A stretch of 42,042 nt of DNA. It comes from a virus. This document shows positions 1 through 42,042 of this stretch, in pieces. A program made the position numbers and the translations under genes. The notes under the pieces are model-generated. The model did not search any database, had not been told where the DNA came from, and saw only the letters and a program-made list of their open reading frames with translations. The stretch is from positions 1 to 42,042 of the IMG/VR virus record IMGVR_UViG_3300030107_004067. One strand, written 5' to 3'. Numbering within the stretch: position 1 is the first letter of the stretch; every line of letters starts with the position of its first letter.

Positions 1-1
1 G

Positions 2-961
2 AGCTTCTTAAGAGCAACAGCAAACGCCAAGATAAAGTTTGACGATGTTTGTTTGTTTGAGATCGTTCCTCAACAACACCTCCGACACTATTGCGAGGTC
101 AAGAACGATATAACCAATTGGGTATTTGAGAATCATGAGAAACCGCAGAATCACCAGCACATGGTAGATGTAATGGAGTTGTGCGATGACATTTCACAAA
201 AAATCCCCGTAATCGACCTAAATCGGCTTTATAGGTATAGCAAGCATGATAGGAAGGCCAAGTATCTTTTTGAGCAAGTTAAAGGCGAAAATACCCCCAT
301 TCTGTACGATGTATGGGGGTCTGTGACCGGAAGATTGACAACCAAACCCGGCTCTTTTCCGATCCTAAATCTCAAGAAAGAAATCGCTGATTGTGTAGTT
401 CCAACCAATGATGTTTTCGTCCAACTTGACTTCAACGGAGCCGAGATCAGAACTCTAATTTCTCTCGCTGGAAAAGAACAGCCAGAAGAAGATATCCACG
501 AATGGAATATGAAGAATATCTATCATAATGTAACCGAGAGATCAAAAGCAAAACAGCGGTTCTTTGCTTGGTTGTACAATCCGAACTCAAATGATCAAGA
601 GACCGAGAGACATTATACGAGAGAGCAGATATTAAATAAGAATTATAATAATAATATAGTATCAACTCCTTTTGGAAGAAAGATAGAAGCCGATGATTTT
701 CATGCTTTAAATTATCTTCTGCAATCTTCTTCATCGGATAATTGCTTACAATCAGCAGTTAAGGTTAATAAATTATTAAAGAATAAGAAATCATTTGTCC
801 AGTCAGTCGTTCATGATTGCGTCACAATTGATATGGATTTGTCAGAAAGAAATATGCTTCCGACTTTGGTTGAAATCTTTAGCGACACCTCATTAGGCAG
901 GTTTAAAACATCAGTACAAATCGGACACAATTTAAAAGACTTGGAGGAAGTCCCATGGTAG
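2..961 (+). CDS. Family A DNA polymerase, C-terminal part (5' truncated by window)
   Basis: The reading frame is open from base 2, so the gene starts before the window; 319 residues are visible. It carries the palm and fingers of a PolA-type polymerase in diverged form. Motif A reads DFNGAEIRTL (family: DYSQIELR), keeping the catalytic Asp and the Glu. The motif B helix reads RSKAKQRFFAWLYN, keeping Arg, Lys and Tyr. Motif C reads VVHDCVTID, keeping His-Asp but with Cys where most relatives have Glu. A TPFGRKI stretch lies between B and C. The role is DNA synthesis in phage replication or repair. A second, unrelated replicase (DnaE type) is at 24767. The stop overlaps the start of the next gene. 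Presence of an exonuclease domain cannot be judged from this fragment. Confidence 0.85.
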   Translation, partial: SFLRATANAKIKFDDVCLFEIVPQQHLRHYCEVKNDITNWVFENHEKPQNHQHMVDVMELCDDISQKIPVIDLNRLYRYSKHDRKAKYLFEQVKGENTPILYDVWGSVTGRLTTKPGSFPILNLKKEIADCVVPTNDVFVQLDFNGAEIRTLISLAGKEQPEEDIHEWNMKNIYHNVTERSKAKQRFFAWLYNPNSNDQETERHYTREQILNKNYNNNIVSTPFGRKIEADDFHALNYLLQSSSSDNCLQSAVKVNKLLKNKKSFVQSVVHDCVTIDMDLSERNMLPTLVEIFSDTSLGRFKTSVQIGHNLKDLEEVPW

Positions 962-1761
962 TAATAGGTATAGGAACAGCAGGCGGCAACGTCGCTAAAG
1001 CTTTTAGTAAAGGACATAAGAAAATTCTTATCGGACCTCACATGTTTCCAAAGACATGTAAAACCGTTGAGGATTATGAGAACAAGTGTCCGTCATTGAA
1101 AAAAGAACTCACATTCTCTCAAAAAGAATGTTGGGTAATTGTTTGTGGAGCATCAAAAACATCAGGTGCGACTCTGAGAATCTTGGAGAAGATAAAAAAT
1201 AAAAAGCTAAATGTTGTTTATCTAATCCCAGATCCTCTCTTATCTACACCAACACAGATTAAACAAGATAAGGTAGCATTTAATGTATTGCAAGAATTTG
1301 CTCGATCAGGGCTCTTAGAGTCTCTCTATCTTGTTTCAAATACAGCATTAGTTGGTATTACAGGAGAAGGGCCAATTAGTGATGTTTATAGAAATGCAAA
1401 TACAACAATTGCTAATATTATTGAAACATACGAATACTTTAAACAATCAGAGCCGGTCCTCGGAACAATAGCCGAGACGAAAGAGGTATCCCGAATAAGA
1501 ACCTTTTCAGTTGGTGTTCTTGATGAAGATGAAGAAAAGTTGCTATTTCCCCTTGACAACATAACTGAATCTGGTTACATGTATAGTATCAATGAAGACG
1601 ATTTACATCAGGAGAGTGGTTTGTTAATGTCGATTAAAGATAGGGTAGCCCAAGACAAAGAAAAGAGTCTTTTTTCATCTTTTGCTATCTTCTCTTCTCC
1701 ACATGAAAGATCATATTTCTATTCAATTAAGTCTACACACTTCATTCAAGAAAAAATATAA
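955..1761 (+). CDS. Divergent tubulin/FtsZ-superfamily protein
   Basis: This 268-residue protein has the order of elements of an FtsZ/tubulin GTPase domain. The N-terminus VVIGIGTAGGNVAKAF matches the FtsZ beta1-glycine loop (IGVGGGGGNAV). CGASKTSGATLRILEKI sits where FtsZ has GGGTGTGA and its following helix, but most of the glycines are gone. YLIPDPL and LYLVSNTALVG match the next two FtsZ strands (the second being VIPNDKL in FtsZ). VYRNANTTIANIIETY matches the helix that reads ADNVLRQGVQGISDLI. The C-terminal part (about residues 165-268) is short and unrecognised. The role is probably a phage filament or a non-polymerising relative. The ATG overlaps the polymerase stop (ATGGTAG), so the two are co-translated. 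The assignment is by eye; nucleotide binding is uncertain because of the altered glycine loop. Confidence 0.6.
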   Translation: MVVIGIGTAGGNVAKAFSKGHKKILIGPHMFPKTCKTVEDYENKCPSLKKELTFSQKECWVIVCGASKTSGATLRILEKIKNKKLNVVYLIPDPLLSTPTQIKQDKVAFNVLQEFARSGLLESLYLVSNTALVGITGEGPISDVYRNANTTIANIIETYEYFKQSEPVLGTIAETKEVSRIRTFSVGVLDEDEEKLLFPLDNITESGYMYSINEDDLHQESGLLMSIKDRVAQDKEKSLFSSFAIFSSPHERSYFYSIKSTHFIQEKI

Positions 1762-1770
1762 AAAAATTAT

Positions 1771-1798
1771 TTGACAAAAGATAGTTTTATGTTATATT
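1771..1798 (+). promoter_or_regulatory. sigma70-like promoter
   Basis: TTGACA at 1771-1776 and TATATT at 1793-1798 with a 16-base spacer, ahead of the small SH3-like gene at 1848. Confidence 0.6.
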
Positions 1799-1847
1799 CA
1801 AAGAGTCGATAAAGACAAAACAAAACAACAACAAAATAGGAGAAAAA

Positions 1848-2090
1848 ATGAAAAATTACACTGCATACACCGGAACTTTTGTAACTAAGCGTGGTAACAC
1901 CCGTGAAATGACTTTCATTCGTGAGAGTGATGTTCCGAGTTCTGTATTTAGCGGAGGCCAGAAACGCAAGCTTTCCGAGGGTATGGAAACAGTTTATGAT
2001 GTGCAAGCTAAGGGTTGGCGAACATTTAATAAAAACACGCAAATTGGTCAACTTTCACAAAAAACAGTTCAATTTTCATTTGACAGTTAA
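1848..2090 (+). CDS. Small SH3-barrel phage protein (WYL_2-like)
   Basis: 80 residues, preceded by an AGGAG ribosome site. The pattern (a strand pair with KRGNTREMTFIR, then VYDVQAKGWRTFN) resembles the short WYL_2/SH3-barrel proteins found next to replication genes in T4-like marine phages. Their function is not established; small Sm/SH3 folds often bind nucleic acid or RNA polymerase. It has its own promoter and ends inside the -35 region of the SSB promoter. The family call is by eye. Confidence 0.6.
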   Translation: MKNYTAYTGTFVTKRGNTREMTFIRESDVPSSVFSGGQKRKLSEGMETVYDVQAKGWRTFNKNTQIGQLSQKTVQFSFDS

Positions 2091-2108
2091 GCATAAACAT
2101 GCTATAAT
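2080..2108 (+). promoter_or_regulatory. Consensus sigma70 promoter for ssb
   Basis: A perfect TTGACA (2080-2085), a 17-base spacer and a perfect TATAAT (2103-2108). The -35 overlaps the end of the preceding gene. The predicted transcription start is near 2115, immediately before a strong hairpin. Confidence 0.85.
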
Positions 2109-2116
2109 ATAAACAG

Positions 2117-2136
2117 CGGGGGGCTTTTGCCCCCCG
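2117..2136 (+). promoter_or_regulatory. 5'-terminal hairpin of the ssb mRNA
   Basis: A perfect 8-bp stem (CGGGGGGC / GCCCCCCG) with a TTTT loop begins 2-3 bases after the predicted transcription start. No T-run follows, so it is not an ordinary terminator. It could protect the 5' end from decay or take part in SSB autoregulation, as leader structures do for T4 gene 32. Confidence 0.65.
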
Positions 2137-2186
2137 ACTTTAGCCCAAAAAGGCAAAAAACTTTTTAAATCATAGGAGAAATTAAA

Positions 2187-2948
2187 ATGGCTTTAAATTT
2201 AGACGCAATGAGAGCAAAACTCGAAGCTTCCAAGAATGGTGGCAAAAAACAAGAAAACAGCACCAAATGGCGACCACAAGAAGGTGATCAAACAATCCGC
2301 ATTATGCCGACTGAAGATGGCGATCCGTTCAAGGAATATCATTTTCATTATAATGTAGGTAGAAATCCCGGCATTTACTGTCCAAAGAAAAATGATGGTG
2401 AAAATTGTCCGATTTGTGATTTCGCATCGCAATTGTGGCGAGATGGTGTTCAAAACAATAATGACACCGCAAAACGAGAAGCAAAGAAATTGTTTGTTCG
2501 TAAGCGTTATTACTCCCCAGTTTTGGTACGAGGCCAAGAATCTTCTGGAGTAAAAGTTTGGTCTTATGGTAAGACCGCATATGAAACCCTTTTGGGTTAT
2601 GTATTGGATCCTGATTATGGAGACATAACACATCCAGAAACAGGAACTGATATCGTACTAACCTACACGGTCCCCAATACACCGGGATCGTTTCCAAAGA
2701 CACAATTGAAACCAAGAAGGCGACCATCCGTTTTGTGTGATGATGCTGTGGCTAATTGTGATGATTTGATTAGTTCTGTCCCAGAGATTGATACTCTCTT
2801 CCAACGGCATACTACCGCCGAGGTACAAGCCCTCTTGGATGATTATCTTTCCTCCGATGCAAATAGTGAGTCGCGATCTTCTGAAACAGCTAAATATAAT
2901 ACTGAAAGCAAGGTAGATGCTGCTTTTCAAAAGTTTATGAACGGTTAG
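2187..2948 (+). CDS. Single-stranded DNA-binding protein, gp32 type
   Basis: 253 residues, with AGGAG ahead of the ATG. It coats ssDNA during replication and recombination, working with UvsX, helicase and polymerase. The T4 gp32 zinc site is recognisable as H54, C65, C74 and C77 (GIYCPKK...NCPICDF), although the spacing is shorter than in T4. The basic N-terminal arm (MALNLDAMRAKLEASKNGGK) is typical of the LAST-type cooperative end. It is shorter than T4 gp32 (301 residues) and lacks the long acidic tail. It is transcribed from its own consensus promoter with a hairpin leader, and its TAG stop is followed within 8 bases by a candidate pseudoknot. Confidence 0.88.
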   Translation: MALNLDAMRAKLEASKNGGKKQENSTKWRPQEGDQTIRIMPTEDGDPFKEYHFHYNVGRNPGIYCPKKNDGENCPICDFASQLWRDGVQNNNDTAKREAKKLFVRKRYYSPVLVRGQESSGVKVWSYGKTAYETLLGYVLDPDYGDITHPETGTDIVLTYTVPNTPGSFPKTQLKPRRRPSVLCDDAVANCDDLISSVPEIDTLFQRHTTAEVQALLDDYLSSDANSESRSSETAKYNTESKVDAAFQKFMNG

Positions 2949-2955
2949 ATACGGG

Positions 2956-2995
2956 CCGCTATAGGGGGGCCAGCGGTTTACAAATTGCGCCCCCC
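2956..2995 (+). promoter_or_regulatory. Candidate H-type pseudoknot downstream of ssb
   Basis: Stem 1 is CCGCT (2956-2960) with AGCGG (2972-2976). The loop it closes contains GGGGGGC (2964-2970), which pairs with GCCCCCC (2989-2995). Loops are ATA, one C, and 12 A/T-rich bases. The second stem alone is followed by ACTATTTTA, so a weak terminator is the simpler alternative. The element lies between the ssb stop and the ribosome site of the mini-lipoprotein. Confidence 0.45.
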
Positions 2996-3015
2996 ACTAT
3001 TTTATGGAGGAGAAC

Positions 3016-3120
3016 ATGAAGTATTTCATGATAGCTGCGCTACTAATTGGATGTATCGACAAAGACACAGGCGAAGAAGCAGTAGTAGAAGAGCAAGATT
3101 CAGCAGTAGAAGCTGAATAA
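3016..3120 (+). CDS. Mini-lipoprotein, 34 residues
   Basis: GGAGGAG precedes the ATG by 5 bases. The protein has a short hydrophobic start ending in the lipobox LIGC (MKYFMIAALLIGC), then an acidic tail beginning IDKDTGEEAVVEEQ. Cleavage at Cys13 would leave a 22-residue lipidated acidic peptide on the inner or outer membrane. No function is known; phage lipoproteins of this size can act in superinfection exclusion. It shares its signal style with the genes at 20797, 31003 and perhaps 41603. Confidence 0.6.
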   Translation: MKYFMIAALLIGCIDKDTGEEAVVEEQDSAVEAE

Positions 3121-3167
3121 AATAAAAAAAACACCACAGGGAGGCATGGGTTTAAGGATGTCTCATT

Positions 3168-3174
3168 CTATTTA
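3168..3174 (+). promoter_or_regulatory. CTATTTA motif upstream of uvsX
   Basis: CTATTTA followed by ACGGAGTAA; the same 16 bases (CTATTTAACGGAGTAA) recur at 38295. This is one of eight intergenic copies in the window. It is a candidate phage-specific promoter element, because no TTGACA-type promoter is seen for this gene. Confidence 0.3.
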
Positions 3175-3186
3175 ACGGAGTAATAA

Positions 3187-4281
3187 TTGGGAAAGGTAAT
3201 ACAAATGAAAACTAAACCGGGTAAAGTTGATATTGGTGACTTCAAAAAAGCCCTTAACAAAAAACTAGGGATTGAAGTTGCTTATGATTTGAATCATGAA
3301 AATCCCGCATCAATCAAAGATTGGATCCCAACCGGATCAACTATTCTTGATTGGCTAATATACCCCGGCAAAAGAGCGGGGATTCCTGTTGGTAGAATAA
3401 CCGAACTAGCAGGTCTTTCAGCAGCGGGTAAATCATTTATGGCCGCTGTTATTGCAGCAAATGCCAATAAAAAAGGAATGAAGGTTATTTACTTTGATTC
3501 TGAAGCGGCAGTTGATGCGGAGTTTTTGGAGAAAGCTGGATGTGATAAAAATCAGATCCTTTATGTTCAAGCGACCTCCGTAGAAATGGTTCTTACATCT
3601 ATTGAATATCTAATGGAACAATGGCCAGATGAACAACTATTATTTATTTGGGATTCTATTGCTGCTACCCCAGCAGAGAAAGATGTAGAGGGTGACTTCA
3701 ACCCTCAATCGAGTATGGCTCAAAAGCCAAGAATCTTTTCAAAAGCATTTGCTAAATTGCAAGTTCCTTTGGAGAGAACACAATCAACCCTTTTGCTCAT
3801 TAATCAGTTGAAAACTAATATTACAACTAATGTAGCAGAAGCAATGACTACACCTTATTTTGCCCCCGGTGGCAAAGCTATTGAGTTCCACTGTGCTCTT
3901 CGTATTTGGCTCACACGCCGTAAAGCAAAAGCAGGTAAAGTGCTTGATGAGAACGGAACACAAGTTGGTTCCGAGGTTAAAGCCAAGATTCAAAAGGTAC
4001 GTTCAGCCGGGTACGGTAGAGAGTGTACTTTTGATGTTCTCTGGGGCGGTAAAGATGTTAGAATCGCAGATGAAGAATCATGGCTTCATGCTCTGGCTAA
4101 AGTTAATAGTGATCGTTATAAAGCCGCTGGTGCTTGGAAAACCATCATCGACAGTAAAGGCAAAGAATATAAGTTCCAATCAAAAGATTGGCTTGAGAAG
4201 TTAAAAGATGAAAAGTTTAAAGCTGCCGTAATGGAAGTTTTAGAAGAAGAGTTTGTAAACAAATATAAAAAAGAATCTTAA
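3187..4281 (+). CDS. uvsX: RecA/UvsX-type recombinase
   Basis: Up to 364 residues; UvsX proteins are about 390. It catalyses strand exchange in recombination-dependent replication on SSB-coated ssDNA. Walker A is GLSAAGKS (residues 76-83) and Walker B is LLFIWDS with D156. The region after it (INQLKTNITTN...APGGKAIEFHCALRIWL) fits the L2 loop and core of the RecA fold. The start is uncertain. TTG at 3187 has CGGAG seven bases upstream; ATG at 3205 would give 358 residues and has a weaker AAAGG. A strong terminator follows at 4315. Confidence 0.9.
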   Translation: MGKVIQMKTKPGKVDIGDFKKALNKKLGIEVAYDLNHENPASIKDWIPTGSTILDWLIYPGKRAGIPVGRITELAGLSAAGKSFMAAVIAANANKKGMKVIYFDSEAAVDAEFLEKAGCDKNQILYVQATSVEMVLTSIEYLMEQWPDEQLLFIWDSIAATPAEKDVEGDFNPQSSMAQKPRIFSKAFAKLQVPLERTQSTLLLINQLKTNITTNVAEAMTTPYFAPGGKAIEFHCALRIWLTRRKAKAGKVLDENGTQVGSEVKAKIQKVRSAGYGRECTFDVLWGGKDVRIADEESWLHALAKVNSDRYKAAGAWKTIIDSKGKEYKFQSKDWLEKLKDEKFKAAVMEVLEEEFVNKYKKES

Positions 4282-4314
4282 TCCTGTCTCCTTGTGATTT
4301 AGAAAAAGGACAAG

Positions 4315-4340
4315 AACCCCGATTAATTTCGGGGTTTTTT
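4315..4340 (+). terminator. Intrinsic terminator after uvsX
   Basis: AACCCCGA (4315-4322), a 6-base loop, and TCGGGGTT (4329-4336) followed by a T-run. Confidence 0.85.
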
Positions 4341-4342
4341 AT

Positions 4343-4370
4343 TTGACAAACTTCAATATCATGATATAAT
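4343..4370 (+). promoter_or_regulatory. Consensus sigma70 promoter
   Basis: TTGACA (4343-4348), a 16-base spacer and TATAAT (4365-4370), starting in the T-run of the preceding terminator. It drives the purine gene and FEN. Confidence 0.85.
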
Positions 4371-4391
4371 ATAAAAGCAACGGAGGTATTC

Positions 4392-5396
4392 ATGAAAGAA
4401 ATACAATATGTAGATATTGTTGCCGATCTCTCTTGGGGAGATACCGGCAAAGGAAAAATAACATCTTATCTTGCGAAGGACAAATCATATGATTATGTTT
4501 GTCGCTGGGCTGGCGGTAACAATGCCGGACACACAGTTTTCTTAAAAGGAAAGAAATTTAAAACACATCTTATTCCATCTGGTGTCTTTCATGGAATTAA
4601 ATCAATTATCGGACCTCAATGTGTAGTGCATCCAGAGTCCTTACAAGAAGAGTTGAGCTATCTTAAAGAGAAAGGATTCGACACTTCCTTGGTTAAGGTC
4701 TCTCCGAGAGCACATATTGTAACAGATAAGCATATAACAACAGATAAAAAGAAATTAGCCAAGAAGCTTGGGACAACCTCCAAAGGTATAGCCCCATGCT
4801 ATTCAGACAAGATGGCTAGAACCGGACAACTAGCAAAAGATGTCCTCCCAGAAGAATTAATCTGGGATGAACAATTAAGTGGAAAAATTCTCTGCGAGGG
4901 GGCCCAAGGTTATTATTTAGATATAGACCATGGTAATTATCCTTATGTCACCTCATCAATTACACTACCCTATGGTGCTTGTTCCCTTGGGTTCCCTCCG
5001 CAGAAAATTCGCCGTATATGGGGCATAGCCAAGCTATATGATACCCGTTCTGGTGTGGATCCACTATTCCCCGATAAGCTCCTAAAAGACAAAGAATTGG
5101 CCAAATTGGGCGATCTAGGGGGTGAAGTTGGAGTAACAACCGGACGAAAAAGAAAGTGTAATTGGCTCAATGTCGATATGATGATTGATGCCGCGAGAAA
5201 AACAGGAACAACTCACTTGGTCATTAATAAATGCGATGTGATTAGAGAATTGGGAGTGTTTAAGTGTTATAGCGGAGGAGAGTTAAAAGAATTTTCTTCT
5301 TATCATAAATTAACGAGTTTCATTACCGATAAAGTTGGTCAATCAGACTCACTAGCCAAGCACATCTATCTATCAAACTCACCGGAGAGATTATGA
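4392..5396 (+). CDS. Adenylosuccinate synthetase family (PurA/PurZ-like)
   Basis: 334 residues, about 100 shorter than bacterial PurA and close to archaeal and phage forms. The family ligates aspartate to a purine 6-carbonyl using GTP (IMP to adenylosuccinate; phage PurZ uses dGMP). Visible motifs: the P-loop WGDTGKGK with the catalytic Asp at D17 and Thr in place of the usual Glu; GGNNAGHTV with His47; GTTSKGIAPCYSDK, with Lys where PurA has the inter-subunit Arg; CEGAQG; LDIDHGNYPYVTSS; VGVTTGRKRKCNWL; and NKCDV for guanine binding. PurA activity is the default because Asp17 is kept. The Thr18 and the short length make the PurZ0-type branch possible. It overlaps FEN by ATGA. Confidence 0.88.
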   Translation: MKEIQYVDIVADLSWGDTGKGKITSYLAKDKSYDYVCRWAGGNNAGHTVFLKGKKFKTHLIPSGVFHGIKSIIGPQCVVHPESLQEELSYLKEKGFDTSLVKVSPRAHIVTDKHITTDKKKLAKKLGTTSKGIAPCYSDKMARTGQLAKDVLPEELIWDEQLSGKILCEGAQGYYLDIDHGNYPYVTSSITLPYGACSLGFPPQKIRRIWGIAKLYDTRSGVDPLFPDKLLKDKELAKLGDLGGEVGVTTGRKRKCNWLNVDMMIDAARKTGTTHLVINKCDVIRELGVFKCYSGGELKEFSSYHKLTSFITDKVGQSDSLAKHIYLSNSPERL

Positions 5397-6352
5397 GTGA
5401 AAAGAAAAGGTTATTATTAGTTGATGCTCTTAATTTATTTATACGAAGCTATGTGGTGATTCCCACCATGGACCCCTCTGGTATTCCAATCGGAGGGACC
5501 ATAGGGTTTCTTAAATCCCTACAGAAAGTAATGAGACAATGCCGACCTCATGAAGTGGTTATTTGCTGGGACGGCATCGGCGGCTCTCAAAGAAAGAAGC
5601 AACAGAACGAGAACTACAAAGAAGGTAGGAAGCCTCTTCGTTTTAATCGTCGCATGATTGATTTGGACCCCAAGAGTCAAGAGCAAAACAAAATTCATCA
5701 ACAGATCCGTTTGTTTGAGTATTTAAATGAGTTGCCGGTCATACAATTGACTTATGATGGTGTAGAGGCCGATGATGTGATTGCAATTGTTGCTCGTCAT
5801 AAGCACTATGAAGATTGGCAGAAGATCATCATTTCAAGCGATAAGGATTTCTTTCAGTTATGTGATGAAGACACAGCAGTTTATCGTCCAGTCCAAGATG
5901 TTCTGGAAACACGGGGCACGATAGAGTATAGGTTTGGAATACACCCCAACAACTTTGCACTAGCCAGAGCAATAGCGGGTGATGCCTCGGACAACCTCAA
6001 AGGAGTAGGTAGAGTAGGGCTAAAAACCATCGCCAAAAATTTTACATTCCTCTCCGAGTCAAAACAGTACGAATTGGAAGAATTGGTCGAATATTGCGAG
6101 AGCGTAGAAAAAAAGAAAGTTGCACACAATAAAATCATCGAGAATCAAAAGCTAATAGAAAATAACTATGCAATCATGCAGCTATATAACCCCTCGATTT
6201 CGGTACTCAATAGAAAGAAAATTGACTACACCATAGCCAGTTTTGAGGCAGAGAGTAATAAGATGAATTTCACAAAAATGCTCTTTGAGGATGGCCAAGG
6301 ATCTATAAATTTCACGGACTTATGGAATTTAATAAAAAATTTTGAAAGATAA
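5393..6352 (+). CDS. 5'-3' exonuclease / FEN-RNase H (T4 Rnh-like)
   Basis: 319 residues, close to T4 RNase H (305). It removes RNA primers and flaps from lagging strands. The N-terminus LLLVDALNLFIRSYVV supplies the first metal-binding Asp. VICWDGIGGSQRKK matches the second acidic site and arch base. YDGVEADDVIAIVA and ISSDKDFFQL are the acidic clusters. AIAGDASDNLKGVGRVGLKT is the last Asp plus helix-hairpin-helix that binds dsDNA. The start overlaps the preceding stop (ATGA). Confidence 0.9.
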   Translation: MSEKKRLLLVDALNLFIRSYVVIPTMDPSGIPIGGTIGFLKSLQKVMRQCRPHEVVICWDGIGGSQRKKQQNENYKEGRKPLRFNRRMIDLDPKSQEQNKIHQQIRLFEYLNELPVIQLTYDGVEADDVIAIVARHKHYEDWQKIIISSDKDFFQLCDEDTAVYRPVQDVLETRGTIEYRFGIHPNNFALARAIAGDASDNLKGVGRVGLKTIAKNFTFLSESKQYELEELVEYCESVEKKKVAHNKIIENQKLIENNYAIMQLYNPSISVLNRKKIDYTIASFEAESNKMNFTKMLFEDGQGSINFTDLWNLIKNFER

Positions 6353-6361
6353 AAGAGTAAC

Positions 6362-6390
6362 TTGACAAGGTTACAAAAAACTGTTACATA
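6362..6390 (+). promoter_or_regulatory. sigma70-like promoter, weak -10
   Basis: TTGACA (6362-6367) with TACATA (6385-6390) after 17 bases, ahead of the helicase gene. Confidence 0.55.
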
Positions 6391-6413
6391 GTTAAAAAAG
6401 CATTGGAGGAAAA

Positions 6414-7772
6414 ATGGAACACACCAAAGAAACATTTCAGAGATTCGGCAAATCATTTCAAGAGGACTTGTGTCATTTGATGCTTCAAGACCGCCCTTTT
6501 TGTGATCAAATTACAGAAGTGCTAAGTCTTGAATTTTTACAATATGAGTATTTGCGAGTATTCGCCAAAACAATTTTAGATTACCGCCGTGATTATAAGA
6601 TGCACCCATCTTACAAGATTATGGCGACACACATTTCCGCAGGGCTTGGCGAATACTCCGATGCCCTCCAAAAACAAATAAGACAGTTTTACGCCAAAGT
6701 GCTTTCGGATTCGGAAATAGATGGGGCCCAATATATTAAAGATAATGCACTTGACTTTTGCCGCAAACAGGTCCTAAAAGGGGCCATGATGAAATCGGTG
6801 AAACTCATCAAAACTTCATCTTTCGACGAGATACAGAAAGTTATCCAAGATGCTCTAAAACTCGGAACCGACAATAATTTCGGTCATGATTACCTTAAAG
6901 ACTTTGAAGAAAGGTTTCAAATAAAAAATCGTAATCCGATATCAACCGGATGGGATAGAATAGACGATATTTGTAAGGGCGGCCTTGGTAAAAGGGAGCT
7001 TGGAGTCGCGATTGCCCCTACCGGGGCTGGAAAGTCCATGGTGCTTACCGCACTTGGTGCTGCCGCACTAAAACAAGGCAAAACTGTTGTTCATTACACT
7101 CTTGAATTAGCCGATACGGTGGTTGGATCAAGGTATGATTCGTCGATAACTGGGGTTCCTCTGGGCGATCTAATGTCGAATAAACAAAAAATTCTCGATG
7201 TTGTGAAAGATGTTGAGGGTACTCTAATTATTAAGGAATATCCAACAAAATCCGCTTCGACGGAAACAATCAAAAACCACATTGAAAGATTAAAAAAGAG
7301 AGGCATCGAGCCCGACATGATTATTGTTGATTATGCCGATCTTTTAAGACCAGTTAAGGAGACCCGTGAGAAACGCCACGATCTTGAAAACATTTACGAA
7401 GAATTGCGAGCCATTGCACAAATTTATGACTGCCCTCTTTGGACGGCATCACAAACAAACAGGTCAGGTTTAAATGCGGAAGTTATCACCATGGAGGCAA
7501 TATCAGAAGCCTTCAATAAATGCTTTGTCTCTGATTTTATATTTTCGCTGTCGAGAACCATCGAAGACAAGAATGCGAACACTGGAAGAGTCTTTGTCGC
7601 CAAGAATAGAAATGGCCCAGACGGTCTCGTGTTTCCCATTTTCGCTGATTGGTCGAGAGTTACGATGAAAGTGTTGGAGAGACAAGATGAGACAATGAAT
7701 GATGCTGTGCAAGAATCCACAAAATCAACCGTAGAGTTTTTAAAGAACAAATACAAAAACATGAAAAAATAG
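6414..7772 (+). CDS. Replicative DNA helicase, DnaB/gp41 type
   Basis: 452 residues with a GGAGG ribosome site. It is a hexameric 5'-3' helicase at the fork. The N-terminal helical domain (about 1-150) is followed by the RecA-like motor: Walker A APTGAGKS (201-208), catalytic Glu in YTLE (E231), and Walker B MIIVDYADLL (D306). SQTNRSG further on is the family's H3 sensor. The C-terminal helices end in a basic tail. Ten bases separate it from the ribonucleotide reductase gene, so they are probably co-transcribed. No primase is in the window. Confidence 0.92.
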   Translation: MEHTKETFQRFGKSFQEDLCHLMLQDRPFCDQITEVLSLEFLQYEYLRVFAKTILDYRRDYKMHPSYKIMATHISAGLGEYSDALQKQIRQFYAKVLSDSEIDGAQYIKDNALDFCRKQVLKGAMMKSVKLIKTSSFDEIQKVIQDALKLGTDNNFGHDYLKDFEERFQIKNRNPISTGWDRIDDICKGGLGKRELGVAIAPTGAGKSMVLTALGAAALKQGKTVVHYTLELADTVVGSRYDSSITGVPLGDLMSNKQKILDVVKDVEGTLIIKEYPTKSASTETIKNHIERLKKRGIEPDMIIVDYADLLRPVKETREKRHDLENIYEELRAIAQIYDCPLWTASQTNRSGLNAEVITMEAISEAFNKCFVSDFIFSLSRTIEDKNANTGRVFVAKNRNGPDGLVFPIFADWSRVTMKVLERQDETMNDAVQESTKSTVEFLKNKYKNMKK

Positions 7773-7781
7773 AGGTATATT

Positions 7782-9773
7782 ATGATGAAAATCGGAAACA
7801 TTAATGTTCGGAGATTCGGTCTATCAGACCAATTTATTGAACAATACAAAGATAAAGAGGTTCCATGGGGTCCAGTTGGGTACATTACCTACAAGCGAAC
7901 CTATGCTCGCCGTTTAAACGAGACAGATCCAAATGCCAAAGGCACCGAAGAGTGGTATCAAACATGCCGACGTGTTATCGAAGGAATGTTCGACATTCAA
8001 AAGAGACATGTGTTTGCTCTTGGTTTGGAATGGAATGATGCCAAGGCACAAAGAACAGCAAAAGAAGCTTATGATCGTTTATTTAATTTAAAGTGGACCC
8101 CGCCCGGTCGCGGTCTATGGATGATGGGAACTAAGTTCATTTATGAAAGAACTGGTGCTGGCTTATTCAACTGTGCTTTCCGATCAACAAAAGATTTATC
8201 TACCAAAGGTGGTTATCTTTTTGCTTGGATGATGGATGCTCTTATGGTTGGTATCGGTGTTGGTTTCGATACACTTGGGGCTAAAACATTAACTGTTAAA
8301 GAGCCACAATGGACGCGAGATGCGTTAGTAATTGATGATAGTCGCGAAGGGTGGGTTGACTCTGTTCATATTTTGCTTGATGGTTATCTTCAAGGCAAAA
8401 AGGTCCCTACTTTTGATTACTCAAAAATTCGTCCCGAAGGGGCACCAATTAGGGGATTTGGGGGTACATCAAGCGGCCCCAAGCCTTTGATTGAACTTCA
8501 TAATAATTTAAAAGAATTATATAATGAAAAAATTGGCGAATTGATCACATCAATTGATATTGTTGACACTGAAAATCTTATTGGTCGTTGCGTTGTTGCT
8601 GGCAATGTTCGTCGTTCGGCTGCCCTTGCATTGGGTCAACATGACGATAAAGAATACTTAACGATGAAGAACGATCAAGAGAAGCTTTATCACCATCGTT
8701 GGGGGTCCAATAATTCTTTTGAAGCAAAGATCGGTATGGATTACACTTGGCACGCCGAACAATCACAAAAGAACGGCGAACCGGGCTATATCTGGCTCCA
8801 CAATGCTCGTCACTATGGCCGCATGAAAGATGGTAAAAGATATGACGATATGAAGGTTATGGGCTTTAATCCTTGTGTTGAGCAACAATTGGAAGACGGA
8901 GAGCTTTGCTGTTTGGTCGAGACATTCCCAGCTAAACACGACTCTTATGAAGATTATGTCAAAACGCTTGAAATTGCTTATCTATATGGCAAAACGGTTA
9001 CACTTGTGAATACTCATTGGCGTGAAACAAATGCTATCATGTTAAAGAACCGCCGAATCGGCCTATCTCAATCTGGCGTTATTCAAGCTTTTAATAAACA
9101 CACACGAAGAACTATGTTGCAGTGGTGTGATGATGCTTATGAGCATGTAACCGAGATGGATAAAGAATATGCCGACTGGCTATGCATTCCTCGCTCTGTT
9201 AGAATGACCTCTATTAAGCCAAGTGGAACAGTATCACTTCTTAATGGTTCGACACCGGGCATTCACTTTCCAGAGAATGAATTTTATATTAGAAGGATCC
9301 GCTTTGGAAAAGACTCTGATTTATTACCTACTTTAAAAGATGCTGGTTATAAAATTGAAGATGACAAGTATTCACCGAATACTGTTTGTGTTGAGTTTCC
9401 TGTTAAAGAGCCTTATTTTGTAAAAGGTAAACGAGATGTTTCCATGTGGGAGCAGTTGGAAATTGCCTCACAATATCAACATTATTGGGCAGACAATAGT
9501 GTAAGTATCACGGTAACCTTTAATGCCGATGAGGCACCTCAAATCAAAGATGCCTTGGAACTTTACGAATCTCGCCTCAAAGCGGTATCTTTCTTGAGAT
9601 ATCAAGAGACAGGCTATGAACAAGCTCCTTACGAGCCAATTACGGAAGAAGAATATAATGAAATGGTAAAGTGGATTACCCCTATACAAAGAATCGAAAC
9701 AGAAGAAGAGGGAGTCGGTTCTAAATACTGTACGAATGATTCGTGCGAAATTAACTTTGGAGAAGAACAATGA
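7782..9773 (+). CDS. nrdJ: Class II (adenosylcobalamin-dependent) ribonucleotide reductase
   Basis: 663 residues, a monomeric RTPR-type enzyme that makes deoxyribonucleotides using B12 taken from the host. Active-site pieces align with Lactobacillus RTPR: C131 (NCAF) and C376 as the redox pair, C365 as the thiyl radical Cys in NPCVE, and E367 as acid/base. C365 to C376 has the same 11-residue step as in RTPR. PSGTVSLLNGSTPGIHF is the conserved phosphate-binding and barrel-end motif. The C-terminus has C650-x4-C655, the swinging-arm cysteines that are re-reduced by a thioredoxin or glutaredoxin; a glutaredoxin is encoded at 39221. The stop overlaps the next gene. No nrdA/B genes are seen. Confidence 0.93.
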   Translation: MMKIGNINVRRFGLSDQFIEQYKDKEVPWGPVGYITYKRTYARRLNETDPNAKGTEEWYQTCRRVIEGMFDIQKRHVFALGLEWNDAKAQRTAKEAYDRLFNLKWTPPGRGLWMMGTKFIYERTGAGLFNCAFRSTKDLSTKGGYLFAWMMDALMVGIGVGFDTLGAKTLTVKEPQWTRDALVIDDSREGWVDSVHILLDGYLQGKKVPTFDYSKIRPEGAPIRGFGGTSSGPKPLIELHNNLKELYNEKIGELITSIDIVDTENLIGRCVVAGNVRRSAALALGQHDDKEYLTMKNDQEKLYHHRWGSNNSFEAKIGMDYTWHAEQSQKNGEPGYIWLHNARHYGRMKDGKRYDDMKVMGFNPCVEQQLEDGELCCLVETFPAKHDSYEDYVKTLEIAYLYGKTVTLVNTHWRETNAIMLKNRRIGLSQSGVIQAFNKHTRRTMLQWCDDAYEHVTEMDKEYADWLCIPRSVRMTSIKPSGTVSLLNGSTPGIHFPENEFYIRRIRFGKDSDLLPTLKDAGYKIEDDKYSPNTVCVEFPVKEPYFVKGKRDVSMWEQLEIASQYQHYWADNSVSITVTFNADEAPQIKDALELYESRLKAVSFLRYQETGYEQAPYEPITEEEYNEMVKWITPIQRIETEEEGVGSKYCTNDSCEINFGEEQ

Positions 9774-9961
9774 ACGATAAAATGTTAGAAATAATCAGTA
9801 TCTTAAACGGTACGGCAGATGATCTTGATAAGATTGAAAATAAAAAGTATGGCTATAAGTCATCTGCTGTTAGAGCGAGAAAAGCTTGTCAAGAAGCTAT
9901 TAACTTACTCAAACAAATGAGAAAAGACATTCAAGATTCTAAAAACGAAGTGGAGGGATAA
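9770..9961 (+). CDS. Small helical protein, Hc1/H1-like
   Basis: 63 residues, overlapping the reductase stop by ATGA. It has a predicted amphipathic helix, a basic turn (KKYGYKSSAVRARKA) and a second helix (LLKQMRKDI). The GxKxxxxRARKA pattern resembles the N-terminal part of the bacterial histone-H1-like Hc1 family and similar small marine-phage proteins. DNA binding is possible but unproven. It ends on the ATG of the co-chaperonin gene. Confidence 0.5.
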   Translation: MNDKMLEIISILNGTADDLDKIENKKYGYKSSAVRARKACQEAINLLKQMRKDIQDSKNEVEG

Positions 9962-10245
9962 TGAACTTTGAACCAACTAACCGTCACATTTTAGTTAAAC
10001 CCATCGAGGAGAAGAAAGAAGAAACAAATTCTATGATTATGCTCCCCGATGATTATAAAAAACAAGAATCACCTTATCTTGCTTGTTCTGTCCTCGCAGT
10101 AGCGAGCGACAGCAAGCTTGTTGGGTCTCTATCAGATAATGATACCATAATTGTTGAAAGAAGAATGCTAGAAAAAATAGAGATGAAAGGTAAAGAAATC
10201 TATTTAGTCCTAGACAATTATGTAATGGGGAGATTTACAAAATGA
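9961..10245 (+). CDS. GroES/gp31-like co-chaperonin
   Basis: 94 residues, the GroES size. NRHILVKPIEEKKEE is the first barrel strand. MIMLPDDYKKQ is in the position of the mobile loop whose hydrophobic tripeptide docks to GroEL (MIML compared with GIVL). ACSVLAVA, DNDTIIVERRMLEKIEMKGKEIYLVLDNYVMGRF gives the later strands of the barrel in GroES order. Overall identity is low, as for T4 gp31. It would cap a GroEL ring; a phage GroEL is at 36436, 26 kb away. Starts inside the preceding stop (GATAATG). Confidence 0.75.
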   Translation: MNFEPTNRHILVKPIEEKKEETNSMIMLPDDYKKQESPYLACSVLAVASDSKLVGSLSDNDTIIVERRMLEKIEMKGKEIYLVLDNYVMGRFTK

Positions 10246-11390
10246 AATTAGATGCTAAAATGCTCAAAGAATTAATTAAAGAGGCGGCTGGACCGTCTAT
10301 GCTTTTAGAGGAACCAGTTATTGCTGAATCTTCCTTTAATCGTATTAAAGATAAAGTGGACACAACAGATGTTTCTTTTGTTGTAATGTCTGCTGATCGT
10401 CATGAAAAATCAAGAAACGAAAATGACCAAAGAAGTCAAGAATTAAAAGCTGCTTGGAAAGCTGCTGGATTTCCATTTATTGAAATTGATGGCTCTTGGC
10501 TTGAAAAAGATGAAGACGGCAACGAGGTTCGCGTTATTGAGAAGTCGATTGTCGTTACCGATGAAGAACGAGGCGATGTTGAGAGGGGTGAATCCGATCT
10601 TTTTGAGAAGGCGAAAGAATTGAGTTCAAAATATGAACAAGATGCTTTCATTTTTGGAGAAATGGGTTCTCGATCTGGCAAAAGATATATCGATGCCTTT
10701 GCTCCTGATGGTAGTCGTGTTGAATACGGCGGCCCTTGGACAAGTCTCGAACCAATTGAAAAGGATGCTAATTTCTGGTCCAGAGTTCGTGGATCAACAT
10801 TTGTCTTTAAAGAAGGTCACGATGATACTCCTCAATGGGGCGACCATCATGAGCCATATGGTGGCCACCCAGAGCCAAAGAATGAATATTATGGCAAAGA
10901 TAAGGATCACAAATATCCTGAGAAAGTAAAGCGAAAAGATGACGAGACCGAAGATGTCAAATTTAAAAAAATGAAAGAGTCTCTTGATCTCCCGGCCAAT
11001 AGCGATACTGCTGCAATGGCAAAAGACCTTAAAGGAAAGACCGAAGCAATTTATAATCAAATGATGAGGCAAACAAACGATCAAGAGGGATTTAAACAAA
11101 CAGATCTTTATGCAGATTTGGATAACCTCACTGGCACAGCAGAGCAGCATAATTTAGTAAAGATTAAAAAATTTATAGAAGATCTTTTTGGAGGAAAATA
11201 TGAACAACATTTTGCTCTCAGTCTTACAAGGATATTAAAAGATGGTCCCTTGAAGAAATACTTCGTTCAAAGCGATGATATGTTTAAAGAAGAGATTGAA
11301 GTTGATGCTCCAAATTCCGTTATCGAAGCAATGATTAAGGCAGAGATGCACAAAGGTAAGAAAATTAAATTTGTGCGGAGGAAGAAGTGA
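10242..11390 (+). CDS. DUF3293-like domain protein with a capsid-targeting-like leader
   Basis: 382 residues. The N-terminus MKLDAKMLKELIKEA resembles the short amphipathic leader of proteins packed into T4-like proheads. Residues about 30-165 match the layout of DUF3293: SFVVMSADR, an Asn/Arg-rich helix, GFPFIEIDGSWLE, SIVVTD and AFIFGE. The middle (about 195-245) is a charged His/Pro/Asp-rich linker (GDHHEPYGGHPEP). The C-terminus is helical and basic. The function of DUF3293 is unknown. The gene overlaps groES (ATGA) and thyX (GTGA), so it is inside a translationally coupled run. Packaging into the virion is inference. Confidence 0.55.
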   Translation: MKLDAKMLKELIKEAAGPSMLLEEPVIAESSFNRIKDKVDTTDVSFVVMSADRHEKSRNENDQRSQELKAAWKAAGFPFIEIDGSWLEKDEDGNEVRVIEKSIVVTDEERGDVERGESDLFEKAKELSSKYEQDAFIFGEMGSRSGKRYIDAFAPDGSRVEYGGPWTSLEPIEKDANFWSRVRGSTFVFKEGHDDTPQWGDHHEPYGGHPEPKNEYYGKDKDHKYPEKVKRKDDETEDVKFKKMKESLDLPANSDTAAMAKDLKGKTEAIYNQMMRQTNDQEGFKQTDLYADLDNLTGTAEQHNLVKIKKFIEDLFGGKYEQHFALSLTRILKDGPLKKYFVQSDDMFKEEIEVDAPNSVIEAMIKAEMHKGKKIKFVRRKK

Positions 11391-12109
11391 GCGAATATGA
11401 AAAATCTGTTCTCTTATATGGTGACGGGATTGGTCGTGTGGACTACATTTCTCATATGGGCAGTGACCTTTCCGTCGTCAATTCTGCTAGGGTTTCTTTT
11501 GGTATTGAAAAGTCTCAGTTGGATAACCGGGATAGAAAACTCATTAACTACCTTATTAAGCACAGACACACTTCTACTTTGGAGCATTGTGTTGTTACCT
11601 TTAAATTTACTGTCCCTTTATTTGTTCGTTCGCAACACCATAGGCACAGAACTTGGTCCTATAACGAAATCTCTCGTAGATATACCGACAAGGATTTGCA
11701 ATTTTATTTGCCGAAAGAATTTAGAACCCAACACAAATCCAACAGACAAGCCTCCAACCCAGACGAAGTAGCTAATCCTGTTATAGTTCATGATTGGTCT
11801 GATTATGGCGAAGGCATTCGTGCTTCTGAAATTTTAGAAACACAAACAAATAGAGCTTTGGATGTTTATCGAGACCTCATGTCAAACGGGGTTTGTCGAG
11901 AACAAGCAAGGATGATTTTACCCCAGAATCTATATACCGAGTATTATGGAACAACTAATCTTAATAACCTACTTAAATTCATTGACTTACGAACACATAT
12001 GGGAGCACAATGGGAAATCCAAAAAGCAGCGGAAGCCTGTCTTGAAATCGCTACTGAACTGTTTCCGGTCACTGTGGGGTCGTATAAGGAAATAAGGGGT
12101 GGATGTTAA
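11387..12109 (+). CDS. thyX: Flavin-dependent thymidylate synthase
   Basis: 240 residues. It converts dUMP to dTMP with FAD, NADPH and methylene-tetrahydrofolate. The signature RHRx7S is seen as R86-H87-R88...S96 (RHRTWSYNEISRRY). SARVSFG and TSTLEHCVVTFKF near the N-terminus and DLRTHMGAQWEIQKAAEA near the C-terminus are family regions. The start is GTG, overlapping the previous TGA, with GGAGG upstream. It feeds the same pool as thymidine kinase (14717) and dUTPase (30301). Confidence 0.95.
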   Translation: MSEYEKSVLLYGDGIGRVDYISHMGSDLSVVNSARVSFGIEKSQLDNRDRKLINYLIKHRHTSTLEHCVVTFKFTVPLFVRSQHHRHRTWSYNEISRRYTDKDLQFYLPKEFRTQHKSNRQASNPDEVANPVIVHDWSDYGEGIRASEILETQTNRALDVYRDLMSNGVCREQARMILPQNLYTEYYGTTNLNNLLKFIDLRTHMGAQWEIQKAAEACLEIATELFPVTVGSYKEIRGGC

Positions 12110-12341
12110 ATTCAAAGTCGGCGACCTTGTGATTCTAAATGAATTCGGTCAGTTGGTATTAGAAAACAAACTAATAACCATTGGTCTTGTGATTTCTGGA
12201 CCAAAGAACTTAACTTACCCCTTGTTTTATAGTGCCGAAGAGGATCCTTTTTGCTATTGGGCTTACAATATAATGATTGGTGACCAACTACTTACTGATG
12301 TACCGCAAGAATTCTTACTTAAAATGGTAGAAACAATTTAA
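12099..12341 (+). CDS. Small SH3-like protein (GDLV family)
   Basis: 80 residues from a GTG that overlaps the thyX end; AAGGGG serves as ribosome site. VKFKVGDLVILNEFGQ...IGLVISG is the same opening as in the tandem group at 18006-19187, indicating a paralogous family of small SH3/KOW-like barrels. Function unknown. Confidence 0.55.
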   Translation: MDVKFKVGDLVILNEFGQLVLENKLITIGLVISGPKNLTYPLFYSAEEDPFCYWAYNIMIGDQLLTDVPQEFLLKMVETI

Positions 12342-12355
12342 TCCACTGGTTTTCG

Positions 12356-13198
12356 ATGAAACAAGAATTTTTTTATAATAAAATAATCATAGGGGGATCC
12401 TTAGAGGCACTACTTTATTCGTTTGTCTCGGAGACCCCCATTATCATAAAAGAGCCGCTCATTCCTTTTGAGTTGGAAAAGGCGACCAACCTTGATGATT
12501 ATAAATTCTTGGGATATGAGGGAGCAAGAGATGTTTATAAATCTGAATTATGGGATCGCCTAACATTCTTGCTTTCTATGGGTGGTCTTGTGCTTGTTCC
12601 CAACATTGTTAAAAATATTAGAAGCGAAAGAAAGGCATTTAGCATCACAACCGTCGATAATTCAAGAATTAAGATAAGATATAATGAAAGGATCGATTTC
12701 GACAAAATTTCTAGTTCATCTCTGAATGTTTATGATTGGTTTCATGTCCATTCGGGAACCGTCCATCCTCACATACTTATCGAAGACAAGAAATCCAGAT
12801 TCGTAAATAAGTTGTTCTTTCATTCACCAAAGCGAGTAGGGCTCAATCGAAGCCGCAAAGATGTTGTCGCTTTCTCCAAGATCAGAACAGCAGATATAGA
12901 AAACTACGACAGCAGCGAGAGCTATGCTCGCCTTAAAGTGTTAAAAATGATGAAGGACAACGGCATCCGAGGAACAGCGAACGGATACAATAAAAAAGGC
13001 ATCCAACTTCATTATGCTGTTAAAGTGGAGCATTCACACCGAGACATTATTAAAAATTATACTCCACTTTACTCAACAACCACAATTTTAGAACAAAGAA
13101 GAAGAGAAGGTAAATTATGGAATTCCACGAAAAAACTTTTCCGTCACAAGCAAATTTCCACCTTACGGGGATTATACCAATTGCCGGACAAAGCTTAG
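12356..13198 (+). CDS. Unknown protein paired with the nucleotidyltransferase
   Basis: 280 residues. The N-terminus NKIIIGGSLEALLYSFV has the look of a Rossmann dinucleotide-binding turn (strand-GGS-helix), followed by TPIIIKEPL, but no complete cofactor fingerprint is visible. The rest alternates basic helices and strands (RSRKDVVAFSKIRT, RLKVLKMMKDNGIRGTANG). The last 82 bases overlap the next gene in another frame, which is unusual here, where overlaps are normally 1-20 bases. The pair probably acts together. Confidence 0.6.
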   Translation: MKQEFFYNKIIIGGSLEALLYSFVSETPIIIKEPLIPFELEKATNLDDYKFLGYEGARDVYKSELWDRLTFLLSMGGLVLVPNIVKNIRSERKAFSITTVDNSRIKIRYNERIDFDKISSSSLNVYDWFHVHSGTVHPHILIEDKKSRFVNKLFFHSPKRVGLNRSRKDVVAFSKIRTADIENYDSSESYARLKVLKMMKDNGIRGTANGYNKKGIQLHYAVKVEHSHRDIIKNYTPLYSTTTILEQRRREGKLWNSTKKLFRHKQISTLRGLYQLPDKA

Positions 13199-14031
13199 AT
13201 TTCGGTATGCCCTTTCCAGACAGCATGATGCCTGTCGCTCCCAATTATACTATGTTAGAGGCTGCTGTTGTTGAGTGTGCTTTCGCTGGTTGTGATACAA
13301 TTTGGATCGTATGTAACGATGATATAGCCCCTATTGTGAGATATAGAATCGGAGACTACATACAGGATCCTTTATATTTTTATAATACTCTCGGGCCAAA
13401 ACCATCGTCATTAAAGCGAAGGATTCCGATCTTCTGGGTTCCAGTTCATCCAAAGGATAGAGACAGAAGAGATTGTCTTTCTTGGAGTGTAATTTATGGT
13501 GCCCTTTCTGCATTTAAGACATCGGCCAGATTATCAACTTGGATGATACCAGACAAATATTATGTCTCTTTTCCTTATGGTATCTTTGATCCAAGGTTTC
13601 TCGACAAGAAACGAAAACTTATCAAGACACAAAAAAACTTTTATGTATCATATCAAGGTAAGACCGTTCAAGACAATTACTATACTTCTTTCACGTTTGG
13701 AAAAGATGAGTTCGTCCAATACAGGAGAAATGTAAGAAAAGGAACAGGTAAATATAAAAGTGTTCCCAACTCTACAAAAGCAATCCCAGTTGAGCCGCTG
13801 CCTATAGAACAAAGATGGAGTGCTCGTTATTTTGATTTAAAGGATGTATTCACGGACTTGGATTTAGATAATGCCACAATATACGAACCAGATGATTTTT
13901 CAAACATAAGCTCTTGGGCTGAATATCGAGACTTTATGAAAACAGATTTGGCTCATAGCATCGTTAGACCCACAAAGAATCTATTTAAATACAGCGAGTT
14001 CAACAGGGTCGCTGTTGATGTTGAGGACTAA
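13117..14031 (+). CDS. Nucleotidyltransferase-like protein (GT-A / NTP-transferase fold)
   Basis: 304 residues; AAGG lies 7 bases before the ATG. The N-terminal third reads GIIPIAGQSLDFGMPFPDSM, then a helix and AGCDTIWIVCNDDIAP, then IPIFWVPVHPKDRDRRDCLSWSVIYGALSAF. This is the order of a sugar-nucleotide pyrophosphorylase: GIIPAAG nucleotide loop, AGC-x-IWIV strand, then an Asp-rich site. The usual GxGTRL loop is altered. The substrate cannot be read; a role in capsule, glycan or nucleotide modification is possible. Confidence 0.5.
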   Translation: MEFHEKTFPSQANFHLTGIIPIAGQSLDFGMPFPDSMMPVAPNYTMLEAAVVECAFAGCDTIWIVCNDDIAPIVRYRIGDYIQDPLYFYNTLGPKPSSLKRRIPIFWVPVHPKDRDRRDCLSWSVIYGALSAFKTSARLSTWMIPDKYYVSFPYGIFDPRFLDKKRKLIKTQKNFYVSYQGKTVQDNYYTSFTFGKDEFVQYRRNVRKGTGKYKSVPNSTKAIPVEPLPIEQRWSARYFDLKDVFTDLDLDNATIYEPDDFSNISSWAEYRDFMKTDLAHSIVRPTKNLFKYSEFNRVAVDVED

Positions 14032-14033
14032 GT

Positions 14034-14675
14034 GTGGCCGTTAGTACATTCAAACTATATAAGAAGTTATCTAATGAATTGAGGTTTAAATATTCTGAAT
14101 TGGATTACGTTGACCAAGCTTGCGTCGAGGGCAACATGGAGTTTGAAATATATTATAGGGATTTTTGTGCTAAACATAATATTTCAATTTCTGATCTTGA
14201 AGCAGAACAACCAGAAAAAGTGCAACAATTTTCAAATAAACCCACAGTTACAGAAGAACAAAAGAAAGAAGATGTTAAGGCAGAGTTGTCACCAGAACAA
14301 TCTCGCAAAAAAAAGATCTTCCAAAGGATATTTCGTGGTATAGCCAAGAAAATTCACCCGGATAAGTTTTCCAACATGGAACAAACCCCTGATATTATAA
14401 AAAAACAAGAGATGTTTAAACGTGCTTCCGAGGCCCTTGACAATGAAAAATGGGGCCAGCTTCTTGAAATTGCCGAGGAGTTAGACATTCATCCACAAAA
14501 ATATGAAAAAGTAAATGAATTGTTGCGAGAAGAGATATCAGATTTGAATAAAAAAATTGCTCACAAACAAAAATCTTTCGGCTGGTATATGTCCCAAGCT
14601 GAATCAGAAGACGAAAAAGATAAGGTTGTTATTTCTTTTCTTAAAACTTTGTTTAATTATACATTTAAATCTTGA
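14034..14675 (+). CDS. J-domain (DnaJ-like) co-chaperone
   Basis: 213 residues from a GTG two bases after the previous stop. The N-terminal 60 residues are helical, followed by an acidic linker. Residues about 92-150 form a J-domain-like unit: a basic helix II (FQRIFRGIAKKI) ending in the diagnostic HPD motif (H108-P109-D110, IHPDKFSN), then a helix with MFKRASEALDN. J-domains stimulate DnaK ATPase, so this would recruit the host Hsp70. The C-terminal helices may form the client-binding part. It belongs with the phage chaperonin pair. The stop overlaps the thymidine-kinase promoter. Confidence 0.72.
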   Translation: MAVSTFKLYKKLSNELRFKYSELDYVDQACVEGNMEFEIYYRDFCAKHNISISDLEAEQPEKVQQFSNKPTVTEEQKKEDVKAELSPEQSRKKKIFQRIFRGIAKKIHPDKFSNMEQTPDIIKKQEMFKRASEALDNEKWGQLLEIAEELDIHPQKYEKVNELLREEISDLNKKIAHKQKSFGWYMSQAESEDEKDKVVISFLKTLFNYTFKS

Positions 14676-14699
14676 CAATTAATAATTATAAGTTATAAT
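14672..14699 (+). promoter_or_regulatory. Consensus sigma70 promoter for tdk
   Basis: TTGACA (14672-14677), a 16-base spacer and TATAAT (14694-14699); it overlaps the stop of the J-domain gene. Confidence 0.85.
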
Positions 14700-14716
14700 A
14701 TTAACAAAGGTGGAAT

Positions 14717-15289
14717 ATGAAAAACGAATTTGTAATCTTCACTGGGCCCATGTTCGGTGGAAAAACTACAAGATTGCTTAGTGCAGTTGAAAGATATAGA
14801 TTGAAACAAAGAAAGGTTTTTACTTTTAAACCTTTGCGAGACACTCGTTATGATCCCGAAGGACAGTCTATTGTAACCCATAGAGGTTACGAAATTAACT
14901 CTCTGCCGATTGTAGCAGCAGAGGAGATATATTTGCATCTTGAAAAACGCCAAGCAAAATCTGGTGTCATTGCTTTGGATGAAGCTTTTATGGTTGAGGG
15001 TTCTGCGGAAGTTTTAATTGATTTATATAAGACTGGCTTTACTGTTTTGATCTCGTCATTGCAGCTTTCATCCGACCTTAAACCTTTTGAAGAAGTTGCT
15101 AAAATGTTACCTTGGGCGACTAGGGTTGAAGTTTGTCCCGCTGTATGCACTATTTGTGGGGCTGATGCTTTTTATACCTATAAAAAAGATGGTAATTTTA
15201 CTGGAGAAATAGAAGTGGGCGGAAAAGAAATGTACGAACCAAGATGTAGCGTACACCACTCTTGCGATATGAAAGCTTTGGGGGCTTGA
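14717..15289 (+). CDS. tdk: Thymidine kinase, type II
   Basis: 190 residues, the usual length. It phosphorylates thymidine with ATP. Walker A is GPMFGGKT (10-17) and the metal-binding Asp-Glu is in GVIALDEAFM. The C-terminal zinc lobe has CPAVCTICGADAFYT and EPRCSVHH. GGKEMYEPRC is the lasso that binds the nucleoside. It starts a short operon with the two membrane genes that follow. Confidence 0.95.
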   Translation: MKNEFVIFTGPMFGGKTTRLLSAVERYRLKQRKVFTFKPLRDTRYDPEGQSIVTHRGYEINSLPIVAAEEIYLHLEKRQAKSGVIALDEAFMVEGSAEVLIDLYKTGFTVLISSLQLSSDLKPFEEVAKMLPWATRVEVCPAVCTICGADAFYTYKKDGNFTGEIEVGGKEMYEPRCSVHHSCDMKALGA

Positions 15290-15636
15290 TGGATTATAGA
15301 CTAATAGTGGGTTTTTTATTTTTTACGGCAGCACAAACAATTGCTTGGTATCAACTTAACAGTCAATTTGTTTGGGAATTTTGGAAAGACAAGGCTCTTT
15401 TGTCATCATGTATTTTTGCTGTCCCTGTTTCATTGTTGTTTTGGTATGGAACAAAAAATATTTACGAAGCCTCAGATGCTCTATGGCCATCGAGATTTTT
15501 AGCTTTTTCAAGCGGCATGATAGTATTTACAACTTTAACTTGGATACATTTACATGAAAGCCCATTTAATCTAAAAACAACACTTTGTATAGTTTTGGCT
15601 TGCATGATAATAGCCATACAGGTCTTCATGAAGTAG
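15289..15636 (+). CDS. Four-helix membrane protein, SMR/DMT-like
   Basis: 115 residues; the ATG overlaps the tdk stop (TGATG). An in-frame ATG at 15262 has no ribosome site and lies inside tdk. Four hydrophobic segments (about residues 4-20, 32-50, 65-82 and 95-113) and the length match the small multidrug resistance/drug-metabolite transporter half-unit. The Glu expected in SMR helix 1 is absent, so drug export is not supported. It is probably an inner-membrane protein of the phage's own family, next to a phosphate transporter. Confidence 0.6.
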   Translation: MDYRLIVGFLFFTAAQTIAWYQLNSQFVWEFWKDKALLSSCIFAVPVSLLFWYGTKNIYEASDALWPSRFLAFSSGMIVFTTLTWIHLHESPFNLKTTLCIVLACMIIAIQVFMK

Positions 15637-15711
15637 GTGACATTATTGTCCCATTTGTTCGATTAAAAACATTACGATGGCTCCTTTTCCTATTTATCAT
15701 AAAGGCAAAAA

Positions 15712-16665
15712 ATGACTTTATCAATAGTATTTGGAACCATCGGGTTTCTTCTGGCCGCTTACTCTGTTATAGGTAACGATAGTGCCCAAACGCTTGGAAC
15801 TTTTATAAGTTCTAATAGTAAAAAAGTTAAATGGTATTGGATGTGGTTATTTGCATCCGTTATATTAGCCGGTACTTTAATGTATGGCTGGTCCCAAGGC
15901 GATATCGCATTTGGAAGATTAAATAAAATACCACTTCCAGAGCAGTTTCAATGGTATCATGCTCTTGCTCCCGCTCTTTTGTTGGGCTTGACCCGTTACG
16001 GAATACCAGTTTCCACAACATTATTGACTTTAAGTGCATTCTCTAGCGGTCTTGTGTTGGAAAAGATAATTATGAAATCTGCGATGGGCTATGCTATAGC
16101 TGCTGTGGCTTCATATCTTATCTGGACCGTTATGTCTCGATACTTAAATGAGAAAGAACCAGTAAAAGAAAATAATAAAAAGTTCTGGTCTATCGCACAG
16201 TGGTTTTCTACGGGATTCTTATGGCATATGTGGTTGTCTCATGATATAGCAAATGTCTTTGTTTATTTGCCGAGAGAAGGTGTGGGGCTTCCCATGATGC
16301 TTTCGATCATAGCTATTTTAGTTCTCGGTCTTGGTCACCTATTCAAGACGAACGGAGGTAAGATACAAGAGATAGTCCTTTCAAAAAGTGGAACTCGCTT
16401 TATTCGATCAGCATGTTTGATTGATTTGTTTTATGCTATGGTTCTCTGGTATTTCAAAATTTATAATGATATACCGATGAGCACAACTTGGGTATTTATT
16501 GGGCTGCTTGCTGGTCGAGAGTTAGCTGTATATAGAATGTTCAACAAAGACAAGGAAGTCAAAGTTATTTTCCCCATGTTAGTTGGCGATTTCCTTAAAA
16601 TTATGCTAGGACTGGCTTTGAGTGTAGCGGTTGTATCCGGTGTTATTTATTTCGATTCTTTTTGA
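15712..16665 (+). CDS. PiT-type inorganic phosphate transporter
   Basis: 317 residues with about nine to ten hydrophobic segments. PiT transporters have two inverted halves, each with an N-D motif and a PxSTT motif. Here the first half shows GNDSAQTLGTFI (21-32) and GIPVSTTLLTL; the second shows SHDIANVFVYL and DIPMSTTWVFIG. The second half carries His-Asp instead of Asn-Asp. It would import phosphate with Na+ or H+ into the infected cell, which suits phosphate-poor marine settings and the phosphate demand of DNA synthesis. It lacks the long central cytoplasmic loop of larger PiT proteins. It is probably co-transcribed with tdk. Confidence 0.72.
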   Translation: MTLSIVFGTIGFLLAAYSVIGNDSAQTLGTFISSNSKKVKWYWMWLFASVILAGTLMYGWSQGDIAFGRLNKIPLPEQFQWYHALAPALLLGLTRYGIPVSTTLLTLSAFSSGLVLEKIIMKSAMGYAIAAVASYLIWTVMSRYLNEKEPVKENNKKFWSIAQWFSTGFLWHMWLSHDIANVFVYLPREGVGLPMMLSIIAILVLGLGHLFKTNGGKIQEIVLSKSGTRFIRSACLIDLFYAMVLWYFKIYNDIPMSTTWVFIGLLAGRELAVYRMFNKDKEVKVIFPMLVGDFLKIMLGLALSVAVVSGVIYFDSF

Positions 16666-16666
16666 C

Positions 16667-16695
16667 TTGACAAGACTTCTAATATAAGATATACT
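16667..16695 (+). promoter_or_regulatory. sigma70 promoter
   Basis: TTGACA (16667-16672), a 17-base spacer and TATACT (16690-16695), driving the phosphoesterase-Smr-ClpS operon. Confidence 0.75.
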
Positions 16696-16714
16696 TATTA
16701 TAAGCGGAGTCAAA

Positions 16715-17407
16715 GTGGAAGAAGATTACACCAGATTGATCATCTCAGATATACATATGGGTTCTTTGCATTCAAAGGAATCCAAGTTACAGAGATTATT
16801 AAATTCAGTAGATTTTGATGAAATCATACTCGCTGGTGACATTATCGACTTCATTCGTGTTCCAACATTCACAAAACATACAGCCGAATTGTTTCAGACA
16901 ATATCAGATTTGAACCGAGACAATAAAAGAATTATTTATATTGTTGGGAATCACGACATAGCTTTTAATAAGTTTGTAGGTGAGACCGTTGCTGGTATTG
17001 AGTTCATGGAAGAATATGAATTTGATTATGCAGGTCGCCACTATCGAGTGGAGCATGGCGATAAATACGAAAAAGGTATAGTCCATTGGAAATTCACCAT
17101 GAATATCGTTTCTATCTTTCATGATCTCTTGGAGAGGGTATTCAAGTGGAATCTTGCCGCTTGGTATGTGAGCCAACAACAAAAGAAAAGAAAGCTCAGA
17201 AGAGTGTGGGATATAATGAAACTCAACAAAGGGGCCGATGTATTTATCATGGGCCACACCCACATACCAGAAGTTGTTATTTGGGTTGATGAGATGGAGA
17301 AGATTAAAACCTATGCCAACATAGGTGATTGGGTTGAACACTCTACTTATATTCTAATTAAAGACGGACAACTTCGTCTCAAAACTTTTGAACCGGATGT
17401 GAAATGA
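16715..17407 (+). CDS. Calcineurin-like metallophosphoesterase, LpxH-like
   Basis: 230 residues from GTG with GCGGAG upstream. All metal ligands are present: SDIHMGS, GDIIDF, GNHD, VEHGD and GHTH. The insert of basic helices between HGD and GHTH (about residues 125-165, with WYVSQQQKKRKLRR) matches the lid of LpxH, the UDP-2,3-diacylglucosamine hydrolase of lipid A synthesis. A different small phosphodiester substrate is possible. If it is LpxH-like, it acts at the inner membrane of a Gram-negative host. It overlaps the Smr gene by ATGA. Confidence 0.82.
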   Translation: MEEDYTRLIISDIHMGSLHSKESKLQRLLNSVDFDEIILAGDIIDFIRVPTFTKHTAELFQTISDLNRDNKRIIYIVGNHDIAFNKFVGETVAGIEFMEEYEFDYAGRHYRVEHGDKYEKGIVHWKFTMNIVSIFHDLLERVFKWNLAAWYVSQQQKKRKLRRVWDIMKLNKGADVFIMGHTHIPEVVIWVDEMEKIKTYANIGDWVEHSTYILIKDGQLRLKTFEPDVK

Positions 17408-17673
17408 AGAAACTTGATTTACATGGAAAACGACATGATTCCGTCGAGACAGAAGTAGTAAATTTTATTTTAATGAATGAGCTTCCGGTTGAAGTTATTA
17501 CTGGAAATTCTCAAAAAATGAGAAGTATTGTTGCGAAAGCAGCAAAGAAACATGGTCTTGCTGTTTATCCAAAGGGGCTATCAAACCATGGTTCTTTTAT
17601 AGTTGTAGAAAAAACTGATTATTGTTTTGCGTGTGGTTGCGAGCCATGCGATTGTCACTGGGGGGATTACTAA
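17404..17673 (+). CDS. Mini-Smr domain protein with Cys-rich tail
   Basis: 89 residues. The Smr core is visible as LDLHG (4-8), a helix, PVEVITGNS (28-36, the TGxG-like loop) and a helix-strand (IVAKAAKKHGLAVYPKG). Smr domains are RNA endonucleases; bacterial SmrB cuts mRNA at collided ribosomes. The C-terminal tail has C74, C77, C79, C82, C84 and H85 (CFACGCEPCDCH), a probable zinc site not typical of Smr proteins. The ATG overlaps the previous stop and the TAATG end overlaps clpS, so Smr and ClpS are translationally coupled. Confidence 0.68.
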   Translation: MKKLDLHGKRHDSVETEVVNFILMNELPVEVITGNSQKMRSIVAKAAKKHGLAVYPKGLSNHGSFIVVEKTDYCFACGCEPCDCHWGDY

Positions 17674-17993
17674 TGCCTAAAAAGAAAATAGATAAACAAT
17701 CAGATCTCGGTCTACTGGACCGACATAAAGATAAAGTTGAGCCACCGAAGAAATTTAAAGTCGTGCTTTATAATGATGACTATACCTCGATGGATTTTGT
17801 TGTGGCGATCTTAGAAAAGATATTCCACAGGAATAAAGCAGATGCGACTGCTATTATGCTAAATGTACATAATTCTGGCAGAGGTGTAGCTGGTGTTTAC
17901 AGTAGAGAAATAGCAGAGACAAAAGTGGGTCAAGTAAAAGCCACCGCTTCTGCATATAAAGTGCCCTTACTTGCCGAAGCAGAACCAGAGTGA
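17673..17993 (+). CDS. clpS: ClpS adaptor
   Basis: 106 residues, the normal ClpS length. ClpS binds ClpA and delivers proteins with destabilising N-terminal residues to ClpAP. The flexible N-terminal arm is followed by the core: FKVVLYNDDYTSMDFVVAIL, which includes the NDD of the substrate pocket and the conserved TxMxFVVxIL; then IFHRNKADATAIMLNVHNSGRGVAGVYSREIAETK, matching the HxxGxGxxGxYxxExAExK region. The start chosen is the ATG in TAATG; an in-frame start 51 bases upstream lies inside the Smr gene. A phage ClpP is at 33762. Confidence 0.92.
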   Translation: MPKKKIDKQSDLGLLDRHKDKVEPPKKFKVVLYNDDYTSMDFVVAILEKIFHRNKADATAIMLNVHNSGRGVAGVYSREIAETKVGQVKATASAYKVPLLAEAEPE

Positions 17994-18005
17994 TATTTAA
18001 TATGT

Positions 18006-18263
18006 ATGCTGCTGTTGGAAGAAGAATGTAGATTTAAAATTGGGGATCTCGTAGTGATTAGCGAGCCAGTTGAATTCATGATTTATGATATGATTGTGAA
18101 ACCCGGAGATGTTGGTCTGGTTGTAGGAGTAGAATATGATACTGAAATCTTATCAGTGTGGGGAATTGATTATATTGTAATGGTTCGTGGCCGTACTCTT
18201 GTGTTTTTTGATCAAGAATTGGAACTCTTTGACGCCAAGTTGGATGGAAATACTAAATCATGA
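18006..18263 (+). CDS. Small SH3-like protein (GDLV family), copy 1 of tandem group
   Basis: 85 residues. Core: CRFKIGDLVVISEPVEFM, VKPGDVGLVVGV, DYIVMVRGRTLVFFDQELELF. It is closely paralogous to the next gene, sharing KxGDLVV, VKPGxxGLVxxx, GRxxxFFDxELxL. No ribosome site precedes the ATG; a TATTTA box is just upstream, and TTG at 18015 is an alternative start. Function unknown; the fold is probably a KOW/SH3-like barrel. Confidence 0.55.
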   Translation: MLLLEEECRFKIGDLVVISEPVEFMIYDMIVKPGDVGLVVGVEYDTEILSVWGIDYIVMVRGRTLVFFDQELELFDAKLDGNTKS

Positions 18264-18288
18264 TACTAGGTATTTTAGAGGGTACTGT

Positions 18289-18525
18289 GTGTTTGGGGAA
18301 AGAAACTTTAAAGTTGGAGATTTAGTGGTTAGTAAAATGCCTGTAGAATTAACATTTGATGATCATGTCGTAAAGCCGGGTGAAATTGGTCTTGTCATTA
18401 GTTTAATGCAATATCAAGACTGGCTAACTGGCGAATATGATTATCTTGTTTTGATCCAAGGCCGAGAAGTTTTTTTCTTTGATCATGAATTGAAACTCTA
18501 TGAACCACCCAAGGACATATCATGA
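18289..18525 (+). CDS. Small SH3-like protein, copy 2
   Basis: 78 residues from GTG at 18289, preceded by GAGGG at a 6-base distance. The open frame runs further upstream, but only into the previous gene. RNFKVGDLVVSKMPVEL, VVKPGEIGLVISL and GREVFFFDHELKLYEPP make it a recent duplicate of the preceding gene. Stop overlaps the next start (ATGA). Confidence 0.55.
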   Translation: MFGERNFKVGDLVVSKMPVELTFDDHVVKPGEIGLVISLMQYQDWLTGEYDYLVLIQGREVFFFDHELKLYEPPKDIS

Positions 18526-18716
18526 ATATAACTTTCTCTTTCCAAGGTGCTACATTAATTTGTATTAATAGTTTTGCTTTTTTTGAGAAAGGAAGGGAGT
18601 ATTATTGCACTCACGATACTGGTGAACATTTTTATATTTTCTGTCCTCATGAGAAGTTTGGTGTAAGCCAAATTAAATTATCAAATGAATCCAAGCAACA
18701 CTTCCGAAGGGCCTAA
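18522..18716 (+). CDS. Small hypothetical protein in the SH3-like cluster
   Basis: 64 residues, overlapping by ATGA. It has a hydrophobic start, then FEKGREYYCTHDTGEHFYIF, which could be an SH3-like strand set without the GDLV opening. Unrecognised; kept because of the tight spacing on both sides. Confidence 0.4.
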   Translation: MNITFSFQGATLICINSFAFFEKGREYYCTHDTGEHFYIFCPHEKFGVSQIKLSNESKQHFRRA

Positions 18717-18936
18717 GTTTAATGTAGGCGACTTGGTAACATATGTTTATTCAAGTTCTGATGATACGCACCCAAGAGTGGGGCTTGTTATAGGCTTCTT
18801 TAAGGTTGAAATGATCTTACCGGAGGAATCACCATTTACTGATCATTTTTATGAATATGATGTTATGTGGGTTGGTGCGAACTATGCTTCTATTATGTTT
18901 GAGATGTTCTTAGAAAAATATGAACATGAAAAATAA
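18685..18936 (+). CDS. Small SH3-like protein, copy 3
   Basis: 83 residues, overlapping the previous gene by 32 bases. PKFNVGDLVTYVYSSSDD, RVGLVIGFF and YEYDVMWVG give the family opening, the GLV strand and the last strand. It is more diverged than copies 1 and 2. Confidence 0.5.
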   Translation: MNPSNTSEGPKFNVGDLVTYVYSSSDDTHPRVGLVIGFFKVEMILPEESPFTDHFYEYDVMWVGANYASIMFEMFLEKYEHEK

Positions 18937-18942
18937 ACTTTT

Positions 18943-18949
18943 CTATTTA
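18943..18949 (+). promoter_or_regulatory. CTATTTA motif, 4 bases before a GTG start
   Basis: CTATTTACAACGTG. The same 4-base gap to a start codon is seen at 22606 and 39821. If this is a -10-type late element, the transcript would be almost leaderless. Confidence 0.35.
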
Positions 18950-18953
18950 CAAC

Positions 18954-19187
18954 GTGGGCAAAACGGGTTATAATAGTTTAGAGGTTGGAGATTTAGTTCT
19001 CTATGCTCCTTACTTTGAAGGTGAGGGTGCATGGGTGATGAGCGGTGATCTTGGAATTGCCTTGGAAGTCAAAACAGTAGATAATGTACAGATAGTCAGA
19101 GTCAGATGGATTAATCCAGAAATGGATGAAAACGATATGGCCGCAGATGTTTTAGTAAAAGTGGAGAACACAGATGAAAATAAATAA
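18954..19187 (+). CDS. Small SH3-like protein, copy 4
   Basis: 77 residues from GTG. NSLEVGDLVLYAPYFEG, GDLGIALEVKTVD and IVRVRWINPEMDEND fit the KOW/SH3-like pattern (entry Gly-Asp, exit Val-Arg-Trp). No Shine-Dalgarno is seen; the CTATTTA motif occupies that position. It overlaps the nucleotidyltransferase start by 14 bases. Confidence 0.5.
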   Translation: MGKTGYNSLEVGDLVLYAPYFEGEGAWVMSGDLGIALEVKTVDNVQIVRVRWINPEMDENDMAADVLVKVENTDENK

Positions 19188-20166
19188 AAACGATCTCAAG
19201 CGAATGATAAAAGAAGAACTTATTGCAGTATTAGGAGAAGGCGGGAATATCTTTAAAGGCGAAACCGCCCGAATCCCACTAGAATATATCGAACCAACAC
19301 TTGACAAGTATCGTGACGAACTAACTAAACTATTTCCAAAACAAGCACAGCAGTTCGCCCAATTTAATCCTGTGGGTAGTGTAGGAAAGAAAGCATATTC
19401 TGGCGATATTGATGTGGCCTTTGATATTAAATCATTCTTTCCCGATGGACTTGTTGATGCTAATGATTTTGCCGCTTGGAATGTGGATCCCGAAGAGTGG
19501 GAAGCCAAGTATAGTCAAATTAAAAAACGATCGAGAACAGCTACAGAAGAAATGTCCAAGTGGAAAGCATTCCTATCGTTGATCGCGAAATATATTAATG
19601 AGAATTCAGACATTATAAAAGTTGCCGAGAAGAAAACCAAGTTCTCAAACATTTTTACTTTGTTTCCTCAATACAATCCCGAAGGTGATCAAATGGATAT
19701 TGGTGTCCAAATTGATTGGATGGTCGGCAACCTTAAATGGTTGAAGTTTGCTTACTATTCCGATGCACCTGTTGAGAACCTAAAAGGATTACACAGGACT
19801 CAGTTGTTATTATCCATGTTTAATACCAAAGGGTATTCATTTGTTCATGGTATGGGTGTAAGGGATAAAAAATCAGGCGAATATGTTGTTCGTGATGTTG
19901 AGGATGCTCTTGAATTGCTCGGTAAGCTTTATGGCTCCCCAATTGATGAAGAACAGACAAAGAAATACTACTCACTATACGACTACTTGGTGAAGAATTC
20001 TAATCCAGAGACCTATCAAGAAACAATGGATACATATATAAAGATTCTGGATAGCACAAGGGCAGATATTCCCTTGAACTTACAAGATTACTGGACGAAG
20101 AACAGGGACCGTCTCAAGCTTACTGGAAGGTATTTACCGGATTCCTCCAAACTAAGGGTTGTTTGA
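19174..20166 (+). CDS. Pol-beta-type nucleotidyltransferase with a capsid-targeting-like leader
   Basis: 330 residues. The leader MKINKNDLKRMIKEEL is the amphipathic Lys/Glu type seen on virion-packaged proteins of marine T4-like phages. PVGSVGKKAYSGDIDVAFDI (about residues 67-86) is the GS...DxD nucleotidyltransferase signature, and MDIGVQIDWMVGN may give the third Asp. The C-terminal half is helical. Targets could be nucleic acid or protein (adding nucleotides, as MNT/AMPylase-like members do). By analogy with T4 Alt, an enzyme carried in the head and injected is plausible. A terminator follows 117 bases later. Confidence 0.6.
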   Translation: MKINKNDLKRMIKEELIAVLGEGGNIFKGETARIPLEYIEPTLDKYRDELTKLFPKQAQQFAQFNPVGSVGKKAYSGDIDVAFDIKSFFPDGLVDANDFAAWNVDPEEWEAKYSQIKKRSRTATEEMSKWKAFLSLIAKYINENSDIIKVAEKKTKFSNIFTLFPQYNPEGDQMDIGVQIDWMVGNLKWLKFAYYSDAPVENLKGLHRTQLLLSMFNTKGYSFVHGMGVRDKKSGEYVVRDVEDALELLGKLYGSPIDEEQTKKYYSLYDYLVKNSNPETYQETMDTYIKILDSTRADIPLNLQDYWTKNRDRLKLTGRYLPDSSKLRVV

Positions 20167-20244
20167 TAATTCGCATAGAAAGTTAATAATAGACCAATTC
20201 GTACTCTGTAAATTATAAAATAACAAGAACGGTGTTCACTAAAA

Positions 20245-20251
20245 CTATTTA
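20245..20251 (+). promoter_or_regulatory. CTATTTA motif ahead of a terminator
   Basis: The motif stands 32 bases before the terminator stem, with no plausible gene between. If active, it would make an RNA of about 50 bases. Confidence 0.2.
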
Positions 20252-20282
20252 AACATGACACAGCGAAGCATATCTACCACTG

Positions 20283-20309
20283 ACCACCAGAGCCGTCTGG
20301 TGGTTTTTT
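20283..20309 (+). terminator. Intrinsic terminator
   Basis: A 9-bp stem ACCACCAGA / TCTGGTGGT with loop GCCG, then a T-run. The 224-base gap 20167-20390 holds this terminator, a CTATTTA motif and the next promoter; nothing else is seen. Confidence 0.88.
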
Positions 20310-20331
20310 ATTAAAAAGTAATACTTTTGTG

Positions 20332-20359
20332 TTGACAATGTTATACAACATGTTATAAT
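20332..20359 (+). promoter_or_regulatory. Consensus sigma70 promoter
   Basis: TTGACA (20332-20337), a 16-base spacer and TATAAT (20354-20359). The spacer holds an imperfect dyad around ACAACATGTTATAA; ACATGTTA also lies in the promoter at 21711, a possible shared operator. Confidence 0.8.
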
Positions 20360-20390
20360 ATACTTGTCCTGATCAAAATAGGAGGGTATC

Positions 20391-20774
20391 ATGGCAATTT
20401 ACACTGTAATACAAACAAGTCACGTCGATGACTACAAACGACCAGCAACCGACACAACAGCACTCATAACAACTGCTGACTATAGCGAAGCAGTTACTGT
20501 CGCAGCAAACACTTGGCTAGAAGAATTTCATAGTGATTTTGTTTATGATAATGATTGCGATTCGCCCTTGATTGGTGACTTGAAAGCTGTGCTATCAGAT
20601 GACCCAACGGCTGAAACAATCGTTGAATTTTTTGAAAGCAACCACCACCAAATCTGGGAACCAGAGTTTATTTACGAGCCTTGGTTTAGTGTGAGTATTC
20701 AAGAAACTGAAAGCGAAAGCACAGTATCCTTGAGTCGAGAAGTTATTGACGGCTTGATGTCCGTCAACAGCTAA
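20391..20774 (+). CDS. Hypothetical acidic protein
   Basis: 127 residues with a strong AGGAGGG ribosome site and its own consensus promoter. The sequence is acidic and soluble (MAIYTVIQTSHVDDY..., DNDCDSPLIGDL). No family recognised. The strong promoter and the position between terminators suit an early, highly expressed host-takeover protein, but nothing in the sequence shows this. Confidence 0.6.
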   Translation: MAIYTVIQTSHVDDYKRPATDTTALITTADYSEAVTVAANTWLEEFHSDFVYDNDCDSPLIGDLKAVLSDDPTAETIVEFFESNHHQIWEPEFIYEPWFSVSIQETESESTVSLSREVIDGLMSVNS

Positions 20775-20796
20775 ATAAAAGAATTACGGAGATAAA

Positions 20797-21696
20797 ATGA
20801 TTAATTTAATTTTAATGGCGGCATGTTCAACAGAAGTTGGCTTGCTCGGATATACAGACAAACAACAAGACACAACAGAAGTTGTTGTCGTTGATTCAGC
20901 AGAACCATCGATGGAGCCTTCTGAGCCCGGAGTGGAACCAAGTTCAGAACCTTCTGGTGAGCGAATGGGTATATCTGGTTACACACACCTTCATTTAAGA
21001 CAGGTCGCCTGTCCGATGTGCGTTGGTGAGACACAAGAAATTAGAATTAATTTTTCGGCTGAGTTCCACCAGCCGATCTCCGACATTCATACCGAGTGGA
21101 TACCAGAAGTTGGGGAGTGTACAAACTCCCTAACAGGTATCAATCCATCTACTATTCCAGTAGATATCGGCTCTTCTCTTAGTGTTACCAATACAAGCCA
21201 TAACTTTACGGCTAATCAAGTTGGTATTGGCCTGTTCCAGACAGAGAATATTTATGAAGGGCAATTACAAAGAGATGCTGCCTATCAAGTTCAAACAGAA
21301 GCGGGTTCATATACTTTCTTTTCCAGCCATGGATTTGATTTCATAGAGCCCTACACTATGTTCTATGTTGATCCGTCTTATGCTTTCGCCGCCCCCATAA
21401 ACAGATCAGGAGCAGCATTTAGTTGGGCACCAACAAGTGTTAATTCGCTATTCATGGTTCGCATAGCAGCATATTCTGGCGATGGAACTGTGTTCTTCGG
21501 CCATGCTACATGTGTTGGAGAAGACAACGGCTTTCTATTAGTTCCCGCAGAATATCTTAGCATGTTCCCCGCTGGCTCTCTTGTCGCAATTCACTTGGCA
21601 AGGCACAAAGTGGAGCAGGTCGAGACAGATATTTTTAATTCTTACATCGAAACCCATATGGAATGGGAAGTCGTTGGGACAGGGTATTTACAATAA
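20797..21696 (+). CDS. Lipoprotein with Ser/Glu/Pro-rich stalk
   Basis: 299 residues with GGAG before the ATG. The very short signal MINLILMAAC ends in a lipobox. Residues about 25-55 are a low-complexity stalk of PSxEPS units (EPSMEPSEPGVEPSSEPSGE). A globular beta-rich region follows with CPMC (about 72-75) and two later cysteines that could form disulfides. It would be anchored in a membrane and exposed to the periplasm or outside. Such stalks are common on surface lipoproteins of Deltaproteobacteria-type bacteria, so the gene may be host-derived. Surface exclusion is a possible role. Confidence 0.65.
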   Translation: MINLILMAACSTEVGLLGYTDKQQDTTEVVVVDSAEPSMEPSEPGVEPSSEPSGERMGISGYTHLHLRQVACPMCVGETQEIRINFSAEFHQPISDIHTEWIPEVGECTNSLTGINPSTIPVDIGSSLSVTNTSHNFTANQVGIGLFQTENIYEGQLQRDAAYQVQTEAGSYTFFSSHGFDFIEPYTMFYVDPSYAFAAPINRSGAAFSWAPTSVNSLFMVRIAAYSGDGTVFFGHATCVGEDNGFLLVPAEYLSMFPAGSLVAIHLARHKVEQVETDIFNSYIETHMEWEVVGTGYLQ

Positions 21697-21710
21697 ATTA
21701 AACTTTTTAC

Positions 21711-21738
21711 TTGACAATATTATAATACATGTTATTAT
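21711..21738 (+). promoter_or_regulatory. sigma70 promoter
   Basis: TTGACA (21711-21716), a 16-base spacer and TATTAT (21733-21738), ahead of the membrane-protein gene. Confidence 0.7.
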
Positions 21739-21772
21739 ATGAAGGCACAATCAAGTGTCTTGTGGAGTTAAA

Positions 21773-21997
21773 ATGAAAAATAATTATTCGTGGATTAAAA
21801 GTGGAGCAAAGGATTTTATGATGATAATGGGATATTTTCTCATCGTATCATTAATACTTATCGGAGCTTGTTCTCTTGCTATCGTCTTGGGTCTTAATCC
21901 TGCCGTGGGGGTAGGGTTTGTTATGTTGGCTTCTCTCTTGGGCATGTCTATGTATAATGCCTATGAAGACCAACAACGCAATCAACAATCAGAATAA
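21773..21997 (+). CDS. Small two-helix membrane protein
   Basis: 74 residues from the ATG with TGGAG upstream; an in-frame extension to 21755 has no ribosome site. Two hydrophobic segments (about 17-38 and 42-60) and a Gln/Asn-rich tail (YEDQQRNQQSE). Unrecognised inner-membrane protein, perhaps acting with the neighbouring lipoproteins. Confidence 0.55.
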   Translation: MKNNYSWIKSGAKDFMMIMGYFLIVSLILIGACSLAIVLGLNPAVGVGFVMLASLLGMSMYNAYEDQQRNQQSE

Positions 21998-22015
21998 TCA
22001 ACATAGGAGTAATAA

Positions 22016-22549
22016 ATGAAACGATTATTTTATTCAGCCGCTTTGGTTTTGTCCATGACGGCATGTGGAGGCAAACAAGCCCCCACGGTATCTAAAGAAA
22101 TGTCCTCTCAAATGCCTTCATGGGCGATGACCCCACCAGCAGGTTGTGCTGTGGGCTCATACAAACACAAAGGTAATATAGCCATGGCTAAACAATCAGC
22201 GACCGCTCGCGGGAGAGATGAATTAGGTCGCCAACTTGAAGTCAAGGTCAAATCGATGATCAAAGACTATATCGAAGAAGGCGAGACAAACGGGAAGGAC
22301 TTCACAGAAGAGCTAACCACATCGGTTTCAAAGCAAGTTGCCTCTATGTCGTTATCTGGTACGGTGGCCAAGAAAAGTGATATGCAGAATGGTCATTACT
22401 TTACACTTGTGTGTTTAGATATTAAAACATTCTCGGACACTTTTGACAAGATGAACGAGTTGAGCGACAAAGCCCGAAGGGGCCTCCGTCATCGAGCGAA
22501 TCATGCTTTCCGCGATCTAGATGCCGAAGTGGATAGTTTAGAAAGATAG
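22016..22549 (+). CDS. LPP20-family lipoprotein
   Basis: 177 residues with AGGAG. The normal-length signal MKRLFYSAALVLSMTAC ends in the lipobox MTAC. The mature part shows the LPP20 layout: PSWAMTPPAGCAVGS, then MAKQSATARGRDELGRQLEVKVKSM, where small outer-membrane lipoproteins have their A-x-A-R-xx-L helix. The family function is unclear; members are cellular, suggesting acquisition from a host. A terminator follows. Confidence 0.72.
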   Translation: MKRLFYSAALVLSMTACGGKQAPTVSKEMSSQMPSWAMTPPAGCAVGSYKHKGNIAMAKQSATARGRDELGRQLEVKVKSMIKDYIEEGETNGKDFTEELTTSVSKQVASMSLSGTVAKKSDMQNGHYFTLVCLDIKTFSDTFDKMNELSDKARRGLRHRANHAFRDLDAEVDSLER

Positions 22550-22572
22550 AAGTTTTTATAGTAAAACACTTT

Positions 22573-22593
22573 AGCCCCGAAAGGGGCTTTTTT
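22573..22593 (+). terminator. Intrinsic terminator
   Basis: AGCCCC / GGGGCT with a GAAA tetraloop, then six T. Confidence 0.88.
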
Positions 22594-22605
22594 ATTATCT
22601 AAATT

Positions 22606-22612
22606 CTATTTA
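22606..22612 (+). promoter_or_regulatory. CTATTTA motif, 4 bases before an ATG
   Basis: CTATTTATAGCATG, with no Shine-Dalgarno between motif and start and no TTGACA upstream, directly after a terminator. A promoter is therefore needed here for the downstream genes. Confidence 0.4.
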
Positions 22613-22616
22613 TAGC

Positions 22617-22853
22617 ATGAGAATTATTATAGAAACAGACACTCTGTCGAAGATAGTCGAACAAGAGATTAGTACTTTCATGGAAGACCACCCAGAGTAT
22701 GCTCTTGCACCGTTGGAAGTGATAGAATTAAAAGATAGAATCAGAGCAATTATTAATGGGTCTGGTTTAATGATGAAAGATGTCCTTGAGATTTTTATGG
22801 ATGTTTGGAACGAGATGGCCGCAAAAGAAGGTCGTATGGAAGTGGCAAGATGA
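22617..22853 (+). CDS. Hypothetical small helical protein
   Basis: 78 residues, mostly helical and acidic (TLSKIVEQEISTFMEDHPEY). Unrecognised. It starts 4 bases after the CTATTTA motif and overlaps the next gene by ATGA. The protein may be a virion component, judging from the motif context only. Confidence 0.55.
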   Translation: MRIIIETDTLSKIVEQEISTFMEDHPEYALAPLEVIELKDRIRAIINGSGLMMKDVLEIFMDVWNEMAAKEGRMEVAR

Positions 22854-23137
22854 TAAGAATTAAAATAAATGAATCAGAAGACAAAAAAGAGAAGAAAAGT
22901 GAACACGATCTCATGTTGCCAAGAGGCAGGGATATAATCTTAAAAGCAGAAGATAAAGATTATGATCGTGGTCTTGTCGTTACATTGTTGGAAGACGGCG
23001 GCTATGATGTTTATTATTGGTATGACGATCCCAAGAAAAAATACCCAGCGGAAATAAAAATTGATGACAAGTCAATAACCAAAGACGGAAAGGTGGTTCA
23101 TATTGGTTTCCATCCAGAGTTGGAAGAAGATATATGA
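22850..23137 (+). CDS. Hypothetical protein
   Basis: 95 residues from the ATG overlapping the previous stop. MIRIKINESEDKKEKKSE is a charged leader. The second half (GRDIILKAEDKDYDRGLVVTLLEDGGYDVYYW) looks like a small beta barrel, possibly SH3-like. Unrecognised. Confidence 0.55.
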   Translation: MIRIKINESEDKKEKKSEHDLMLPRGRDIILKAEDKDYDRGLVVTLLEDGGYDVYYWYDDPKKKYPAEIKIDDKSITKDGKVVHIGFHPELEEDI

Positions 23138-23170
23138 CCGGATTTAATTTAACCAGTTTGGTTATTTTAC

Positions 23171-23216
23171 TTGACAAATAAAAAACACCGTGATATGTTA
23201 TTAAGACATTGGAGGT
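23171..23216 (+). repeat. Direct repeat copy A: duplicated promoter/leader
   Basis: 46 bases beginning TTGACAAATAAAAAACACCG and ending ACATTGGAGGT, matching copy B at 24212-24257 at 42 of 46 positions. It contains TTGACA, a 17-base spacer, TATGTT and the GGAGG ribosome site of the endonuclease gene. Confidence 0.9.
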
Positions 23217-23221
23217 TCTTT

Positions 23222-24193
23222 ATGAATCAAGATTTAAAATATAAATTTTGCATTAAATGTGGCCAAGGCAAAACCCTAACAGCAGAAAACTTTTATAGAC
23301 GAACGAAGGGGTCAAGTGATGGTTTTCACAATCAATGCAAAGAATGTATGAACAAACACTTTAAAGGATATAGCAAATCTGCTGCTGGCTTGGCGGCTGA
23401 AAAACGTAAAAAAGAAAAAAAGAAAAAACAAAGACAAGATTTTACGAAAACACTCCAGATGCAAAATAAAAGACAATGTTCAAAATGTAAAGAAATATTT
23501 CCACTAACTGAAAGTTATTACAAAGTTACAGCGAGACAAGATAAAAAGGTTTATTCCAAAAGATGCATAAAGTGTTATACTTGTGCTAACCACATTATTG
23601 AGGAAGGGAAAGAAAAAAAGAAATGTTCCGTTTGTCAGGAGTATAAACCTGCCACAACCAAGTACTTTCACAGTGCCGCGCACCAAACATCAGGTTTGTA
23701 CACCACCTGTAAGGTTTGTAAACATAAAAAATCTAAAGCATGGAAAAAAACAGAAACTGGTAAAATAGCCACAAGAAAGTGGCGTCGTCAAAAGTGGGCG
23801 AATGACCCTGCTTTTCGTGCAAAACAAACGGAACGTCACAAGAGGTATATAAAGAAGAAATGGGGAAACGGTGTGTCGGGTGTGTATGAGATTATAAATC
23901 ATGCTAATAACAAGTCATACATCGGCGAGTCAAAAGCCATAAATATGAGATGGCACGATCACTGGCGAAAACTTAGGGCAAATCGTCATGAAAACAAAAG
24001 GATACAGGATGATTATAATACTTATGGTGAGGACAATTTTGAATATAAGATTCTTTTGAAACTACCTGATGATAAAGATATTCGACTTTTAGAGGAAGCG
24101 AAAGAGATAGAAAGTAGATTAAAGGCTGGCCAAGAGCTTTATAATCTACAATTATCAATCAAGCAAGTAAAAATGTTATCGGAGGAAAGATAA
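23222..24193 (+). CDS. GIY-YIG homing endonuclease with three zinc-finger units
   Basis: 323 residues from the ATG six bases after GGAGG; the frame is open upstream into the promoter. The N-terminal half has three repeated CxxC...CxxC units: CIKCGQG...CKECMN, CSKCKEIF...CIKCYT and CSVCQEY...CKVCKH. Each has the shape of the zinc ribbons found on free-standing phage endonucleases. The C-terminal nuclease shows GVYEIINHANNKSYIGES (GIY and YIG), then the catalytic Arg in MRWHDHW, then a His and a late Glu. It is a selfish mobile gene. Its insertion is marked by the duplicated promoter on both sides. Confidence 0.88.
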   Translation: MNQDLKYKFCIKCGQGKTLTAENFYRRTKGSSDGFHNQCKECMNKHFKGYSKSAAGLAAEKRKKEKKKKQRQDFTKTLQMQNKRQCSKCKEIFPLTESYYKVTARQDKKVYSKRCIKCYTCANHIIEEGKEKKKCSVCQEYKPATTKYFHSAAHQTSGLYTTCKVCKHKKSKAWKKTETGKIATRKWRRQKWANDPAFRAKQTERHKRYIKKKWGNGVSGVYEIINHANNKSYIGESKAINMRWHDHWRKLRANRHENKRIQDDYNTYGEDNFEYKILLKLPDDKDIRLLEEAKEIESRLKAGQELYNLQLSIKQVKMLSEER

Positions 24194-24211
24194 AAAATTT
24201 TATCATGTCCC

Positions 24212-24257
24212 TTGACAGATAAAAAATACCGTGATATCTTATAAAGACATTGGAGGT
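24212..24257 (+). repeat. Direct repeat copy B: promoter/leader of the downstream gene
   Basis: TTGACA (24212-24217), a 17-base spacer, TATCTT and GGAGGT. This is presumably the original promoter of the gene at 24261; copy A differs at four positions. Confidence 0.9.
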
Positions 24258-24260
24258 AAC

Positions 24261-24728
24261 ATGAATATATTTGTTTTAGATCACAGCCCGAAAACTTCAG
24301 CCGAAATGATGTGCGATAAGCATGTTGTTAAGATGATCCTTGAAACAGCACAGATGCTATGCACCGTCGCCCACAATCAGGGAATTGTTGCCCCTTATAA
24401 AGCGACCCACAAGAATCACCCTTGCACTCTTTGGGCCGCCAAAACAAAACAAAATTGGGACTGGCTGATCACCCATGGCTTGGCTCTTTGTTCCGAATAC
24501 ACCAAGCGATATGGTAAGGTCCACAAGTCACAGCAGCATATCGAATGGTGCAGGACATTAAATATAGGACTACCAACGACTGGCTTACTTCCTTTCGCCC
24601 AAGCGATGCCTGTACAATATAAGAACAAGTGTGCTGTTAAGGCATATCGTTCTTATTATCGTGGAGAAAAATCTCACATCGCCAAGTGGAAAAATGGAAA
24701 TATTCCAAATTGGTGGTTGACAGATTAA
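24261..24728 (+). CDS. Conserved phage protein, often annotated pyrimidine dimer DNA glycosylase-like
   Basis: 155 residues from the ATG after GGAGG. The opening MNIFVLDHSPKTSAEMMCDK, then HVVKMILETAQML, THKNHPCTLW, YGKVHKSQ, PFAQAMP and a final KWKNGNIPNWW is a highly conserved family in T4-like marine phages. Databases often label it as a pyrimidine-dimer glycosylase (T4 DenV relationship), but the enzymatic role is not clear to me. A single-gene unit with its own promoter, neighbouring the DnaE replicase. Confidence 0.7.
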   Translation: MNIFVLDHSPKTSAEMMCDKHVVKMILETAQMLCTVAHNQGIVAPYKATHKNHPCTLWAAKTKQNWDWLITHGLALCSEYTKRYGKVHKSQQHIEWCRTLNIGLPTTGLLPFAQAMPVQYKNKCAVKAYRSYYRGEKSHIAKWKNGNIPNWWLTD

Positions 24729-24745
24729 TAATAATATGATACATT
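24717..24745 (+). promoter_or_regulatory. sigma70-like promoter for dnaE
   Basis: TTGACA (24717-24722), a 17-base spacer and TACATT (24740-24745), overlapping the end of the previous gene. Confidence 0.6.
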
Positions 24746-24766
24746 AATAACATTCATGGAGGGTAT

Positions 24767-27700
24767 ATGAATGATATAAAGTTTGTTGGCTTACACGCAC
24801 ACTCTGGTGTTGGATCTCCGTTTGACGGATTCGGCAAACCAGAAGAGCATATGGAATTTTGCTATGAGAATGGAGGCAAAGCTTTGGCTTTGACCGACCA
24901 TGGAAACCAGAACGGCCTCGCTGGTCAGGTTCTACATGCAAAGAAGATGCTGAAACAAGGCAAAGACTTCAAGCCAATTTATGGCGTTGAGGCTTATTTT
25001 ATTCCAGATGTTGTAGAGTGGAGAGAAGTTTATGAACAACACAAAGCAGATAAAAAGAAAGCAAGACAACTTGACAACGATCAATCAGGAACTACGATTG
25101 AGAATGAAGGCGAAACTAAATCTGGCGGTGGTAGCAATATCAATCGTACTCGTCACCTTGTTCTCTTGGCTATGAATCAGACTGGCTTAAACAATATATT
25201 TAAGCTGATCTCAGAGAGTTATACTGGTGAATATTTCTACCGCAAACCTCGCATAGATTATGCCCTTTTAAAGAAGCATAACGAGGGTGTAATTGCACTT
25301 TCGGCTTGTCTAGGTGGTGTATATGCGGGTTGCTATTGGAACAAGCGAGACGAAGGAAGAGAGGCGATTCTGGACTGTATGCGAGAAGTTACACAAGAAA
25401 TGGTCTCTATCTTTGGTGACCGCTGGTATGGCGAGATCCAATGGAACAACATACCAGAACAACATGAATTAAACCAGTATGTTATCGAAGTCTGTAAAGA
25501 GTTTGATGTTAAGGTTGTTTCTACTGTTGACTCACACTATCCCAATCCCGATGCTTGGCGAGACAGAGAGTTATACAAGCGACTTGGTTGGCTTGGCAAA
25601 GGTAAGCCCGAATGGTTGGAGATGACACTCCCTACATCAGCCGAAGAGATTGGCTATGAGCTTTATCCGAAGAACGGAGACCAAGTGTGGGAGTCATACA
25701 AAGAGTATTCTAAATTAAATAATGTTACATACGATGATGACTTTGTTATGGCAACTCTTGAAGAGACGCACAACATAGCGTTCAATCGTATTGAGAAGTT
25801 TTATCCCGATGATACTGTTCGCTTGCCTGACTTTGTTGTTCCCGCTGGATATACAGAGGATGAATACTTAAAGCGACTTACCTTCAAAGGTCTGGCTGAC
25901 GCTCCCAATAAAATTCATAAAGACCAGCGGTATGTTGCTCGCTTGGAACATGAATTGAAGGTTATTGCTGATCGTGGTTTCTCAAAATATTTCTTAACAA
26001 TGAAAGCTATTACGGATAAAACAAATGAAATACAACTTTCTGGACCCGGTAGAGGAAGTGCTGCTGGTTCTCTCGTTGCATATTGCCTTGGTATTACTCA
26101 GGTTGACCCTATTCATTATGGATTGCTATTCTCTCGTTTTCTCAGATCAGACGCGAAAGACTATCCTGATATTGATTATGACGTGTCTAACCCTATGGCT
26201 TTGAAGGAAACTCTTATCGAGGAGTGGGGAGACAATGTTGTTGTTCCAATATCTAACTGGAACACACTACAACTTCGTTCTTTGATTAAAGATATATCAA
26301 AGTTCTATGATATTCCTTTTGGCGAAGTTAATAATGTTACAAGCAAGATGTTATTTGAAGCAACTCCAATTGCGAAGAAAGCGCATGGAATTAAAGCTGG
26401 CGTTTATACTCCAACCTTTGAAGAGGTTATGGAGTATTCTGAAACCCTACGAAGCTTCTTAAAGAAGTATCCCGATGTTAAGACACATGTTGAGGCTCTA
26501 CATGGTGAGTATCGTAGTTGTTCCCGTCATGCTGGTGGGGTTGTAATCGGAGAAGAGTTAAACAAATATATGCCTCTGATAGCTTCGAAGGGAGTCAGAC
26601 AAACTCCTTGGTCAGAAGGGCAGAATGTTAGACAACTTGAGCCCATGGGTTTCATTAAGTTTGATATTCTTGGTTTATCAACTCTTCGTATGATTGAGGA
26701 TTGCATTACAAAGATATTACAACGGCATCATGGTGTTGAGAATCCGACATTCGATCAGGTTAAGGAATTCTATGATAAGAATTTACATCCAAGCATTATG
26801 GACCTTGATGATCAAGCAGTCTATAAGAATGTCTTCCAGAAAGGTCGCTGGATTGGTATCTTCCAATTTACAGAACAGGGAGCCCAAAGGTTCGCTGTCC
26901 AAGCCCAGCCCCGCTCTATCATCGACATCGCGGCTATCACTTCGATCTACCGCCCCGGTCCCTTGTCGGCAGAAGTAGACAAAGCATATGTCGAAGCCAA
27001 GGATGCCCCAAACAGTGTTCGGTATCTAAATGACATGGTTAAGGAAGTAACCAAAGAGACTCATGGCTTCTTGATATTCCAAGAGCAAATCGCTTTGCTA
27101 GCCCACAAACTTGGTAAGGATTTGACTTTGGACGAGGGAAATCTTTTGAGGAAAGTACTTACTAAGAAAGGTACGGGCAAAGGACATGAAGTTAAAGAAG
27201 CAATCAAAGAAAAATTCATCGAAGGATGTAGAGAAAAAGGAATCATCGATCATGACTCATACGGCCTTTGGCGAACTTTTGAATACTTTAGTGGGTATGG
27301 TTTCAATAAGTCTCATGCTGTCTCTTACAGTATTATTTCTTATCAGTGTGCTTGGCTCTCTCACTATTATTCTACGGAGTGGATTGCTGCCTTTCTAGAT
27401 AAAGAACCAGAGACAAGAAAAGAAAAAGCCATTAATCTTGCGAAGCAACATGGCTACACAATTCGACCTTTGGATATAAACACGTCTAATATGACATGGA
27501 GTATCGTTGACGATAAGACTCTCGTTGCTCCACTTACAACCATCAAGGGTCTTGGTGAGAAAGCCATAGATCAGATACTCGCCAACAGGCCATTTAATGC
27601 AATTGAGGAGCTATTGTTCAATGATAATATCGTATACAGTAAACTTAATAAAAAGGCTTTGGATGTTCTGTGTCGAGGCGGCGCACTGGACAACCTTATT

Positions 27701-28192
27701 GATGATCGTTTTACCGGCTCCAAACATTTTTGGTATGCGACATGTGTGGATCGCCCCCGAACCAGAAAGAATCTCAACGACCATATAGAGAAGTATAGAA
27801 ACGAAGGTAGTTTCTCCGAAGAAGAACAGATTGAATTCATTGCTGATCTGACTGGAATCTTTCCGATGTCCAAGGTTTTAAACGAAGCAGTCCAGTCTCG
27901 ATTGGATGAATTATATGTTCCAGCCATCTCTGATTATGATGCTGACTTGATGGTCTGTTGGTGCGTTCCGAGATCTATAACAGTCAAGAAGAGCAAGAAC
28001 AACAGGACTTATTATGTTGTTGAGGTTATTGACATCAATTCTGTTGTAACCAGAATTAGATGTTGGAGTGTTGATCCGAACAAAGACCGCATACATCTTA
28101 ATCGACCTTATATGATTAAGCCTCGATATGATGACAACTGGGGATTCAGCACTTATGGGAGAGTCAATAATTCTTGGATGTTATTAGACTAA
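24767..28192 (+). CDS. dnaE: DNA polymerase III alpha subunit (DnaE-type replicase)
   Basis: 1141 residues, nearly the length of cellular DnaE (1160 in E. coli), with a GGAGG site. The PHP domain opens with VGLHAHSGVGSPFD and ALTDHGN, keeping the metal-binding His-x-His and Asp-His. The catalytic centre is complete: GPGRGSAAGSLVAYCLGIT, then PDIDYD with D468 and D470, and FIKFDILGLSTL with D633. The fingers follow (YRPGPL, FQEQI, GNLLRKVLTKK, SGYGFNKSHAVSYS). A helix-hairpin-helix (IKGLGEKAIDQIL) and an OB-like C-terminus end the protein. It is the likely main replicase and would need a sliding clamp. It occurs together with a family A polymerase at the window start. Confidence 0.96.
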   Translation: MNDIKFVGLHAHSGVGSPFDGFGKPEEHMEFCYENGGKALALTDHGNQNGLAGQVLHAKKMLKQGKDFKPIYGVEAYFIPDVVEWREVYEQHKADKKKARQLDNDQSGTTIENEGETKSGGGSNINRTRHLVLLAMNQTGLNNIFKLISESYTGEYFYRKPRIDYALLKKHNEGVIALSACLGGVYAGCYWNKRDEGREAILDCMREVTQEMVSIFGDRWYGEIQWNNIPEQHELNQYVIEVCKEFDVKVVSTVDSHYPNPDAWRDRELYKRLGWLGKGKPEWLEMTLPTSAEEIGYELYPKNGDQVWESYKEYSKLNNVTYDDDFVMATLEETHNIAFNRIEKFYPDDTVRLPDFVVPAGYTEDEYLKRLTFKGLADAPNKIHKDQRYVARLEHELKVIADRGFSKYFLTMKAITDKTNEIQLSGPGRGSAAGSLVAYCLGITQVDPIHYGLLFSRFLRSDAKDYPDIDYDVSNPMALKETLIEEWGDNVVVPISNWNTLQLRSLIKDISKFYDIPFGEVNNVTSKMLFEATPIAKKAHGIKAGVYTPTFEEVMEYSETLRSFLKKYPDVKTHVEALHGEYRSCSRHAGGVVIGEELNKYMPLIASKGVRQTPWSEGQNVRQLEPMGFIKFDILGLSTLRMIEDCITKILQRHHGVENPTFDQVKEFYDKNLHPSIMDLDDQAVYKNVFQKGRWIGIFQFTEQGAQRFAVQAQPRSIIDIAAITSIYRPGPLSAEVDKAYVEAKDAPNSVRYLNDMVKEVTKETHGFLIFQEQIALLAHKLGKDLTLDEGNLLRKVLTKKGTGKGHEVKEAIKEKFIEGCREKGIIDHDSYGLWRTFEYFSGYGFNKSHAVSYSIISYQCAWLSHYYSTEWIAAFLDKEPETRKEKAINLAKQHGYTIRPLDINTSNMTWSIVDDKTLVAPLTTIKGLGEKAIDQILANRPFNAIEELLFNDNIVYSKLNKKALDVLCRGGALDNLIDDRFTGSKHFWYATCVDRPRTRKNLNDHIEKYRNEGSFSEEEQIEFIADLTGIFPMSKVLNEAVQSRLDELYVPAISDYDADLMVCWCVPRSITVKKSKNNRTYYVVEVIDINSVVTRIRCWSVDPNKDRIHLNRPYMIKPRYDDNWGFSTYGRVNNSWMLLD

Positions 28193-28197
28193 AGTCC

Positions 28198-28225
28198 TTG
28201 ACAAACTTGTTAAAGCGGTTATATT
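28198..28225 (+). promoter_or_regulatory. sigma70 promoter for the restriction-modification pair
   Basis: TTGACA (28198-28203), a 16-base spacer and TATATT (28220-28225). Confidence 0.75.
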
Positions 28226-28248
28226 ATTAATGCAATCAGGAGGCAACG

Positions 28249-28839
28249 ATGGACATTATTTCACTTGAAAAACAACTTTGTGCGACTTATCAAAAAACTT
28301 TAAATTATAGCCTTAATCACAAAAATGGCAATCGAAGCAAGAAAAGAACTGACATTTTAAATGACGAAACAAGCATTTGGTTTTCCTCTTTGTTGCATGA
28401 ACAATACAAAAGGCATGATGGAGAGAGAAGAATTCCATGTTCCCGTGGTAAGACTTTTGATATTGATGTTTCGTATGCATCTGAGAAGAAAGATATATTT
28501 TTGTTGCTAAAAAGCGCAGAAAGCTCTTACAACAAGAATAAACATAATTATCTTAATGGTATGGTGGGAGAGACAACCAGAATACTTTATTCACCAAGAA
28601 GCAAAGAGTGTTTGGTGGTTTTTGTGAATTATATTCCAGAGCGTATTCCCGTAAGAAATAAGCTCGGTGAAATTAAAAACTATGAAACACCACACCTGTG
28701 TGATATGGACAGCACGATGTCAAGAATATCGAATAACAAAGCATTTGTGATCGATGTGAGACTTTCAGAAGACCATCAAAGCGTAGTTAACATGAGTGAT
28801 GTTATTAATAAAGTTAATATTATCAAATCATTGGTATAA
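28249..28839 (+). CDS. Putative type II restriction endonuclease
   Basis: 196 residues with AGGAGG. TFDIDVSYASEKKDIFLLLK (about 69-88) has the D-x(n)-xxK form of a PD-(D/E)XK core, though the usual Glu before the Lys is replaced by Leu. SSYNKNKHNYLNGMVGET is the helix with Asn/Glu that often follows in restriction enzymes. The gene lies one base upstream of an adenine methyltransferase, the standard arrangement of a type II system. No specific family is recognised, and the recognition site is unknown. Alternatively it is a non-nuclease partner of the methyltransferase. Confidence 0.55.
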   Translation: MDIISLEKQLCATYQKTLNYSLNHKNGNRSKKRTDILNDETSIWFSSLLHEQYKRHDGERRIPCSRGKTFDIDVSYASEKKDIFLLLKSAESSYNKNKHNYLNGMVGETTRILYSPRSKECLVVFVNYIPERIPVRNKLGEIKNYETPHLCDMDSTMSRISNNKAFVIDVRLSEDHQSVVNMSDVINKVNIIKSLV

Positions 28840-28840
28840 C

Positions 28841-30304
28841 ATGAACATTGAATCTTTTTATAAATATGAAAAAACTCTTTCCAATAAAAAGAAAAGAGAG
28901 CTTGGCATAGTCTATACTCCACCAGATATAGTTGATTTTATAAATAAAAAAGCTTTGGCTCTGTGGCAGGGCGAAACACCTCCAAAGGTCGTTGACCCCT
29001 GCTGCGGCACCGGAGTTTTTCTATACGATATGGCAAATAAAATATCTAAGAGATGGGACATCCCTCTTTCAGAAGTTTATGAAAAATATATTTTCGGGAT
29101 TGATATTGATGAGGGCGCAATAAGAAATGCACAAGAAATATTTTCAAATAATATCAATTTAAGACACGGTAGCTCTTTGTATGAAGATTTTTCATGCTAT
29201 GACATGGTTGTTACAAATCCACCATACATAAGAATACAGAATTTAGACGATGATATAAAGCAAAGGATAAAAAAGGACTTTAATTGTTGCGTTGGAGATA
29301 CGGACATCTACATCGCTTTCTTGCAAAAGCTTACTGAATTTAAGGGCATTATTGGACTTATCGCGCCCAATAGCTGGATTAACAACAAGGGTTGTAAAAA
29401 GTATCGCCTCTTGTTGAAATCAGAACATAGGCTACAAACCATATTAAATTTTAAATCTAAGAAAGTTTTTAATGGCGTTGACACTTACACTGCAATAATG
29501 GTACTCGATAACAAAAAAGTTAATAATATTAAGTGCCATGAAGACTTTGATAAATATGAAGAGATTGGCTATCAAGAGTGCTTTATTGATGACACATGTA
29601 TTTTCAATTTAGAACAAATGTCTTTTGTAAAAAACATCAACAACCGTAAAACCAAGTTGTTGGATGTTTGCGATATTAGCGTGGGTTTGGCAACCTTGGC
29701 CGATGGTGTTTTTATGTTAGAGTTGTTAACAGAGCAGCAGAACACATTTAAAGTAAAGACGATTAAAAAGATAAATGATCAATTTCATGAGTTTGAAATT
29801 GAAAAAGGTATTGTAAAGAAGTGTGTTAAGGCATCCGAGATTTCAAAAAAAGAAAAAAACTATGTTATAGTTTATCCCTACAAAGGGGGCAAGCTATTGC
29901 AAGAAGACGTTTTCCAAAATACATACCCACTGGCCTATTCTTACTTGGAACAAAGGAAAGATAAGCTTCTTTTTAGAGACAAGGGTAAAGGAGTCAAGAA
30001 CGGTAAATACAAGTGGTATGAATATGGTCGCTCTCAGGGCATTAAATTAAATAAAGAAAAGCTTCTATTGGCTCCGTTTGTAGAAAATAGAATACAAATC
30101 TGCCACAGCAGTGAAGATGAGTTGTTTGTCTCTGGTTACGCAGTAATCCCAAAACAAAACATAGCTTTAAATAAAATACGCGAAATATTTTGCTCTGATG
30201 AGATAAATCAGTGGGCAAATATTTTTTCAAAAAACCTTAGTGGCGGATGGAAATCACTTTCAAAAAACACATTCGCCAATTATAAAACACAGGAGATAAA
30301 ATGA
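28841..30304 (+). CDS. N6-adenine DNA methyltransferase (Eco57I/Type II gamma-like)
   Basis: 487 residues. Motif I (SAM binding) is VVDPCCGTGVFL (residues 50-61) and the catalytic motif IV is NPPY (126-129) in TNPPYIRIQ. IFGIDID is the acidic loop of motif II. The C-terminal half (about 280-487) is a target-recognition region with ISVGLATLADGVF and LLLAPFVENR, as in Eco57I-type enzymes. It methylates adenine in DNA, protecting against the adjacent nuclease or against host restriction. The ATG is one base after the previous stop. It overlaps dut by ATGA. Confidence 0.88.
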   Translation: MNIESFYKYEKTLSNKKKRELGIVYTPPDIVDFINKKALALWQGETPPKVVDPCCGTGVFLYDMANKISKRWDIPLSEVYEKYIFGIDIDEGAIRNAQEIFSNNINLRHGSSLYEDFSCYDMVVTNPPYIRIQNLDDDIKQRIKKDFNCCVGDTDIYIAFLQKLTEFKGIIGLIAPNSWINNKGCKKYRLLLKSEHRLQTILNFKSKKVFNGVDTYTAIMVLDNKKVNNIKCHEDFDKYEEIGYQECFIDDTCIFNLEQMSFVKNINNRKTKLLDVCDISVGLATLADGVFMLELLTEQQNTFKVKTIKKINDQFHEFEIEKGIVKKCVKASEISKKEKNYVIVYPYKGGKLLQEDVFQNTYPLAYSYLEQRKDKLLFRDKGKGVKNGKYKWYEYGRSQGIKLNKEKLLLAPFVENRIQICHSSEDELFVSGYAVIPKQNIALNKIREIFCSDEINQWANIFSKNLSGGWKSLSKNTFANYKTQEIK

Positions 30305-30735
30305 AAATAAACATTAAAAAATTGCACCCCAATGCCGTTACGCCGAAGTACGCAAAACACGGAGATGCTGGTATGGACTTGTATGCCACAGAACAAGGTG
30401 AAGCAGATAAATATGGCAACATGGTTTACAAAACCGGATTAGCTATGGAGATCCCTGACGGATATGTTGGTTTAATTTACCCTCGTTCATCAGTATCAAA
30501 GACTCCGCACATGTTGAGAAACCATGTTGGCGTTATTGACTCTGGGTATCGTGGTGAGATCATGTTAAAGTTTGGCTGGTATGAGCAGACTCCCGGTGAA
30601 CACCAAGTTTATCAAGCTGGTGATCGTATCGGACAAATTATTATTATGCCTCATCCAAAGGTACAATTCAACGAAGTAGAGGAGCTTTCTGATACTGATC
30701 GCGGTGCTGGTGGGTTTGGGAGTACTGGATCATGA
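30301..30735 (+). CDS. dut: dUTPase
   Basis: 144 residues with all trimeric dUTPase motifs: HGDAGMDLYA (1), PRSSVSK (2), GVIDSGYRGEI (3), GDRIGQIIIMP (4) and RGAGGFGSTG (5). It converts dUTP to dUMP, providing the ThyX substrate and keeping uracil out of DNA. It overlaps the next gene by ATGA. Confidence 0.96.
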   Translation: MKINIKKLHPNAVTPKYAKHGDAGMDLYATEQGEADKYGNMVYKTGLAMEIPDGYVGLIYPRSSVSKTPHMLRNHVGVIDSGYRGEIMLKFGWYEQTPGEHQVYQAGDRIGQIIIMPHPKVQFNEVEELSDTDRGAGGFGSTGS

Positions 30736-31010
30736 ACCGAGCCGAACGAAGAGCGAGAAAGCGAGCTATAAAAAAAGCAGGGAAGAAAGGTTCCGATATG
30801 GAGCAAAAACTTGGTTTATTTGAAAAAATACCAGAAAACTGCTTGACATGTCATAAAGAGTTTGATAAGAAGAATAAAGAGATGGTAATGAGTTGGAATG
30901 TTATTGTTCGGGAGAAACAAGGAATAGTCAGACTTTACTGTCCCGATTGTTGGAACAAAGCAACTCAGTTTGCAAAAGAAGTAAAACAATATGGAGATAA
31001 AGATGATTAG
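30732..31010 (+). CDS. Conserved phage C4 zinc-finger protein
   Basis: 92 residues. A basic N-terminus (NRAERRARKRAIKKAGKK) is followed by a treble-clef-like zinc site CLTCHKEFD...YCPDCW. The arrangement LFEKIP-x-CLTC...VREKxGIVRLYCPDCW is common in T4-like marine phages. Function unknown; nucleic-acid binding or transcription control is likely. Confidence 0.65.
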   Translation: MNRAERRARKRAIKKAGKKGSDMEQKLGLFEKIPENCLTCHKEFDKKNKEMVMSWNVIVREKQGIVRLYCPDCWNKATQFAKEVKQYGDKDD

Positions 31011-31323
31011 TTTATTATTAATGCTCGCCTGTGGCGATTCTCTTTCGGCATTGCCTTTGACAAAAGAATTTTATGAATGGCATTGTGAGCCCGAAACAGA
31101 GGATTACCCATTGGATAATGTATATGTTACTACAAACACTTGCGATGATAGCGTGACATGGATCATAGCAGAGATGCACCTTTATGATGGTGAATTGATG
31201 GCTCGTAGGTTGGAAAAAGATTCTTTAAGTGTTAATTGCGAATGGCATACTTATTTTCCTCTAATAAATGATTATTATTGTGAAGATGTTGAAGGTGTTA
31301 CACTAACTGCGTGGGTTAAATAA
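31003..31323 (+). CDS. Small lipoprotein
   Basis: 106 residues. The start at 31003 is chosen because GGAG sits 7 bases upstream; an ATG 12 bases earlier overlaps that site. The signal is only MISLLLMLAC, then a mature part with four cysteines (WHC, TC, NC, YC) that could pair in the periplasm. Its style matches the genes at 3016 and 20797. Function unknown. It overlaps the next gene by TAATG. Confidence 0.62.
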   Translation: MISLLLMLACGDSLSALPLTKEFYEWHCEPETEDYPLDNVYVTTNTCDDSVTWIIAEMHLYDGELMARRLEKDSLSVNCEWHTYFPLINDYYCEDVEGVTLTAWVK

Positions 31324-32333
31324 TGAAAATTACAGAAACAATAACTTTTGATGACCTTTTATTAGTGCCGCGTTATTCAGAAATAATGAGTCGTAAAACA
31401 ATCGACCTTCATTCTGATTTGGATACGAGTAGAAGACTTGATGTTCCGATTATTTCTTCACCAATGGATACCGTAACGGGAGCAACTATGGCTACCGCTA
31501 TGAGTAAAGCCGGTGGTCTTGGAATTATTCATCGCTACGATTCGATTGAAAAACAGTGTGATAGGGTTACAAGAACAAGGGGAAGAAAAGCCGCTGCCAT
31601 AGGAGTTACGGGCGACTATCTTGATAGGGCCTCTGCTCTTGTCAGGGCCGGTTGTGACATATTGTGTGTTGATGTCGCTCATGGACACCATGCTCTTATG
31701 AGACACGCTCTAAAAACTTTAAGAAATACAATAGGTTATGATATACACATCATGGCTGGAAACGTTGCAACTTTGGAGGGCTTTAACGATTTAGCTGATT
31801 GGGGTGCCAATTCTATTCGTGTTGGCATTGGAGGTGGCTCAATATGTTCAACACGAATACAAACCGGACATGGGGTTCCTACATTACAATCAGTCATGGA
31901 CTGCTCTCAATCCGATAGGTCGGTAGCACTAATTGCTGATGGTGGAATTAAAACGCCGGGTGACATTGTAAAGGCTCTCGCTGCTGGTGCTGATTTTGTT
32001 ATGCTAGGTTCTATGCTTGCTGGAACAGCAGAATCACCGGGGCAAGTGTTTTATGGCGAGAATGGACAATACAAGTCTTATCGAGGCATGGCATCGGTAG
32101 AGGCCCAGATTGATTGGAGGGGGCACACTGCTTCGGTAGAGGGGGTGTCCCACACTATACCATATAAAGGATCAGTTGTTGAGATTCTCATGGGATTAGA
32201 AGGTAGCATTAGAAGCGGCTTATCTTATACTGGTGCTTTGAATCTTAGCGAATTAAGATCAAAATCAAAGTTTATCAAACAAACTGCCGCAGGTCAGACA
32301 GAAAGTAGTACCCACATCAAGTCAAGGTACTAA
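31323..32333 (+). CDS. IMP dehydrogenase/GMP reductase family enzyme
   Basis: 336 residues, a bare TIM barrel without CBS domains. TFDDLLLVP and [28 protein letters not shown] are the family opening. VDVAHGH and [10 protein letters not shown] follow. The catalytic Cys is C175 in [44 protein letters not shown] is the phosphate site. The C-terminus (IPYKGSV...[11 protein letters not shown]) is closer to IMPDH than to GMP reductase, but the IMPDH Arg-Tyr flap is not clear. IMPDH makes XMP on the way to GMP, so with the PurA-like enzyme at 4392 the phage touches both IMP branches. Confidence 0.88.
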
Positions 32334-32340
32334 TTAAAGT

Positions 32341-32664
32341 ATGGCCGAGAACAAAGATAAAAAAGTTATCTTTTCTGATACTCATATTCGACATGCTCAA
32401 TTAAGAATCAGATTAGATAACGATGGTTTCTCACAATCAGAATTCTTTCGCTGTATTGTGAGTGGCTATCTTGAACAAGACAGAGACCTAATGGAGTATG
32501 TCAAAAAATATAAAACTGAACATAAAGTTCAAAGCAAAAGAAAGATGAAATATATAGAAAAAGACCAACAGAAATCAGAAGATTTGATGGGGCAATTCGG
32601 AATCAAAGATGGAGAACTAGAAAACATTTTTGATTTAATTGCCGAAGAACATCCTGATTTATAA
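32341..32664 (+). CDS. Conserved phage protein, possible ribbon-helix-helix fold
   Basis: 107 residues. HAQLRIRLDNDGFSQSEFFR followed by CIVSGYLEQD gives a strand and two helices like a ribbon-helix-helix DNA-binding unit, then a basic helix (KKYKTEHKVQSKRKMKY) and an acidic tail. Similar proteins are widespread in marine myophages without a known role. No usual ribosome site is clear. Confidence 0.55.
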   Translation: MAENKDKKVIFSDTHIRHAQLRIRLDNDGFSQSEFFRCIVSGYLEQDRDLMEYVKKYKTEHKVQSKRKMKYIEKDQQKSEDLMGQFGIKDGELENIFDLIAEEHPDL

Positions 32665-32690
32665 AACTTGGCTTTTTTTGTTTTAAGAAC

Positions 32691-32697
32691 CTATTTA
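32691..32697 (+). promoter_or_regulatory. CTATTTA motif upstream of the scaffold-like gene
   Basis: CTATTTACTGTG, 33 bases before the ATG, leaving room for a normal leader with AAGGAG. No TTGACA-type promoter is seen here. Confidence 0.4.
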
Positions 32698-32729
32698 CTG
32701 TGAAAAGCTTTTTAAGGAGATAATTTAAA

Positions 32730-33296
32730 ATGAGCAAGAAACTTTTGAAAGAAGCCGCCGTCCGTCGTTTTATGGGACTTGCAGGCATGGAAGCTAACGT
32801 GGTTAGCAATACTGTTAATGAAATGTATGGTGCCAAAGACGAAGAAGAGGAAATGGCTGAAACAATTGAAGCTACAACCGAAACAGTCACCGAGGAAGAA
32901 GAACTTGCTCCTGTTGCTGATGCCGATGCTGATGCTTTGGCTGATGTCGAAGATGAAATGATGGGTGATGCCCCTGAGATGGAAATCACTTCTGAAGAAG
33001 CTGATGTGCTTGTTGGTGTTTTAGAGAAGTTGCTTGCTGCTCGCGGTGATGCTGGCGAAGAAGAAGCAGATTTGGATGCTGATATCGAATTGGCTGACGA
33101 TGCTGTCGAAGATGGAGAAGATGCAGAAGATGCAGCAGATGCAATGGCTATGATGGAAACAGAAGAGACCGTCACAGAAGAAAAAGAAGAAATGGGCGAA
33201 GATGAAATCGTTCAAGAAGTCGCTCGTCGTGTCGCAGCTAGAATTTTGAAAGCTAAGAAAGCTCAAAAGGAAATGAACGAAGCTCTTGGAAAATAA
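32730..33296 (+). CDS. Acidic prohead-core/scaffold-like protein
   Basis: 188 residues, very rich in Glu, Asp and Ala. The opening MSKKLLKEAAVRRFMGLAGM is a leader motif repeatedly found on head-associated proteins of marine myophages. The middle is acidic (EEEEMAETIEATTETVTEEE; DADADALADVEDEMMGDAP). The C-terminus is a basic helix (ARRVAARILKAKKAQKEM), as in prohead core proteins that bind the shell. It has AAGGAG and a CTATTTA motif upstream and an overlapping promoter-terminator downstream. Confidence 0.6.
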   Translation: MSKKLLKEAAVRRFMGLAGMEANVVSNTVNEMYGAKDEEEEMAETIEATTETVTEEEELAPVADADADALADVEDEMMGDAPEMEITSEEADVLVGVLEKLLAARGDAGEEEADLDADIELADDAVEDGEDAEDAADAMAMMETEETVTEEKEEMGEDEIVQEVARRVAARILKAKKAQKEMNEALGK

Positions 33297-33297
33297 T

Positions 33298-33326
33298 TTG
33301 ACAAGAAACATTTCTTGAGTTATAAT
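33298..33326 (+). promoter_or_regulatory. Perfect consensus sigma70 promoter
   Basis: TTGACA (33298-33303), 17 bases, TATAAT (33321-33326). The predicted start is near 33333, within the stem of the terminator that follows. Confidence 0.85.
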
Positions 33327-33329
33327 GAT

Positions 33330-33360
33330 AGGACGAGGTTGATCTTCGTCCTTTCTTTTT
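33330..33360 (+). terminator. Terminator / 5' hairpin overlapping the transcription start
   Basis: AGGACGA (33330-33336) pairs with TCGTCCT (33346-33352), extendable by two pairs, followed by TTCTTTTT. It can end transcripts from the scaffold gene while forming the first structure of transcripts from the promoter at 33298. Confidence 0.7.
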
Positions 33361-33369
33361 GGAGATAAA

Positions 33370-33765
33370 GTGGAAGAGTACAGTACATTTTTTATAGGTT
33401 TGATAGCGGGAATAATTATTCTTAGAGTGTGGGATTACATTTATGCCATGGGAACAATAGGTTTAGCAGTTAAGTCTTGTATTAAAGATTCCATCATCAT
33501 GATCGCAAAGAATGTTCAATCGGTTTATGAGATAAATGAATTAAAGTATATTGCTTTGGAGATGTCTGATAAAGACGAGAAGTATGTAGACTTTCAGAAA
33601 GCCATGGACACACGCGAACTCCATTCAATGAAGAATACTACTATAAGAAATTTTATTAATAGTATACCACCAAAATATAATCACCTCATTCCGTTTAGTG
33701 ATTGGGGAACAGCCATGGATTATATCAACGCAGAGTTACAAAAGAAAAAGGAGGACATGCAATGA
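33370..33765 (+). CDS. Conserved phage membrane-anchored protein
   Basis: 131 residues from GTG with GGAG upstream. One N-terminal hydrophobic segment (TFFIGLIAGIIILRVWDYIY) and then a cytoplasmic helical domain (NELKYIALEMSDKDEKY, IRNFINSIPPKYNHLIPFSDW). Its stop overlaps clpP (AATGA). Unknown function; coupling to clpP suggests a partner. Confidence 0.6.
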   Translation: MEEYSTFFIGLIAGIIILRVWDYIYAMGTIGLAVKSCIKDSIIMIAKNVQSVYEINELKYIALEMSDKDEKYVDFQKAMDTRELHSMKNTTIRNFINSIPPKYNHLIPFSDWGTAMDYINAELQKKKEDMQ

Positions 33766-34412
33766 TTATAGGTTCAGACAAGGACAAGAAGAAAAAGAAA
33801 GAAAAATCCACAGAGGCACCAGCAGCACCGGATGAAACAACAGAAGAGGCCATGGGTGCCTTAGAGCAGTTACTCGGCGGTCCACAAAATGAAATCAGAA
33901 CAATTGGTTTGATGGGCGATGTTGATGAAGAGAAGGGTGGTGACCTCATGATGGCGATTCTATTGCTTACGGAATTAAGCGGCAAGGAGGCTCCTTATGA
34001 TCCGATTACTATGTATATTTCCACATATGGCGGCTCTGCTGATGAAATGTTCGGCATCTACGATATTATGACCAGAGCTAAAAGAGAATGCGAGATTCAT
34101 ACTATTGGTGTTGGTAAAGTTATGTCTGCTGGGACTTTGGTTTTAGCATCAGGAACAAAGGGTAAAAGAAAGATTGGAAAACACTGTCGTGTTATGATCC
34201 ATTCAGTCAATTCTGGACACATGGGAGAACTCCATAGTATTGAGAACGAAGTAAAAGCAGTTAAGCACATGCAAGAACTTTATATCAATGCGATGGCCGC
34301 AGAAACTCACATGACCAAAAGACAATTACAAAAACTTATTGATCGAAAGGTTAATGTTTATTTAAGTGCAGAAGAAGCGATTGAATATGGGATCGCTGAC
34401 GAAATACTTTAG
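33762..34412 (+). CDS. clpP: ClpP serine protease
   Basis: 216 residues. The ATG in GCAATGATT is chosen because GGAGG lies upstream. The catalytic triad is complete: S122 (GKVMSAGTLVLASG), H147 (CRVMIHSVNSG) and D194 (KLIDRKVNVYLSAEEAIEYGIAD). YISTYGGSADEMFGIYDIM is the oxyanion and axial helix region. The N-terminal 40 residues are a Lys-rich, then acidic extension not seen in cellular ClpP, replacing the usual axial loops. It forms the barrel that host ClpA/ClpX feed, or serves in prohead maturation as other phage ClpP-like proteases do. ClpS (17673) and tmRNA (40827) are also encoded. Confidence 0.93.
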   Translation: MIIGSDKDKKKKKEKSTEAPAAPDETTEEAMGALEQLLGGPQNEIRTIGLMGDVDEEKGGDLMMAILLLTELSGKEAPYDPITMYISTYGGSADEMFGIYDIMTRAKRECEIHTIGVGKVMSAGTLVLASGTKGKRKIGKHCRVMIHSVNSGHMGELHSIENEVKAVKHMQELYINAMAAETHMTKRQLQKLIDRKVNVYLSAEEAIEYGIADEIL

Positions 34413-34420
34413 AGGATATT

Positions 34421-35317
34421 ATGGATAAGATATTTTATAATGAAGCTTCATCTGTGAAGCTTGGTTGGGAACCTGATTGGTTCGGATGTGATGAGATTGA
34501 TGAAGAATTGCTCGATAAAGTTATTGAGTTCCAAAAAGAACACAATCTAACAGCAGATGGGCTCGTTGGTCCAACCACTTTTAGAAGGTTGTGGACACAT
34601 AGGGAGTCCCAACTATCAAGCTATGTTCAGTTGGAACACAGAAACAATCCGAGAATTAATAATATTATTTATAATAATGATTATTATGAAATCGAATGGC
34701 CAAAAGTTGTACTACATTTTAATCATGGTGGAATGGCTCATGCGAAAGGGTTCAAAAGAGTACTTGAGAAGAGAACACCCGACATGTTCGTTTGCCACTG
34801 GGATGTCTGTTTGAACTCAGAGTCATGCTTCCGCGTCTTAACTCGACGCGGGATCAGCGTTCACTTCACTATTGACAATGACGGGACCATCAGGCAGCAT
34901 TTAGATATGAATCATATCGCTTGGCACGCTGGTTCAAGGAAGCATAATAACCAAACAGTCGGAGTAGAAATAAGCAACGCCTATTATACCCGCCACCAAA
35001 AGTGGTACAAAGATAATGGTTTCGGAGAGCGACCAATTGTTAAGGGGGCAAAAGTTCATGGCAAATCTTTAAAACCCTTCCTTGGTTTCTATCCAGTTCA
35101 GATCGAAGCACTTAAAGCTTTAATGAAAGCTGTTCATAAAGCCACAGGGATTCCTTTGAAATGTCCTCTTGACAGAGATGGTAATACGAGTTATGTTTCA
35201 AGTACATCGGCGGTGAGAGGAAGCTTCAAGGGGTTCGTCTCGCATTATCACCTTACAAAGCGGAAAATCGATTGCGCCAATTTAGATTTACGCAAATTAT
35301 TGGATGAGATCAAATGA
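34421..35317 (+). CDS. Endolysin: N-acetylmuramoyl-L-alanine amidase with peptidoglycan-binding domain
   Basis: 298 residues. The N-terminal 65 residues are a PG-binding type 1 module (LLDKVIEFQKEHNLTADGLVG, then PTTFRRLW). The catalytic Amidase_2 domain follows: VVLHFNH with the first zinc His, SVHFTIDNDGTIRQHL, HIAWHAGS, VGVEISN and FVSHYHLTKRKIDCANLDL with the last His and the DCANLDL ending. It cuts the amide bond between MurNAc and the peptide at lysis. Eight bases after clpP. Confidence 0.9.
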   Translation: MDKIFYNEASSVKLGWEPDWFGCDEIDEELLDKVIEFQKEHNLTADGLVGPTTFRRLWTHRESQLSSYVQLEHRNNPRINNIIYNNDYYEIEWPKVVLHFNHGGMAHAKGFKRVLEKRTPDMFVCHWDVCLNSESCFRVLTRRGISVHFTIDNDGTIRQHLDMNHIAWHAGSRKHNNQTVGVEISNAYYTRHQKWYKDNGFGERPIVKGAKVHGKSLKPFLGFYPVQIEALKALMKAVHKATGIPLKCPLDRDGNTSYVSSTSAVRGSFKGFVSHYHLTKRKIDCANLDLRKLLDEIK

Positions 35318-35427
35318 AAAATATAAGAAGATCAATAATAAGAACAAGAAGAAATTCAGATTGGTTTGAACTAAATAGATATAAGGAGACCCCAAAAAAT
35401 GAACAAGAACCTAAGCCAACTCGATAA
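35314..35427 (+). CDS. Possible 37-residue basic peptide
   Basis: The ATG overlaps the endolysin stop. The peptide starts MKNIRRSIIRTRRNSDW and overlaps the next gene in another frame. The alternative is that this stretch is only the leader of the gene at 35399, whose AAGGAG lies inside it. Confidence 0.3.
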   Translation: MKNIRRSIIRTRRNSDWFELNRYKETPKNEQEPKPTR

Positions 35428-36373
35428 TCTAATCGTCGAAATCCTCCGCGAAAAAAATTTACTAAACGAGGATAATTTTGCTGCAAGCAAGATAGATTTT
35501 TCAAAAACTGAAAAACAGATGTCAATCAAACTACCCCAATTTAGAATATCGGAAGCGTGGGGAATGCCCGGAAATGAGGATCGCGCAATTATTCAAAAGT
35601 TTTTTAATAAGATTGAAGGGAACACCATACAACAGAGAGTTCAGAATCTCAACAATTTTATTAATGAATGTGATCAAGATTCTTGCATTAATAATATTGA
35701 AGTGCCAAAGGTGTTATCCAACCTTGTCACTCTCGATACGCTCGCTTCTATCATTCATGAGTTTGGTGCATCACCCGCCGGGTTTTTGTTTGAAGCCTTT
35801 TTAGCTTCTTTGGTGGGTGGAACACAGATTGTACCATCAGCATCGATTTCGACAGAAGATATTATCAATAAAGATGGAGTACCCGTCAGCATTAAGCTTC
35901 TTCAAAAAGGCGGCTATGTCAAAGGCAGCTACCCAGATTTAAAGAGAGCCTTTGAAGAAGAGCCTTGGGGCAAAAAAATGGTCTATTTGGTTGTAAACAA
36001 AATTGGCAAAGCTGATGAGCTTAAACTTGAATGGTATCAGTTTCCGGTTACGCAAGAATTGATGGACGATATGTTGGGAACTTATAACTTTGCAGACTTT
36101 GACCCCGCAAAACCCAAACAATTTAGAATTAAAAAAGATTATTATACGCAATTTCCCATTGCCACGCTCGACCTTGGTTCCCGCAAAAACATTGTTGAAA
36201 TAGCAACCCGGTATGCAGATAGGCTTGGCGATTCTATGTTTGCGGTTTACCAACAACTTGATATCTTGGGCAAAGACGTTAATGAATATTTTTTAGAGCA
36301 AGACAAGGGCTCTGCAATTAAAGCAACACAAGCTGCCGATAACATTAAAAATACAATTATAAAAGATTTTTAA
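35399..36373 (+). CDS. PD-(D/E)XK-like protein with a capsid-targeting-like leader
   Basis: 324 residues with AAGGAG. The N-terminal helix LSQLDNLIVEILREKNLLNE resembles virion-packaging leaders. Residues about 120-185 have the order of a restriction-nuclease core: GFLFEAFLASLVGG (helix with Glu), STEDIINKDG (Asp), PVSIKLLQ (x-K), then KGSYPDLKRAF. In this reading Ser replaces the middle acid of D-(E)xK. The C-terminus has strands and helices (ATLDLGSRKNIVEIATRYAD). A DNA-cutting protein carried in the head is a hypothesis; no family is recognised with certainty. Confidence 0.5.
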   Translation: MNKNLSQLDNLIVEILREKNLLNEDNFAASKIDFSKTEKQMSIKLPQFRISEAWGMPGNEDRAIIQKFFNKIEGNTIQQRVQNLNNFINECDQDSCINNIEVPKVLSNLVTLDTLASIIHEFGASPAGFLFEAFLASLVGGTQIVPSASISTEDIINKDGVPVSIKLLQKGGYVKGSYPDLKRAFEEEPWGKKMVYLVVNKIGKADELKLEWYQFPVTQELMDDMLGTYNFADFDPAKPKQFRIKKDYYTQFPIATLDLGSRKNIVEIATRYADRLGDSMFAVYQQLDILGKDVNEYFLEQDKGSAIKATQAADNIKNTIIKDF

Positions 36374-36379
36374 TTTAAC

Positions 36380-36408
36380 TTGACAAACACCACAAATGTG
36401 ATTATAAT
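36380..36408 (+). promoter_or_regulatory. Consensus sigma70 promoter for groEL
   Basis: TTGACA (36380-36385), 17 bases, TATAAT (36403-36408). Confidence 0.85.
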
Positions 36409-36435
36409 ATATATGTCTATAAACTTGGAGGACTA

Positions 36436-38007
36436 ATGACTAAGCACTATAGCAATGGTCAAGGCTTGAACACGAAACTGTTGAGTGGAATCAATAAGCT
36501 CGCCGATAATGTCGGAAGCACCCTTGGCCCAAAAGGCCGCAATGTTATTCTTTTTCATAAAGAACAAAACACCCCCGTCATTACAAAAGACGGGGTAACT
36601 ATCGCGAAGTTTGTAGAATTTGAAGATCCCTTTGAGAACGTTGGGGCTCAAATTGTAAAACAAGCTGCCGAAGAATCTGCAAATAATGCTGGCGACGGGA
36701 CAACAACCACAACGGTTCTTGCCCGTGGTATCATTAACCGAGCGCAAAAGTATATTACTGCGGGGGTCTCTCCGATTGAATTGAAGCGTGGTATGGATGC
36801 AACGACAACGGCCCTGACCGCCCAGTTGAAAGAACTGTCTCGACCAATCCAAAGCGAAGAAGACATACAGCATGTTGCAACCATCTCGGCTAACAATGAT
36901 ACAACAATTGGAACATTGATCGCTAAGGCTGTTGACTGCGCGGGTAAGGATGGCTCTGTCATTGTTGAGGAGGCGAGATCAATTGAGACATCGCTAGATC
37001 TTATTGAGGGGTTTCGATTTGATTCGGGCTATCTTGCAACCGCCTTTGTAACCGATGAAAGAAACGGAATAGTTAATTATGAAAACCCACTTATTCTCGT
37101 TACCGACGAGAAGATTGAGTATGTTGATCAAATTCTTCCAACGCTTGAACTCGCTGCGCGAGAAAATCGACCACTGCTTTTTGTTGCAAATGATATTGTT
37201 GATCAAGCATTGGCAGCACTTATCATGAACACTGTACGGGGCTCTTTAAAGGTTGCCGCTGTTAAGGCCCCTCGCTATGGAGAGGAACGTAGGAACATTA
37301 TGAAAGACCTATGCGTTTCCATAGGCGCAACTTACCTCACCAGAGAAACTGGCTTACAACTTAAAGATGTTCAGCTTAAGCATTTTGGAAACTGCAAAAA
37401 GATTTCAATCAACAAAAGTTGGACAACTATCGTCGGCGGCAAAGGAGAACAAAATGAGATTGACAAACAAATTGAGACGATTAAAGCGGAGATTAAAGCC
37501 ACCGAGTCGCTTAAAGAATGCGAACGTCATCAGGAACGGATCACTCGTCTTGCTAGTGGCGTTGCTGTTATTAGGGTCGGAGCAGCTACAGAAGTGGAAA
37601 TGATAGAGAAAAAACATCGCATAGACGATGCTCTTGAAGCGGTTAAATCCGCCCAATTAGAAGGTATTGTTCCGGGGGGTGGTTGTGCTCTTATACATGC
37701 CGCAAAGTGCATAGAAATCAATGATTTGAGCGAGGAACAGGCCATTGGACGAGACATTGTACTTGAAGCAATTCAAGAACCTTTGAGACAAATGGCAACA
37801 AACGCGGGACTTTCTCCTGACTTAGTTGTTAGTCAAGTTATTAACTCAAATGAGGGCAACGGTTACGATTTCATGACAAATGAGGTAAAAGAACTTACAT
37901 CCTCTGGTATCATCGATCCCACAAAAGTAACACGTTGTGCTCTTGAAAACGCTGTCTCCGTCGCCTCAACTTTATTAACAACAGGGCACGCCATTGTATC
38001 GCAGTGA
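36436..38007 (+). CDS. groEL: Chaperonin GroEL
   Basis: 523 residues (E. coli 548) with GGAGG. It is an ATP-driven folding ring. Equatorial ATP motifs are present: TLGPKGRNVIL, KDGVTIAK, NAGDGTTTTTVLARGI and IVPGGGCALIHA near the C-terminus. The hydrolysis Asp is in HRIDDALEAVKSA, and GIIDPTKVTR matches the GILDPTKVTR end. The apical domain is diverged, for example IEGFRFDSGYLATAFVTDE in place of the usual GMxFDRGYxSPYFxT. The Gly-Gly-Met tail is missing; it ends TTGHAIVSQ. This is a full phage chaperonin, with a GroES-like partner at 9961. Confidence 0.95.
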   Translation: MTKHYSNGQGLNTKLLSGINKLADNVGSTLGPKGRNVILFHKEQNTPVITKDGVTIAKFVEFEDPFENVGAQIVKQAAEESANNAGDGTTTTTVLARGIINRAQKYITAGVSPIELKRGMDATTTALTAQLKELSRPIQSEEDIQHVATISANNDTTIGTLIAKAVDCAGKDGSVIVEEARSIETSLDLIEGFRFDSGYLATAFVTDERNGIVNYENPLILVTDEKIEYVDQILPTLELAARENRPLLFVANDIVDQALAALIMNTVRGSLKVAAVKAPRYGEERRNIMKDLCVSIGATYLTRETGLQLKDVQLKHFGNCKKISINKSWTTIVGGKGEQNEIDKQIETIKAEIKATESLKECERHQERITRLASGVAVIRVGAATEVEMIEKKHRIDDALEAVKSAQLEGIVPGGGCALIHAAKCIEINDLSEEQAIGRDIVLEAIQEPLRQMATNAGLSPDLVVSQVINSNEGNGYDFMTNEVKELTSSGIIDPTKVTRCALENAVSVASTLLTTGHAIVSQ

Positions 38008-38009
38008 CA

Positions 38010-38016
38010 CTATTTA
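38010..38016 (+). promoter_or_regulatory. CTATTTA motif after groEL
   Basis: CTATTTAGTG, 19 bases before the next ATG; GCGAGGA in between serves as ribosome site. Confidence 0.35.
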
Positions 38017-38035
38017 GTGTTGCGAGGACACAATT

Positions 38036-38302
38036 ATGACACACCAAGATATTACACACTTAACCCAAGCCATCATGGACCTTAAAGGTCAGATTGAGCG
38101 AATGTCTGAAAGACAAGACGAGATGCTAGAAGATGTTAAAAAAATTAAAGAAGCAGTTTATAACCCTGATTCTGGTCTTTATGCTCGTTTACGCGCTCTT
38201 GAGCAGTGGAAAGAATCGCAATCGAAAATCCAATGGGTGATGGTAACATCTATCATAGGTTTGTTAATCGCTACAATTTATAAAGCACTATTTTCTATTT
38301 AA
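38036..38302 (+). CDS. Coiled-coil/one-TM protein, holin- or XhlA-like
   Basis: 88 residues. An amphipathic coiled coil (LTQAIMDLKGQIERMSERQ and on to about residue 45) precedes one C-terminal membrane segment (VMVTSIIGLLIATIYKALF). This topology resembles XhlA-type lysis accessory proteins. Holin function is not proven; the endolysin lies 3 kb upstream. Confidence 0.5.
   Translation: MTHQDITHLTQAIMDLKGQIERMSERQDEMLEDVKKIKEAVYNPDSGLYARLRALEQWKESQSKIQWVMVTSIIGLLIATIYKALFSI
38295..38301 (+). promoter_or_regulatory. CTATTTA motif overlapping a stop
   Basis: CTATTTAACGGAGTAA, identical over 16 bases to the copy before uvsX, and overlapping the end of the preceding gene. Confidence 0.35.
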
Positions 38303-38313
38303 CGGAGTAAAGA

Positions 38314-38733
38314 ATGAAAGTAAGATTGATGTATTCAACTGAATTAGAGAAGATACCAGACAAATTTGCTGAAATTTCAATGAATAACGCCAAATCTCTT
38401 GAAGACGCTACAAAATTGCTAGCATCAGTAGCAGAGATTTTAAACATCGAAGGCAAAGGAGCGGTTGCCCTTACAGCAACCATGATCGATAATGTTCGCA
38501 AAAGGTTGGCTGATGTTGATGACTCACTAAATGAGGTTTCAACTTTGATGCAGGGCTATATTAATAATTTTATAGCACCACCGCCACCCCCACCGCAACC
38601 TGTCCCTATCGAAGAAGCAGAGAACATCGAAGAAATGGAGACCCCAGAAGAACCAGAAAGCATTCCGAAAGGGTGGGACCCCGTAGCTAAAAAATATTAT
38701 GATAGGACGCCAAAGAGTCAGGAGCAAGAATGA
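38314..38733 (+). CDS. Hypothetical protein with proline-rich hinge
   Basis: 139 residues with ACGGAG. A helical N-terminal domain (to about residue 88) is followed by PPPPPPQPVP, an acidic linker and GWDPVAKKYYDRTPKS. Similar MKVR-starting proteins occur in T4-like marine phages without known function. Overlaps the next gene by ATGA. Confidence 0.6.
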   Translation: MKVRLMYSTELEKIPDKFAEISMNNAKSLEDATKLLASVAEILNIEGKGAVALTATMIDNVRKRLADVDDSLNEVSTLMQGYINNFIAPPPPPPQPVPIEEAENIEEMETPEEPESIPKGWDPVAKKYYDRTPKSQEQE

Positions 38734-38963
38734 TGTTTTGTGCCGGTGACCTTATTAGAGTGCCCTCACAGGTGGGACTTTATAAAATGCACGACGGAAT
38801 GATTGATTTTTATCAAAGAACCAAAGAACCAAAAATGGGTATATTTTTGAATTATCAAAACAAACATGAGTGTCTTGTGAATGTCGATGGGCAAAACTGG
38901 CTCGTCGGTCTGGAAGATATAAGAATAATGGAGAATAAAAATGGTAAAACTTACACAAATTAA
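38730..38963 (+). CDS. Small SH3-like protein
   Basis: 77 residues. FCAGDLIRVPSQVGLY, MGIFLNYQNKHECLVNVDGQ and WLVGLEDIRIME fit the small barrel family seen at 12099 and 18006-19187. Function unknown. Overlaps the next gene by 23 bases. Confidence 0.5.
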   Translation: MMFCAGDLIRVPSQVGLYKMHDGMIDFYQRTKEPKMGIFLNYQNKHECLVNVDGQNWLVGLEDIRIMENKNGKTYTN

Positions 38964-39219
38964 AAAAGATTCTTTCAATATGTATAGAATAACAAACATT
39001 TATGTAAACCCAAAGCATATTGTGTTTATGTCCGAAGAATCGCAGATGCGACAAGAACTTGTCGAGGGTAAGATAGACTTGGGCTTAGACAAAAATATTA
39101 CCTTTACAAAGATAAAAATTAATGAAAGTGCTAATTTTTCTGAAATTATTGTAGTGGGAACGCCCGAAATGATCGAGAGTAAAATTAACACCTCAACAAA
39201 AAAACTATTAAGAGGATAA
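38941..39219 (+). CDS. Conserved small phage protein
   Basis: 92 residues. YVNPKHIVFMSEE, ITFTKIKI and EIIVVGTPEMIESKI form a pattern of short beta strands, similar to the small FlbD-like proteins of marine myophages. Function unknown. One base precedes the glutaredoxin gene. Confidence 0.55.
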   Translation: MVKLTQIKKDSFNMYRITNIYVNPKHIVFMSEESQMRQELVEGKIDLGLDKNITFTKIKINESANFSEIIVVGTPEMIESKINTSTKKLLRG

Positions 39220-39220
39220 T

Positions 39221-39487
39221 ATGAAATATTATCAAATATTTGGACGCAATAATTGTCCATGGTGTGTCAAAGCTGCCGAAGTGTTAGAAAATCATAGCCT
39301 TGATTACATGATGTGTGACATGCAAAAATCACCAGCACTTTTGCAACACTATAAAGATTTATACAATATGAGAACAGTTCCAATTGTTTTAGAAATTGAT
39401 CTTTTTGAAGATAGTGTTGAAGTAATTGGCGGTTGTAGTGACTTAATAAAACATTTGGAGGGTAATCATGACTGCGAAGAAGGTTGA
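39221..39487 (+). CDS. Glutaredoxin
   Basis: 88 residues with the dithiol site C12-P-W-C15 (NNCPWCVKAAEVL), the cis-Pro in RTVPIVL and the GGCSDLIKHL glutathione-site helix. It probably re-reduces the class II ribonucleotide reductase at 7782 or other phage enzymes. It overlaps the cupin gene by 20 bases. Confidence 0.9.
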   Translation: MKYYQIFGRNNCPWCVKAAEVLENHSLDYMMCDMQKSPALLQHYKDLYNMRTVPIVLEIDLFEDSVEVIGGCSDLIKHLEGNHDCEEG

Positions 39488-39812
39488 ACAATCATGGGGC
39501 CATGAGGTTCATTGGGCCAAAACTAAAAAATATCTTGGTAAAATTATCCACATTAATAGAGGACAAACAACACCAAGGGGTTTTCATGAGACAAAAGAAA
39601 AAACTATATTTGTCTTACAGGGTATATTAATTTTGGAAATAGGCTCAGACGAGTCCAAAAATAATAAACCAGAAGCATTTAAAGTTTTAGAAACAGGCGA
39701 AACATATCACATAAAGCCCGGTAAGATTCATCAATTCACAGCACCCCGTGAAGGTTTTGTTAGGTTGTTAGAAACGTCAACACCCGAAGAAAATGATTTA
39801 GTGATGTTATAA
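39468..39812 (+). CDS. Cupin-domain protein
   Basis: 114 residues, a single cupin barrel. Motif 1 is GFHETKEKTIFVLQGILILEIG (metal ligands His and Glu) and motif 2 is KPGKIHQFTAP with the second His. It resembles the C-terminal domain of mannose-6-phosphate isomerases and WxcM-like cupins. Small-molecule binding or isomerisation; substrate unknown. Confidence 0.8.
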   Translation: MTAKKVEQSWGHEVHWAKTKKYLGKIIHINRGQTTPRGFHETKEKTIFVLQGILILEIGSDESKNNKPEAFKVLETGETYHIKPGKIHQFTAPREGFVRLLETSTPEENDLVML

Positions 39813-39820
39813 ATTTTAAA

Positions 39821-39827
39821 CTATTTA
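39821..39827 (+). promoter_or_regulatory. CTATTTA motif, 4 bases before an ATG
   Basis: CTATTTATAACATG; no Shine-Dalgarno can fit between motif and start. Confidence 0.4.
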
Positions 39828-39831
39828 TAAC

Positions 39832-40539
39832 ATGAAATTAATAATGGAAAATTGGCGCAAGTTTACAAACGAAGATAACTTCTTTGATAAGCTTGATGAT
39901 TATAATACCCAAAAAGAGATAAATGAGGCACCTAAATGGATGAAAAACCTTGCCATGGTTGGTGGACTTGCCGGTCTTGGTGCCGGTGTCGGTGCTGGTG
40001 TTGGTGCTGCGATAGATGACGATTCATCCAAACAACAAGTAACTCAACAAGCAGATGCCGATGATGACTTAATGGGAAAACTTATTAAACGGAAAGGATC
40101 ACCAGAACAATACATGAAACAAATGATACGAATTCATTCTGATTCGATCACGGATGCGCCTTCCAGCGGTAACTACAAATGGATTCCACCAGAGAACATA
40201 AAAAATAGTGATATCTTGCCATATATGAGTATGAGAGTTAAGGATTATCGAGAAGCACAGCAAGCCAAAGATATTAAAACACTTCATAAGCACCTTTTTG
40301 GCACATCAGGAATGTGGGGTGGCTCTGATATGGCAAATGTCGGCGGAGCCCAAGTTTTACCTCCTTCGTGGTCCATTACATTCGACACATATAGAACAAA
40401 GGTCGAGTATAAAATACAACAAGTTCTTAAAGATGTAGATGTGCTTGGCGAAGAAGGCGTTGCTGAGAAGTTTGGAATGCCATATGAAAAGATTGAAAAA
40501 AGACTTCAACAACTACAAAGAACGATAGAAACAAAATAA
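39832..40539 (+). CDS. Virion-type protein with MENWRKF leader and Gly-rich segment
   Basis: 235 residues, or 231 from the ATG at 39844, which gives MENWRKFTNE. That leader resembles T4 internal-protein capsid-targeting sequences (MKTYQEFI type). Residues about 43-62 form a glycine-zipper-like hydrophobic stretch (MVGGLAGLGAGVGAGVGAAI), often able to enter membranes. The C-terminus is soluble and helical. A head-packaged protein that inserts in the host membrane on entry is conceivable, but the function is unknown. Confidence 0.6.
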   Translation: MKLIMENWRKFTNEDNFFDKLDDYNTQKEINEAPKWMKNLAMVGGLAGLGAGVGAGVGAAIDDDSSKQQVTQQADADDDLMGKLIKRKGSPEQYMKQMIRIHSDSITDAPSSGNYKWIPPENIKNSDILPYMSMRVKDYREAQQAKDIKTLHKHLFGTSGMWGGSDMANVGGAQVLPPSWSITFDTYRTKVEYKIQQVLKDVDVLGEEGVAEKFGMPYEKIEKRLQQLQRTIETK

Positions 40540-40542
40540 TCC

Positions 40543-40570
40543 TTGACAAACTCTCTAAACTGGTTATAAT
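40543..40570 (+). promoter_or_regulatory. Consensus sigma70 promoter for the tmRNA region
   Basis: TTGACA (40543-40548), a 16-base spacer and TATAAT (40565-40570). The only promoter seen before the tmRNA, so the tmRNA is probably cut out of this transcript. Confidence 0.85.
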
Positions 40571-40595
40571 GTATACATAACAATCGGAGGTAAAC

Positions 40596-40751
40596 ATGGA
40601 CAAAATTAAACAATTTGTACCAAAAATCGCAATTTTGTTAGCTGGGATCCTTTTTGGCCTTATCATTCAACAATCGTGCGTTAAAGATGCCCCTGTTGGT
40701 TCTGACTTTTCGGATGATGAGTTTATAGAAAATCTATCTAATTATGAATAA
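40596..40751 (+). CDS. Small single-pass membrane protein
   Basis: 51 residues with CGGAGG. One hydrophobic segment (IAILLAGILFGLIIQQSC) and an acidic tail (SDFSDDEFIENLSNYE). The Cys after the segment is not in a good lipobox. Unrecognised. Confidence 0.6.
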   Translation: MDKIKQFVPKIAILLAGILFGLIIQQSCVKDAPVGSDFSDDEFIENLSNYE

Positions 40752-40764
40752 GGGGGCTTACAAA

Positions 40765-40821
40765 ATGGAAAATTGTAAATGTTGCAAGTGTTGTCAATGT
40801 GATTGTGAAAATTGCTGTTAA
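40765..40821 (+). CDS. Cysteine-rich 18-residue micropeptide
   Basis: MENCKCCKCCQCDCENCC: nine of 18 residues are cysteine, in CxCCxCCxCxC spacing like a metallothionein fragment. AGGGGG lies about 8 bases before the ATG. It lies between a membrane-protein gene and the tmRNA (6 bases away) on the same predicted transcript. It could bind Zn or Cu or buffer metals or redox. Translation is unproven, but half the codons being Cys codons is hard to explain by chance. Confidence 0.5.
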   Translation: MENCKCCKCCQCDCENCC

Positions 40822-40826
40822 TTTAA

Positions 40827-41165
40827 GGGGGTTACATGGTTTCGACAGCGTAGAACTCGGAGGCCGAGTGCAGGTAGGTAAGATACAACCTTAAAAGTTC
40901 AAACTTAATAATTGCAAACAATAATTTGTTTTTTGAAGAAGTAGCCTTAGCTGCTTAATCAGGTGGTCGCTTCACGCCATCTGTCCAAGTGAAGCAACAC
41001 AACAGATAAGTTGTAAAAATCAAAAAACTTGGTGCAACAGGGCAGTAAGCATCATTTTAAAACTGCCTATCTTTGTCGGAGTTGTGATAGAAAACCGACT
41101 AAACCTGTGAATGACTTTAATCTTAGCTGCGTTGGACAGGGGTTCGATTCCCCTATCCTCCACCA
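40827..41165 (+). ncRNA. ssrA: Transfer-messenger RNA (one-piece tmRNA)
   Basis: About 339 bases. The tRNA-like part is clear: 5' GGGGGTT pairs with ATCCTCC before ACCA (one U-U mismatch), with the G3-U wobble that marks alanine charging. GGTTTCGACAG is the conserved tmRNA 5' segment and AGGGGTTCGATTCCCCT the T arm; CCA is encoded. The tag frame starts at GCA 40914 and ends at TAA 40956-40958, giving ANNNLFFEEVALAA, which after the charged Ala ends in the ClpXP/ClpAP degron ALAA. It frees stalled ribosomes and tags the product. No SmpB gene is in the window, so host SmpB is presumably used. Confidence 0.95.
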
Positions 41166-41181
41166 TTTTTAAGGAGAGAGT

Positions 41182-41343
41182 ATGAATTTTTTAACATCAT
41201 CAAAACTTAGTTTAGCTTGTGCTATTATCAACGTGGTGATGGCTTTAATGTCAATCGGCGCAGGTAATTGGACTTGGGCTGCGATTTGTATGATACTGGC
41301 TGTCTTTTGTTATAACAATTATTTAAATGCGGAGGAACGATGA
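41182..41343 (+). CDS. Small two-helix membrane protein
   Basis: 53 residues with AAGGAG. Two hydrophobic segments (LSLACAIINVVMALMSIGAG and WAAICMILAVFCYNNYL). It overlaps the next gene by ATGA. Unrecognised. Confidence 0.6.
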   Translation: MNFLTSSKLSLACAIINVVMALMSIGAGNWTWAAICMILAVFCYNNYLNAEER

Positions 41344-41501
41344 AGCCCGGCGATCAAGTACATGTATCTAATTATAAAAATGATACGCTTCAAATTATGA
41401 CTGTATTGGAAGTCACAGACATGAGTGTAAAACTAAAACACCCAGAGATTGGCGGCTTCTTCATAGTTTCTAAGGAAAGAGTTCACCCAATAGAGAAATA
41501 A
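41340..41501 (+). CDS. Small SH3/KOW-like protein
   Basis: 53 residues with GGAGGA upstream. MKPGDQVHVSNYKNDTL, IMTVLEVTDMSVKLKHP and GFFIVSKERVHPIE give the strands of a small barrel, related in style to the GDLV proteins. Function unknown. Confidence 0.55.
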   Translation: MKPGDQVHVSNYKNDTLQIMTVLEVTDMSVKLKHPEIGGFFIVSKERVHPIEK

Positions 41502-41522
41502 CATCACCACATAAAACTTATA

Positions 41523-41545
41523 AAGGCCCTCTGGGGCCTTTTTTT
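41523..41545 (+). terminator. Intrinsic terminator
   Basis: AAGGCCC / GGGCCTT with loop TCTG, then a run of seven T. Ends the tmRNA operon. Confidence 0.88.
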
Positions 41546-41602
41546 ATTGGAAGACCTTCTTTTGTTATATCATTCCATAGTTATTAATAGAGGGTTTTGG
41601 TT

Positions 41603-42042
41603 ATGTCTTATTATTTATTGTTGTTGTTTTCTTGTCTGGTTACTCTGGAAACAAGTGAGAACCGGACAGCGGTTACGTTTGAACAGGCTCAAACAACGAA
41701 AGCTTTTTCCAAGAAAACGCCATTAGCATCCAGCGGCAAGATTCTTGTTATGAAGGGTGAGACCATGCTGGGCCATGGATCAGGCAACTATTTTAAATCG
41801 GGAAGATATAAGTTTATCTTAACAGCCGCACATGTTATAAACCACCCATACGAAACATACATAATTGATGGAGAAGAAATTGTTAAGCTTATACCTCTAC
41901 ATTTAGATCCAATTCGCGATCTTGCTGTTCTCGTACCTGAGAGGGAACTATGGAATATAGATGCACAATGGTTTCGTGTTAATCGAAACAATGATTTAAT
42001 TGGAAAAACTATATACTATGCGGGTTTCCCGCAAGATTTAGG
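41603..42042 (+). CDS. Secreted trypsin-like serine protease (3' truncated by window)
   Basis: 146 residues visible; the gene runs off the window. A short hydrophobic start (MSYYLLLLFSC) could be a signal peptide or an imperfect lipobox. The S1-type fold then appears: GHGSGNYFKSG, FILTAAHVINH with catalytic H77, and DPIRDLAVLVPE with catalytic D106. GKTIYYAGFPQDL leads toward the Ser region, which is outside the window. It is likely exported to the periplasm or surface, an unusual phage product. It might act in lysis, entry or defence against superinfection. Confidence 0.82.
   Translation, partial: MSYYLLLLFSCLVTLETSENRTAVTFEQAQTTKAFSKKTPLASSGKILVMKGETMLGHGSGNYFKSGRYKFILTAAHVINHPYETYIIDGEEIVKLIPLHLDPIRDLAVLVPERELWNIDAQWFRVNRNNDLIGKTIYYAGFPQDL

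Follow-up and report, generated by a model that had tools for sequence, protein, structure and literature searches.

The window analysed here, the whole of a linear fragment of 42,042 bases from an IMG/VR virus record (IMGVR_UViG_3300030107_004067), contains a run of overlapping plus-strand genes that begins with a calcineurin-like phosphoesterase of the UDP-2,3-diacylglucosamine hydrolase/YfcE-like type (16715..17407; PF00149, E = 8.8e-12, with NCBIfam scores below their cut-offs), continues with a protein of 89 amino acids that we call mini-Smr (17404..17673) and ends with clpS, encoding an N-degron adaptor of 106 amino acids (17673..17993). The 3' end of the phosphoesterase gene and the start of mini-Smr share four bases (ATGA), and the clpS ATG lies within a TAATG at the mini-Smr stop codon, as if the two genes, already called coupled in the initial annotation, were translationally coupled. 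Synteny of the phosphoesterase is kept in the relatives L002, L003 and G078. The transcript of the run probably starts at a sigma-70-like promoter, TTGACA-17-TATACT (16667..16695, +), which matches the consensus at 11 of 12 positions and lies just 5' of the phosphoesterase; because promoter-like sites in the region are not above the chance level seen in shuffled sequence, the one argument for this site is its position.

The PHO4-like phosphate transporter gene at 15712-16665 is 100% identical in L003 and missing from this place in the otherwise ~90% identical L002, which suggests that it moves independently. Small paralogue-like proteins with a KVGDLV...GLV motif, SH3/KOW-like by eye, are encoded at 12099-12341, 18006-18263, 18187-18525, 18685-18936 and 18954-19187; those at 18006 and 18187 cross-match in relatives, and a protein of similar kind at locus L258 bears the cysteine tail described below. 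An adenylosuccinate synthetase (PF00709, 6.6e-82), together with an IMP dehydrogenase-like gene (4392-5396 and 31323-32333), may bear on purine handling; the best PHROG for the synthetase is a 2-aminoadenine-type synthetase, and NCBIfam PurA and PurZ both score below cut-off.

As the initial annotation had stated, and as ORFs, Pfam, ARAGORN and Rfam bear out, the phage that carries mini-Smr and clpS also carries ClpP and tmRNA genes, both on the plus strand, unlinked to the Smr-ClpS run and 16-23 kb from it. The ClpP-like serine protease (33762..34412; PF00574, 1.9e-34, with PDB ClpP matches) retains the Ser-His-Asp triad in VMSAG, VMIH and LIDR, as judged by eye from alignments with E. coli and Plasmodium ClpP. 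The tmRNA (40827..41165; ARAGORN; Rfam RF00023, 100.9 bits, full length) has tRNA-like and mRNA-like domains and encodes the tag ANNNLFFEEVALAA, ending in LAA. With GroEL (36436-38007) and GroES (9961-10245), these genes span distances of 7-23 kb from the run. An ORF of 18 amino acids, MENCKCCKCCQCDCENCC, lies just 5' of the tmRNA (40765-40821) and has a metallothionein-like composition, with none expected in shuffles.

Conventional family searches barely register mini-Smr: PF01713 gives E = 0.0055 and 17.3 bits against a gathering cut-off of 25.7, and PHROG and NCBIfam searches returned no match. An Smr match at E <= 0.1 is found in 67 of 93 relatives, the best at 4.3e-7. The AlphaFold (AF2) model, built from 91 alignment rows with two GenBank phage rows left out, has a pLDDT of 83 and the b-a-b-a-b-b order of the Smr fold, and its four best matches in the PDB (MutS2 of B. 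subtilis, T. thermophilus and D. radiodurans, and human N4BP2) are all Smr domains, at probabilities of 0.99-1.0 and modest E-values of 0.01-0.05. It was this fold comparison that settled the assignment; a family-profile search of PDB sequences yielded no meaningful match, and an hhalign comparison with SmrB gave one confined to 23 residues of the DLHG region. Membership of the Smr fold is thus well supported by the predicted structure, and the initial identification of the small protein as Smr holds at the level of fold, with the Pfam cut-off missed.

The motifs of mini-Smr correspond in part to those of characterized Smr domains. LDLHGxxH (17413..17436, +; D5, H7 and H11 in alignments A1, A2 and A3) includes a nearly invariant LDLH at residues 4-7, in which D5 and H7 correspond to the DxH of SmrB; DLHGxxH is present in 158 of 171 relatives, and its extra histidine is near-invariant. 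The canonical HGxG/TGxG loop gives way to TGNSQKM (17500..17520, +), where G34 and S36 are invariant in the alignment and M39 nearly so. Classical Smr domains (families 1 and 3) have HGxG here and family 2 has TGxG (PMC3200294), whereas mini-Smr has TGNS or CGNS, in which the first glycine is kept and serine replaces the second. Among the relatives, CGNS (92), TGNS (48) and TGKS (14) are the main variants, with others besides, although these motif frequencies arise partly by construction, as the search seeds and pattern contain the motifs. The family pattern is therefore LDLHG with (T/C)GNSxxM in place of HGxG, and since LDLHG begins at residue 4, as against about residue 97 in SmrB, there is no N-terminal extension of the SmrB type. 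As the DLH residues of SmrB act in catalysis and both DLR and HGxG are required for ribosome binding by MutS2 (PMC10897456), the comparison is of an Asp-His pair that is present and a binding loop that differs. The core is under purifying selection, with a dN/dS over codons of 0.08 between the window and its L002 homologue.

The alignment search yielded 294 viral loci, of which the best 80 were used, and 89 cellular loci, mostly from SAR86 with some from Bacteroidota and Neomarinimicrobiota. A tree of 98 rows mixes viral with cellular members, with at least four well-supported switches between them, and places the window mini-Smr with those of L002 and G078. A tblastn search of GenBank phages with three representatives matched just two genomes, both uncultured (634-642 kb), so that isolates are unusable for studying co-occurrence. 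The proteins encoded within 5 kb of viral copies, clustered and then named by eye from their sequences, include RecA, SSB-like and UvdE-like proteins, thymidine kinase, QueD/E, FolE and IMPDH. SAR86 and some marine Bacteroidota carry members on their chromosomes (L135-L214); the SAR86 copies, with neighbours named in the same way, are often beside thymidine kinase or dihydroorotase and may also lie near acyl-CoA dehydrogenase. Among the recurring neighbours, viral or cellular, no Clp or translation gene was recognised. In L003, a one-base deletion relative to the window (10165-10185) breaks Smr before its cysteine tail, through either a sequencing error or a real frameshift.

That tail, CFACGCEPCDCHWGDY (17623..17670, +), had been described in the initial annotation as a CxxCxCxxCxCH sequence atypical of the family, and it is indeed absent from the other Smr relatives examined, the G078 protein included. 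It was also considered as an integral part of Smr, a notion ruled out by the tail-less relatives together with its occurrence on other proteins. An exact scan found it on the Smr of close relatives, on the KOW-like protein at L258 and in short ORFs at the 3' end of ClpS (L256, L259), and a looser pattern retrieved 32 viral stretches; since a cysteine at residue 6 and PCDC, neither of them required by the pattern, occur in every readable stretch, we regard these as a single separable motif, CxxCGCxPCDCxWG. Its carriers (among L256, L258, L259 and L261-L287), many but not all of them related to the window phage, include free peptides of 22-50 amino acids, a NifU-like protein (L284; PF01592, 3.1e-26) and a protein that is ParB-like by eye and has no Pfam match (L267). 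In L262, L264, L268, L274 and L276, peptides of 43-48 amino acids with two copies lie ~280-300 bases upstream of GroEL, and the motif is often found near ClpS, ClpP-GroEL or PiT-MPE. Between the window and L002, the tail shows three non-synonymous and two synonymous changes, with every Cys, His and Trp kept. A BLAST search of GenBank phages with the tail gave nothing significant, and the sequence was not found in the literature searched. The cysteine spacing suggests metal binding, the structure model being of low confidence in this part. Tentatively, CxxCGCxPCDCxWG could be a mobile metal-binding module of large marine phages, occurring both in free mini-proteins and as a tail on proteins as unrelated as Smr and those of NifU-like, ParB-like and KOW-like type. 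That it so often lies beside ClpS, ClpP-GroEL or PiT-MPE suggests that it might be a shared tag, drawing its bearers to one partner, possibly a metal pool or a complex of chaperone and protease.

The ClpS assignment is straightforward. The protein matches PF02617 (E = 2.4e-31) and solved ClpS chains (PDB 3dnj, 9.9e-22), its NDDYTSM and VH align to E. coli ClpS such that the Asp-Asp and His ligand positions are kept, and its dN/dS between the window and L002 is 0.03, with dS near saturation. Given the retained ligand residues and the structural matches, N-degron binding and delivery to host ClpAP would be expected. No SmpB, ClpA or ClpX was found within the window, so the partners must come from the host or be encoded outside the fragment. 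ClpS inhibits the degradation of ssrA-tagged proteins by ClpAP, diverting ClpAP from them, and for this reason the chain proposed in the initial annotation, from tmRNA tagging to ClpS-mediated degradation, is not a natural one. ClpS also occurs without Smr, as in the RuvC-ClpS-primase order of L026, and in several named jumbo phages its neighbours include IF3, S21, KTSC-domain or ClpX genes. Jumbo-phage ClpS has already been described as an adaptor likely to bring targets to host ClpAP (PMC7824862).

The initial annotation further proposed that Smr, ClpS, ClpP and tmRNA together form a dedicated quality-control module, for which co-occurrence and linkage across relatives provide the test. Among 14 Smr-bearing contigs longer than 130 kb, ClpS is found in five, ClpP in nine, full-length tmRNA in seven, and all four genes in one (G024). 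The seven contigs of at least 115 kb from the window's own lineage, which are not a random sample (G024 was included for its Smr, G101 for its tail, G069 for its RecA and the others for their RNR), have ClpP and GroEL in 7/7, tmRNA in 6/7 (the exception being a 115-kb fragment), ClpS in 3/7 and Smr in 2/7. Their common gene order is polA, ssb, recA, exo, dnaB, RNR, groES, dnaE, (guaB), ClpP, GroEL, with gaps where some gene went undetected. In this lineage, then, ClpP and GroEL are core, tmRNA is nearly core, and Smr and ClpS are accessory. Both Smr-positive lineage contigs are also ClpS-positive, which by hand calculation has a chance probability of 3/21 = 0.14. The predicted co-occurrence does appear in the deeper relatives G080 and G024, each of which has all four genes, but linkage is limited: Smr and ClpS are 105 kb apart in G080, where the context of ClpS is g20797-ClpS-MPE-PiT without Smr, and 66 kb apart in G024. 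Of 34 RNR loci with at least 8.5 kb of downstream sequence, only two, at 96-97% identity, have Smr-ClpS there, as against 0/32 in the syntenic region of relatives at 83% identity or less. A check for false absence among the nearest homologues showed that G065 and G067 (RecA 98%) owe their lack of Smr and ClpS solely to contigs that stop short of the locus. G093, G099 and G069 keep tmRNA and ClpP although both Smr and ClpS are missing. In G069 (L434), a relative from the lineage, there is also a ClpX gene, as well as a second ClpP of more canonical type (phmmer 6.7e-141 and 4.9e-81).

The best evidence for a linked Smr-ClpS pair is provided by G078 (RecA 74%), a deeper relative in which the order PiT-MPE-Smr-ClpS and the TAATG overlap are found at identities of 46% for Smr and 68% for ClpS. 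As the overlap, shared by the window, L002, L003 and G078, survives this divergence, some selection on the pairing is possible. Adjacency is nevertheless limited to the window's close relatives and G078, and a conserved four-gene unit of linked, co-occurring genes was not found; an undescribed quality-control module is thus not supported as a conserved unit, and a quality-control role for mini-Smr by itself is a possibility.

The explanation we favour, and which we consider somewhat probable as a whole, functions included, is that the phosphoesterase, mini-Smr and ClpS genes form a small accessory run within the part of a large marine phage genome given over to expression and replication, and that tmRNA, ClpP and GroEL/GroES are the lineage's separate core proteostasis set. 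ClpS would be a canonical N-degron adaptor, most likely redirecting host ClpAP to chosen host or phage proteins, its family and ligand residues being evident and its action proposed. Mini-Smr would be a stand-alone, minimal Smr-fold protein of ~70 amino acids from an undescribed subfamily that marine phages have in common with SAR86/Bacteroidota. Structured RNA or DNA is its most likely ligand, bound by the LDLHGxxH/(T/C)GNSxxM face and possibly cleaved by the retained Asp-His pair. The adjacency of the two genes would reflect a recent gene order rather than a conserved unit, and only among the window's close relatives would Smr have gained a cysteine peptide of metal-binding type. Counting for this explanation are the fold, the viral and cellular spread, neighbours unrelated to translation or proteolysis, the independence of Smr, ClpS and tmRNA, ClpS genes that occur without Smr, the canonical ClpS residues, the published view of jumbo-phage ClpS and the tail-less Smr of G078; counting against it are the TAATG overlap kept in G078 and the presence of all four genes in two distant relatives. 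We found no biochemical test of the mini-Smr family in the literature.

These same observations bear on the alternatives. Were mini-Smr to cut mRNA at collided ribosomes, with phage tmRNA tagging the product and ClpS/ClpP degrading it, one could account for the retained DLH residues, for the company of all four genes in the window, the L002 contig, G080 and G024, and for tmRNA in about half of the large Smr-bearing contigs. We nonetheless think such a translation quality-control unit improbable: the HGxG that serves MutS2 in ribosome binding together with DLR is replaced, the SmrB-like N-terminal region is missing, tmRNA and ClpP belong to the lineage core with or without Smr, SmpB, ClpA and ClpX were not found in the window, nor translation genes among the recurring Smr neighbours, and ClpS works against ssrA-tag degradation by ClpAP. 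In addition, seven other named phages with ClpS that were searched (W01, W03, W04, W07-W10: Phosso, SCTP-2, PA5oct, BF, CBB, Vibrio 2.275.O and Atu_ph07) have no such Smr and no tmRNA over cut-off. A rather better, though still doubtful, case can be made for an endonuclease or binder that acts on DNA or is linked to nucleotide metabolism (on branched DNA, in host DNA breakdown or in repair), with the proximity of ClpS incidental. The viral neighbours and the thymidine kinase and dihydroorotase genes of SAR86 fit such a role, and Smr domains of families 1-3 have in vitro cleavage activity on branched or supercoiled DNA (PMC3200294); however, the SAR86 neighbours differ among clades, and since nucleotide and DNA genes are the commonest in such phages, the neighbourhood is weak as evidence.

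It is also conceivable that mini-Smr is a catalytically weak or dead decoy, which by occupying either host Smr substrates or the collision site would block the response that host SmrB or MutS2 would trigger during infection. Nuclease-inactive Smr domains are common (PMC10897456), and a minimal domain without accessory parts and with an altered GxG loop might serve, but the near-invariance of the Asp-His pair among 171 relatives suggests chemistry, and a decoy would be hard to explain on the chromosome of SAR86, where the family also occurs; we regard this as very unlikely. The lineage survey recasts and corrects the proposed module as a testable question of gene content, in which large marine phages have a core proteostasis set of ClpP, GroEL, GroES and tmRNA, with ClpS and Smr optional. 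Mini-Smr is among the smallest Smr-fold proteins seen in the analysis and is uncatalogued in PHROGs and NCBIfam, although it is widespread both among marine phages and in SAR86, a bacterium abundant in the ocean; it offers a test case for whether an Smr domain needs no other part to bind ribosomes or to cleave nucleic acid. The newest element is the recurring cysteine peptide, whose CxxCGCxPCDCxWG motif is new and easy to search; the widespread mini-Smr subfamily is new as well.

An earlier phage Smr domain is that of the Lactobacillus phage phiFSW repressor, a family 3 member proposed to be a repressor (PMC3200294) and likened here by description only. The jumbo phages PA5oct, SCTP-2, BF, CBB and Phosso (PMC7824862), like the window, encode a ClpS adaptor and ClpP and are thought to redirect proteolysis; unlike it, the seven named ones searched are without mini-Smr and tmRNA. 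The Smr domain of B. subtilis MutS2 belongs to the group that gives the best fold matches (9a5o, 2zqe and 4och), from which mini-Smr differs in having no ATPase or KOW domain, DLH instead of DLR, and no HGxG. E. coli SmrB, a stand-alone family 3 protein and ribosome rescue factor, shares the DLHG motif and the Smr fold, whereas mini-Smr is without its N-terminal ~95 amino acids and its HGxG, and the pairwise profile match extends over the 23 residues around DLHG. Family 2, represented by the human N4BP2 C-terminal domain (PDB 3fau, 2vkc), has in common with mini-Smr the b-a-b-a-b-b order, LDxH and, in loop 3, Thr-Gly for His-Gly; in contrast, mini-Smr is a stand-alone viral and bacterial protein of ~70 amino acids, with TGNS, in which Ser stands for the second Gly of TGxG, and with an extra near-invariant His (DLHGxxH) and Met (NSxxM).

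Follow-up and report, generated by a model that had tools for sequence, protein, structure and literature searches.

The window analysed here, a 42,042-base fragment of a phage genome held as an IMG/VR virus record, encodes a complete one-piece tmRNA (ssrA), the kind of RNA that releases stalled ribosomes and tags unfinished proteins for degradation, and our comparisons suggest that this gene belongs to what appears to be a new, virus-only lineage of one-piece tmRNAs with a tag class of its own, in phages that also carry a ClpP with Asn in its catalytic triad. We think it likely that this is a working tmRNA of the phage lineage, not a recent copy of a host gene, and that it rescues ribosomes by way of host SmpB and AlaRS. 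The window comes from an environmental, apparently marine, phage of the T4 type. A literature search, with most subscription journals outside it, returned no paper on a tmRNA lineage restricted to viruses and having tags of a separate class.

Table 1. Features of the window discussed in the text, with positions in the window.
Feature	Position	Strand	Basis or remark
One-piece tmRNA (ssrA) gene	40827..41165	+	ARAGORN; RF00023; covariation across 13 phage tmRNAs
Tag reading frame ANNNLFFEEVALAA + stop, resume codon GCA	40914..40958	+	ARAGORN, sequence reading
Acceptor stem, 5' half	40827..40833	+	G3 (40829) pairs with U 41159; U6 (40832) opposite U 41156
Acceptor stem, 3' half, with discriminator A and encoded CCA	41155..41165	+	RF00023 alignment, sequence
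Perfect sigma-70 promoter TTGACA-N16-TATAAT, upstream of tmRNA unit	40543..40570	+	
51-aa small membrane-type ORF, first in tmRNA unit	40596..40751	+	No family
18-aa cysteine-rich ORF MENCKCCKCCQCDCENCC, abuts tmRNA 5' side	40765..40821	+	Sequence reading; may not be translated
53-aa ORF directly 3' of tmRNA	41182..41343	+	No family; similar ORF after L188 tmRNA
53-aa ORF, last in tmRNA unit	41340..41501	+	
Intrinsic terminator ending tmRNA unit of ~1 kb	41522..41541	+	
Phage ClpP, 216 aa	33762..34412	+	PF00574 E 1.9e-34; alignment with E. coli ClpP
Phage ClpS, Clp adaptor	17670..17993	+	PF02617 E 2.5e-31; NCBIfam ClpS above cut-off
Phage GroEL	36436..38007	+	phrog_5725 E 3.9e-137; TIGR02348 above cut-off
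Phage GroES-like protein	9961..10245	+	PF00166 E 2.5e-8

The tmRNA gene and its setting

The tmRNA is the sole gene that ARAGORN reports in the whole window (40827-41165, + strand), with the tag ANNNLFFEEVALAA followed by a stop, and the Rfam model RF00023 matched the same bases over its full length (model positions 1-374 of 374) with 100.9 bits and an E-value of 1.9e-38. Since the gathering score of this family is 47, the match is not due to chance. The first-pass annotation had described a complete one-piece tmRNA with a G3-U pair, a resume codon and a tag, and had proposed a covariance-model search as the check; the search and ARAGORN agree with that description and give identical coordinates. 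The folding energy of the RNA is -93.9 kcal/mol (z -2.59 against shuffled sequences, none of which equalled it). Its acceptor stem, GGGGGUU/AUCCUCC, contains the G3-U70 wobble, and the sixth pair is a U-U mismatch that is also found in the two closest relatives. The tag frame is read as GCA AAC AAT AAT TTG TTT TTT GAA GAA GTA GCC TTA GCT GCT TAA, and the 3' CCA is encoded in the gene. The molecule combines a tRNA-like domain carrying G3-U70 with an open frame that begins at an alanine resume codon and finishes in an AA, Clp-type, end.

Perfect promoters of the form TTGACA-N16/17-TATAAT occur seven times in the window, all on the + strand (starting at 2080, 4343, 14672, 20332, 33298, 36380 and 40543), against 0.07 expected, which points to host sigma-70 polymerase as the transcribing enzyme. 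The perfect form upstream of the tmRNA is not retained in most relatives. A stretch resembling the MENCKCCKCCQCDCENCC ORF seemingly also precedes the tmRNA in one relative, G001. Shine-Dalgarno sites were found before 24 of the 47 window genes (background 0.08), compared with 2 of 28 in a Flavobacterium phage. A Bacteroidota host, considered from the GroEL matches and the L188 MAG described below, is disfavoured, because this Shine-Dalgarno use and the consensus promoters speak against it.

Besides GroEL and GroES, the window encodes a DnaB-like helicase, a DnaE-like polymerase and a ribonucleotide reductase, as well as ClpP, ClpS and proteins like adenylosuccinate synthetase and IMPDH; from the translations, genes resembling those for RecA, ThyX, thymidine kinase and dUTPase were recognised by eye. 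The adenylosuccinate synthetase-like protein (4392-5396) is nearer PurA than PurZ (262 vs 113 bits), and together with the IMPDH-like protein (31323-32333) it places purine pathway genes in the phage. We also observed a protein with a tubulin/FtsZ-like glycine-rich start (955-1761) that falls in no Pfam or PHROG family and has look-alikes in L188 and in the relative G003. In addition, many proteins (window 10242, 19174, 32730 and 39832, and many in G003) have MKxxKxxLKxxIKEEL-like N-termini, which resemble the T4 capsid-targeting sequences that the head protease cleaves.

Related phages, the viral clade and its tags

Relatives were gathered by a GroEL search, which gave 80 loci, and 50 records were then searched with RF00023. 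The first-pass annotation had called phage tmRNAs rare, and this holds for isolate phages, where 402 of 18,146 genomes (~2.3%) carry one (PMC9004378); in the present lineage it does not, as 12 of the 50 records contain a tmRNA above the RF00023 cut-off. Among viral sequences at large, 109 stretches match the loose ANNN tag pattern defined below. The tag ANNNLFFEEVALAA is shared by the window, G001 and G002. The other tags are ANNNNYFEVAQAA (G003, G005), ANNNNHFELALAA (G039, G040), ANNSNYSELALAA (G045), ANNTAHFDSLALAA and ANNTAHFDSSALLAA (G043, G044), ANDNVDFEYALAA (G048), ANDNVSFDYALAA (G042) and ANDNVEFDYALAA (G025); the last was read from the alignment, the ARAGORN call for G025 being a misreading. 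All of the relatives' tag frames are open and all end in AA. In an alignment of 13 phage tmRNAs, G3-U70 is present in 13 of 13 and compensatory changes occur in 25 of the 42 consensus pairs, implying that selection acts on the tmRNA. The location of the gene varies between divergent phages, and RF00023 detected no tmRNA in two large records, G017 (184 kb) and G033 (159 kb), so the tmRNA looks dispensable. A blastn search of the tmRNA regions against isolate phages gave no comparable gene.

We considered whether an HTH-like protein upstream of the tmRNA in G025, G039, G040 and G045 could be its partner. This conserved protein of ~120 aa, for which we found no named family, is present in all eight searched records of at least 120 kb and adjoins the tmRNA in four; as it also occurs in G003, G017, G033, G042 and G048, it belongs to the core gene set of these large genomes, including those where no tmRNA was found, and the candidate was rejected.

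The viral tags share the pattern ANNNxx[F/Y][E/D]...AA. The exact tag ANNNLFFEEVALAA was absent from GTDB contigs of 84,980 bacterial and archaeal species, and its two matches among viral contigs are known relatives. It is plausible that the tag differs from the host's own, as had been suggested at the outset, the comparison here being with catalogued genomes. Relaxed to ANNN...AA following the conserved TAATTGC, the pattern matched 52 bacterial and 109 viral stretches, from which ARAGORN read 42 bacterial and 62 viral tmRNAs. F followed by D or E occurs in 37 of the 62 viral tags vs 2 of the 42 from bacterial assemblies, counts that cover ANNN-type tags because the pattern pre-selects them. 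Both of the bacterial-assembly tags with F[D/E], L188 and L170, lie on phage-like DNA. L188 is a 4.7-kb contig binned as Flavobacteriales, with a tubulin-like gene and an ORF like the one that follows the window tmRNA. L170 is a locus in a WOR-3 chromosome that has a higher-scoring second tmRNA elsewhere, and its phage-type tmRNA adjoins a homologue of the protein seen upstream of phage tmRNAs. We regard both as probable phage DNA inside bacterial assemblies.

In a maximum-likelihood tree, the 14 phage-type tmRNAs form one group (97/87). In a larger tree, whose bootstrap had not settled, a branch at 96/87 splits 38 viral rows from 17 bacterial rows, the latter a small sample (E. coli, Firmicutes, Spirochaetes, Desulfovibrio, Atribacteria, WOR-3 and the phylum of the L188 MAG) from which Myxococcota and other possible host phyla are missing. 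Contamination by a host ssrA was rejected because the relatives hold the tmRNA among phage genes and the viral tmRNAs form a single branch. That the tmRNA is phage-encoded is supported by its place among phage genes, by its recurrence in relatives and by its position in the viral tmRNA clade.

Probable ribosome rescue, phage Clp proteins and alternative readings

Expression, charging, rescue, tagging and degradation, as well as any role of phage ClpP, are steps that we infer. Host RNA polymerase would transcribe the tmRNA, most likely early, starting at the consensus sigma-70 promoter. Its ends would be trimmed by host enzymes and alanine would be attached by host AlaRS by way of G3-U70. Host EF-Tu and SmpB would then carry it to ribosomes that have stalled on broken mRNA, a situation expected to be common during the destruction of host mRNA. 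Rescued ribosomes would be returned to phage translation, with ANNNLFFEEVALAA added to the half-made proteins. Because the -ALAA end is of the type that ClpX and ClpA read, the tagged fragments would probably be passed by host Clp ATPases to host ClpP, or to a ClpP of mixed host and phage origin, and degraded there. Host tmRNA is stable during T4 infection, and the authors of that study suggest that ribosomes are thereby kept available (PMC9697503). SmpB (PF01668) was found in none of 38 records, window included, an absence that is provisional as these are fragments; the phage tmRNA must therefore rely on host SmpB and, as far as these fragments show, is not part of a self-sufficient trans-translation module.

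The first-pass annotation had also suggested that the tag may route products to a phage-modified Clp, and genes for a phage ClpP and ClpS are indeed present. The window ClpP scores 119.5 bits against PF00574 (cut-off 20.2) and retains the Ser and His of the triad with Asn in place of Asp, so that the canonical Ser-His-Asp triad is lacking. Asn occupies this position in 18 of 18 aligned phage ClpPs, within VN[V/I]YL[S/T] vs RDRFLS in E. coli. The window ClpS retains its NDD and H ligand residues, those of the N-degron pocket. ClpP was found in all 38 records searched and ClpS in three (G000, G001 and G049, the window included), and a Clp ATPase domain was detected neither in the window nor in any tmRNA-bearing record; the three records that have it, G030, G033 and G047, yielded no tmRNA. 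These distributions led us to reject a strict pairing of tmRNA and Clp genes: ClpP also occurs in phages without a detected tmRNA, and the two are therefore not specifically linked. The Clp part of the suggestion is partly supported, by the presence of genes for ClpP and ClpS, and the routing itself is a proposal. Beside ClpS we noticed a weak Smr-domain protein with a DLHG motif (17404-17673, below the Pfam cut-off). Bacterial Smr proteins cut mRNA at collided ribosomes.

By profile comparison, the window ClpP is closer to models of cellular ClpP than to that of a ClpP-related head protease, although its top PHROGs matches are head maturation proteases. In the 141-kb relative G003, terminase, Portal_T4, Gp23 and tail sheath make up a structural module of T4 type, which also holds a separate S77 prohead protease of the gp21 type (14733-15350); the ClpP of G003 (75907-76620) is 45-61 kb away from the S77 protease and the Gp23 capsid gene. 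This arrangement disfavours a head-protease role for phage ClpP, and the window ClpP is probably not a head protease, judging from the relative in which the test was made.

The strongest alternative, to which we give somewhat less than an even chance, is ordinary rescue with a tag shaped by drift that needs only an AA-type Clp end, phage ClpP and ClpS serving other ends such as degradation of host proteins. It has the rescue step in common with our preferred explanation, and the two part over whether the tag has any importance. Drift agrees with tags that differ between phage clusters while nearly all of them retain an A/L-A-A end, and with Clp genes that do not travel with the tmRNA, given the ubiquity of ClpP and the scarcity of ClpS noted above. 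It accounts less well for the ANNN start and the aromatic-acidic pair, a combination found repeatedly throughout a divergent viral clade and not seen in ordinary bacterial tags that begin with ANNN.

Rather unlikely, in our estimate, is a routing of tagged products into a Clp machine of which phage ClpP is a part. This proposal draws on a likeness to Listeria ClpP1, in which Asp172 is likewise replaced by Asn and which is active only in a heterocomplex with a second ClpP and stimulated with ClpX (PMC5361862); the invariant Asn of the phage ClpPs and the separate head protease of G003, by which phage ClpP is probably not such an enzyme, would fit as well. Against it, several positions of the E. 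coli pocket that docks ClpX loops (Y60, F112 and L114) are altered on our reading of the alignment, the best PHROGs matches are those to head maturation proteases, and no physical or genetic tie between ClpP and the tmRNA was found. A wider reading, which we judge unlikely, is that a large group of environmental T4-type phages has an ssrA lineage distinct from the bacterial one, with the phage-specific tag class ANNNxx[F/Y][E/D]...LAA, and that this tag steers rescued products to a Clp protease remodelled by a Ser-His-Asn phage ClpP; if true, the phage would set the fate of half-made proteins during infection.

It is quite improbable that the tmRNA acts in counter-defence, by replacing or decoying the host tmRNA- or tRNA-like targets of abortive-infection nucleases or by restoring ribosomes after mRNA-cutting toxins. 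Evasion of tRNA-cutting defences has been proposed for phage tRNAs (PMC10264068), one known phage tmRNA (DS6A) consists of the TLD only and inhibition of tmRNA has been reported for a molecule like it (PMC4131195), and the patchy occurrence of the tmRNA within the lineage would be in keeping with such a role; however, a decoy needs no open, conserved tag frame, and no specific defence is known here. A passenger ssrA, acquired when an integrating element excised imprecisely or else as its attachment site, is very improbable even though integration at ssrA is common (in E. coli the cryptic prophage CP4-57 adjoins the gene), because no integrase was recognised in the window and the tmRNA is complete, conserved in structure, differently placed in divergent phages and within the viral clade.

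Our preferred explanation remains a working tmRNA of the phage lineage, although the U-U mismatch in the acceptor stem, the apparent dispensability of the gene, the perfect promoter missing from most relatives, the SmpB not found in any record, the occurrence of ClpP where no tmRNA was detected and the small bacterial sample of the trees weigh against it. Phage tmRNAs have been catalogued for years and their purpose is not known; a virus-only lineage with its own tag class makes it possible to test whether phages require ribosome rescue of their own, and whether the choice of protease for tagged products is under phage control, with the conserved Asn-triad ClpP as a concrete partner for such tests. 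The tag signature also flags phage DNA misbinned into bacterial genomes.

Comparison with known systems

Phage tmRNAs as such are known, and so, separately, are phage ClpP and ClpS. One close parallel is the methylophage Melnitz and the pelagimyophages, marine T4-like myophages that likewise have a complete tmRNA with no integrase reported, and in that group the gene is likewise patchy (17 of 47 contigs) (PMC9004378). The Melnitz tmRNA, however, is two-piece and permuted, of alphaproteobacterial type and accompanied by a glutamine riboswitch (PMC9004378), whereas that of the window is one-piece and falls in a separate viral clade. Bacillus phage G and the mycobacteriophages Bxz1 and Wildcat also carry tmRNAs (PMC4131195). 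Of these, our comparison covers the phage G tmRNA, which scores 67.6 bits and in one tree was placed closest to the viral clade (93/79), on a long branch and with unsure placement. Huge phages can have a tmRNA together with SmpB (PMC7162821), unlike the window phage, in which SmpB was not detected, and ClpP or ClpS is known from jumbo phages (PMC7824862), whereas the window joins tmRNA, ClpP, ClpS, GroEL and GroES in one phage. E. coli SsrA (ANDENYALAA) resembles the window tmRNA in being one-piece, in G3-U70 and in the ALAA tag end; it lies on the bacterial side of the tree, and its tag is of the 10-residue DENY type, whereas that of the window has 14 residues and an aromatic-acidic centre.

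A distant cultured relative of the window phage is the Myxococcus phage Mx1 (OR576727.2), which like the window encodes a DnaE-like polymerase, RecA, ClpP and an intact one-piece tmRNA. The Mx1 tmRNA (OR576727.2 46646-47023; L220 1501-1877) scores 117.7 bits and has the tag VNTNVFGSQMMAAA; it is unannotated in the GenBank record, where a 'Hef-like endonuclease' is placed over its end. In our trees it falls outside the viral clade, from which it is not firmly excluded (AU p 0.057). Mx1 infects Myxococcus, and its tmRNA gives a genetically workable host system.
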